Source: an uncultured Alphaproteobacteria bacterium
Lineage (GTDB): Bacteria > Pseudomonadota > Alphaproteobacteria > UBA828
Direction of reading: 5' to 3'
DNA: 38,123 bases
Assembly (NCBI GenBank): GCA_913053235.1
Contig: CAJXFT010000014.1
Location: forward strand, 1 to 38,123
In this document: in pieces, positions 1 through 38,123 of the stretch
Layout: each line of letters opens with the position of its first letter
How positions within the stretch are numbered: position 1 is the first letter of the stretch
Translations under genes and position numbers: made by a program
The notes under the pieces: model-generated
Told to the model about the DNA's origin: nothing
The model's input: the letters and a program-made list of their open reading frames with translations, nothing else
The model's database searches: none

Positions 1-285
1 TTGTTCATGCACCGCGCCCAGCACAACGCTGTGTTCGAGCGCGATACCCTCGGGCACCAGCTCGGCGGTGATTTTCTTGAGCTCGTCGAGCGCCATCGCC
101 TCGGCCTCTTCCTCGGCGCCTTCCGGGAAATAATGGCCGACCAAATTCATGCCGTAGCCGGGCAGCACGGTCATGACGTGGAGCATGCCACCGGAGGCCC
201 GGCACAGTTCGCCGGCGGCGGGCAGGGCTTTTTCCCAGGATGAACGTTCATTGAGATCGAGCGGCATCAAAACTGTTTCATACAT
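1..285 (-). CDS. Universal stress protein (UspA family), 3' end outside window
   Basis: Reading the minus strand from an ATG at 285 gives 95 residues with no stop before the window edge, so the C-terminus is missing. The start (MYETVLMPLDL) is the usual first beta strand of the Usp fold. It is followed by a helix with AAGELCRASG and a second strand HVMTVLPGYG, as in single-domain Usp proteins. The C-terminal GxxGxxG nucleotide loop that separates ATP-binding from non-binding members lies outside the window. The gene begins 33 bases after the TRAP permease stop on the same strand and is probably its last operon gene. Usp proteins encoded with TRAP transporters, such as TeaD of Halomonas, modulate the transporter; a similar job here is inference. 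Confidence 0.8.
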   Translation of the reverse strand, partial: MYETVLMPLDLNERSSWEKALPAAGELCRASGGMLHVMTVLPGYGMNLVGHYFPEGAEEEAEAMALDELKKITAELVPEGIALEHSVVLGAVHEQ

Positions 286-318
286 ATCGTTTCCCAACTG
301 GCTGCATGGCTAATGGTC

Positions 319-2532
319 TCACTTTTCGGCTTTCCCCGAGCGTCCAGGCCCGCGCCAACTCCCGGCACGGAGACGCTGCTGGGCATATAAGAGGGCGCAA
401 GCGGCAAGCGCCAAACCCTGTATCGCCTCGCGCGGTATATCGAGCGGCTCGGCCGCCAGCGAGGGGCGGAACAACAGCACGCAGAGGCCGAGCAGGACAA
501 GCCTCTCGACGATGCCGCAGCGCTCGGCGAAAAACCCCTGGACCGCGGCGGCGAAGCAAAACATCGCCAATAGCGAGACCAGAAAAATCCAGATCAGGCG
601 CAACGGATCGTCGATCCACAGGATCGCGCCCTCCGCACCGACGCCGTCGATCATCAGCAATTCGGTGTTGAAGAGGAAGATGAAGGGCAGAATCGCGGTG
701 CGCAGATCGTAGGTGAAGCCCTGCACGCCGGTGCGGATCGGATCGGTGCGCCCGATCGCCGCCGCGGCATAGGCGGCAAGGCCCACCGGCGGCGTATCAT
801 CGGCCAAAATGCCGAAATAAAACACGAACAGATGCGCCGCGATGATCGGAAAGATCAGCCCCGCATCGCCGCCCAGCGTCACGATCACCGGCGCCGTCAG
901 GGTCGCCATGACGATATAGTTGGCCGTCGTCGGCAGGCCCATGCCGAGAATCATGCTGGTGATCGCGGTGAGGACCAGCATGAGATAGATATTGCCCATC
1001 GAGATGGTATCGATCAGCGTGACGAAGCGCCCGACCAGCCCGGTGCTGATCACCACGCCGACGATGATGCCGGCGCTGGCGGTGGCGACGCCGACCGCGA
1101 TCATGTTGCGCGCGCCGCCGATCAGGCCGAGGAATATATCCTTGATGCCGTCGACGAAGGCGGTGCGCAGCGCCAGGCCCAGGGTCTCGCCATGCGCCGG
1201 CTCATACCCGGCCCGCCACCAGGCCAGCCAGGCGATGATCGGGCGCTGCACGACGATGATGACGGCGAGCGCCTCGATGGCAAACAGCACCGAGGTAATC
1301 GGCGAGCGGCGCAGCACCACCAGATAGACGACCAGCACGATGACCGGGATCATATAATGCAGGCCGCCCAACAAGGTCTTTAGAAGACGCGGCAATTCGG
1401 CGCGCGGGATGCGCTTGATGCCGAGTTTGCGCGCCTCCAAATGGACCACATAAAAAAGCGCGATATAGGAAATCAGCGCCGGTATCAGCGCCGCGCGCAC
1501 CACGTCGAGATAGGGTATGCCGATGATCTCGGCCATGATGAAGGCCGCCGCGCCCATGATCGGCGGCATCAGCTGGCCGTTGGTCGAGGCGGCGACCTCG
1601 ATGGCGGCGGCCTTGTGCGCCGGCAGGCCGACCTTTTTCATCAACGGGATGGTGAAGGTGCCGGTGGTCACCGTATTGGCGATGGAGGAGCCCGACACCA
1701 TGCCGGTCAGCCCCGAGGCGACGACCGCCGCCTTGGCCGGGCCGCCGCGCATCCAGCCGACCCCGGCGAAGGCGACATCGATAAAATATTTGCCGGCGCC
1801 GGCACGGTCCAGGAGGGCGCCGAACAACACAAATAAAAATACGAAATCGGTCGAGACGCCGAGCGGCACGCCGAAGATGCCGGTGGTCGAGAGATATTGA
1901 TCGGCGATGAGGAAGTCGAGGGGAATGCTCTTGTGGCGCAATATTTCCGGCATGTAGGGGCCGAGCAGACTGTAGGCCAGAAAGATAACGCCGAGGATCG
2001 GCAGCGCGGCGCCGAGCGCGCGGCGCGCCGCTTCGAGCAACAGCACGATCATCGCCACGCCGATCCACATATCGGCGTCGCTCGGCAGGCCCTGGCGCAT
2101 GATGATGCCTTCGTAATCCCACCAGATGTAGAGCGCGGCGGCGGCGGCGGCGACGCCGAGCGCGACATCCAGGAGTGGGATGCGGCGGCGCAACGAACGG
2201 CGCGGGCGGGCGCGCGGCATGGCGCGGCGCGCCAGCCTCAGCCAAAATGGCGGACGCGCCTCGTTGTAGGCGGGATAGGCGAGATAGACCAGCAGGATTG
2301 CGAAGGCGAGATGCCAGGCGCGCGCGACGGTGGCGTCGATCGGCTGATAGGCGATATAGAGCTGATAGCAGGACCAGGCGATGCACAAGAGCGTGATGGC
2401 GATGCGCGCGAGCGGAAACTCCGGGCTGCGCGGGCCGCTCTCGACCTCGCTCAGGATCTCGCGCGCCGCGGCCTCGCCGCTCTCGGCCTCGGGCCCCGGC
2501 GCCTCCCCGTCGCGCTGCCCGGGCTCCGCCAT
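319..2532 (-). CDS. TAXI-TRAP transporter permease, fused 4TM/12TM subunits
   Basis: A 737-residue very hydrophobic inner-membrane protein that fuses the small (DctQ-like) and large (DctM-like) TRAP permease subunits, the form that pairs with TAXI binding proteins. The first 40 residues are charged and cytosolic. Membrane segments then alternate to the end. Family signatures are visible: the GLTGMVSGSSIANT stretch near residue 280 and MILGMGLPTTANY near 540, both from the DctM core. It would import a small organic acid or related solute using an ion gradient and the periplasmic partner encoded just upstream. The ATG at 2532 follows an AGGACCAAGG stretch. A nine-pair stem-loop lies between it and the binding-protein gene. 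Substrate cannot be read from sequence. Confidence 0.93.
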   Translation of the reverse strand: MAEPGQRDGEAPGPEAESGEAAAREILSEVESGPRSPEFPLARIAITLLCIAWSCYQLYIAYQPIDATVARAWHLAFAILLVYLAYPAYNEARPPFWLRLARRAMPRARPRRSLRRRIPLLDVALGVAAAAAALYIWWDYEGIIMRQGLPSDADMWIGVAMIVLLLEAARRALGAALPILGVIFLAYSLLGPYMPEILRHKSIPLDFLIADQYLSTTGIFGVPLGVSTDFVFLFVLFGALLDRAGAGKYFIDVAFAGVGWMRGGPAKAAVVASGLTGMVSGSSIANTVTTGTFTIPLMKKVGLPAHKAAAIEVAASTNGQLMPPIMGAAAFIMAEIIGIPYLDVVRAALIPALISYIALFYVVHLEARKLGIKRIPRAELPRLLKTLLGGLHYMIPVIVLVVYLVVLRRSPITSVLFAIEALAVIIVVQRPIIAWLAWWRAGYEPAHGETLGLALRTAFVDGIKDIFLGLIGGARNMIAVGVATASAGIIVGVVISTGLVGRFVTLIDTISMGNIYLMLVLTAITSMILGMGLPTTANYIVMATLTAPVIVTLGGDAGLIFPIIAAHLFVFYFGILADDTPPVGLAAYAAAAIGRTDPIRTGVQGFTYDLRTAILPFIFLFNTELLMIDGVGAEGAILWIDDPLRLIWIFLVSLLAMFCFAAAVQGFFAERCGIVERLVLLGLCVLLFRPSLAAEPLDIPREAIQGLALAACALLYAQQRLRAGSWRGPGRSGKAEK

Positions 2533-2571
2533 CCTTGGTCCTATCCTGGTTCGCCTGGCGCCAAAGCAAAG

Positions 2572-2593
2572 GGGGGCGGCGAATGCCGCCCCC
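2572..2593 (-). terminator. Stem-loop between TAXI binding-protein and permease genes (attenuator-like)
   Basis: A perfect nine-pair G/C stem (GGGGGCGGC, loop GAAT, then its complement) sits in the 85-base gap between the two TRAP genes. On the minus strand it is followed by CCTTTGCTTTGG, a weak T stretch. Such hairpins behind binding-protein genes often stabilise the upstream mRNA 3' end or cause partial termination, so that binding protein exceeds permease. That role is inferred. Confidence 0.45.
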
Positions 2594-2617
2594 GATCACA
2601 TTGGCGAAATGTCGCGC

Positions 2618-3586
2618 TTATTTCCAGCCTTGCTCTTGGTAATATTTCAACGCGCCAGCGTGGAACGGCGCGGTCAAGCCCCTGAGCATGGCCTTCGGTT
2701 TCAATATGCGGAATGCCGCGTGGGTCGCTTTCAGCTCGTCGAGATTTTCGAACACCGTCTTGACGGCGTCATAGATCATCTCTTCGGAAGCGTTGGCGCT
2801 GGTCACCACGGTCGCGGTTACGGCATAGGTTTCGACATCCTCGTCGACGCCGTGATAGGTGCCGGCGGGGATTGTCGTCATGACGTAATAGGGCCGCTCG
2901 TCGACGAAGCCGTAGATCGCCGCGTCGTTGATCGAGATGATCTTGATCTGGGTCGAATTGGCCGGCTCCTCGATCGCGGCGGAGGGATTGCCGACGGTGT
3001 AGAAGAAGGCGTCGATCTTCTTGTCGACCAGGGCGCGGCTGGCTTCCTGCTGCTGCAGGCCCTGCGCCTTGATGTCATTGTCCTTGTCGATGCCGTAAAT
3101 GCGCAGCACATCCTCGGCGTTGCCGCGCTGGCCGGAGCCGGGATTGCCGATATTGACGGTCTTGCCCTTGAGGTCCATGACGCTGTTGATGCCGGTATCG
3201 GCGCGGGTCACCAGCAGCACCGTCTCGGGATGCATGCTGAAGACGCTGCGCAAATCCTCCATCGCCTTTCCTTCCCAGTCGCCTTGGCCCCGGAAGGCCT
3301 CGAAATTACGGTCGGACTGGGCGACGCCGAAATCGAGCAGGGTGCGTTTCACGGCGCGGATGTTGAACACCGAGCCCAGCGCCGGGCGCCCGACGCAGTT
3401 ATATTTGTCGCCGTTATGCTTGTTGATCAGATTGCATACGTTGAGGGCGACTTGATAATAGACGCCGGTCACCGAGCCGCCGCCGATCAAGATATCCTGT
3501 CCCGCCTTGGCCGGGCCGGTGGCGAATACCGCCGCCGTGAGAGCCGCCGCCGCGGCGAAGGCCAATACCGCTCTTCGACCGATCAT
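2618..3586 (-). CDS. TAXI-family TRAP transporter substrate-binding protein
   Basis: Periplasmic solute receptor of 322 residues. The ATG at 3586 is chosen over one nine codons upstream because it has AGAGGAG eight bases before it, and because it gives a clean signal peptide: RR near the N-terminus, a hydrophobic Ala-rich core, then cleavage after AKA near residue 28. The mature protein starts with DILIGGGSVTGVYYQVA, the TAXI-family opening in which the ligand pocket begins. Later LKGKTVNIGNPGSGQRG and the YTVGNPSAAI segment are also typical. It delivers solute to the fused permease encoded 85 bases downstream. TAXI proteins are reported to bind glutamate, oxoglutarate and other small acids; the ligand here is unknown. 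Confidence 0.94.
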   Translation of the reverse strand: MIGRRAVLAFAAAAALTAAVFATGPAKAGQDILIGGGSVTGVYYQVALNVCNLINKHNGDKYNCVGRPALGSVFNIRAVKRTLLDFGVAQSDRNFEAFRGQGDWEGKAMEDLRSVFSMHPETVLLVTRADTGINSVMDLKGKTVNIGNPGSGQRGNAEDVLRIYGIDKDNDIKAQGLQQQEASRALVDKKIDAFFYTVGNPSAAIEEPANSTQIKIISINDAAIYGFVDERPYYVMTTIPAGTYHGVDEDVETYAVTATVVTSANASEEMIYDAVKTVFENLDELKATHAAFRILKPKAMLRGLTAPFHAGALKYYQEQGWK

Positions 3587-3683
3587 GATTCTTCTCCTCT
3601 GTTCATTCTTCATTTGATCCCATCTCCCCGCTTCGCGCCGGCGGCAATTCGCCTCCGCGCCGCCCGGCCCGTGCGTCCTTAAT

Positions 3684-3716
3684 TCGAACCGTAGCGGCGC
3701 TACGGTTTGATTGCAA
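3684..3716 (-). promoter_or_regulatory. Inverted repeat and weak promoter-like motif upstream of the TAXI-TRAP operon
   Basis: AACCGTAGC at 3687-3695 pairs perfectly with GCTACGGTT at 3699-3707 across a 3-base loop, and the stem can extend to 3684-3710. On the minus strand TTGCAA (3716-3711) lies 17 bases before TACGGT (3693-3688), so the repeat would cover the spacer and -10 of a weak sigma-70-like promoter about 100 bases upstream of the binding-protein start. It could be an operator. It could instead be the terminator of the isochorismatase gene ending at 3737, though no T-run follows. Confidence 0.3.
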
Positions 3717-3736
3717 CCGGGCGGGCCGCGTCGGCG

Positions 3737-4291
3737 TCACTTAATGAGCTTGCTGATCTTCTTGAATTCGTCGCTGCCGGCGGCTTCGAGCCATTCGAAC
3801 AGCACCATTTCGCTGGTCACGCATTGCGCTCCGAGAGCGGCCATGCGCGCCACGCCGGCTTGGCGGTTTTCCTCGGCGCGCGAGCCGCTGGCATCGGTGA
3901 CCAGGAAGACCGGCAATTCCTCGGCCAGCAGGTCGGCCACCGTCTGCATGACGCAGACATGGGTCTCGGTGCCGCAAATCACCATCTGATCGCGCCCGCC
4001 GGCCCGTAAGGTCGATAAATCGCGGCTGAAATCCTCGCTGCGGGCGGCGCTGAATGTCAGCTTGGCGATGGTCCGTGAATCATTGGGCAGTTCGGCGGCG
4101 ATGGCGTCCAGCGTCGCGCCGAGGCCCTTGGGATATTGTTCGGAGACGATGACCGGGACGCCGAGCTGGCTCGCCCCGGCGAGCAATATGGCGGCGTTGG
4201 CGACCACCGCATCGCCCTTGTCGATGGCGGGAACCAGCTTGGTTTGGAGGTCGATGACGATGAGGACGGAGCGCTGAGCGTCGAGCAACAT
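3737..4291 (-). CDS. Isochorismatase-family cysteine hydrolase
   Basis: A 184-residue cytosolic hydrolase of the isochorismatase/nicotinamidase superfamily, YcaC/ISOC-like branch. The three expected catalytic residues are present: Asp14 in VIDLQ, Lys77 in IAKLTFS and Cys113 in GTETHVCVMQT. The SEQYPKGLG segment around residues 50-58 is typical of the short single-domain members. The ATG at 4291 is preferred to the longest frame (4363) because GGAGA lies just upstream and the protein then begins directly at the first beta strand. Members hydrolyse C-N or related bonds in small amides, or have no known substrate; none can be assigned. It diverges from the nitroreductase gene at 4423 and lies upstream of the TRAP operon on the same strand. 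Confidence 0.88.
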   Translation of the reverse strand: MLLDAQRSVLIVIDLQTKLVPAIDKGDAVVANAAILLAGASQLGVPVIVSEQYPKGLGATLDAIAAELPNDSRTIAKLTFSAARSEDFSRDLSTLRAGGRDQMVICGTETHVCVMQTVADLLAEELPVFLVTDASGSRAEENRQAGVARMAALGAQCVTSEMVLFEWLEAAGSDEFKKISKLIK

Positions 4292-4422
4292 AGGGTTTTC
4301 TCCGGGCGGGTTGGCGCTCAGCCTGACGAAATCGCCGCGCCGCCGCAAGGCCGCGCGATCCATGCGCCGGAAATTGCGCTAGGATGGCGCCGTGACCAGC
4401 AAAGGAAGGATGCCTCACCGAC

Positions 4423-5019
4423 ATGCAAAAACCAGCCAACAATGATTTTCCCATCCTCGACCAACTGCGCCAGCGGTGGTCGCCGCGGGCTTTCTCAAAC
4501 CGCCCGATCCCGCCCGAATCGGTGCGCTCGCTGCTCGAGGCGGCGCGCTGGTCGCCGTCCTGCCACAACGCCCAGCCGTGGCGTTTCATTCTCGCCGCGG
4601 GCCAGGCGGAAGGCGAATTCCAGGCGGCGCTGGCCTGCCTGAGGGAAGGCAACCGCAATTGGGCCGCCTCCGCGCCGCTTCTGCTGTTCGCCGTGGCGCG
4701 CATGAATTTCGACAAGGGCGGCGACAATCGCCACGCCTTTTACGATACCGGCCAGGCGATGGCCCATCTCAGCATCCAGGCCACGGCGCTCGGCCTCTTC
4801 GTCCATCAGATGGGCGGCATCCTGCCCGACCAGGTGCGCCAGACCTATGGCCTGCCCGAGGGCTTTGAGCCGGTGAGCGCGGCGGCGATCGGCTATTACG
4901 GAGAAAGCGACAGCCTGGACGAGGATTTGCGCAAGAAGGAGCTGGCGCCGCGCATTCGCAATGGCGTTTCCGAGTTCGCCTTCAGCGGCGCCTGGGAGCG
5001 GCCGGCGGCGCAAAAATAA
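4423..5019 (+). CDS. Nitroreductase-family FMN oxidoreductase
   Basis: A 198-residue flavoprotein of the nitroreductase fold, which reduces nitro, quinone or other electrophilic groups with NAD(P)H. RRWSPRAFS-type FMN phosphate-binding sequence is at residues 18-25, and SPSCHNAQPWRF near residues 44-55 is the classic dimer-interface and FMN motif. A glycine-rich FAIGYYGE-like segment lies near 160. AAGGAAGG precedes the ATG by about a dozen bases. It is divergent from the isochorismatase gene with 131 bases between the starts. Substrate is unknown. Members with this SPSCxNxQPW signature often act as stand-alone detoxifying reductases. Confidence 0.9.
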   Translation: MQKPANNDFPILDQLRQRWSPRAFSNRPIPPESVRSLLEAARWSPSCHNAQPWRFILAAGQAEGEFQAALACLREGNRNWAASAPLLLFAVARMNFDKGGDNRHAFYDTGQAMAHLSIQATALGLFVHQMGGILPDQVRQTYGLPEGFEPVSAAAIGYYGESDSLDEDLRKKELAPRIRNGVSEFAFSGAWERPAAQK

Positions 5020-5061
5020 GTTTTAACAATCCCCCCGCGCTGTCATATTTCGCCGCCGATT

Positions 5062-5081
5062 AAAAACGGCCTTTCGGCCGT
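5062..5081 (-). terminator. Terminator-like hairpin reading on the minus strand
   Basis: ACGGCC, a GAAA loop and GGCCGT form a six-pair stem on the minus strand, followed by a run of T. That is a good intrinsic-terminator form, but no minus-strand gene lies directly upstream of it. It sits between the nitroreductase stop and the ferredoxin reductase start, both on the plus strand. On the plus strand the stem has no T-run after it. It may block antisense transcription or serve weakly in both directions. Confidence 0.35.
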
Positions 5082-5106
5082 CGACTCTGTAGGAGTTTTG
5101 TCTCGC

Positions 5107-6414
5107 ATGAGCCTCAGCGTAGCGATCATAGGATCGGGTCCGGCGGCCTTTTACACCGCCGGCGCCCTGTTGAAGTCCGACACCGATTGCCGCATCGATA
5201 TCATCGAGCGCCTGCCCTGCCCCTATGGATTGATTCGCTTCGGCGTGGCGCCGGATCACGAGAAGACCAAGAATGTGTGGCGCGCCTTCGCCAAGACGGC
5301 GGCGCATGAGAAGGTCAATTTTTACGGCAATGTCGAGATCGGCAAGGAGATAAGCCTCGGCGAATTGCGCCGGATCTATGACGCGGTGGTGCTCGCCGTC
5401 GGCGCCGGCAGCGACCGCGCCGTCGGCATCCCGGGCGAGGACAAGAAAGGCGTCTTCGGTTCCGCCACCTTCGTCAATTGGTATAACGGCCATCCCGATT
5501 GCCGCGACCTCGAGCCGGACCTCGACGTCCAGGCGGCGGTGGTTCTCGGCAACGGCAATGTCGCCATCGATGTCGCCCGCGTGCTGGTCAAGACTCCAGG
5601 CGAAATGGCGGCGACGGATTTGCCCGACTATGCGGCCCGGCCGATCCATGCCTCGCCCTTGACGGATGTCTATATGGTCGGCCGGCGCGGCCCCAACGAG
5701 GCCAAATACACCAATGTCGAGCTGCGCGAGATGGGCCGTCTGGAGAATTGCGTAGCCTTGGCCGAGGCCGCGCAACTGCCCGATTCGGTGGCCGGCGAAA
5801 TGTCCGACCGCGACCGCCGGATGAAGGAAAAAAACCTCGCCACGGTGCGTGAATTCACCACCCGCAAGGGCGACGAGAAGCCCAAGCGGGTGCACTTCAA
5901 ATATTACGCCCAGCCGGTCGAGATTCTCGGTGACGCGCGGGTGACGGGCGTGCGCTTCGAACGCACTCAGGTGGTCGACGGGCGCGCCGAGGGCGTGGGC
6001 GAATATTTCGAGATCGCTTGCGGCCTGGTGGTCGCCGCCATCGGCTACACCTCGCGCCCGGTCGCCGAGACGCCGTTCGACGCGCGCGGCGGCATCGTCC
6101 GCAATGACGACGGCCGGGTGGAAGACGGCCTCTATGCGGTGGGCTGGATCAAGCGCGGCCCGAGCGGCGTTATCGGCAGCAACAAGCCGGACGGCAAACT
6201 GGCGGCCGAGCAGATTCTCGCCGATCACGGCGCCGGAAGTGGCGAAAAGAGCGGGCGCGCGGCCTTCGAAGCGCTGTTGGCCGAACGCGGCGTGCGCGCC
6301 GTCAGCTTCAGCGAATGGCAGACCATCGAAGCGGCCGAAATCGCCAACGCCCGGCACGGTGCGCCGCGCAAGAAATTCGTCAGCACCGGCGAAATGCTGG
6401 CGCTGCTCGGCTGA
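5107..6414 (+). CDS. Ferredoxin--NADP+ reductase, adrenodoxin-reductase (FprA) type
   Basis: A 435-residue FAD enzyme that moves electrons between NADP(H) and a ferredoxin in the cytosol. FAD motif GSGPAAFYTAG is at residues 9-19. CPYGLIRFGVAPDH follows near 40. The NADP-domain glycine motif LGNGNVAIDVAR is near 150, with VGRRGP about 50 residues on. The C-terminal GWIKRGPSGVIG near 340 is diagnostic of the adrenodoxin-reductase branch, and length fits that family. ATG at 5107 is chosen because AGGAG lies eleven bases upstream; a TTG at 5098 is too close to it. korA-korB follow on the same strand, suggesting this enzyme recycles the ferredoxin they use. No ferredoxin gene lies in the window. 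Confidence 0.93.
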   Translation: MSLSVAIIGSGPAAFYTAGALLKSDTDCRIDIIERLPCPYGLIRFGVAPDHEKTKNVWRAFAKTAAHEKVNFYGNVEIGKEISLGELRRIYDAVVLAVGAGSDRAVGIPGEDKKGVFGSATFVNWYNGHPDCRDLEPDLDVQAAVVLGNGNVAIDVARVLVKTPGEMAATDLPDYAARPIHASPLTDVYMVGRRGPNEAKYTNVELREMGRLENCVALAEAAQLPDSVAGEMSDRDRRMKEKNLATVREFTTRKGDEKPKRVHFKYYAQPVEILGDARVTGVRFERTQVVDGRAEGVGEYFEIACGLVVAAIGYTSRPVAETPFDARGGIVRNDDGRVEDGLYAVGWIKRGPSGVIGSNKPDGKLAAEQILADHGAGSGEKSGRAAFEALLAERGVRAVSFSEWQTIEAAEIANARHGAPRKKFVSTGEMLALLG

Positions 6415-6577
6415 GGCATATTTCACCCTACGTTCACTCGGATTTGACAGCTTGAACGGTGGACGAACCCGGCTATTAGGCATATGTACTGACTAACCGG
6501 GGAGGGTGATGAAATCGCGGCCGTTGCGCGATTTTGAAAGCGCCCGGCATTTTTTCAGACTATCGATGGAGAGTTGC

Positions 6578-8455
6578 GTGAGTTCGGATGGAAATGCGGC
6601 AGTGAAGCTGGCCGAGGTCGAACGCGAGGAAATCGATGCGGTGGTGGTTCGTTTTGCCGGCGATTCGGGAGACGGCATCCAATTGACCGGCGGGCGCTTC
6701 GCCGAGACGACGGCGATCGCCGGACAGGATCTCGAGACATTTCCGGATTTTCCCGCCGAAATCCGCGCACCCATAGGCACCACTTACGGCGTCTCGGCGT
6801 TTCAGATCAATTTCGGCTCGGGCGCGATTTTGACCTCGGGCGATGCGCCCGATGTGCTCGTCGCCCTCAACCCGGCGGCGTTGATCGTCAATATCGAAGA
6901 GATCAAGCCGGGCGGGCTGATAATCGTCGATTCGGGCTCGTTCAGCGCCAAGAACCTTCAGAAAGCCGGCTATAAGGCCAACCCGCTCGAAGACGGCAGC
7001 CTGGAAAAATACCGCATCTTTCCCATCGACATCTCGCGCCTGACCCTGGAAGCGGTGAGCGGCGCCGAGGTCAGCAAGCGCGATGGCCTGCGCTGCAAGA
7101 ATATGTGGACGCTGGGGCTGATCAGCTGGATGTATGACCGTGGCCTGACGCGCACCACCGATTGGCTGGACGGCAAGTTCGGCAAGAGCATACCGAACGT
7201 CGCCAAGGCCAATATCGCGGCGCTCAAGGCCGGCCATGCATTCGGCGAAACGGCGGAAATGCCCGACGGCGTGCGCGGCTTTACCATCCAGCCGGCGGAA
7301 TTCGAGCCCGGCGTCTACTGCACCGTCACCGGCACCGAAGCGACCTCATGGGGCCTCGTCACCGGCGCCCAATTGGCTGGCCTGAAAATCACCATGTGCT
7401 CCTATCCGATCACCCCGGCATCGGGCGTGCTGCACGTCCTGGCGCGCCTCAAATCCTACGACGTGACGACGTTTCAGGCGGAAGATGAAATTGCCGCCGT
7501 CTGTGCCGCCATCGGCGCCTCCTACGCCGGCGCGCTCGGCGTCACCTCTAGCTCCGGTCCGGGCATCGCGCTCAAGACCGAGGCGATCGGCCTCGCCATC
7601 GCCACCGAATTGCCGCTCATCATCGTCAACACCCAGCGCGCCGGGCCGTCCACCGGCATGCCGACCAAGACCGAACAATCCGACCTCTACCTGTCCGTCT
7701 ATGGCCGCAACGCCGACGCGCCGCTGGTCGTTCTCGCCGCCCATTCCTCCGCCGATTCCTTCGACGTCGCCATTGAGGCGGTGCGCCTGGCGACCAAATA
7801 TATGACGCCCGTGGTCATCCTCAGCGACACCTATATCGCCAACGCCGCCGAGCCGTGGCGGGTGCCCGACGCCGATCATTTCGAGCCCTTCAAGGTCGAA
7901 TTCCGCACCCACAGCACCGGTTTCCAACCCTTCATGCGCGACAGCGAGACGCTGGCCCGGCCCTGGGTCAAACCCGGCACGCGCGGCCTCGAGCACCGCA
8001 TCGGCGGGCTGGAGCGCGCCTATGGCAGCGGCAACGTCTCCTACGATGGCGAAAACCACCAGCGCATGACCGATGTCCGTTTCAGGAAAATCGAGCGTAT
8101 CGCCGATGATATCCCCCTACAGGCCATGGAATCGGGCGCCGACAGCGGCCAGTTGGTGGTGCTCGGCTGGGGCTCGACCTATGGCCCGATCAGCAGCGCC
8201 GTCGGCCATTTGCGCGCCGACGGCAAGACGGTCAGCCATATCCACCTGCGCTACATCAATCCGATGCCGAAAAATCTCGGCGAGCTGCTCGCCCGTTTCG
8301 ACAAGGTGCTGGTGCCCGAGATGAATATGGGCCAGCTCACCACCATGGTGCGCGACCGCTTCATGATCGAAGCGCAAGGCCTGCACAAGGTGACCGGAAA
8401 ACCGTTCCGGATTTCGGAAATCGAAGACGGCATCCGCGCCAGCCTGGAGAAATGA
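6578..8455 (+). CDS. korA: 2-oxoglutarate:ferredoxin oxidoreductase, alpha subunit (gamma-alpha fusion)
   Basis: About 625 residues. The gamma domain comes first, with VVRFAGDSGDG at residues 23-33. The pyrimidine-binding alpha domain follows, with SYPITPASG at 275-283 and then TFQAEDEIAA and TSSSGPG, all typical of two-subunit 2-oxoacid oxidoreductases. With KorB it converts 2-oxoglutarate plus CoA to succinyl-CoA, CO2 and reduced ferredoxin, or the reverse. The start is uncertain. GTG at 6578 has GGAG six bases upstream and gives the usual short leader, but ATG at 6509 or GTG at 6506 follow GGGGAGGG and would add 23-24 residues. Sequence alone does not fully separate 2-oxoglutarate from pyruvate or branched-chain 2-oxoacid enzymes. 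Confidence 0.92.
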   Translation: MSSDGNAAVKLAEVEREEIDAVVVRFAGDSGDGIQLTGGRFAETTAIAGQDLETFPDFPAEIRAPIGTTYGVSAFQINFGSGAILTSGDAPDVLVALNPAALIVNIEEIKPGGLIIVDSGSFSAKNLQKAGYKANPLEDGSLEKYRIFPIDISRLTLEAVSGAEVSKRDGLRCKNMWTLGLISWMYDRGLTRTTDWLDGKFGKSIPNVAKANIAALKAGHAFGETAEMPDGVRGFTIQPAEFEPGVYCTVTGTEATSWGLVTGAQLAGLKITMCSYPITPASGVLHVLARLKSYDVTTFQAEDEIAAVCAAIGASYAGALGVTSSSGPGIALKTEAIGLAIATELPLIIVNTQRAGPSTGMPTKTEQSDLYLSVYGRNADAPLVVLAAHSSADSFDVAIEAVRLATKYMTPVVILSDTYIANAAEPWRVPDADHFEPFKVEFRTHSTGFQPFMRDSETLARPWVKPGTRGLEHRIGGLERAYGSGNVSYDGENHQRMTDVRFRKIERIADDIPLQAMESGADSGQLVVLGWGSTYGPISSAVGHLRADGKTVSHIHLRYINPMPKNLGELLARFDKVLVPEMNMGQLTTMVRDRFMIEAQGLHKVTGKPFRISEIEDGIRASLEK

Positions 8456-8456
8456 G

Positions 8457-9482
8457 ATGAACGATAGCGCGACGGCGGCGCATCTGAGCGCCAAGGATTT
8501 CACCTCGGACCAGGAAATTCGCTGGTGCCCGGGCTGCGGCGATTACGCCATCGTCAAATCGGTGCGCAAAGCCCTGGCCGAGATCGGCACGCCGACCGAG
8601 AATGTGGTGTTCGTCTCAGGCATCGGCTGCGCCGCGCGCTTTCCCTATTACATGGCGACCTACGGCTTCCACACCATACACGGCCGCGCCCCGGCGATCG
8701 CCACCGGCGTCAAACTGGCCAACCCGGAATTGGACGTCTGGGTGGTCGGCGGCGACGGCGACATGCTTTCGATCGGCGGCAATCACACGCTGCATGTGCT
8801 GAGGCGTAATGTCGACCTCAATATTCTCCTGTTCAACAACGAGATTTACGGCCTCACCAAGGGGCAATATTCGCCGACCTCGCGCGAGGGCACGCTCTCG
8901 CCCTCGACGCCGATGGGCTCGCTCGACCATCCGGTGATGGCGACCTCGCTGGCGCTCGGCGCCGGTGCCCGCTTCGTCGCGCGTTCGGTCGATACCGATC
9001 AGAAGCATATGCCCAAGGTGCTGACACGCGCGCACGACCACAAGGGCGCCTCCTTCGTCGAAATTTTCCAGAATTGCATCGTCTATAATGACGGCGCCTT
9101 TTCGGCCTTCGGCGAGAAAAAGACGGCGCCCGACACCCAACTCCATGTCGAACACGGCCAGCCGCTGATCTTCGGCGCAAGCGGTAATAAGGGCATTCGC
9201 GTCAACCGCGATATCCTCGCCCTCGAAGTGGTCACCGTCGGCGAGAACGGCATTACCCTCGACGACGTGCTGGTGCATGACGAGACCAATCGCACCCTGG
9301 CCGGCTGGCTGGCGCGCATGGAGGCGCCGGAATTTCCCGTCGCCATCGGCGTGCTCTATTGCGACCCGACGGAAAGTTACGAAGCCGCGGTGATGCGGCA
9401 AATCGAGGAAGCCAAGGAAAAGAAGCCGGCCAAGGGCCTCAACAGCCTGCTGCAAAGCGGCCACACCTGGACCGTCGAGTAG
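8457..9482 (+). CDS. korB: 2-oxoglutarate:ferredoxin oxidoreductase, beta subunit
   Basis: A 341-residue thiamine-diphosphate and iron-sulfur subunit. CPGCGDY gives Cys24 and Cys27; with Cys58 (GIGCAAR) and Cys207 (FQNCIVY) these fit the four ligands of the single 4Fe-4S cluster in two-subunit enzymes. GDGD at 99-102 and the following NN at 127-128 form the ThDP/Mg site. The start lies one base after the korA stop, so translation is probably coupled. No delta (8Fe ferredoxin) subunit is encoded nearby, so the complex should use a separate soluble ferredoxin. The stop is two bases from the end of the convergent PPOX gene, leaving no room for a terminator between them. Confidence 0.95.
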   Translation: MNDSATAAHLSAKDFTSDQEIRWCPGCGDYAIVKSVRKALAEIGTPTENVVFVSGIGCAARFPYYMATYGFHTIHGRAPAIATGVKLANPELDVWVVGGDGDMLSIGGNHTLHVLRRNVDLNILLFNNEIYGLTKGQYSPTSREGTLSPSTPMGSLDHPVMATSLALGAGARFVARSVDTDQKHMPKVLTRAHDHKGASFVEIFQNCIVYNDGAFSAFGEKKTAPDTQLHVEHGQPLIFGASGNKGIRVNRDILALEVVTVGENGITLDDVLVHDETNRTLAGWLARMEAPEFPVAIGVLYCDPTESYEAAVMRQIEEAKEKKPAKGLNSLLQSGHTWTVE

Positions 9483-9484
9483 CG

Positions 9485-9979
9485 TTAAGGCCGCGCCTCG
9501 TGCCAGTTGGTTTGCGCCGTGAAGGTGCGGTCGAATCCCTCGCCGTTCCAGGTCGTGAACTTTCGCGCAATCACGTAAAACGGCACGCGCGGGAAGCCGA
9601 AGGTTGATTCGGCGTAGGCCACCCCGGGCGCGCCGAGATAGCGCTCCGCCATGCGCCGCGCCGGCGTAATCCAATCGAAATCAGCGGGCAGAAACGTCAC
9701 CTCGCCCTGCACGCTGACCCGCTTATAGGGCGTCGTCGGGTTGTCGACGAGGAGGCCGCAACGCGCATCGCGGCGCAAGTTTTGCACCATGGACGTGCGT
9801 TCCTTGCTGACCACCAGGAAGGCCTGGTCGTCGGCAAGCCAGTCGAACCAGACCGGGCTCAGCACCGGCCAGCCATCCGCCATCGTGGTGGCGATTTTGG
9901 CAAATATTGCGCCCGTGGTGAGAAATTCATCGCGCTCTTCGGCGGTCATCCCGCGCCCGCTATCCGATGTCATCGCCAT
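9485..9979 (-). CDS. Pyridoxamine 5'-phosphate oxidase-fold protein (PPOX class)
   Basis: A 164-residue split-barrel protein. The PPOX-type core is visible: FAKIATTMADGWPVLSPV (first barrel strands), then FLVVSKERTSMVQNLRRDARC (FMN-phosphate region) and VSVQGEVTFLP. ATG at 9979 has AGGGG eight bases upstream; the longer frame to 10117 runs back into the neighbouring transporter gene and is rejected. Members bind FMN, F420 or haem and have diverse, mostly unknown oxidoreductase roles. No residue set here assigns a specific reaction. It is the last gene of a minus-strand run that begins with the alpha/beta hydrolase. Confidence 0.82.
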   Translation of the reverse strand: MAMTSDSGRGMTAEERDEFLTTGAIFAKIATTMADGWPVLSPVWFDWLADDQAFLVVSKERTSMVQNLRRDARCGLLVDNPTTPYKRVSVQGEVTFLPADFDWITPARRMAERYLGAPGVAYAESTFGFPRVPFYVIARKFTTWNGEGFDRTFTAQTNWHEARP

Positions 9980-10032
9980 GCCGATTCCCCTTTGTTCCAC
10001 CCTATTTGAAAAAATTATAGCCGTGACGGAGA

Positions 10033-11199
10033 TCAGCGCCTGGCCTCGGCCCTCAGGCTGCCGACGATAACCAGGGCGAGGCCGAAGAAAAGCAGCACCA
10101 GCGCCAGCCATATCCACAGGCTGTGCGCTTCGCTGTGAAACAGGATGCCCCAGGCAATGCCGGCCAACGTGGCGACATAATTCTGCACCGAGAAGAACAC
10201 CGGCCCGGCAAGGCGGATAATCTCAAGCAGCAGCCAGAAGAAAAAAGCATTGATGAGCACGACCGCGATCAGCGACCACTCGCCGGGGCCGAGGCCGCCC
10301 GCACCGCTCTCGAACCACCACCACTCGCTGGAATCGAGGCCGCCGGCGACGGGCGCACCGGCTCCGAACCACCACCACTCACCCGTTGCCAGCATCACCA
10401 GGCCCATATAGATGGAGGCGGTCAGTAATATGGCGGCGGCCAGCGCAACGGAGGTGGATTGCGGCGGGCGCATCAGCGAGATCGTCACATTGGCGATGCC
10501 GTAGCAGAGCGGCGTCAGGAACGAGACCAGCACCCAGATCGCCATGTCGGGCGAGGGCAGGCTGGTCTGCGGCAGCACGACCACGAGAACGGCGCCAAGG
10601 CCGACCCCGAGCCCGATCAATTTGATCGCGTTCGCCTTTTCGACGCGCAGCATCAACGCGAAGGCATAGGTCAGCATCGGCACCAGGGTTTGCTGCAGCC
10701 CGACCACGCCGGCCGGCAGCTTGGCGGCGACGAAGTTCAACACCAGCAGCGGCGCCGCCATGGCGATCGAGCCGAACATTGCGTATACCTTGAAGTGGCC
10801 GAGCGTCAGGCCGGGCGGGCGGCGCAGGATGAACGACAGGGCCAGCAACAGCAGCCCGGCGCCGAGCGCCTGCCAGAACACGTAGGGAATGAAGGGAATG
10901 CCGCTGGTGATGGCGATGCGGTTGAGCGAGAATGTCAGGCCGAGCGAGGTTCCGGCGGCGAACAGCATCACTGTCGGCACCAGGGGCAAATTCGCCACCG
11001 ACAATTTTCCGATTACCCCGACCGGCGCCGCCGGGGCGATCGCGCCGGCCGGGATTTCGACCGGCTCGATGCGTTCGGCCGGTGCCGGCTGATGCCAGCG
11101 ATGCCCGCATTTGGCGCAGCGCACCTCGCGGCCCGCCCGCCCCAGCGCGTTGGGCCCGAGGCGGTAGCGTGTCGCGCAAGAGGGGCAGCTGATGATCAT
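10033..11199 (-). CDS. DMT/EamA transporter with N-terminal MJ0042-type zinc ribbon
   Basis: A 388-residue protein with two parts. Residues 1-40 form a zinc ribbon (Cys5, Cys8, Cys28, Cys31, in CPSC and CAKC) of the MJ0042/zinc-ribbon type usually seen at the start of cytosolic or single-membrane alphaproteobacterial proteins. After a Pro/Ala linker come about ten membrane helices in two EamA halves, as in drug/metabolite transporters. Between the second-half helices, residues about 272-300 hold a Trp-rich insertion with a duplicated EWWWF unit. The reading frame is continuous. ATG at 11199 lacks a clear ribosome site, so the fused start depends on the ribbon motif being intact. Transported compound unknown. 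Confidence 0.85.
   Translation of the reverse strand: MIISCPSCATRYRLGPNALGRAGREVRCAKCGHRWHQPAPAERIEPVEIPAGAIAPAAPVGVIGKLSVANLPLVPTVMLFAAGTSLGLTFSLNRIAITSGIPFIPYVFWQALGAGLLLLALSFILRRPPGLTLGHFKVYAMFGSIAMAAPLLVLNFVAAKLPAGVVGLQQTLVPMLTYAFALMLRVEKANAIKLIGLGVGLGAVLVVVLPQTSLPSPDMAIWVLVSFLTPLCYGIANVTISLMRPPQSTSVALAAAILLTASIYMGLVMLATGEWWWFGAGAPVAGGLDSSEWWWFESGAGGLGPGEWSLIAVVLINAFFFWLLLEIIRLAGPVFFSVQNYVATLAGIAWGILFHSEAHSLWIWLALVLLFFGLALVIVGSLRAEARR
10311..10380 (-). repeat. In-frame tandem duplication encoding two EWWWF units
   Basis: CGAACCACCACCACTC occurs at 10311-10326 and again at 10365-10380, an offset of 54 bases or 18 codons. A more diverged partial copy of the intervening unit can be traced from about 10278. 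The duplication lies inside the zinc-ribbon DMT transporter and inserts Trp/Gly-rich loops without breaking the frame. Confidence 0.75.
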
Positions 11200-11279
11200 C
11201 GACGGATAAGATATGGCGGCGGTTGTTGGCGGAACGCCGGGCGAGTATAGCGCAGCAACGGGGCGCCGGGGTATCGCAA

Positions 11280-12098
11280 TTACGAAAACTCGAGCGCGGC
11301 GCCAAGAAAATCGATGACCAGGGCCGCCATGCCATGCTCGTAGAGATCGTTATGCCCGGCCTCGGGATATATTTTCAGCTTTTTGGGCTCGCCGGCGGCG
11401 GCGAACAGCCGCTTCCCGAAGCGCAGCGGTATGGTGCCGTCGCGCCCGCCATGAACGATCAGAAGCGGCGCCGCCACTTGGGCGATCTTGCGCCTCGAAT
11501 CGAAGCGGTCGAGAATGAGCGGCTTGACCGGCAGCAACGGCAGGCGCGCCTGGGCGACGTCGGCGACCGAACTGAACGGCGCTTCCAGCACCAACGCGGC
11601 GGGTGCGCGCTCCACGGCCAGATGAACGGCGATTCCGGCGCCGAGCGATTCGCCGTAAAGCACGATGTCGCCCGGCGCCGCGCCGGCTTCGCGCAGATAG
11701 TCCAGGGCGGCGCGGCCGTCGCGATAGAGCCCGGCCTCGTCGGGCCTGCCCGGATTGCCGCTATAGCCGCGCCAGGTCGTGAGCAGCACCCCGAAACCGG
11801 CATCGAGATAGGGCCGCACCTTGTCGGCGCGCATGCCGATATGGCCGGCATTGCCGTGAAAATAAACCAGCGTGGGGAGTGCCGCGTCGGCCGGCGGGCG
11901 GTGCCAGGCCAAGAGCGCCAGACCATCTTCCGTGGCCAGCGACACCTCGGCCATCTCCGGCACGCCGCTCAGCGCCGGGCTCGGGCGCTCCGAAGAGGGG
12001 AAATATAGCAGCCGGCGCTGGCCGGCGAAGGCGCCGCCGAGCACCAAACCATAGGCGCCCAGCGCCGCCGCAACGCCGCCCCAGATCCAATTGCTCAT
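11280..12098 (-). CDS. Membrane-anchored alpha/beta hydrolase (ABHD13/BEM46-like)
   Basis: A 272-residue serine hydrolase with an N-terminal hydrophobic segment (residues 4-25), probably a membrane anchor with the catalytic domain outside. The nucleophile is Ser151 in GESLG. Asp220 (GGRDGTIP) and His249 (EAGHND) complete the triad. HGNAGH at 81-86 is the oxyanion-loop motif typical of the BEM46/ABHD13 group. ATG at 12098 has GGAGAGG four bases upstream; a longer frame from 12125 runs into the terminator hairpin. Substrate is unknown. It lies about 20 bases beyond the yccA terminator and heads a minus-strand run with the zinc-ribbon transporter and PPOX genes. Confidence 0.9.
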   Translation of the reverse strand: MSNWIWGGVAAALGAYGLVLGGAFAGQRRLLYFPSSERPSPALSGVPEMAEVSLATEDGLALLAWHRPPADAALPTLVYFHGNAGHIGMRADKVRPYLDAGFGVLLTTWRGYSGNPGRPDEAGLYRDGRAALDYLREAGAAPGDIVLYGESLGAGIAVHLAVERAPAALVLEAPFSSVADVAQARLPLLPVKPLILDRFDSRRKIAQVAAPLLIVHGGRDGTIPLRFGKRLFAAAGEPKKLKIYPEAGHNDLYEHGMAALVIDFLGAALEFS

Positions 12099-12118
12099 CC
12101 CACCTCTCCGCCAGACAA

Positions 12119-12149
12119 AAAACACCCGGCGCCGAACGCCGGGTGTTTT
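12119..12149 (-). terminator. Rho-independent terminator of yccA
   Basis: A stem of 13 pairs (core AACACCCGGCG at 12121-12131 with its complement at 12137-12147, five-base loop) is followed on the minus strand by a T-run ending in TTTTTTG. It lies 20 bases past the yccA stop. The mirrored A/T flanks mean it could also work on the plus strand. Confidence 0.85.
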
Positions 12150-12169
12150 CGTCGCGCTCCGTCCGCCCG

Positions 12170-12880
12170 CTATTCGCGCCCGCCGAACAGGTGCAGCAGC
12201 ATGAGGAACAGGTTGATGAAATTGAGATAGAGGTTGAGCGCGCCCATGATGGCTTTTTTGGTCATCACGGCCTGGCCATCCGATTCGACGTATGATTCCT
12301 TGATGCGCTGCGTGTCATAGGCGGTCAAGCCGGTGAAGACGAGAACGCCGATGACCGAGATGGCGTAATACAAGAACTCGGACTGCATGAAGATGTTTAC
12401 CACCATGGCGATGATGACGCCGATCAGCCCCATGAACAGGAACGAGCCCCAGCGCGCCAGGGAGCGCTTGGTGGTGTAGCCGTAAAGGCTCATGGCGCCG
12501 AAGGTGGCGGCGGTGATGAAGAACACGCGGACGATGCTGGTCGCCGTATAGGTGAGGAACACGTAGGACAGCGACGCGCCCATCAGAACGGAGAACACCC
12601 AGAACAGCGTCTGCGCCGTGCTCGGTTTCATGGTTTTGATTTTGGCGCCCATGAAGAAGACGATGCCGAGCGGCGCGAGCATGACGATAAAGCCGATAAC
12701 CGAGCCGTACAGCGCCTGATAGAGCCCGGTATGGGCGACGACATAGGCGACGATGCCGGTCAGCGCCAGGCCCGAGCCCATATAGTTATAGACGCGCAGC
12801 ATGTATTTGCGCAGACCCTCATCGACCTGGGTCTGTGTCAGTGTGGTGCCGAACGGGCGACGTTCCGAGCCGGTGGCCAT
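12170..12880 (-). CDS. Bax inhibitor-1/YccA-family membrane protein
   Basis: A 236-residue inner-membrane protein with about seven hydrophobic helices, the normal size and topology of the BI-1/YccA family. The C-terminus holds ALNLYLNFINLFLMLL and ends in LFGGRE; AYDTQRIKE near residue 190 carries the conserved Asp region. YccA of E. coli binds FtsH and restrains degradation of the SecY translocon; other members act as calcium leak channels. ATG at 12880 is preferred to a GTG at 12895 because GAGGAC is then correctly spaced. It has its own promoter (12920-12948) and terminator (12119-12149), so it is a single-gene transcription unit. Confidence 0.93.
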   Translation of the reverse strand: MATGSERRPFGTTLTQTQVDEGLRKYMLRVYNYMGSGLALTGIVAYVVAHTGLYQALYGSVIGFIVMLAPLGIVFFMGAKIKTMKPSTAQTLFWVFSVLMGASLSYVFLTYTATSIVRVFFITAATFGAMSLYGYTTKRSLARWGSFLFMGLIGVIIAMVVNIFMQSEFLYYAISVIGVLVFTGLTAYDTQRIKESYVESDGQAVMTKKAIMGALNLYLNFINLFLMLLHLFGGRE

Positions 12881-12919
12881 GGAATATGTCCTCACATCAA
12901 TTTCGGATTTCCTGCTGCC

Positions 12920-12948
12920 TATATAAGGCCGAAAACGCGTTTTTTCAA
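12920..12948 (-). promoter_or_regulatory. Sigma-70-type promoter of yccA with palindromic spacer
   Basis: On the minus strand TTGAAA (12948-12943) is followed after exactly 17 bases by TATATA (12925-12920). Transcription would begin near 12913, giving a leader of about 33 bases before the ATG at 12880. The spacer contains the perfect palindrome AAAACGCGTTTT at 12932-12943, which could be a regulator site. Confidence 0.65.
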
Positions 12949-12996
12949 CATTTGAGATGGTTTTAGCGCATCGATTCAGCGCGATTTGCGGGTAAC

Positions 12997-13557
12997 ATGA
13001 GCGCGATGCATCGCCTTTTCGTCGCCCTCGATACGCCGCCCGCCGTCAACGACCGCCTGGTCGGCCTGTGCCAGGGCGTGAGCGGCGCGAAATGGGCCGA
13101 CAGCGCCCCCTTCCACCTGACGCTGCGCTTTATCGGCGATGCCGATGACGGATTGTTGCGCGACATCCAGTTCGCCCTCGCCGAGATCGCGGCGCCCACC
13201 TTCGATCTCGCGCTCAAGGGCGTCGGCTATTTTCCGCCGCGCGGCCCGGCCAGGATATTATGGGCCGGAGTCGAAGCCGAGCCCCTGCTGCTGCGCCTGC
13301 GCGATCAGGTGACGGCGGCGCTGGATGCGCTTGGCCTCGAGCCGGAGCACCGCAAATTCGCGGCCCATATCACCCTCGCCCGTTTCAAGCGCGGCGCATC
13401 GGCGGCGCGCACCGCCGATTTCCTCGCCAGCCACGCGCTGTTTCACACCGAGCCCTTTGCCGTGACCGAATTTCACCTCTATTCGAGCCACCTTCGGCCT
13501 GAAGGTGCGTTGCACCGCATCGAGGCGAGCTATCCGCTCATTGGCGGCGAGGATTAA
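12997..13557 (+). CDS. thpR: RNA 2',3'-cyclic phosphodiesterase (LigT/2H family)
   Basis: A 186-residue 2H phosphoesterase. The two catalytic HxTx motifs are HLTL at 40-43 and HITL at 124-127, at the normal spacing for ThpR/LigT. The N-terminal HRLFVALDTP is the family's first beta strand. The enzyme opens 2',3'-cyclic phosphates at RNA ends, and was first seen as a 2'-5' RNA ligase activity. ATG at 12997 or the one three codons later could be the start; neither has a strong ribosome site. It diverges from yccA and overlaps the convergent zincin gene by four bases at the TTAA shared by both stops. Confidence 0.93.
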   Translation: MSAMHRLFVALDTPPAVNDRLVGLCQGVSGAKWADSAPFHLTLRFIGDADDGLLRDIQFALAEIAAPTFDLALKGVGYFPPRGPARILWAGVEAEPLLLRLRDQVTAALDALGLEPEHRKFAAHITLARFKRGASAARTADFLASHALFHTEPFAVTEFHLYSSHLRPEGALHRIEASYPLIGGED

Positions 13558-13952
13558 CCGCCCCTCTCGATGCGCTCCATGTCATCGTCCGAGAAGCCGA
13601 AATGATGGCCGATTTCGTGAATCAGCACATGGCGCACGACGTCTTCGAGGCGCTCGCCGCTCTCCACCCAATAGTCCAGCAAGGGCCTGCGGTAGAGGAA
13701 GATCATATCGATATCGTGGCGCACATCGCTGACGCTCTTGTCGCCGAACGGCACGCCCTGATAGAGGCCGAGGAGATCGAACGGCGTCTCCAGCGCCATC
13801 TCGCGCATGACCTCCCGGTCGGGAAATTCCTCGACCCGGATGCGCAGTTCGTCGGCGCGCAGCCGCAGCACTTTGGGGATCGTCCGATAGGCCGCGGCGG
13901 CGATCTTCTCGATATCGCCGGCATCGGGCGCCGTCGCGCCGCCGTCAGCCAT
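13554..13952 (-). CDS. Small metallopeptidase-like protein (zincin, DUF1025 family)
   Basis: A 132-residue cytosolic protein with the minizincin layout: VMREMALETPFDLLGLY in the middle, then HEIGHHFGFSDDD at 112-124. The latter contains HExxH and a downstream acidic residue that can act as third zinc ligand. Proteins of this family (PF06262) are common in alphaproteobacteria and actinobacteria, but a substrate is not established. The start lies six bases after the SDR stop, so it is probably co-transcribed with that gene, and its stop overlaps the thpR stop. Confidence 0.88.
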   Translation of the reverse strand: MADGGATAPDAGDIEKIAAAAYRTIPKVLRLRADELRIRVEEFPDREVMREMALETPFDLLGLYQGVPFGDKSVSDVRHDIDMIFLYRRPLLDYWVESGERLEDVVRHVLIHEIGHHFGFSDDDMERIERGG

Positions 13953-13958
13953 GCGATG

Positions 13959-14723
13959 CTATCTCGGCGCCATACGCAGCGCCCCGTCGAGGCGGATCAC
14001 GGTGCCGTTGATATAGCGGTTTTCGGCGATGTGCCTGGCCAGCGCGGCGTATTCGCCGGCATGGCCGAGACGCTTGGGATAGACCGTCGTTTCGATCAGC
14101 GATTGGCGCACCTCGTCGGGCAGGCCGTCCATCATCGGCGTGTCCATCAGGCCGGGCGAGATGCAGTTGACGCGGATGCCCTCGCGCGCCAATTCGCGCG
14201 CGAAGGTAAGCGCCGTCGCCGCGACGCCGCCCTTGGAGGCCGAATAATCGCCCTGCCCGATCTGCCCTTCGAAGCCGGCGATCGAGGAGGTGGTGACGAT
14301 GACGCCGCGCTCGCCATCGTCGAGCGGCGCCAGGCCGGCCATGTCGGCGGCGGCCAGGCGGAGCGAATTTATGGTGCCGATGAGATTGACCTGGATCGCT
14401 TTTGTCAGCCTGTCGAGCGGCGTCGGATCGCCGTCCCGGGTCACCAGCTTGGCGCCCGTGGCGATGCCGGCGCAGGCGATGAAGATGCGCGCCGGGCCGA
14501 TCGCCTGGCGCAGGCTGGCCATCGCCGCCTCATGGCTGGCGGCGTCGGAAACATCGCACACGGCCGCCGCGCCGCCCAGCTCATTGGCCACTTTTTGCGC
14601 CAATTCCTCGTTCATGTCGAGCACGCCGACCGTCGCCCCGGCCGCCGCCATCATGCGCGCCGTCGCCTCTCCGAGCCCCGATGCGCCGCCCGTGACAAAA
14701 GCCGTCTGGCCTTTTATTTCCAT
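13959..14723 (-). CDS. Short-chain dehydrogenase/reductase, 3-hydroxyacyl-CoA dehydrogenase type 2-like
   Basis: A 254-residue classical SDR. The cofactor motif TGGASGLG is at 11-18, and Asp36 after the second strand suggests NAD(H) preference. The active-site residues Asn113, Ser146/147, Tyr160 and Lys164 (YSASKGG) are all present. The overall pattern, with VLDMNE, SIAGFEGQIGQ and the PGLMDTPM C-terminal section, resembles HSD17B10-type 3-hydroxyacyl-CoA dehydrogenases, which work in fatty-acid or branched-chain amino-acid breakdown. AGAGGAG eight bases before ATG at 14723 supports the start. The zincin gene follows closely. Confidence 0.92.
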   Translation of the reverse strand: MEIKGQTAFVTGGASGLGEATARMMAAAGATVGVLDMNEELAQKVANELGGAAAVCDVSDAASHEAAMASLRQAIGPARIFIACAGIATGAKLVTRDGDPTPLDRLTKAIQVNLIGTINSLRLAAADMAGLAPLDDGERGVIVTTSSIAGFEGQIGQGDYSASKGGVAATALTFARELAREGIRVNCISPGLMDTPMMDGLPDEVRQSLIETTVYPKRLGHAGEYAALARHIAENRYINGTVIRLDGALRMAPR

Positions 14724-14783
14724 CTTTCGTCTCCTCTTATTATTCGCGCGTCCGCGCTGTGGTTACATAGCAGATGCATGCGG

Positions 14784-15692
14784 CTAGAATCCACCGGCGA
14801 CGCGCTGCAATTGCGCCTCGCGGCGCGCGATATAGATAGCGCTGGCGGCGATCAGCGCCGCGCCCGGCCAGATCCACACATCCGGCACCTCGCCAAGGGC
14901 AAAATAGCCGATCACGGCGGCGAACGGCAGGCGGGTGAAATCGAGCGGCACCACCGACGACGCCTCGACCAGCGACAGCGCCCGCGCCATCGAGAAATGG
15001 GCGACGATGGCCAGCGAGCCGATAACGAATAGCCATCCCAATTGGCTCGGATCGGGCATCGTCCAAAAAGCGATGGCCGGCCCGAGCGACAGCGGCGTCA
15101 TCAGCAGGTTCATGTAAAAGACGATGGCGATCGGCCTTTGACTGCGCGCCAGGAGGCGCACCAGGGCCATCGAAATGGCGAACAACAGGGCCGCGAATAC
15201 GGCCAGCAGGCTGTCCAGGCCGACGGTTTCCGCGCCCGGCTGCATGACGATGAGGACGCCGCAAAAACCGACGATGGTGGCGCCCCAGCGGCGCATGCCG
15301 ACCTTCTCGCCCAACAGCAGAATAGCCACCGGAATCATCCACAGGGCGACGGTGAAGTTGAGCGTGATGGCCTCGGCCAGAGGGGTGAATTCGAGCGCCG
15401 AATACCACACCCACATGGCGCTAATGCCGATCACCGCGCGGATGGCGTAGGATTTGAGCACCGGCCCGCGCGGTATCTCGAAGCCCAGCCGCCACATCAC
15501 CGGCAACAGAAAGATAAGGCCGATGGCGTTGCGGAAAAAGGCGATTTCAAACGGCGATATGGCGCTCGAGAGATCGCGGATGAGCGCCGACATGCCGGCA
15601 AAGCAGGCGCAGGTGAAGACCATCAACAGCGCCGCCTCGACCGGCGGGCGCATCCAGCCGCCGCCGCCCGGCGCCGGCCCCGGCGAGGTCAT
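14784..15692 (-). CDS. EamA/DMT-family transporter
   Basis: A 302-residue inner-membrane protein with about ten helices in two EamA repeats. The first repeat carries SPFEIAFFRN, with RAVIGISAMWVWYSAL and LTPLAEA-type sequence following (EFTPLAEAITLNFT), typical of RhaT/YdcZ-like exporters. The second repeat ends with VPLDFTRLPFAAVIGYFALGE, matching the conserved loop before the last helices. It starts nine bases after the stop of the peptidoglycan-binding protein gene and is probably co-transcribed with it. The substrate is not predictable. Confidence 0.9.
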   Translation of the reverse strand: MTSPGPAPGGGGWMRPPVEAALLMVFTCACFAGMSALIRDLSSAISPFEIAFFRNAIGLIFLLPVMWRLGFEIPRGPVLKSYAIRAVIGISAMWVWYSALEFTPLAEAITLNFTVALWMIPVAILLLGEKVGMRRWGATIVGFCGVLIVMQPGAETVGLDSLLAVFAALLFAISMALVRLLARSQRPIAIVFYMNLLMTPLSLGPAIAFWTMPDPSQLGWLFVIGSLAIVAHFSMARALSLVEASSVVPLDFTRLPFAAVIGYFALGEVPDVWIWPGAALIAASAIYIARREAQLQRVAGGF

Positions 15693-15701
15693 GGCAAGAT
15701 C

Positions 15702-17456
15702 TCAGATTCCATCAATCGCGACCAGCGCGCTCGCCGCCTTGCTGAGGGCGCGCGCGCGTGCCCAGGGGTCGATGATCTTGGCGGCGATGCCGACCGCCTC
15801 GGTGAGCGTCGCGCGGGCGGCCTCACCGTCGCCCGCCGCCGCTTGCGCGGTTGCCAAATCGGCGAGCACGAAGGCCATGTCGAGCGGAATTTTCAGTTCG
15901 CGGGCGAGCCCCATGGCGCGCGCGCCGAGCTCTGCCGCCGCCCTAGCCTTGCCGCGCTTGCGCGCGATGCCGCTCATCGTCACGAAAGTGCTGATGCGCA
16001 GTTTTTCGTCCTGAATGGTCTCGGCCAGGCGCTCCGCCTCCGCCGCGTCGCCGCTCCGCGCCATGGCCAGCACGATGCGGCTGAGGACGAAGGAATGGGT
16101 ATAGCCGAGCTCGATCCCGCGCACCTGCTTCAGGGCCTCCTCGAACTCCGCCAGAGAGGCGTAGGACGAAGCCAGGCAGGCGCGCGCCTGCTGCCGTTCC
16201 GCCGGCCGGGCAATCGCCGCCAACGTCGCGCGCGCCACATCCAGGGTCTGGCGCGCGCGCACCTCACGACCGCCGCGAAGCTCGGCAATGACGATATCGC
16301 ACAGCGCCTGCACGCGGTTCTTGGCCGAGCCGATCTGGGCGATCAGCGTATTGGCCTTGGCGCCTTCGCCGACGGCGGCCATCAGCGAAGCCATCTCGCT
16401 CAGCGCCCATTCGCGAAACAGATCCGCCTCGATCGAATAGGCCAGGCGCTCGGCCTCCAGGGCCAGGCCATGCGCCACCTCGTCATGGCCAAAGGCGAGA
16501 TAGCTGTGCGCGGTCGAGACCAGGGTCGGCAGCCGCTCATGCGGCGCTTCGATGAGCGACACCGTGGCTTCGGCGAAATCCGGCCGTCCGGCGGCGAGCT
16601 GGCCCTCGGCGACGGCGCGCAAGGCCTTGTCGCGGAGCGCCGTATTCGGCACCTGCTGGGCCGCCGCCAGGGCTTCCTCGGTGCGCCCGGCACGGGCCAG
16701 CGCCACCGCGATGCCGCTCAACGCGGCGATTACCGAGCGCGGATCGCTGATCGCGCGCGCCACCCTGAGCGCTTCCTCGGACTGGCCGATGCGGGCCTGC
16801 GCCTGGGTGATATCGCTCAACGCCCAATCGCGCAGATTGTCCTTCTCGACGCTCTCCGCCGCGACCTCGGCCTCGACGATCAGACAGGCCGGCTCGGGAG
16901 CGCTGTAGCAGCGTTCGGCGCGCGCCTTCAGCGCCGCCAGATCGGGCGTCGCGCCGACCACCACGGCGCCCGCCTCGACCGCCCAGTCCGGCCCGAAGGC
17001 CTGTTCGAGCACGCCCCGGGCCTGTTCGATCTGATCCTCCTGGGCACGGTCGAGGCGCAGCAGAAGATGCTGCGCCTGGCCGGCGGCGGAAGTGAGATTT
17101 TCGAGCAGCTCATGCGTCGGCTTGCCGTCGACGGGCAGATTGGCGAAGCGTTGATAGGTGCGGATGGCTTCCGCCGTCTCGGCCGACATGACGCCGCCGA
17201 TGCGCCCGCCATAGAGGCCGAGCTCGGCCAGACGGAGCTGAATCTGGCGCACCAGAAGGCTGTAGCGCCCGGTCTTGGATTCGGCGTCGATCTCGCTATC
17301 GCCGAGCGCGGCCGGCGTCAGATAGGCGTGCCCGGCGGGCGCACTCAAGGGTGGCCATGCGGCCATCCCACCGGCCGTAGTGGCAAGCAACAGGCCCGCC
17401 ACGGCAAGCGCCGCGCCGGCGCGCCGCAAACAAAAAATTTCAAAATTTCGCCGCAT
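15702..17456 (-). CDS. Secreted peptidoglycan-binding protein with alpha-helical (TPR-like) repeats
   Basis: A 584-residue exported protein. ATG at 17456 is chosen because GGAGA lies six bases upstream and a signal peptide follows directly (RR, hydrophobic Ala/Leu core, likely cut after GGMA near 32). Residues 67-122 (LLVRQIQLRLAELGLYGG through AIRTYQRFANLPVDG) form a PG_binding_1 domain. From about 190 to the end there are many degenerate Ala-rich helical hairpins of 30-40 residues with A-G-x-x-x-E-A patterns, as in TPR or Sel1-like solenoids. No catalytic domain is visible. It probably sits in the periplasm as a cell-wall-bound scaffold; a specific role is not known. The EamA gene follows in the same operon. 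Confidence 0.8.
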   Translation of the reverse strand: MRRNFEIFCLRRAGAALAVAGLLLATTAGGMAAWPPLSAPAGHAYLTPAALGDSEIDAESKTGRYSLLVRQIQLRLAELGLYGGRIGGVMSAETAEAIRTYQRFANLPVDGKPTHELLENLTSAAGQAQHLLLRLDRAQEDQIEQARGVLEQAFGPDWAVEAGAVVVGATPDLAALKARAERCYSAPEPACLIVEAEVAAESVEKDNLRDWALSDITQAQARIGQSEEALRVARAISDPRSVIAALSGIAVALARAGRTEEALAAAQQVPNTALRDKALRAVAEGQLAAGRPDFAEATVSLIEAPHERLPTLVSTAHSYLAFGHDEVAHGLALEAERLAYSIEADLFREWALSEMASLMAAVGEGAKANTLIAQIGSAKNRVQALCDIVIAELRGGREVRARQTLDVARATLAAIARPAERQQARACLASSYASLAEFEEALKQVRGIELGYTHSFVLSRIVLAMARSGDAAEAERLAETIQDEKLRISTFVTMSGIARKRGKARAAAELGARAMGLARELKIPLDMAFVLADLATAQAAAGDGEAARATLTEAVGIAAKIIDPWARARALSKAASALVAIDGI

Positions 17457-17498
17457 TCGATTCTCCAGCGCCGATAATAGCCCGGCGCGGCGCGCCGG

Positions 17499-17530
17499 CA
17501 TATTGAATATGGCCCGTAAATACCCATATT
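17499..17530. promoter_or_regulatory. AT-rich half-site cluster in the hsp20 divergent region
   Basis: CATATT at 17499-17504 and 17525-17530, and its complement AATATG at 17506-17511, make two overlapping inverted-repeat arrangements in an otherwise GC-rich 204-base gap between the peptidoglycan-binding protein gene and hsp20. It may be a regulator site or part of divergent promoters. I could not place a convincing sigma-70 or sigma-32 promoter pair here, and nothing else stands out in this gap. Confidence 0.25.
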
Positions 17531-17660
17531 GCTGGTGCAGGCGGCGCCGAATTGCCGGGCCGGCCTGAGGTGAGACCGCGCCGCGCACCGGCCAAACAAC
17601 AGAATGCGCGGCCAGCGGTCTTGTCGTCGATTGACTCGCTCGCCAGGAGGAGTGCCGACG

Positions 17661-18146
17661 ATGACGCGATTATCGCCGTTCAACAGCCCGCTTCTGCTCG
17701 GCTTCGAACATCTCGAACAGATTCTCGAACGCGTCGCGAAGAATTCCAATGACGGCTATCCGCCCTACAACATCCTGCAGGTGGGAGACGACCGCCTGCG
17801 CATCAGCCTGGCGGTGGCGGGGTTTAGCGAACAAGAGCTGTCGGTGACGGTGGAACAGAACCAGCTACACATCCACGGCCGCCAGCAGGACGACGCGGAC
17901 GCCGTATATTTGCACCGCGGCATCGCGGCGCGGCGTTTTCACCGCACATTCCTGCTCGCCGAGACCATCGAAGTGGACAGCGCGGCGCTCGACAACGGAC
18001 TCCTGAACATCGATTTGGTGCAGCCGGTGCCGGCGCAAACCGTGCGCACCATCGAAATCAAGCGCAACGCGGCAAAGCGCGGCAAGAAAACGCAATTGTT
18101 CGAAGCCGGCCGCGACCGGACCCGGGCAAGGAGTGGCGCCTCATGA
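17661..18146 (+). CDS. Small heat-shock protein, Hsp20/IbpA family
   Basis: A 161-residue chaperone that holds unfolding proteins for later refolding. The alpha-crystallin domain spans about residues 36-135: PYNILQVGDDRLRISLAVAGF at the start and ALDNGLLNIDL near 110-119, matching the conserved A-x-x-x-N-G-x-L motif. The N-terminal MTRLSPFNSPLLLGFEHLE is the IbpA-type leader. ATG at 17661 lies ten bases past AGGAGG; the longer frame from 17604 has no such support. The C-terminus is basic and lacks a clear IxI motif. The DUF1150 gene overlaps its stop by four bases (ATGA), a pairing common in alphaproteobacteria. Confidence 0.93.
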   Translation: MTRLSPFNSPLLLGFEHLEQILERVAKNSNDGYPPYNILQVGDDRLRISLAVAGFSEQELSVTVEQNQLHIHGRQQDDADAVYLHRGIAARRFHRTFLLAETIEVDSAALDNGLLNIDLVQPVPAQTVRTIEIKRNAAKRGKKTQLFEAGRDRTRARSGAS

Positions 18147-18358
18147 GCATCAAAGCGGACCATCCCCTGGATTTGCCGGCAACCCTGGCCGGCCTCGGCG
18201 AATCCAATATCGTCTATATCGACCGCCGCAGCTTCGAGGGCAAACTGCGCTACGTCATTTTGGACGGCGCGAGCGAGATCGTCGGCGTCGCCGACGATCG
18301 CGAGGTCGCTTTTGCGGCGGCGCGCCAGCACGGGTTGGAGCCGGTCAGCGCCCACTAG
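18143..18358 (+). CDS. DUF1150 family protein
   Basis: A 71-residue protein that starts inside the hsp20 stop (ATGA overlap), so it is translationally coupled. The core YIDRRSFEGKLRYVILDGASE and the ending AFAAARQHGLEPVSAH match the DUF1150 family, found almost only in alphaproteobacteria and mostly beside hsp20. Function is unknown; a helper of the small heat-shock protein is a reasonable guess from the constant linkage. Its stop is two bases from the convergent M23-like gene. Confidence 0.9.
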   Translation: MSIKADHPLDLPATLAGLGESNIVYIDRRSFEGKLRYVILDGASEIVGVADDREVAFAAARQHGLEPVSAH

Positions 18359-18360
18359 TC

Positions 18361-19392
18361 TCAACGAAGTGTAACTTCGCGCACGGCGCCGAGCAGCGGC
18401 CGGCTCTCGCCATCGACGGTGCGGAACAGCAGATATTCGCCGCGGTAAACCCCCGCCGGCCATGCGCCCGTGCCGGGCCGCAACCTGCCGATCGAATCGA
18501 AATGCTGATGCACGGCCTTGTCGAGCCGCTGCTGGCGTTCGGCGATCACCGTGCCATCCGGCGCGACGATGCGAAAACGCTCAGCATCGCCGGCGGCAAG
18601 GCCGAACATATCGACCCAAAATATCAATATCGGCGCCAGCCTGGAGAGCTCGCGCGCGCGCTGCGCGCCGGCGCGGACGGCGCGGCGTTCGGGAATTTGC
18701 GCCGCGAAACCGGCCAGCAACACGGCGCCCGGCAGGTAGGGGAGTTGCTTTTCCGCCGCCGCCGTCCACAGCCGTTCGCCGCCGCCGGCACAGGCCGGTG
18801 AATCGCCGGCGCCGAAAGGGTCGACGGTTTTGCCGTCATGGCGCACGGTGAACTCAAGATGCGGAAACGTGGAATTGCCGGAAAGGCCGATCAGGCCGAG
18901 CGCCTCACCGGCGCCGACCCTTTGGCCTCTCTGAACGGTGATGCTGCCCTTCATGAGATGGTTGTATTGCGTCTCCCAGCCCTCGTCATGCACCAGGACG
19001 ACGGCGTTTCCCGCCTCCTTGCCGGCGAGTTGGCGCGTGCTTTCGTCGGCGCTGATGTCCGGCTCGCCATCGCGAATCGCGCGCACCGTGCCGGCGGCGG
19101 CGGCGCGCACGACAACGCCGCGGCGCATGGCGGGCAGGTCGGCAAGGCGGAAATCGGTGCCCTTATGGCCGTCATAGCTGAGCCCGCCGCATTGGTAGTC
19201 GGCGACCTCCGGGCCGGCATCGCGGTCGACATAAAACTGGATGAAGCAATCGCGGCCGAGATCGCAGGCGACCGGAACCTCGAGCGCCGGCGGTGCCGCC
19301 CGGGTCTCGGCGGCCAGGATCATGAGCAGTGCGGCAAGCGAAGCCAGCGCGGCAATAATTTTCGCCATTGTTAAGGCGGACGCCGCCGGCAT
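18361..19392 (-). CDS. Secreted M23 (LytM)-like protein with altered zinc site
   Basis: A 343-residue exported protein of the M23/LytM fold. A signal peptide occupies about residues 9-32 (hydrophobic, ending AAETRA). HKGTD at 76-80 gives the first zinc pair (His76, Asp80), and YNHL at 143-146 gives His145, normally catalytic. The last motif, usually HxH, reads HLE at 178-180, so the third zinc ligand is Glu or is lost. The rest (VRHDGKTVDPF) is normal. A C-terminal beta-rich extension of about 140 residues follows. Start may be ATG 19392, coupled by TGATG, or ATG 19368. It follows chvG and may be part of its envelope-stress output. Active endopeptidase and inactive wall-binding activator are both possible. 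Confidence 0.85.
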   Translation of the reverse strand: MPAASALTMAKIIAALASLAALLMILAAETRAAPPALEVPVACDLGRDCFIQFYVDRDAGPEVADYQCGGLSYDGHKGTDFRLADLPAMRRGVVVRAAAAGTVRAIRDGEPDISADESTRQLAGKEAGNAVVLVHDEGWETQYNHLMKGSITVQRGQRVGAGEALGLIGLSGNSTFPHLEFTVRHDGKTVDPFGAGDSPACAGGGERLWTAAAEKQLPYLPGAVLLAGFAAQIPERRAVRAGAQRARELSRLAPILIFWVDMFGLAAGDAERFRIVAPDGTVIAERQQRLDKAVHQHFDSIGRLRPGTGAWPAGVYRGEYLLFRTVDGESRPLLGAVREVTLR

Positions 19393-19420
19393 CACGTGAA
19401 GGCCGACGCCGCCGGCATCA
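19369..19420 (-). repeat. 26-bp tandem duplication of a TGATG stop-start junction
   Basis: On the minus strand two 26-base units lie end to end (19420-19395 and 19394-19369), identical at 23 positions. Each begins TGATGCCGGCGGCGTC. In the first, TGA ends chvG and its overlapping ATG opens an eight-codon frame whose TGA overlaps the second ATG, the start of the M23-like gene. The spacing change of 26 puts the second copy in another frame. Confidence 0.85.
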
Positions 19421-21115
19421 CCCCTCCCCCTTGCCGGCGCTCGGCAAACGAACCGTAAAGCGCGCGCCGCCGGCGCTGCCGCCGTCCTCGGCCCGCCGGT
19501 CGGTGCAGCGGATGGCGCCGCCATGGGCATCGATGATTTGCCGCGAGATGCTGAGCCCGAGGCCGGAATGGGCGCCGAACGGCTCGCCCTCGGGCCTGAG
19601 CGTGTAGAATCTGTCGAATATCGCCTCGCGCAAATCCTCGGCAACGCCCATGCCCTGGTCGTCGATATCGATGCGGATTTCGCCCTCGGCCGGCGCCGCG
19701 CGAATGGCGATCTCGCCGCCGCGCGGGCTGAACGACCGTGCGTTGCTGAGCAAATTCTGGAAAACCTGCACCAGCCGATCCTCGACCGCATAGACCGTCA
19801 ACGGCTCGCCGCCGGCCAGATCGAGCGTGAGACTGAGGCCCTCGGCGGTGAACGCCGGGCGCTGCATCTCGACCAGCGCCGTCAACACGGCGCCGATATC
19901 GACGGCGCGCGGCTCGGCGCGCGACATTTCTGTATCGATGCGGGACGCATCGGCGATCTCGCTCAATAGGCGGTCGAGGCGGGTGACGTCCTGGGCGACG
20001 ATATCCAAGAGCTTGTCGCGCTTTGCCGGATCGCGCACGCGGCGCGCCGTCTCGACCGCGTTGCGCAGCGAGGAGAGCGGGTTCTTGATCTCATGCGCGA
20101 CATCGGCGACGAAAACCTCGATCGCGTCCATGCGCACCCAGAGCGCTTGCGTCATCTCGCCCAGCGCCCGCGACAGGCCGCCGATCTCGTCGCGCCGCGC
20201 GGTAAAATCGGGAATCGAAACCTGGCGCCCGCTGCCGGCGCGCACCCGCTCCGCCGCTTCCGCCAAACGGCGCACCGGGCGGGTGATGGTGCGCGCGAAA
20301 TAGAGCGAGAGCAGCACCGTGATCGCCAGGGCGACGGCGAAGGCCTCGAGAATGGCAAAGCGCACATCGCGCACGCTGCGCACCACATCCTCGGCGCCGC
20401 TCGATATCATCAGCGCGCCCTGGATGCGCCGGAGCGGCTGCACCGGCAGCGCCGCGACGGCGATGAGCACGCCCTCTTCGGTCTCGCGGATGGTGCCGGC
20501 GCTGGCGCCTTCGAGCGCCGCCGCGGCTTCGGGAAAATCCGCCGCCCGCGGCCGCGCCGGCTCGGATTGGCGCGGCACCCGGGTGCGCGGCGGCAAATGC
20601 TCGACGACCCAGTCATGGACGGCGATGGCGGCGCGGCCGAGCGCGCCGGCGGCGGGCGGCGGCGGCAATTCCCGGCTCTCTACATGGGCGCCGGGGAGAA
20701 ACAGCGAATCGACGATCAGGGCACCCTCGGTATCGAACAGGCGAACCCGGGTGCCGGGCGGCACGGCGAGGCGTTGAATGAGCGGCCCGGCCAAGGCGGG
20801 ATCGAGCCAGCCCTTCTCGCTGTCGGGGAGCGGCACCACGCTTTCGCCGAGCGCGCCGGCGATCAAGGCGCCTTCGCGGGCAAGACCGGCCAGTTTGGCA
20901 TCGAAGAGATCGCTCTGATAGCGGTCGAGATAGAGGAATCCGACAACCACGATGGCCAGCGCCAGCACGTTGATGGCGAGAATGCGCGCCGTGAGCGAGG
21001 CGGTGGGAAAGCGCCGCCGGCGTTTGCGCTTTGCCGCTTGCCCAGGCGCCGGGGCGGCTGGCGCCGTCTCACCGGGCGAATCCTCAGCCCTCGGTGAATT
21101 TGTAACCGACACCAT
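19418..21115 (-). CDS. chvG: Sensor histidine kinase of the ChvG/ExoS type
   Basis: A 565-residue inner-membrane kinase. A basic cytosolic stretch (residues 29-36) precedes TM1 at about 45-63. A periplasmic sensor domain of about 190 residues follows, then TM2 at about 253-273 and a HAMP region. The kinase core has His341 in [14 protein letters not shown], the N box [11 protein letters not shown]1 DDQGMGV, the F box FDRFYT and G2 HSGLGLSIS. The periplasmic [12 protein letters not shown] and the overall layout match ChvG/ExoS, which senses acid and cell-wall stress with ChvI. The start at 21115 overlaps chvI by 32 bases; GTG at 21112 is an equal alternative. The M23-like gene follows, coupled through a duplicated TGATG. 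Confidence 0.92.
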
Positions 21116-21797
21116 AGAGGGTATCGATATGGGCGAAGGCCGAATCGACGGCTCTGAATTTTTTCCGGATGCGCTTGATGTGGCTGTCGATGGTTCTGTC
21201 GTCGACATAGGTTTGATCGTCATAAGCTGCATCCATCAATTGGTTGCGGCTTTTCACATGGCCGGGCCGGAGCGCCAGCGCCTTGAGCAGCAAAAACTCG
21301 GTTACCGTAAGAATGACCTGCTCGCCGTTCCATGTACAGGCATGCCTCCCCGTATCGAGCACCAGGCCGCCGCGCACCAGCGCCGGCTCCGCTTCCTCGG
21401 CGCCGTCGGCGCCCGCCATCGCACCGCCCGGCGGCATGTTGCGGCGCATCACCGCACGGATGCGCTCGATCAACAGGCGCAGCGAAAACGGCTTGGAAAC
21501 GTAATCGTCGGCGCCGTGCCGCAGGCCTTCCAATTCGTCCGCCTCCTGATCCATAGAGGTGAGGAAAATAACCGGCACATCGCTTTGCCGGCGCAGGCGG
21601 CGCAGCACTTCCAGGCCATCCATGCGCGGCATCTTGATGTCGAGGATGGCGAGATCCGGCGGACAGCTCAAAATATCCTGCAACCCCTCCACCGCGTCGC
21701 CATGCGCGCGCACATCGAATCCTTCCGATTCGAGGGCGATCGTCACCGAAGTGAGCAAATTCCGGTCGTCATCGACGACGGCAATCGTTGGGGTCAC
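21084..21797 (-). CDS. chvI: OmpR/PhoB-family response regulator, ChvI type
   Basis: A 237-residue DNA-binding regulator. The receiver domain has acidic residues 9-11 (VVDDDR), phospho-acceptor Asp53 (LAILDIKMP), Thr80 and Lys102 (VSKPFS). A winged-helix domain fills the C-terminal 100 residues, with [16 protein letters not shown] as recognition helix and YGVGYKF in the wing. This helix sequence is close to ChvI. GTG at 21797 is chosen because GAGGAG lies seven bases upstream; the ATG at 21821 has no such site. Phosphorylated by ChvG, it would control envelope, exopolysaccharide and acid-response genes. Direct repeats in front of its promoter (21846-21864) suggest autoregulation. Confidence 0.93.
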
Positions 21798-21833
21798 GCC
21801 TGGGCTCCTCGGCAATACCACGTTCGACGCGCA

Positions 21834-21864
21834 ACTATAGCGTAAATTGCGGCATTATTGCGGC
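21834..21864 (-). promoter_or_regulatory. Putative chvI promoter -10 with 11-bp-phased direct repeats
   Basis: On the minus strand TATAGT (21839-21834) is a good -10 about 37 bases before the chvI GTG. Just upstream, the 8-base sequence GCCGCAAT occurs twice (21864-21857 and 21853-21846), exactly 11 bases apart. No good -35 is present, as expected for an activated promoter. OmpR/PhoB-family regulators usually bind such phased direct repeats. Confidence 0.4.
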
Positions 21865-21905
21865 GAATTAGGCGTTTGCCGGCCGATAAAAGCCTGAGCG
21901 GCGTA

Positions 21906-22412
21906 TCAGGACGGCTCGCCGCCGGAGCCGGTTTGCAAACACCAGGAGGCGCGCCGCCCGCCGCCATAGGCGCGCGCCAGGCCGGCATCGATCAACGCCT
22001 GGCCGATATCGACGCCCGCCGCCGTCACCACGCGCGCCAACACCCGTCCGGCGAATTTTCCCAACTGGATGTCGCTGAGGCTGATTTCGGCGCCGGCGCC
22101 GGCGAGCTCGGCGGTGAGGTCGCGCGAGAGCGCCGCCAAATCCCGTTCCTCGCCGCAGGCGCCGCGCAGCTCCGGCGTATCGACGCCGAGCAGGCGAACC
22201 ACCGTCTCGACCTCCTGGCCCAGCCAAATCGTCGCGCGCACGACCAGCGAATCGCCGTCGATCACCCTGAGAACGGTCGCCGGCACCGGCCCGGGCAGGG
22301 ATTCGCGCGCCGACAGCGGCGCCGCCGTCAACAGAACGCCAAATAAAAATAGCGCCGGCAAGACACGAGAAAATATCTCTTTTAATTTATTCAGCACGAG
22401 AAAATTCTGCAT
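21906..22412 (-). CDS. Secreted thermonuclease-like (SNase-fold) protein
   Basis: A 168-residue exported protein with the staphylococcal nuclease fold. A hydrophobic signal or anchor segment covers about residues 15-34. VIDGDSLVV at 50-58 holds the calcium-site Asp. The three catalytic positions are filled: Arg73 and Glu81 in VRLLGVDTPE, and Arg123 in KFAGRVLA. The C-terminal WCLQTGSG is an extension. It would cut single-stranded nucleic acid outside the cytoplasm, though many bacterial homologues are untested. The start ATG at 22412 has only CGCAGG before it; an AT-rich stretch upstream carries a candidate promoter. It lies between the DUF1674 gene and chvI on the same strand. Confidence 0.85.
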   Translation of the reverse strand: MQNFLVLNKLKEIFSRVLPALFLFGVLLTAAPLSARESLPGPVPATVLRVIDGDSLVVRATIWLGQEVETVVRLLGVDTPELRGACGEERDLAALSRDLTAELAGAGAEISLSDIQLGKFAGRVLARVVTAAGVDIGQALIDAGLARAYGGGRRASWCLQTGSGGEPS

Positions 22413-22462
22413 CCTGCGAGAAAAACTATTTTATACCCGTATAGAAAATCAACCTATAGGAG

Positions 22463-22492
22463 ATAATACCCGCAATAGCTGGAATAAAGCAA
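22463..22492 (-). promoter_or_regulatory. Candidate sigma-70 promoter of the SNase-like gene
   Basis: TTGCTT (22492-22487 on the minus strand), an 18-base spacer and TATTAT (22468-22463) lie in the conspicuously AT-rich 146-base gap before the SNase-like gene. A second -10-like TATAAA lies closer to the start but has no matching -35. Confidence 0.35.
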
Positions 22493-22558
22493 GAACATTC
22501 TGACCCGACAAAGGCCCTCGGCCCGCCATCATGGCCGCCTTCAAAGGGCGCCATGAAT

Positions 22559-22774
22559 TCAGAAATCGACGCAGCGGCCGTTTTTTTCCCAATCGCCAAA
22601 GCGCGTCGGGTCGGGGCCGTCGCGGCCGCCGACTTCGGGCGCCGGGGCGGCGTCAGGCGAGGTCGTTTGCGCGGCCTTGCTCTTTTTGGCCGCCTTCGCC
22701 GCCGCTGTTTGCGGCGCTTCGGCCGGCTCGTCGGCGGTGGTGGCGGGCGCGGTGTCTGGCTTGGCTCGCTTCAT
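22559..22774 (-). CDS. DUF1674 protein, succinate dehydrogenase assembly factor 4-like
   Basis: A 71-residue protein. The first 45 residues are Ala/Lys/Thr-rich and low complexity. The C-terminal 22 residues are highly conserved: EVGGRDGPDPTRFGDWEKNGRCVDF-type, ending in GRCVDF, which is the DUF1674/SDHAF4 signature. In mitochondria SDHAF4 (Sdh8) binds flavinylated SdhA and protects it before complex II assembly; bacterial members are presumed to act likewise. It diverges from rsmB with 88 bases between the starts, a gene pair often seen in alphaproteobacteria. No strong ribosome site was seen. Confidence 0.9.
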   Translation of the reverse strand: MKRAKPDTAPATTADEPAEAPQTAAAKAAKKSKAAQTTSPDAAPAPEVGGRDGPDPTRFGDWEKNGRCVDF

Positions 22775-22862
22775 TCCTAATGCTTAGCGCGCGCCGCCGC
22801 CCACCGCCAGGGCAAAATCCGTCACTTCGAAACAAAGGCGAAAATGGGTATAAGCACGGGAC

Positions 22863-24182
22863 ATGCCGCCGACCCGCAAATCCCGCCCGCCCGCGCCGCC
22901 ATCGGCGAGCCGCGCGGTTGCGCTGAGCGCCCTCGACGCGGTGCTGCGAAAGGGCCGCCATCTCGCCGAAGCGCTCGACAGGCAAGCCGCCTTTGCCGCC
23001 ATGACGGGGCGCGACCGCGCCTTCGCCCGCCTGCTGCTGCTGACCACGCTGCGCCGCCTCGGCCAGATCGACAGCGCCATCGACGGCCTGCTGGAAAAGC
23101 CGCTGCCGGCGCGCCGCGCGCCGGTGCGCGATATCCTGCGCCTCGGCGCGGCCCAGCTTCTGTTCCTCGGCACGCCGGCCCATGCGGCGGTCGACGGCGC
23201 CGTCGCGCTCACCGCCAAATCGCGCCACGCGGCGCTGAAGGGCTTGGTCAACGCGCTGCTGCGCCGGCTCGCCACGCAAGGCGCGGCGCTGCTCGGCAAG
23301 CAGGATGCGGCGCGCCTCAACTGCAGCGATTGGCTGTGGCAAAGCTGGTCGGACTGTTACGGCGAGCAATGCTGCCGCGCCATCGCCGGCGCCCATCTGG
23401 CCGAGCCGCCGACCGACCTCAGCGTCAAACAGGCGGCGCCGGCCTGGGCGGCGCGCCTCGGCGCCGAGCTGATGGCGGGCGGCACGCTCCGCCTCCAGCG
23501 CGCCGGCGCGGTCGAAGCGCTCGACGGTTACGAAGAGGGCGCCTGGTGGGTGCAGGATATCGCCGCCGCCCTGCCGGCGGTGCTGCTCGGCACCGTAGCG
23601 GGGCAGCATATCATCGAGATCGGCGCCGCGCCCGGCGGCAAGACCGCGCAGCTCGCTTCGGCCGGCGCCCATGTGCGGGCGCTCGACCGCTCGCCCGCCC
23701 GCCTTGCCCGCCTGCGACACAATCTCGATCGCCTCGGTCTGACAGCGGAAATCATCGAGGCCGACGGCGAAACCTGGCGCCCGAAGGATTTGGCCGACGC
23801 TGTCCTCTTGGATGCGCCGTGCAGCGCCACCGGCACCATCCGCCGCCATCCGGATATCATGTGGCGGCGCCAGGCGAAGGACGTGACCGCGCTCGCCGCG
23901 AGGCAGGCGCGCCTGCTCGAAGCGGCGCTCGAAATGGTCAAGCCGGGCGGCTTGCTGGTCTATGCGGTATGCTCGCTGGAGCCCGCCGAGGGGCCGTGGC
24001 GGATCGAAAAATTTCTCGCCTCGGGTGCCGCGGCGGAGCGCGTCGCCATCGCCGCCAGCGAGGTCGGCGGCCGCGCCGAGGCGCTCACGCCGGCCGGCGA
24101 TTTGCGCACCCTGCCCTGTCATTTGGCCGAGTCCGGCGGCATGGACGGCTTCTATGCCGCGCGCTTGCGGCGCACCTTCTAA
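22863..24182 (+). CDS. rsmB: 16S rRNA (cytosine-C5)-methyltransferase, RsmB family
   Basis: A 439-residue RNA methyltransferase. Residues 15-140 form the NusB-like RNA-binding domain. The Rossmann domain has the SAM motif EIGAAPGGKT at 252-261, then LDAPCSATGTIRRHPD at 316-331 with Cys320, and YAVCSLEPAEG at 367-377 with Cys370. The two cysteines are those that open the methyl-transfer intermediate and release the product in RsmB/NOL1 enzymes. The expected target is C967 of 16S rRNA. A TATAAG box lies only 14 bases before ATG at 22863, so the mRNA may have little or no leader. rpe and the heparinase gene follow on the same strand. Confidence 0.93.
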   Translation: MPPTRKSRPPAPPSASRAVALSALDAVLRKGRHLAEALDRQAAFAAMTGRDRAFARLLLLTTLRRLGQIDSAIDGLLEKPLPARRAPVRDILRLGAAQLLFLGTPAHAAVDGAVALTAKSRHAALKGLVNALLRRLATQGAALLGKQDAARLNCSDWLWQSWSDCYGEQCCRAIAGAHLAEPPTDLSVKQAAPAWAARLGAELMAGGTLRLQRAGAVEALDGYEEGAWWVQDIAAALPAVLLGTVAGQHIIEIGAAPGGKTAQLASAGAHVRALDRSPARLARLRHNLDRLGLTAEIIEADGETWRPKDLADAVLLDAPCSATGTIRRHPDIMWRRQAKDVTALAARQARLLEAALEMVKPGGLLVYAVCSLEPAEGPWRIEKFLASGAAAERVAIAASEVGGRAEALTPAGDLRTLPCHLAESGGMDGFYAARLRRTF

Positions 24183-24200
24183 GCTGCTACGAAACTGGGC

Positions 24201-24881
24201 ATGCAACAGGCTGTGCGAATCGCTCCCTCCATCCTATCGGCGGACTTCGCGCGCCTCGGCGAAGAGGTCCGCGCCGTCGATGAGGCGGGCGCGGACTGGA
24301 TACATATCGATGTGATGGACGGCCATTTCGTGCCCAACATCACCATCGGCCCGGACATCGTGCGGGCGCTGCGTCCGCACAGCGATTTGCCGTTCGACGT
24401 CCATCTGATGATCTCGCCGGCCGATGCCTACCTCGCCGCGTTCGCCGAGGCCGGTAGCGACATCCTCACCGTTCACGCCGAGGCCGGCGCCCATCTGCAC
24501 CGCACGGTTCAGCACATCAAGGCGCTCGGCAAGAAAGCCGGCGTCGCGCTCAATCCCGGCACCCCGGCGCAGGCCGTGCAGCCGCTCCTCGGCGAGCTCG
24601 ATCTGGTGCTGGTGATGACGGTCAATCCGGGATTCGGCGGCCAATCCTTTATCGCCGGCCAGATCGACAAGATCAAGGAACTGCGCGCCCGCATCGACGC
24701 CTCGGGCCGAGCCATCGATTTAGAGGTCGATGGCGGCATCAACAACAGACATGCGGCGCAGGCCATCGCCGCCGGCGCCGACGTGCTGGTGGCCGGCTCG
24801 GCGACATTCTCCGGCGGTGACTATGGCGACAATATCGCCGCCTTGCGCGGCGCGCCGAGGGCCGCCGCTTCGGGAGGGTAG
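24201..24881 (+). CDS. rpe: Ribulose-phosphate 3-epimerase
   Basis: A 226-residue TIM-barrel enzyme that interconverts ribulose 5-phosphate and xylulose 5-phosphate in the pentose phosphate or Calvin pathway. [13 protein letters not shown] at 7-19 and [12 protein letters not shown] at 35-46 (metal ligands His35, Asp37) are diagnostic. His68 (DVHLM) and the C-terminal catalytic Asp in EVDGGIN are present, as are [10 protein letters not shown] and VAGSATF, the phosphate-binding loop. Length is normal. It starts 18 bases after rsmB and ends five bases before the heparinase GTG, so the three genes form one operon. Confidence 0.96.
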
Positions 24882-24886
24882 CCGCC

Positions 24887-26581
24887 GTGGCGCGCGGCCG
24901 CCGCAAGAATCCCGCCGGCGGAACCGCGCTCGGCGGCGTGGTCGACAGGCTAAAGGGTATGGGCTACGCCAGTTCGGCCTACCGCCTGACGCTCGGCGGC
25001 CGGGCGCCGGACAGGCTGCTGCTGCAACCGGCCGACATGCTGCCGGGCGATGCCAGCAGGGGCAGCGCGCTGCTGGAAAACCGCTATGCCTTCGCCGGCC
25101 AGGAGGTCACCGTCGCGGCCGGGCCGAGGCCGGGGGTGAGCCAGGACGGCCCGCCGTGGCGCCACACCGAGGCCGGCGAATTCTGGTTCCGCGAGCTGCA
25201 CAGCTTCGACTGGCTGCGCGATTTGCAAGCCCTCGCCACCCAGGCGTCGCGCGCCCGCGCCCGCAAGCTGGTGCTGCATTGGCTCGACCTCCATACCGCC
25301 ATCGATCCCAGGCCGTGGAGCCCCGATCTGTTGGGCCGGCGGGTGACGGCCTGGCTGGCGCATGGCGAATTTCTCCTCAAGGATTCGGATTCGTCGTTTT
25401 CGAAGCGCTTTTTCCGCGGTTTGGCCCTGCAGGCGCGCCATTTGTCGCGCACCGCGCGCAACGGCGAGGACGGCGCCGAACGCCTGCTCGCCTACAAGGG
25501 CCTGCTCTATAGCGGCCTCAGCCTGCCCGAAGGCGAGCGGCGCACGCAGCAGGCGCTGAAATTGCTGGCGGCGGAACTGAGCCGCCAGATACTGCCCGAC
25601 GGCGGACATTTCGAGCGCAGCCCGTCGGCCCATCTCTCGGTTCTGCGCCACCTGATCGACATACGCGGCTCGCTCATCGCCGCCGGGCAGCCGGCGCCCG
25701 AAGCGCTCAACAATGCCATCGACCGCATGGCGCCTGTGCTTCGCGCCTATCGCCACGGCGACGGCGCGCTGGCTCTGTTTAACGATTCGATCGAGAACGA
25801 GCCCTGGCTGATCGATCTCGTCCTCGCCCAATGCGCCGCCAAGGGGCGCGCCCAGGACAACGCGCCGCATACCGGCTTCCGCCGCGTTCAGGCCGGCCGC
25901 TCGCTGCTCATCGCCGATCTCGGCGCGCCGGCAAGATGCGGACGGCGCGTCCATGCCGGCACGCTCAGCTTCGAACTCAGCGCCGGCAAGGAGCGCCTGA
26001 TCGTCAATTGCGGCACCTGGCGCGGCGACGATGATGACTGGCGCAAGGCGCTGCGCGCCACCGCCGCCCATTCGACGCTGACGGTGAACGACACCAATTC
26101 ATGCGAATTGTTCGACGATGGCAGCATCGGCGCCGGGCCATCCCGGATCGAGAGCCAGCGCGAGGACCAGGAAGGCGCGAGCTGGCTCGAAGCGGGCCAT
26201 GACGGCTACCGCGCGCCGTTCGGCCTGATTCACCGGCGCCGCCTATACGTCGCGCCCGACGGCAACAATCTCAGAGGCGAGGACATTCTGACGCGCGCCG
26301 ATGCCGCCAATCGCGGCGGCCGTTCCTTCGCCATACGCTTCCACCTGCACCCCGATGTGCAGGCCTCGCTGGTGCAGGATGGCGGCTCGGTGCTGCTGCG
26401 CCCGCCGAGCGGCAATGGCTGGCAAATACGCGCCGCCGGCGGCACCATCGGATTGAACGAGAGCGTTTACACGGGCGACGGGCTGACCCGCCGGCGCTCC
26501 GAGCAGGTCATCATCACCGGGCCGGTCGAGGCCGAAGAAACGGTGATCAAATGGGCGCTGCGCCGAATTCCCAAGAATTAA
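24887..26581 (+). CDS. Heparinase II/III family protein
   Basis: A 564-residue protein. The N-terminal two-thirds is an alpha/alpha-toroid region, including WLDLHTAIDPRPWSPDLLGRR-type helices and LPDGGHFERSPSAH, which carries the conserved His/Tyr-Ser area of the family. The C-terminal third (from about residue 335) is the beta-sandwich domain typical of heparinase II/III proteins, with HAGTLSFELS and a His in TAAHSTLTVNDTNS. No signal peptide is visible. Alphaproteobacteria commonly carry such a gene in the rsmB-rpe region, often before purH, so its role may be in the cell's own glycan metabolism rather than in heparin breakdown. GTG at 24887 is eight bases past GGGAGG. Confidence 0.88.
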   Translation: MARGRRKNPAGGTALGGVVDRLKGMGYASSAYRLTLGGRAPDRLLLQPADMLPGDASRGSALLENRYAFAGQEVTVAAGPRPGVSQDGPPWRHTEAGEFWFRELHSFDWLRDLQALATQASRARARKLVLHWLDLHTAIDPRPWSPDLLGRRVTAWLAHGEFLLKDSDSSFSKRFFRGLALQARHLSRTARNGEDGAERLLAYKGLLYSGLSLPEGERRTQQALKLLAAELSRQILPDGGHFERSPSAHLSVLRHLIDIRGSLIAAGQPAPEALNNAIDRMAPVLRAYRHGDGALALFNDSIENEPWLIDLVLAQCAAKGRAQDNAPHTGFRRVQAGRSLLIADLGAPARCGRRVHAGTLSFELSAGKERLIVNCGTWRGDDDDWRKALRATAAHSTLTVNDTNSCELFDDGSIGAGPSRIESQREDQEGASWLEAGHDGYRAPFGLIHRRRLYVAPDGNNLRGEDILTRADAANRGGRSFAIRFHLHPDVQASLVQDGGSVLLRPPSGNGWQIRAAGGTIGLNESVYTGDGLTRRRSEQVIITGPVEAEETVIKWALRRIPKN

Positions 26582-26596
26582 GCGCCACAGGCGCCG

Positions 26597-27709
26597 TCAG
26601 ATAAGGGCGAGCCGCTCCATCTGGCGCTGGATGACTTTGGATTCGTCATAGAGTTCGAGCGCCCGGCGGCGCCCCGCCGCGCCCATTCGCCGGCGCCGCT
26701 CCGCATCGGTGGAGAGCTCGCGAATCGCGCCCGCCAGGGCGATTTTATCGGCGACCGGCACCAGGAGGCCGGTTTCGCCCGCCACCACTTCCTCGCGGGA
26801 ACCGCGGATATCGGTGGCGATCACCGGCAGGCCGACCATCATCGCCTCGATAATCGAACGCGGCATGCCTTCGCGGTGCGAGGGCAGGGTGAAGATATCG
26901 GCGGCGCGCAGCAAATCCGGCACGTCGCGGCGATGCCCGAGGAGGCGCACATTGGCCGGCGGCGCGGCGCTGCTCACCCCGGCGGCGTGATCGCTGGCCA
27001 GCCGTTCGCCGGTGGCCCACAGAATGGCGTCCTGGCCGGCCATGGCGGCGAACAGTTCCGGGTAGCCCTTTTCCGCCACCATGCGCCCGGTCATCATGAC
27101 CACCACGGCATCCTCGGGCGTCTCCAACTCGGCGCGCAGCCTGGCCCGCGCGTCCGAGACGCCGCCGGCGGCGGGCGGCGAAAAGCGCGCCGGATCGACG
27201 CCGTTGCCGATCGCCTCGATGACGCCGCCCCGGCACAGACCAAGGCCGCGCGCGCTCGCGGCGTCTTCTTCGGCCTGGGTAAACAGAACATCCGTATGGC
27301 GCCCGCCCCATTTTTCGAGGGCGATGAAGAGCGCGCGCTTGCACGGTGCCATGCGCTCATGGAAATAGAAGCCGTGCGCGGTATAGACGATGCGCCCGAC
27401 GCCGGCGCGGCGCGCCGCGAGGCGGCCGAGCAACGCCGCGATCGGCGTGTGCACATGCACCATGTCGAAGCGCTCCTCGCGGAACAGGCGCACCAGTCGG
27501 TGATAGCTCAGCCAATGGCGCAGCGGGTTGAGATTGCGCGCGATGGCAAGCGGTACCGTGCGGAAGCCCTGCTCTCTGACTTTATGCAGCCACTCCCCGT
27601 CCGAGCACACGCCGACCACCTCATGCCCGGCCGCCTGTTCGGCGCGCATGAGCGGCAGAATGAAATGGTAGAGGGTGAAATCGACGGCGCAGAGCTGGCA
27701 GATTTTCAT
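26597..27709 (-). CDS. GT4-family glycosyltransferase
   Basis: A 370-residue retaining glycosyltransferase of the GT-B fold. The N-terminal half has MKICQLCAVDFTLYHFILPL and VHVHTPIAALLGRLAARR, with YTAHGFYFHE, as in lipid-linked sugar transferases of the EpsD/WbpH kind. The nucleotide-sugar half has GNGVDPARF, VGRM-type loop MMTGRMVAEKGYPEL and the E-x7-E region SHREGMPRSIIEAMMVGLPVIATD. It begins four bases after the asnB stop and is the last gene of a three-gene minus-strand run with asnB and another GT4. Donor and acceptor sugars are unknown. It is convergent with the heparinase gene across 15 bases. Confidence 0.93.
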   Translation of the reverse strand: MKICQLCAVDFTLYHFILPLMRAEQAAGHEVVGVCSDGEWLHKVREQGFRTVPLAIARNLNPLRHWLSYHRLVRLFREERFDMVHVHTPIAALLGRLAARRAGVGRIVYTAHGFYFHERMAPCKRALFIALEKWGGRHTDVLFTQAEEDAASARGLGLCRGGVIEAIGNGVDPARFSPPAAGGVSDARARLRAELETPEDAVVVMMTGRMVAEKGYPELFAAMAGQDAILWATGERLASDHAAGVSSAAPPANVRLLGHRRDVPDLLRAADIFTLPSHREGMPRSIIEAMMVGLPVIATDIRGSREEVVAGETGLLVPVADKIALAGAIRELSTDAERRRRMGAAGRRRALELYDESKVIQRQMERLALI

Positions 27710-27713
27710 GATG

Positions 27714-29612
27714 TTAGGCCGCTAGATCGGGGCGGAAATTCTCGCACCATGCCTGAAAGGCGATCAGCGTCCACAGCTTCTCCGATGAATCGCGCCGGCC
27801 CGCCTTGAGGTCAGCATACCAGCGGCGCGGCTGCTCGGCGCGGAAAATCCCCTGGCGGCGCAGTCTATCAGCGTCGATGCTGCGCCGCGTCAGCTCGTCG
27901 AGCGGGCCGGTCAGCCATTCGGCGATGGGAATCTCAAAGCCTTTTTTGGGCAACTCGAACACCTCTTTCGGCAGCCGCCCGGCAAAGGCGCGGCGCAGCA
28001 CCCGCTTGCCCTCTCCCGGCGCCAGTTTGAACGCGCCCGGCATAGCTTCGGCGCATTCGACGACGCGGTGATCGAGAAACGGGCAGCGCACTTCGAGGCT
28101 GTTGGCCATGCTCATGCGGTCGCTCTTGACCAGCATATCGCCGGCGAGGCCGAGACGGGTATCGGCATGCAGCATGGCGTTGAGCGGATCGTCGTCGCCG
28201 GCCTCGCGGCGCAGCTCGGCCACCATATGCTCAAGGTCCGGCGCCCTCTCGGATGCGACGAACAGCCGTTCCAATTCGCCCTCATCCATCAGCCGCATCC
28301 AGCCGGCCTGGCGGCCCACCGCATCCTTGCCGGCATGGCGGGTGAAACGGCGCAGCCGCCTGGTGCGTTCGAGCAAAGGGCTCGACTTGCGCTCCGGCAG
28401 CGCCGCCGCCAGGGGCTCGATCAAGCCGCTTCTCAGCAGCGCCGGCAGCGCCCGGTAGCGCGCCGCCATCAGCTCGCCCTGATATTTTCGGTAGCCGCCG
28501 AACACTTCATCGGCGCCGTCGCCGGAAAGCGCCACGGTGACGTGGCGGCGCGTCTCGCGGGCGAGGAGATATGCCGGCACGGCGGAAGAATCGGCGAATG
28601 GCTCGTCGAGGCCGAGAAACACCGCGTCGATCGCGGCGCGCGCGTCTTGGGGTGAGATTTCGATCGCCATATGCTCGGTGCCGAGATGTCGGGCCACGCG
28701 CTCGGCGGCGGGGCGTTCCTCGTAATATTCCGCCGCATCGGCAAAGCCGACCGTGAAGGAGCGCACGCGCTCGCCGGCGCGCGTCATCGACGCCGCCACC
28801 AGCGCCGAATCGATGCCGCCCGAGAGAAACACGCCGAGCGGCACATCGGCGATCAGGCGGCGACGCACGGCACCGTCGAAATGCCGCACCAGATCCTGCT
28901 CGGCTTCAGCCGGATCGCTATAGATCGGCGGGCGCCCGGCCAATGGATCGTACCAGCGGCGCTCCTCGACGCCGGCCGCCGTCACCCGCGCCAAATGTCC
29001 GGCCGGCAATTTGCGCACGCCCTCGGCAATGGAGAGCGGCTCCGGCACATAGCGCAGCGTGAACAGCATGCGGAGCGCCTGTTGATCGAGCGCCGGCCTG
29101 CTCTCCAAGAGGGTCTCAAGCGCCGCCAGCTCCGAGGCGAAAGTGCAGCGCCCGCTTTCGGCTTTGTAGAGCAGCGGCTTCTTGCCGAGGCGGTCGCGCA
29201 CCAGGATCAATTCGGATTTCTCCGCGTCCCACAGCGCCAGGGCGAACATGCCGGCGAGGCGCGGCAACAATCCTTCGCCCCAGTGTTGCCAGCCGGCGAG
29301 CAGGACCTCGCTATCGCCGGAGCTGGCGATGGCATGGCCCGCCGCCGTCAATTCATCGCGCAACTCGCGAAAATTATAAATCTCGCCGTTATATGCGATC
29401 ACCAAACCATGCGCCTGCATCGGCAGCGACGCGGCGCTGCTCAGATCCTGGACGGCGAGCCGCGTATTGGCGAGGGCGCAGCGCGCATCGAACCAACTGT
29501 CCTGGCTGTCCGGGCCGCGCGGGCGCAACCGCTCGAGCGCGGCGGCGAGGCGCGGCGCCAGCGCCGCGCGGTCGATGCCGCCAAAATCGGTCTGGCCGGC
29601 GAAACCGCACAT
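27714..29612 (-). CDS. asnB: Asparagine synthase-type amidotransferase (glutamine-hydrolysing)
   Basis: A 632-residue class II glutamine amidotransferase. Cys2 (MCGFAG) is the N-terminal nucleophile. The glutaminase domain runs to about residue 200 with RLAVQDLS, AYNGEIYNFREL and SSGDSEVLL. The synthetase domain has the ATP pyrophosphatase loop SGGIDS at 264-269 and SGDGADEVFGGY near 355, then HAGKDAVGRQ. It may make asparagine from aspartate, but AsnB paralogues inside glycan clusters are also thought to amidate sugar carboxylates such as uronic acids. Placement between two glycosyltransferases favours the second view. ATG at 29612 is fixed by Cys2. Confidence 0.93.
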   Translation of the reverse strand: MCGFAGQTDFGGIDRAALAPRLAAALERLRPRGPDSQDSWFDARCALANTRLAVQDLSSAASLPMQAHGLVIAYNGEIYNFRELRDELTAAGHAIASSGDSEVLLAGWQHWGEGLLPRLAGMFALALWDAEKSELILVRDRLGKKPLLYKAESGRCTFASELAALETLLESRPALDQQALRMLFTLRYVPEPLSIAEGVRKLPAGHLARVTAAGVEERRWYDPLAGRPPIYSDPAEAEQDLVRHFDGAVRRRLIADVPLGVFLSGGIDSALVAASMTRAGERVRSFTVGFADAAEYYEERPAAERVARHLGTEHMAIEISPQDARAAIDAVFLGLDEPFADSSAVPAYLLARETRRHVTVALSGDGADEVFGGYRKYQGELMAARYRALPALLRSGLIEPLAAALPERKSSPLLERTRRLRRFTRHAGKDAVGRQAGWMRLMDEGELERLFVASERAPDLEHMVAELRREAGDDDPLNAMLHADTRLGLAGDMLVKSDRMSMANSLEVRCPFLDHRVVECAEAMPGAFKLAPGEGKRVLRRAFAGRLPKEVFELPKKGFEIPIAEWLTGPLDELTRRSIDADRLRRQGIFRAEQPRRWYADLKAGRRDSSEKLWTLIAFQAWCENFRPDLAA

Positions 29613-29632
29613 GGCTTCAGGCCCGCCCGCGC

Positions 29633-30742
29633 TTATGCCAGTAACGCATAGACGCGCTCAAAGGCGGCGAGATTTGCGGCCACGGAAAAGCGTTCCTCGA
29701 TCGATTTTCGCGCCAGCAGGCGGCGCGCGGCGCCGACGTCCGGCGCCTCGAAAGCGAGTTCCCGAATGGCCTTGGCCAATGCCTTGGCATTGCGCGGCGG
29801 CACGATGCGCCCCGAATCGCCTATGATGCGCGCCGCGTCGCCAACATCGGTGGCGACCGCCACAAGGCCACTCGCCATGCCCTCGGCAAGCGCATTGGAA
29901 AAGCCCTCGCCGTAAGCCGAGCTTGAGACGATCAGGTCGCAGGCGCTGAGCAGGCGGGCGACATCACCGCGCCGCCCGAGGCCGTGCCAGCCCGGGCGCT
30001 CGGCCAGCGCTTCGGTGCCGAGGCCGATCAGCAGCAATTCGACATCCGGCACATCGCGCATCGCCGCGAGCAGGGTGTCATGATCCTTCATCGGATCGAC
30101 GCGCGCCACATGGGCGACCAGCGGCACGTCCGAAGCGATGCCGAGCTCGGCACGGGTTTCGGTGCCGAGCACCGCGTCGGGGCGGAAGCGCTCGGTATCG
30201 ATGCCGTTGTCGATGACGCGGCTCTGCCGTGGCCGGTATCCCAATTCAAGATGCGCCTTTAATCCGGCTTCGGAATTGGCCACCACCATATCTGGGAGGT
30301 GCGAATAGCGCGCGCACATGCGCACCGTCCAGCGCAGCCCGAGGCCGTAATCGGCGAGCAACATGTCGGAGCAGCGAATCCCCCAGATCAGCGGCGTTTG
30401 CCGGCGCCGGCCGGACCAGCGCAGCGCGAAGGCGGCGCTGAGATCGGCATGATACATCCAGCTCTGAACGATGCCGGGCCTGGTGCGGCGGATGAGGGAT
30501 CGCAGACGCAACAGGCCGGCGAGGCTGGGCCGGCCGCGCCGCATGCCGAGATCGCGCACCATGACGCCGGCCTTCTCGAGGCGCCGGCGCAGCGCCCCGC
30601 CGGGTATCAGGCTGATCACCATATCCTCGGCGCCGGCCTCCTTTCGCGCCATGGCGAGCAGCGCCAATTGGCTTTCGGCGCCGCCGCTGTCGAGCCCGGT
30701 AATGACATGCATGACGCGGACGCCTCGTTCGGCTACCGTCAT
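29633..30742 (-). CDS. GT4-family glycosyltransferase
   Basis: A 369-residue GT-B glycosyltransferase. VMHVITGLDSGGAESQL near residue 10-26 is the GT4 opening found in exopolysaccharide enzymes. The second half has VIDNGIDTERF, VAHVARVDPMKDHDTLL and the E-x7-E region AYGEGFSNALAEGMASGLVAVATD. ATG at 30742 or an internal Met at residue 11 could start it; the internal one begins exactly at the first beta strand. It heads the run GT4-asnB-GT4 and diverges from the methyltransferase gene with a 26-base gap, so both promoters overlap or lie inside coding sequence. Sugar unknown. Confidence 0.92.
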   Translation of the reverse strand: MTVAERGVRVMHVITGLDSGGAESQLALLAMARKEAGAEDMVISLIPGGALRRRLEKAGVMVRDLGMRRGRPSLAGLLRLRSLIRRTRPGIVQSWMYHADLSAAFALRWSGRRRQTPLIWGIRCSDMLLADYGLGLRWTVRMCARYSHLPDMVVANSEAGLKAHLELGYRPRQSRVIDNGIDTERFRPDAVLGTETRAELGIASDVPLVAHVARVDPMKDHDTLLAAMRDVPDVELLLIGLGTEALAERPGWHGLGRRGDVARLLSACDLIVSSSAYGEGFSNALAEGMASGLVAVATDVGDAARIIGDSGRIVPPRNAKALAKAIRELAFEAPDVGAARRLLARKSIEERFSVAANLAAFERVYALLA

Positions 30743-30768
30743 ATCGAATCAGCGGGGATCGCCCGAAC

Positions 30769-31719
30769 ATGACATTCCGCGCCCTCATAAAGCGCAGCGT
30801 GGCGCTGACATGCGCCTATTATCTCCATGACGATTGGCGGGCGCGCCGCCGCCTCGCGGCGGGCCGGCTGGAAAGCGCCTCGGGCGCGCGTCATGCGGGT
30901 CTCGATATCGCCGCCTCGCTTCGTTATGTCGAGCGCGTCTACGGCGATTACCTCGCCTATGGCGGCGTCACGCATTTCAGCGGCAGCGTCGCCGAGATCG
31001 GCCCGGGCGACAGTTTCGCCGTGGCGCTGCGTATCCTCGGCGCCGGCGCCGGCCATGTTCACGCCATCGACCGCTGGGTTTCGCGGCGCGACGGTGAGGC
31101 GCAGCGCCGCATCTATGGCGCCCTTTCCGAGCGCCATGGCCTCGGCCATCTGTTCGAGGGCGTGCCGGCCGAGGAAACCATAAAAAATCTCACCTACCAC
31201 GCCGGCCAACCGGCCGAGGCGTTCTTCCACGATAGTGGTCTTCGCTTCGACGCCATCCTCAGCCGCGCCGTGATGGAGCATCTCTACGACCCGCTCGCCG
31301 CGCTCGACGGAATGGCGCGCAGCCTCAAGCCGGGCGGCATCATGATCCACCGCATCGACCTCAGGGATCACGGCATGTTTTCCGGCCATCATCCGCTGAC
31401 GCTGCTCACCTTCTCGGATGGCCTCCACCGCCGCATGACCAGGGGCGCCGGGCGGCCCAACCGGGTGCTTATCGACGGCTATCGCGAGTGGCTGCAACAT
31501 TCCGGCCTGAGCGGCGGCATCACCATCAGCCGCCTCGCCGGGGTCGGCGAAGAACAGGACCCGGCGCCCTGGCAGGCGCTGGACGACAGCGCCAAATCGC
31601 GCGCGCTCGAATGCGTGCGCACCATCCGCCCGCGCCTCTCCGGCAGATTCAAAGCCATGGCGGATGAAGATTTGGCGGTCGCCGGCCTGGTCTTGGTGGC
31701 GCGCCGCAACGGCGGCTAA
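30769..31719 (+). CDS. Class I SAM-dependent methyltransferase
   Basis: A 316-residue protein with the Rossmann methyltransferase core. VAEIGPGDSFAV at 74-85 is SAM motif I (Glu76, glycines 78 and 80). DRW at about 100 fits the acidic residue after strand 2, and ILSRAVMEHLYDPLAAL near 165 with LKPGGIMIHRIDL near 190 are motifs II-III of the Methyltransf_11/23 group. It is the only plus-strand gene in an otherwise minus-strand glycan locus and overlaps the stop of the convergent GT4 gene by four bases. It may methylate a sugar of the surface glycan; this rests only on location. Confidence 0.9.
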   Translation: MTFRALIKRSVALTCAYYLHDDWRARRRLAAGRLESASGARHAGLDIAASLRYVERVYGDYLAYGGVTHFSGSVAEIGPGDSFAVALRILGAGAGHVHAIDRWVSRRDGEAQRRIYGALSERHGLGHLFEGVPAEETIKNLTYHAGQPAEAFFHDSGLRFDAILSRAVMEHLYDPLAALDGMARSLKPGGIMIHRIDLRDHGMFSGHHPLTLLTFSDGLHRRMTRGAGRPNRVLIDGYREWLQHSGLSGGITISRLAGVGEEQDPAPWQALDDSAKSRALECVRTIRPRLSGRFKAMADEDLAVAGLVLVARRNGG

Positions 31720-32795
31720 CATAGCTGCCGCAGAATATTCTCGAAGCGCCGGGCAACGGCGGCGGGCTCATGGCCGGGCGGCAGCAGGCTTGGCCTTGGT
31801 CTCTTCTCTTTGCCCGCACGAATATTGATCATTGCAGTGGCGAAACCGTCACCCCAAGCGGCCATCGTTACGGCACCCGCCGGCGCCGCCGAGGCGATCT
31901 CGGCGATGGCGCCGGATTGCGGTGTGGCGATCACCGGCGTGCCGCAGGCCAGCGCTTCCAACGCAGCGTTGGGCATGCCCTCCCAGCGCGACGGCAGCAG
32001 GAAGGCATCCGCCGCGGCGTAATGCGGCCAAGGATTGCCCTCAAAACCCGGCATATGAATGCGATCGCCCAGCCCGAACCTGCCGCACATCGCTTCCAGC
32101 GCCACACGCTCAGGGCCTTCGCCCAAAATGGTGAGGCGGCATTCACCGGGCAAATTGGCGAACGCTTCTATCAACCGATCAAAACCCTTTTGCCGGGTCA
32201 GGCGGCCGGCGGCAATGAAACAGACCGCATTCCCCTCACCTGCGGGCAAAGTCCCTATTTCGGCGCGCAGCGCCGGCGCGTCAACCGGGTTTGGCAAAAG
32301 GTGCAGGCGCGTATGGGCGACCCCAATGTCTCCCGACATTTCCCCCATCATCCGATGCGAAGTGCAGATGACGGCATCGGCGCGCGGATAATAGCGCCGG
32401 TAAAGCCAACGCGTGAGGCCGGGCCGGGGACCGGCCGGCAGGCTGAGCGACGGCATATTCGCCTCGCGCACGATGATGCGCGTGCCGAACGGCAGCAGGC
32501 GGCGGCCTGCAATCAGGGCGAGATTGACATAGCCGAGCGAGGAAATTACCGCCCGCGGGCGCGCCCGGCGAATGGCGCCGACCAGCGCCGGCAAGGCATG
32601 GCGCAGGCGCGGCCTGGCCAAATCGGTGAGCGGGACGTCGCCCGGCACTAAATCGGCGAGCGGTCCGTCCCCGCTCAACACGATCAGCGACGGCTGGAAC
32701 CGCGCGCGGTCGAGCCCGCCAAGCAGTTGCAGCATGACCCGCTCGGCGCCGCCGCCGGCGAATGAGGGCAAGACAAAAGCGACGCGCGTGCTCAC
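31716..32795 (-). CDS. GT4-family glycosyltransferase
   Basis: A 359-residue GT-B enzyme. SFAGGGAERVMLQLL near residues 11-25 is the GT4 opening loop. The region RLTRQKGFDRLIEAF, then LGEGPERVALEAMC, and the E-x7-E stretch SRWEGMPNAALEALACGTPVIATP are intact. It resembles capsule and N-acetylgalactosamine-transferring GT4 enzymes, but donor specificity is not predictable. It starts 37 bases after the ATP-grasp gene and so ends the minus-strand run that begins with the radical SAM gene. This is the main link between that run and glycan assembly. Confidence 0.93.
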   Translation of the reverse strand: MSTRVAFVLPSFAGGGAERVMLQLLGGLDRARFQPSLIVLSGDGPLADLVPGDVPLTDLARPRLRHALPALVGAIRRARPRAVISSLGYVNLALIAGRRLLPFGTRIIVREANMPSLSLPAGPRPGLTRWLYRRYYPRADAVICTSHRMMGEMSGDIGVAHTRLHLLPNPVDAPALRAEIGTLPAGEGNAVCFIAAGRLTRQKGFDRLIEAFANLPGECRLTILGEGPERVALEAMCGRFGLGDRIHMPGFEGNPWPHYAAADAFLLPSRWEGMPNAALEALACGTPVIATPQSGAIAEIASAAPAGAVTMAAWGDGFATAMINIRAGKEKRPRPSLLPPGHEPAAVARRFENILRQLC

Positions 32796-32832
32796 GCGAG
32801 AGCGTTATTCCTTCGCCGCAAAGTGACCGGCA

Positions 32833-33894
32833 TCAATGCGACCACTGGCCGTCCGGGTTAAAGAAAATCTGGTCCATATGGCGCACCATCCGCCGGCCAT
32901 AGGGAATCTTCGCCTGATAGGCGCGAACCTCATCGGGCGTGATCAAGCCGAGCGCCAGTTTGACCGCCAGCCAGGGTTCATTGAAATCGCGGTCGTAGAT
33001 GAAGGTGCTGGTGCGCGGATTAATTTCGATCAACTTGCCGCCGATGAACTGGATGCTGAGGTTATAGGAGAGCGGTATCCTGGCGATGATGGCGGCTGTT
33101 TTTTCCACCAGTTCCGGACGCTCGATCAATTCGCCCTTATCGATCACACCCCAGCGGTGACTCTCGCGCGACTTGACGGTGGTCAGCAAAGCCTCGCCTT
33201 GATAGCCGATCGTCATCACATCGCATTCTTCGCCCTGCATCACCTCCATGAGAAGCAATTTGGGAAAATCCGGCGCGTCGCGGAAAATACTGCTGAATTC
33301 ATCGAGCGACATGTAGCGCGCGGTCGGCTTTTGATTGAGCAGCTGGTCGCGCCGGTCGACATTTTGCGAAAGGATACGGAAGCCCCGGCTGCCCTTGCTG
33401 ACATGGGGCTTGAAACAAAGGTCGCGCGCCGGATAGCCCATTTCCTCGGCGCGGGCGATGAATTCCTCCAGAGTCGCGGGGCTGGTATGTCGCGGCGCCA
33501 GATCGCCGTCGATCTCGGCAATTTCGCCGTAAAGCCTGAATTTATTGTCGGCCAGTTCGATCAGGTCCGCGTCGGAGCCGACAACCGTTATGCCCATGGC
33601 CTCGATGTCGGCGCGCATCGACATGACGTGCCATACATCGTTGCCCGAAACATTCAACAGCGCATCCGGGCGCACGCGTTCCAGGCATGCAAGCAAGCTG
33701 TCGCGATAGCCTTCGGCGCCGGCGCGCGGAATTTGTTGAAACCCGTCGCAGAGAAAACGCCCGCAAGCCTCACCGTCCATATCGACGCCGAAGACGCGCA
33801 CCTGCCGTTCGCCGTTGCCTTTGAGCTGGCGAATGAGTGTGGGACTTTGCGGCGCCCCGGCGGCGGTGATGAAAACCGTCAGAGGCGCGCTCAC
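32833..33894 (-). CDS. ATP-grasp enzyme, carbamoyl-phosphate synthase large subunit-like
   Basis: A 353-residue protein. The N-terminal pre-ATP-grasp Rossmann part begins TVFITAAGAPQSPTLIRQL and carries FGVDMDGEACGRFLCD, as in ATP-grasp ligases of the PylC/CarB-like group. The ATP-grasp body has LADNKFRLY near 117, CFKPHVSKGSRGF near 160, LLMEVMQGEECDV near 215 and a metal-site ending FIGGKLIEINPRTSTF near 290. Such enzymes join a carboxylate (activated as acyl phosphate) to an amine or thiol. Start overlaps the stop of the flavodoxin-like gene by four bases (ATGA). The function may be ligation of an amino acid or other acid to a sugar amine; substrate unknown. Confidence 0.88.
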   Translation of the reverse strand: MSAPLTVFITAAGAPQSPTLIRQLKGNGERQVRVFGVDMDGEACGRFLCDGFQQIPRAGAEGYRDSLLACLERVRPDALLNVSGNDVWHVMSMRADIEAMGITVVGSDADLIELADNKFRLYGEIAEIDGDLAPRHTSPATLEEFIARAEEMGYPARDLCFKPHVSKGSRGFRILSQNVDRRDQLLNQKPTARYMSLDEFSSIFRDAPDFPKLLLMEVMQGEECDVMTIGYQGEALLTTVKSRESHRWGVIDKGELIERPELVEKTAAIIARIPLSYNLSIQFIGGKLIEINPRTSTFIYDRDFNEPWLAVKLALGLITPDEVRAYQAKIPYGRRMVRHMDQIFFNPDGQWSH

Positions 33895-35426
33895 GCCGCC
33901 CCCAGTTTTGAGCTGCCGCGAACCGGTGCGAGGCGCCGGCGCGCCTCTTCGGCAAGGCGCTTGCGGCGCATGTCAACCGCTTCTTCGCGGGCATTCATCG
34001 CCTGCGCCTCGTTGTCCTTGGCTTGCGCGAGGACATAGCCCACCGGGCGATATTGCGTGCCGGTCAATTCCAGGCTCGAGCTGGCAAGACGGCCCGCGGT
34101 CAGCCGCCGGCCGTTGGCCACGGCGCGGGCAATGCCATCCTCGACGTCTTCCGCATTGATCAGCTTGCCGTCCTTCAGCCAGCCGGTGATGGGCCGGCAC
34201 ATCACCGTGTGATGGCGGATGAAGGAGGTCATGACACGCACATCCAAATGTTCGCCTGAGCCGAGCTCGGCGAATATCAGCGGCGCCACCAGACGGTCGG
34301 TAAAGACATAATCGCCGCGCCGGAGATAACGCGTGCGTTCCATGAATTCCTGATAAACCGAGACCAGCCCGTCACGGCGCTTCGGGGAAAAAAGCGCCGG
34401 TAGCAGAATGTCGGGCGTCAGCAGGCTGTCATGCAGGTCCTTCATGGCATCGTCGCGGCGCCCGATAATGCAGCGATATTCCTCATCCGGCCCGATATGG
34501 GTGGGGCAGATATCGCAGGCAATACAAGGCCGGATCTTGCGCCCGACGGGATTGAGAAGGCTGACATCGGCGTTGGCCGAGTCAAGAAACGGCGCCAGCC
34601 GGGCCGCCATTTCAGCGCCGCGGTCCTGCAGCAGCCAAACCCCCAATCTGGGCAGATCCGAAAGCTCGGCCTGCTTGCCGGCGCCGAGTTCGGCGGCGAC
34701 GCGCGCGATGCGCCGGCCGGTGCCGATGCTGGTATTGATGCCGTAGGAATCCTTGGGCGAGGTGCCGATATCGCCGGCATGGGTGGTGCCGCCATATTGC
34801 GCGGTGGTGTCGGAATCGTTGCCGACGCCCAAGAGGCCAATATCGAGCATGTCGAGCATCTGGTAGATGAGCGTCGTTTCCTGCCCGCCATTGCGTTTCG
34901 CGCCGACGGCGAGCCCGCCGTAAACCTTGCCGGCGAGCGCCTTTTGCAAGCCGTCATCGGCGCGGATCATTTCAATCAAACGCTGGCTGAGCGAGCCGCG
35001 ATCGCCGAAATAGACCGGCGTGCTGAGAAGGATCCCGTCGGCCGCGATGAGCGCCTGCTTGAGCGCCTCCAGATCGGCCACCGTGCCGTCGGCGCGAAAA
35101 TGATTCGAGAGCGCGATATGGTTGATATCGCCGGCCTGGTCGCACACGCCCCACAAGGCGGCGGCGAGAGTTATTTCGCTGTTGGAGAGGCCGCGCAGCC
35201 CCTCGGTCTTCTGCAGCCGCCTGTATATCTGATCGAACGGCAGGCCATCCTTGCGCCCGGCTTCGACGAACTGATCGAGGTGAATTTTCGCCTGCTCGCC
35301 GAGAAAATCATCGAGCCGTTCGCGGCTCGGCAAGGCGGTGATTTCCGCGGCCAGATTTTTGGCCCCGGCTTTCGAACGCGCGGCGCGTAAACTGGCCGAC
35401 AGGCCGAGAATAATGGGCTTGCTCAT
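33891..35426 (-). CDS. Tandem flavodoxin-like oxidoreductase with Isf-like cysteine motif
   Basis: A 511-residue protein with two NAD(P)H/FMN flavodoxin-like regions. The first opens with ILGLSASLRAARSKAG and has TPVYFGDRGSLSQRL at 136-150, the usual FMN-loop sequence. It then carries a variable NDSDTTAQYGGTTHAGDIG segment. The second begins near 295 with Cys301, Cys304, Cys307 and Cys319 (CX2CX2CX11C). This order resembles the compact 4Fe-4S motif of iron-sulfur flavoproteins (Isf), followed by LLTPDILLPALFSP and the flavodoxin-like end. The C-terminal 80 residues are basic. I do not know its substrate. It may supply electrons to the radical SAM enzyme or reduce a sugar intermediate. Gap to the PP-loop gene is 66 bases; the ATP-grasp gene overlaps its stop. 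Confidence 0.8.
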   Translation of the reverse strand: MSKPIILGLSASLRAARSKAGAKNLAAEITALPSRERLDDFLGEQAKIHLDQFVEAGRKDGLPFDQIYRRLQKTEGLRGLSNSEITLAAALWGVCDQAGDINHIALSNHFRADGTVADLEALKQALIAADGILLSTPVYFGDRGSLSQRLIEMIRADDGLQKALAGKVYGGLAVGAKRNGGQETTLIYQMLDMLDIGLLGVGNDSDTTAQYGGTTHAGDIGTSPKDSYGINTSIGTGRRIARVAAELGAGKQAELSDLPRLGVWLLQDRGAEMAARLAPFLDSANADVSLLNPVGRKIRPCIACDICPTHIGPDEEYRCIIGRRDDAMKDLHDSLLTPDILLPALFSPKRRDGLVSVYQEFMERTRYLRRGDYVFTDRLVAPLIFAELGSGEHLDVRVMTSFIRHHTVMCRPITGWLKDGKLINAEDVEDGIARAVANGRRLTAGRLASSSLELTGTQYRPVGYVLAQAKDNEAQAMNAREEAVDMRRKRLAEEARRRLAPVRGSSKLGAA

Positions 35427-35490
35427 GGTCTCGCCTTCCGTGTCTGATGGCTTGATTGTCGCACTCGGATATGGTCCCTACAAGACTAAC

Positions 35491-35505
35491 GTTCAAAAAT
35501 TGAAC
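35491..35505. repeat. Short inverted repeat at the PP-loop gene end
   Basis: GTTCAA and TTGAAC are perfect complements separated by AAA and cover the stop codon of the PP-loop gene (35493-35495). It marks the junction where AT-rich sequence meets the GC-rich flavodoxin gene. There is no T-run, so a terminator is unlikely. Confidence 0.4.
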
Positions 35506-35987
35506 ACCATTGTTTTAGCCAGAATTTCCAAAACACCGGCCTTATCTATGCCCGCTTCCTTGAAGGGTAGTTTGACGATCAGATTGTCATGCTTGGAGCT
35601 GTAACCCTCGCGGTATTCCTCATCGCTTCGAATCGCTACGTAGGAATAGACCGTCGTTCCTCCTTCGAGCATGGGACGTATCCATTGCTCGAAGGGGCGT
35701 AACTTGAGTTGGCGGGTGCACCACCGAGTCTGGGCAGAGGGCAAAAAGCTGTTGTACTGCTTGAGCCAGAAATCGAAATCACGGTCGGGGTTGAGCCGTT
35801 TGATCGGCTTGCCCAGGACGCCCTCCAAGCGCCCCAGGAATTCGTATACCTCCGGCAATTCCTTGCCGGTATCCGTAAAGAAGTACTCAATGTCTATTTC
35901 CGGATGGTACTGGCGCATATGAACCGCCAGCGCCGCGCTATCCCGGCCACCGGATAGGCCTAGGACATGCCTTTCAGCCGCCGCCAT
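35493..35987 (-). CDS. PP-loop ATPase of the PAPS reductase family, apparently C-terminally truncated
   Basis: A 164-residue protein. LSGGRDSAAL at 11-20 is the PP-loop that binds ATP and forms an adenylate. YFFTDTGKELPEVYEFL follows, then RWCTRQLKLRPFE with Cys90, and SYVAIRSDEEYREGY, all typical of the DndC/CysH-like PAPS reductase family. Known relatives continue well past the KEAGIDKAGVLEIL segment with a further Cys-containing domain, but this frame ends 11 residues later in KTMVFNF and a stop. The other frames hold no continuation, and the next gene starts 66 bases on. It is therefore likely a damaged or shortened gene; a functional short form is possible. It overlaps the radical SAM stop by 14 bases. 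Confidence 0.78.
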   Translation of the reverse strand: MAAAERHVLGLSGGRDSAALAVHMRQYHPEIDIEYFFTDTGKELPEVYEFLGRLEGVLGKPIKRLNPDRDFDFWLKQYNSFLPSAQTRWCTRQLKLRPFEQWIRPMLEGGTTVYSYVAIRSDEEYREGYSSKHDNLIVKLPFKEAGIDKAGVLEILAKTMVFNF

Positions 35988-37719
35988 TACGAGGCAGCCC
36001 TTCCTTTAGATCGCATTTACGCCAATAGTTTTTAAGATCCGTACGTTCGAGAAGCCTCGGTATCCATAGTTCCTCTTTCTCACCAAACAGGCGCTTAGCA
36101 CCATCGATTAAATTAGATACATGTTCGCTTTCTAAAGATAGGGAGTAGCAAACCTGCTCATTAAAGGAAACCAGTGGCCCTTCCTTGGCGTTAAGAGTAA
36201 ACCATTGATCAATATTAAATCGAAGTGAAAGTAAGGAGGTTTCCAATGCCCCAGGGCTTTGCCGTATAACCGGGCTCAGATTTCGTGTGGCAATCATCCA
36301 TTTTTCCGCATCTTCTAAGGATTCTTTAATGGTCATATCAGCATCCTGAGAGAGCAATGATCGGATCACCTCGTATCCAAGTTCTATTGCCCCTGAACAA
36401 CAATTCATCATGACTTTTGCGAAAGCCGCGCGGATTAGGTTGTCCCCCTCCCTAAATTCTTTCAGGTTGTTATAATGTGAGGGTTCGAGATAGTGAGCAT
36501 AGATTGCCTCGCGAGATTCAAAAAGTTCCGCTTCTGCATCATGAATGAATTCGGAGTACACATTGGAAACGGGTGTGTCGACACGGCATATTTTAGTCCA
36601 AACGTCCTTGAAAAAATCAAAACGATTAATCTCCAATTCATCCAAGTGGCGCATAAGAGGTTCAAAGAAGCCGTTACTATAAAGTGTGACAACAAATGAA
36701 AAACCGCGGCATTCGAGATAGTCGGGAAACGACATTGTGTTTGTCGCCACGCATATTTCCTCGATCTCGAAACATTTTTCCCCTTGGTATTCACCAAACT
36801 GCCTTGGAAGAATTCTGAATTTTGTGACAAGACCATATTTCTTACGGCTCTCCCTTGATGCTAGACTGGTGCCTTTCAATATCATTGCCGTGTATGGGAT
36901 AAATTTGTTTATTTTTACTTGGATCATTTTTTCTATCCCGTTGAAGAAACTTTTCTTCGTTTCAAGCGGCATTGGATAAATGAGATCCGAGTAAGAATTT
37001 ATCCCGAGTTTAATGAGCTTCTGGTAGATTTCACGAAGTTTTCCATCATCCAGGTTCTTCCTCTTGACGGCGACTAATGTGTCTGGGTTCGTGGATTGTA
37101 CGGAAAGAGAAATAAACAGTTTGCTATCCATTTTCTGGGAGACGCTGATTATACGCTCCAACTGAGACTTGCCTGTTGCAATGTCAAAATTATGCGGCCA
37201 ATTCCATTTCTTGCGAATTTCTCCGATATGTTCAGCGATCTCTTCGTCGCGCTTCAGCATTCCAAAGTTGGAGTCGGCAAAGGCAAGTGTGGATGCGGGA
37301 AAATTTGTCATCCTTTCCGCAATGTAATCCAATTCCGCACAAATTCTCTGCACACTGAATGATGCTATTTTTCTGTACCATTCCTCACCCGCGGCGCAAT
37401 AAGTGCAATGGTAGGGGCAACCCCGAGCGGTTTCCATGAAAGGGAAAAAGCTGCCATCCAGATAACGGTCGAACATTCCGTTGAGATAAGGAGATGGTAT
37501 CACTTCCAGGTCTTGAATTCGCGAAACCGGCATTTCCCAAGCCAGTCTATTTTCAACCGCATTGAATGCCATGACGCCAACGGGCGGGTTCATGGTTAGG
37601 TCTTTGACGCCGCGCCCTTCGAGAAGCCTCCTCAGCAACGCTGTAAAAGGAACCTCTCCCTCCATGGGAATATAAAAGTCAAGATAGGGAAGGTTGGCTA
37701 AATATGCTGTTCTGTCCAA
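35974..37719 (-). pseudogene. B12-binding radical SAM protein, C-terminal part (frame-split)
   Basis: A 581-codon open frame holding the radical SAM domain and C-terminal region of a cobalamin-binding radical SAM enzyme. RGCPYHCTYC at residues 99-108 gives the CX3CX2C cluster ligands (Cys101, Cys105, Cys108). ADSNFGM near 145 and SVQSTNPDTL near 205 are normal barrel segments. The frame opens at a TTG (37719) with no spaced ribosome site. The true N-terminus is the B12-binding piece at 37698-38024 in another frame, joined if the run of eight G at 37741-37748 had nine. The joined protein would be about 683 residues. Such enzymes methylate or rearrange unreactive carbons. Either a pseudogene, a phase-variable gene or a sequence error. 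Confidence 0.85.
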
Positions 37720-38024
37720 CTCCTCTTTGGGAAATTCTGGCCCCCCCCTACACAGGTCGTATTTGGGTTCTGTTTTTTTGCATAATCCCAGATAACCTTG
37801 TTAGCTTCCGTATTCCAACAATAATTCGATAGGGCGACAACATCTGGCTTGGTTTGATTGATGTGCCGAAGGGCATGATCAGGATCGGTCTCGATTGTGA
37901 ACTGAAACGCGTCTTCCCCAAGCTCTTTTTGAGCATATGAGGCGAGAAATCCCAACGCTAAGGGAACAAAATTAGAGTGACGTCCGGCTGTAGTATGTCG
38001 TAGATCAGCAAAAAGGATTTTCAT
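37698..38024 (-). pseudogene. B12-binding domain of the split radical SAM protein, N-terminal part
   Basis: A 108-codon frame from ATG at 38024. MKILFADLR, NFVPLALGFLASYAQKEL and KPDVVALSNYCWNTEAN form the Rossmann-like cobalamin-binding domain found before the radical SAM barrel. It runs to TCVGGG, then reads GQNFPKRSWTEQHI and stops. With one extra G the sequence becomes VGGGPEFPKEEL and continues into the radical SAM frame; GGP-x-F/Y-P is the usual linker here. The DxHxxG histidine motif is absent, as in many members of this class. AGGGGG lies about 15 bases before the ATG, a poor distance. Confidence 0.82.
37741..37748 (-). repeat. G8 homopolymer at the radical SAM frameshift
   Basis: Eight consecutive C on the plus strand (G on the coding strand) lie where the two frames of the radical SAM gene meet. 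Nine (or six) would restore a single frame. Runs this long slip in replication and are also a common place for sequencing error. Confidence 0.9.
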
Positions 38025-38123
38025 CGTTTCTATCGTGACCCCCTTAAATCAAGCATTTCCTAACCGACATTCCCCAGATGACATCCAAATTCGTGGAAGT
38101 CGTACCACTGTCCCATCGCTAAG

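Follow-up and report, generated by a model that had tools for sequence, protein, structure and literature searches.

A WrbA-like flavodoxin domain fused to a putative Isf-like four-cysteine domain in an uncultured alphaproteobacterium

The window analysed here, a stretch of 38,123 nucleotides from an uncultured alphaproteobacterium, encodes a 511-residue protein (labelled ISF2 here) that was originally predicted to be a tandem flavodoxin-like protein with four clustered cysteines in its second domain and a possible electron source for a neighbouring radical SAM enzyme. The locus raises the question of what the two halves of the chain are, whether the cysteines could hold an iron–sulfur cluster, and which pathway the protein would serve. 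The ORF list and the translation both place the open frame on the minus strand, and the plus-strand reading of the interval, translated from the same start, is interrupted by stops. ISF2 is under purifying selection against its relative at locus L010 (dN 0.28, dS 1.14), and both halves are constrained (dN 0.26 and dS 1.16 for the N half, dN 0.30 and dS 1.03 for the C half), with dS near saturation in these comparisons. Identity to its four aligned relatives goes down to 44%. The features of the locus are collected in Table 1. A 319-aa ORF on the plus strand (34431–35390) overlaps ISF2.

Table 1. Positions of the features in and around the ISF2 gene, in window coordinates
Feature	Position	Strand	Basis
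511-aa fused flavoprotein (ISF2)	33891..35426	-	translation, Pfam FMN_red, relatives, purifying selection
N half, residues 1-250, WrbA-like flavodoxin	34677..35426	-	hhalign, alignment
~60-residue insert, residues 15-78	35193..35384	-	alignment
C half, residues 252-470, putative Isf-like domain	34017..34673	-	hhalign, shuffle controls, alignments
Cysteine motif Cys301-304-307-319, CX2CX2CX11C	34470..34526	-	alignment, 5/5 covering rows
ATP-grasp ligase, PylC/carbamoyl-phosphate-synthase-like	32833..33894	-	start overlaps ISF2 stop by 4 nt
Family-4 glycosyltransferase, next gene	31716..32795	-	family match
Promoter-like hexamers TTGTAG-17-GACAAT	35455..35483	-	sequence comparison
Palindrome GTTCA-N5-TGAAC, candidate operator	35491..35505	.	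sequence comparison
Apparently truncated PP-loop (PAPS-reductase-like) ORF	35493..35987	-	family match, ORF reading
B12-binding and radical SAM ORFs, KedN5-like	35974..38024	-	family matches

The first of the two predicted flavodoxin regions is solid. Pfam FMN_red (PF03358) covers residues 112–185 with 46.3 bits (gathering cut-off 24) and is matched by four of the six rows of alignment A2 (E up to 1), the other two rows holding little or none of the N half. Comparison with seven WrbA-type sequences by hhalign gave 97.2% and an E of 4.6e-11 over 140 columns. The N half has the PVYFG and GGQET regions of WrbA, an FMN-containing NAD(P)H:quinone oxidoreductase, its best PDB matches are WrbA or NAD(P)H dehydrogenase (quinone), and PVYFGDR and VGAKRNGGQET(T/S) are kept in all four rows that hold this half. 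Unlike WrbA, ISF2 has a second domain and a first loop enlarged by an insert, which follows the first strand (ASLR/GSLR) and precedes GLSNSE, and it scores below the NCBIfam equivalog cut-offs of WrbA (25.1 vs 141 bits for NF002999 and 18.2 vs 132.5 for TIGR01755). The insert probably falls inside the expected FMN-phosphate loop, which was assigned by comparison with Isf-type sequences.

The second region is less clear, with no Pfam match for the C half of the window's protein. It was aligned by hhalign with 11 Isf-type sequences, a set of 12 minus L043, which was left out for its length. The alignment reached 85.0% (score 43.5, pairwise E 6.3e-6), with Cys aligned on Cys. The best score was 20.6 in 40 column shuffles, and 34.2 (46.7%) in 40 that left the Cys columns in place. 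Changing Cys to Ala gave 22.5 (2.8%) with the register unchanged, and the part after the cysteine motif alone gave 22.8 (4.7%), both under the 26.2 (8.4%, over 15 columns) of the reversed sequence. The match rests mostly on the cysteines, and the evidence for an Isf relationship is moderate. With Isf, whose prototype is from Methanosarcina thermophila, the C half shares the four Cys, followed by D, P and R columns that are invariant across it and five Isf-type sequences. Unlike Isf, it has no recognised FMN-phosphate loop, as its first-strand loop reads LQD or VQD without the residues of the Isf-type set (GSPR..N-type), and the FMN domain of ISF2 occupies the other half of the chain. As the N half has a solid Pfam match, while the C half aligns at 85% with its cysteines and 3% without them, the tandem architecture originally proposed is well supported for the first domain and moderately for the second.

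When an internal duplication was sought, hhalign of the N half against the C half gave 0.3%, i.e. no detectable homology, which leaves a copying of one half into the other unsupported; by sequence, the two halves seem to belong to different branches. The structure model of full-length ISF2 with one relative was of low confidence (pLDDT 36.0). A model of the C half, built together with one relative and five Isf-type sequences from viral contigs, reached pLDDT 46.4 and pTM 0.50 and shows the flavodoxin order of strands and helices in its first part, an argument that is circular because the input alignment itself contained flavodoxins. Foldseek with this model returned no match at E 0.001, and the best 50 of its 746 matches included no flavodoxin; these results were given no weight. 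The C-half profile matched nine sequences of solved structures, and the best of these matches, to mitoribosomal mS38 at E 0.009, was taken as chance. The best reading is that ISF2 joins two dissimilar flavodoxin-type domains in one chain, a variant not seen before within the FMN_red/Isf superfamily, and no description of this fusion was found among the papers listed from the open-licence PMC literature. Its distribution is rare and patchy, with six genomes found, the window's included; an FMN_red search of 48 genomes from the order to which G532, one of these six, belongs was run at E 1e-12, a threshold too strict to inform. Searches of viral contigs with the protein and with alignment A2 found no relatives, and the same contigs gave no match to the CIACD(I/L)CPT-type pattern. 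Among plasmids, the protein had a single match of 30%, located in the N half, and the C half had two hits only, at E 3 and 9. Of seven further sequence rows, L065, L066 and L068 were kept, L064 and L067 were dropped as chance, and L030 and L031 were already included.

The four cysteines are real and spaced as predicted. ISF2 has six cysteines, and Cys301, 304, 307 and 319 are the only ones kept in the window's protein and in all four relatives that cover the site, Cys95 and Cys410 not being conserved; the sixth row of the alignment is a fragment that does not cover the motif. This is the outcome that the original prediction required of its homologues. The compact motif of Isf, CX2CX2CX5-7C in the available part of the source, most likely ligates [4Fe-4S] clusters (PMC3164229). 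ISF2 departs from it in every covering row, with a last gap of 11 instead of 5–7. According to alignments, the same spacing is found, before a DD pair, in the flavodoxin-type domain of the flavone reductase FLR (PDB 7D38–7D3B). FLR is also a relative of the Isf-type set. It has an extra C-terminal part (PMC7862272) and, unlike ISF2, one flavodoxin-type domain; with an E limit of 10, the C-half profile A4 found no sequence match to 7D38. The purified enzyme shows flavin absorption peaks and has its FMN at the dimer interface, and in the available part of the text the terms 'iron-sulfur', 'metal' and 'Cys' are absent and '4Fe' occurs once, about other enzymes (PMC7862272). These features would suit an ISF2 whose four cysteines hold no cluster, i.e. 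a flavin-only, FLR-like ene-reductase or quinone reductase in which the C half only gives the substrate pocket or the dimer its shape. We regard this as a distinct possibility but not a likely one: the retention of these four cysteines and no others is stronger than expected of a spare site, the related compact motif of Isf speaks for a cluster, and FLR may itself have lost a labile one. ISF2 offers a clean test of cluster binding by the CX2CX2CX11C form of the motif.

The neighbours of ISF2 were compared among the six genomes. The ATP-grasp gene directly follows ISF2 in the window, in G331 (locus L010) and in G007 (locus L002), with the gene order and the overlap of start and stop in common, and a similar glycosyltransferase ORF, judged by eye, also follows in the latter two. 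In G532 and G562 the ATP-grasp protein is only 21–25% identical to the alphaproteobacterial ones and is not encoded directly after ISF2, the gene of G532 lying on the opposite strand. A MenC-like gene adjoins ISF2 in four of the five other genomes (G007, G331, G532 and G562), and the window's genome has a copy that stops 40 bp short of the edge of another contig. In G429, ISF2 is present without a MenC-like match and is followed by an acyl carrier protein instead. All five MenC-like proteins have a KxK, D, E, D, K set, which we take to be catalytic. Against the TIGR01927 cut-off of NCBIfam (130.55), the protein of the window's genome scores 131.1 bits and two relatives score 117.2 and 74.0. 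We are sure, on sequence grounds, of its place in the enolase superfamily, and not sure that it is an OSB synthase. A general role as a WrbA-like quinone reductase or oxygen-stress reductase, placed in a glycan cluster by chance, would agree with the nearness of the N half to WrbA and with the reduction of O2 and H2O2 proposed for Isf proteins in the available part of the source (PMC3164229). We consider this unlikely, given the rare distribution of ISF2, its adjoining MenC-like gene in most genomes and its low score against the WrbA family, and because ISF2 is the sole FMN_red match at E 1e-5 within its own genome.

The region upstream of ISF2 points in the same direction as the dedicated role in a surface-glycan pathway that we favour. 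The 17-nt spacing of the promoter-like hexamers is common to the window, G007 and L010, as is the position of the palindrome 7 nt upstream of the first hexamer. The site was not called by a promoter consensus scan and would therefore be a weak promoter at best. The palindrome occurs at five sites in the 3.92-Mb genome, three of which lie on contig C1, between a MarR-EPS-like regulator and a PepM/Ppd pair, within a glycan cluster of the nonulosonic-acid type. PseI, an N-acetyl sugar amidotransferase, a NeuB-like protein and an RfaH-like protein are further products of this contig, with the NeuB, RfaH and MarR-EPS assignments scoring under their curated cut-offs. The link between the palindrome and PepM comes from one genome, in which the ISF2 contig and C1 are not joined. 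With its PepM–PF12804 and Ppd accompanied by the ISF2 palindrome, C1 resembles the Pnt phosphonate-tailoring clusters, where PepM is fused to a PF12804 nucleotidyltransferase (PMC6697681, available part). Unlike the members of those clusters, ISF2 is no known phosphonate enzyme, and the available part of the same paper contains no words beginning with 'flavo', 'enolase' or 'radical'.

Taken as a dedicated reductase of a surface-glycan pathway, with a WrbA-like FMN half and an Isf-like four-Cys half under control of the palindrome, ISF2 would work as follows; we hold this reading tentatively, at somewhat less than an even chance. The N half would take hydride from NAD(P)H through its FMN. The C half, which keeps the four-Cys site and has lost a recognisable FMN-phosphate loop, most likely holds an iron–sulfur cluster that receives single electrons, or else makes up the side of the active site that faces the substrate. 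ISF2 would then perform a reduction at one step in the building of an unusual surface glycan. The MenC-like enzyme, whose chemistry would take place at the carboxylate alpha carbon, may belong to the same pathway, as may the ATP-grasp ligase and glycosyltransferases in alphaproteobacteria. Expression is probably controlled via the palindrome, perhaps by the MarR-EPS-like protein encoded beside its copies on C1. In a more specific version, the WrbA half would carry only FMN and the Isf half only a cluster, and dehydration or isomerisation of a sugar acid by the MenC-like enzyme would leave a C=C bond for ISF2 to reduce, giving deoxy sugar acids for a surface glycan bearing phosphonate and nonulosonic acid, all under one palindromic operator. 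This version is quite unlikely; if true, it would be a way of making deoxy sugar acids not known before. We know of no agreed physiological role for Isf-type proteins, and flavin or iron–sulfur chemistry is not, to our knowledge, an established part of surface-glycan assembly. A cysteine-conserved fusion tied to glycan genes by its neighbours and by a palindrome gives such chemistry a concrete, testable place.

The genes on the other side of ISF2 tell a different story. The B12-binding and radical SAM ORFs are one gene, interrupted where the frame shifts at a G run (37741–37748), and its low GC3 (0.47 vs 0.77) indicates a foreign composition. In the relatives, neither these nor the PP-loop ORF stand beside ISF2, and the radical SAM gene has no close counterpart in the five other ISF2 genomes (22–36% identity for the matches in four, no match in G331). 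Flavodoxins reduce radical SAM enzymes, and the two genes are neighbours on the same strand in the window; that ISF2 is the electron source of this enzyme is nonetheless highly improbable and was rejected on gene context, as the stretch has a low GC content, a split frame and an apparent truncation and is not retained next to ISF2, which has its own promoter-like site. The double-domain protein with an Isf-like second half survives from the original prediction, and its tempting but poorly supported radical SAM link is removed. Finally, the PP-loop ORF closes with codons (MVFNF and the stop) similar to the ends of the enolase genes in G007 and G331; it is apparently truncated, probably at a breakpoint, and would carry the tail of a lost enolase gene.

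The fused flavoprotein ISF2, with a WrbA-like N half and an Isf-like C half (Isf, iron-sulfur flavoproteins), is a real, conserved and rare fusion, and a variant new within the FMN_red/Isf superfamily. It occurs in six genomes, that of the window (G000) and five relatives (G007, G331, G532, G429 and G562), drawn from overlapping sets of 60, 385, 398, 48 and 9 genomes with differing thresholds. The window takes up all of contig C14 in G000. G532, G429 and G562 belong to a single order outside the window's class. In a pattern-based scan of named species genomes, the sole match was L010, a locus of an uncultured Rhodospirillaceae bacterium that is apparently on the same contig as that of G331. 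Searches of viral contigs turned up no ISF2 relatives, and the plasmids gave just one 30% match, confined to the N half. The four-cysteine spacing originally noted, CX2CX2CX11C, is exact in the translation (residues 301, 304, 307 and 319). Homologues had been named as the place to challenge the motif, and all four cysteines are kept in every row covering the site, five of six aligned rows counting that of the window; Cys95 and Cys410 show no conservation in the same alignment. Codon comparison with L010, in which dS is near saturation, showed that both halves are constrained.

Coordinates of the features discussed, with percentages for the ISF2 relatives
Feature	Location	Strand	Remark
ISF2 gene	window 33891-35426	minus	511 residues encoded
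ISF2 of G007			62% over part present; split across two contigs
ISF2 of G331			67%
ISF2 of G532			48%
ISF2 of G429			45%
ISF2 of G562			two fragments
Low-GC stretch	window 35493-38024		radical SAM and PP-loop ORFs
Palindrome and hexamers	window 35455-35505
Palindrome and hexamers	locus L022 193-243
Palindrome and hexamers	locus L010 1017-1067
Three palindromes	contig C1 41803-41882 (L075 1803-1882)		between MarR-EPS-like regulator and PepM-nucleotidyltransferase/Ppd pair
Acyl carrier protein	L018 (G429) 312-566		84 aa
ORF without family match	window 30739-31722	minus
Methyltransferase-like ORF	window 30769-31719	plus
Kinase/sulfurylase-like fusion	L024 (C1) 16516-18681		one ORF

The N half passes Pfam FMN_red and matches seven WrbA-type sequences at 97.2% in profile comparison. 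Its PVYFGDR and VGAKRNGGQET(T/S) loops are conserved in the four rows with an N half, and it carries an insert of ~60 residues between ASLR and GLSNSE, at a position where, as placed by comparison, Isf-type sequences would have a short loop. For the window's protein, Pfam gave nothing in the C half, and no match was found between the two halves. Compared with a profile of 11 Isf-type flavodoxins (two viral-contig and nine plasmid sequences), the C half scored 43.5 (85.0%, pairwise E 6.3e-6), with four cysteines aligned on four cysteines; the WrbA profile gave 0.3%. The best of 40 column shuffles reached 20.6 (1.6%), or 34.2 (46.7%) with the cysteine columns fixed, and changing Cys to Ala lowered the score to 22.5 (2.8%) with the register unchanged. 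The segment after the motif scored 22.8 (4.7%) by itself. Neither this score nor that with Cys changed to Ala is better than that of the reversed sequences, 26.2 (8.4%), which spanned just 15 columns. Given these scores and controls, the C half is likely related to Isf-type flavodoxins, with support that leans on the cysteines. The original prediction of a tandem flavodoxin is thus well supported for the N half as FMN_red/WrbA-like, and moderately for the C half, through this cysteine-dependent likeness. When the C half was aligned together with five Isf-type sequences from viral contigs, the columns C, C, C, C, D, P and R stayed invariant. In the alignment of ISF2 proteins, YQxF(M/I)ERTR and RHH of the C half are conserved in six of six rows. 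At its first-strand loop the C half reads LQD or VQD, lacking the FMN-phosphate signature; judged from the sequence, this half may have lost FMN.

The Isf motif is CX2CX2CX5-7C, most likely a [4Fe-4S] ligand, as described in PMC3164229. The final gap of 11 in ISF2 is longer than the 5-7 of this motif but has a parallel, since alignments showed that flavone reductase (FLR, PDB 7D38) shares CX2CX2CX11C. FLR is reported to have flavin absorption peaks and FMN at its dimer interface, and in the text of its paper the words iron-sulfur, metal and Cys do not appear, with '4Fe' occurring once, concerning other enzymes (PMC7862272). Because FLR has the spacing and this text does not mention a cluster, the spacing by itself is no proof of one. 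Two structure predictions were of too poor quality for use.

An enolase-superfamily, MenC-like gene adjoins ISF2 in G007, G331, G532 and G562, and no match to it was found in G429. In G000 such a gene opens contig C1, with the palindrome described below missing at its own 3′ end. One MenC-like copy is barely above the o-succinylbenzoate synthase cut-off (131.1 versus 130.55) and two others are below. The catalytic residues are present in five of five proteins. In the window, G331 and G007, the gene after ISF2 encodes an ATP-grasp protein and overlaps ISF2 by 4 nt; in G532 and G562 an ATP-grasp protein, 21-25% identical, lies at greater distance. G429, the sole genome without a MenC-like match, has an acyl carrier protein directly 3′ of ISF2, whose top NCBIfam match is ornithine-lipid ACP (48.3 bits, cut-off 130).

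The suggestion that ISF2 is the electron source for the nearby radical SAM enzyme was not supported: the MenC-like gene is the neighbour in four of the five other ISF2 genomes, and all five lack a close copy of the radical SAM gene (best similarity 22-36% in four, no match in G331). Upstream of ISF2, GC is 44-45% in the radical SAM ORFs and 54% in the PP-loop ORF, compared to 59-69% in eight genes including ISF2, and GC3 is 0.47 in the radical SAM ORF versus 0.77 in ISF2. The B12-binding and radical SAM ORFs match successive parts of a single family model, with 20.1 and 168.9 bits against a cut-off of 700. Their frames differ, and they overlap where eight G stand in a row; the radical SAM gene is split at this run. 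The PP-loop ORF covers part of its family model only and seems to end early, truncated; its stop falls inside the palindrome, and its last codons resemble the enolase-superfamily tail preceding ISF2 in G007 and G331, as if left by a lost enolase gene. The low-GC stretch is probably foreign DNA that either entered the enolase/ISF2 junction or took its place.

The palindrome GTTCA-N5-TGAAC precedes ISF2 in three loci (window, G007 and L010), where promoter-like hexamers 17 nt apart follow it after 7 nt. A consensus promoter scan of the window did not call these hexamers, so the promoter would be weak. The palindrome occurs at five sites in the 3.92-Mb genome and the reversed pattern at none. Three sites start 32-33 nt apart within a nonulosonic-acid glycan cluster on C1, one is upstream of ISF2, and one, on contig C154, we judge to be chance. 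No one-mismatch copies were found in C1 or the window, nor the palindrome in the examined stretches of G532, G429 and G562. In the C1 cluster, PepM, Ppd, PseI and an N-acetyl sugar amidotransferase are above family cut-offs; NeuB-like (392.3 versus 399.65), RfaH-like (131.6 versus 144.5) and MarR-EPS-like (60.8 versus 88) proteins are below. Fusions of PepM with PF12804 are, according to PMC6697681, common where phosphonates are tailored for the cell surface.

On the basis of the observed sequence, conservation, neighbours and palindrome, ISF2 may be tied to surface-glycan biosynthesis. NAD(P)H would reduce the FMN of the N half, and electrons would then pass to the four-cysteine site or straight to the substrate, which the C half would hold and which may be a carboxylated sugar intermediate common to ISF2 and the MenC-like enzyme.

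Elsewhere in the window, one gene seems to run opposite to its neighbours, since its minus-strand ORF has no family match and the plus-strand ORF is methyltransferase-like. The C1 glycan cluster also encodes a pyruvate-kinase-like/ATP-sulfurylase-like fusion, with both parts under their family cut-offs.
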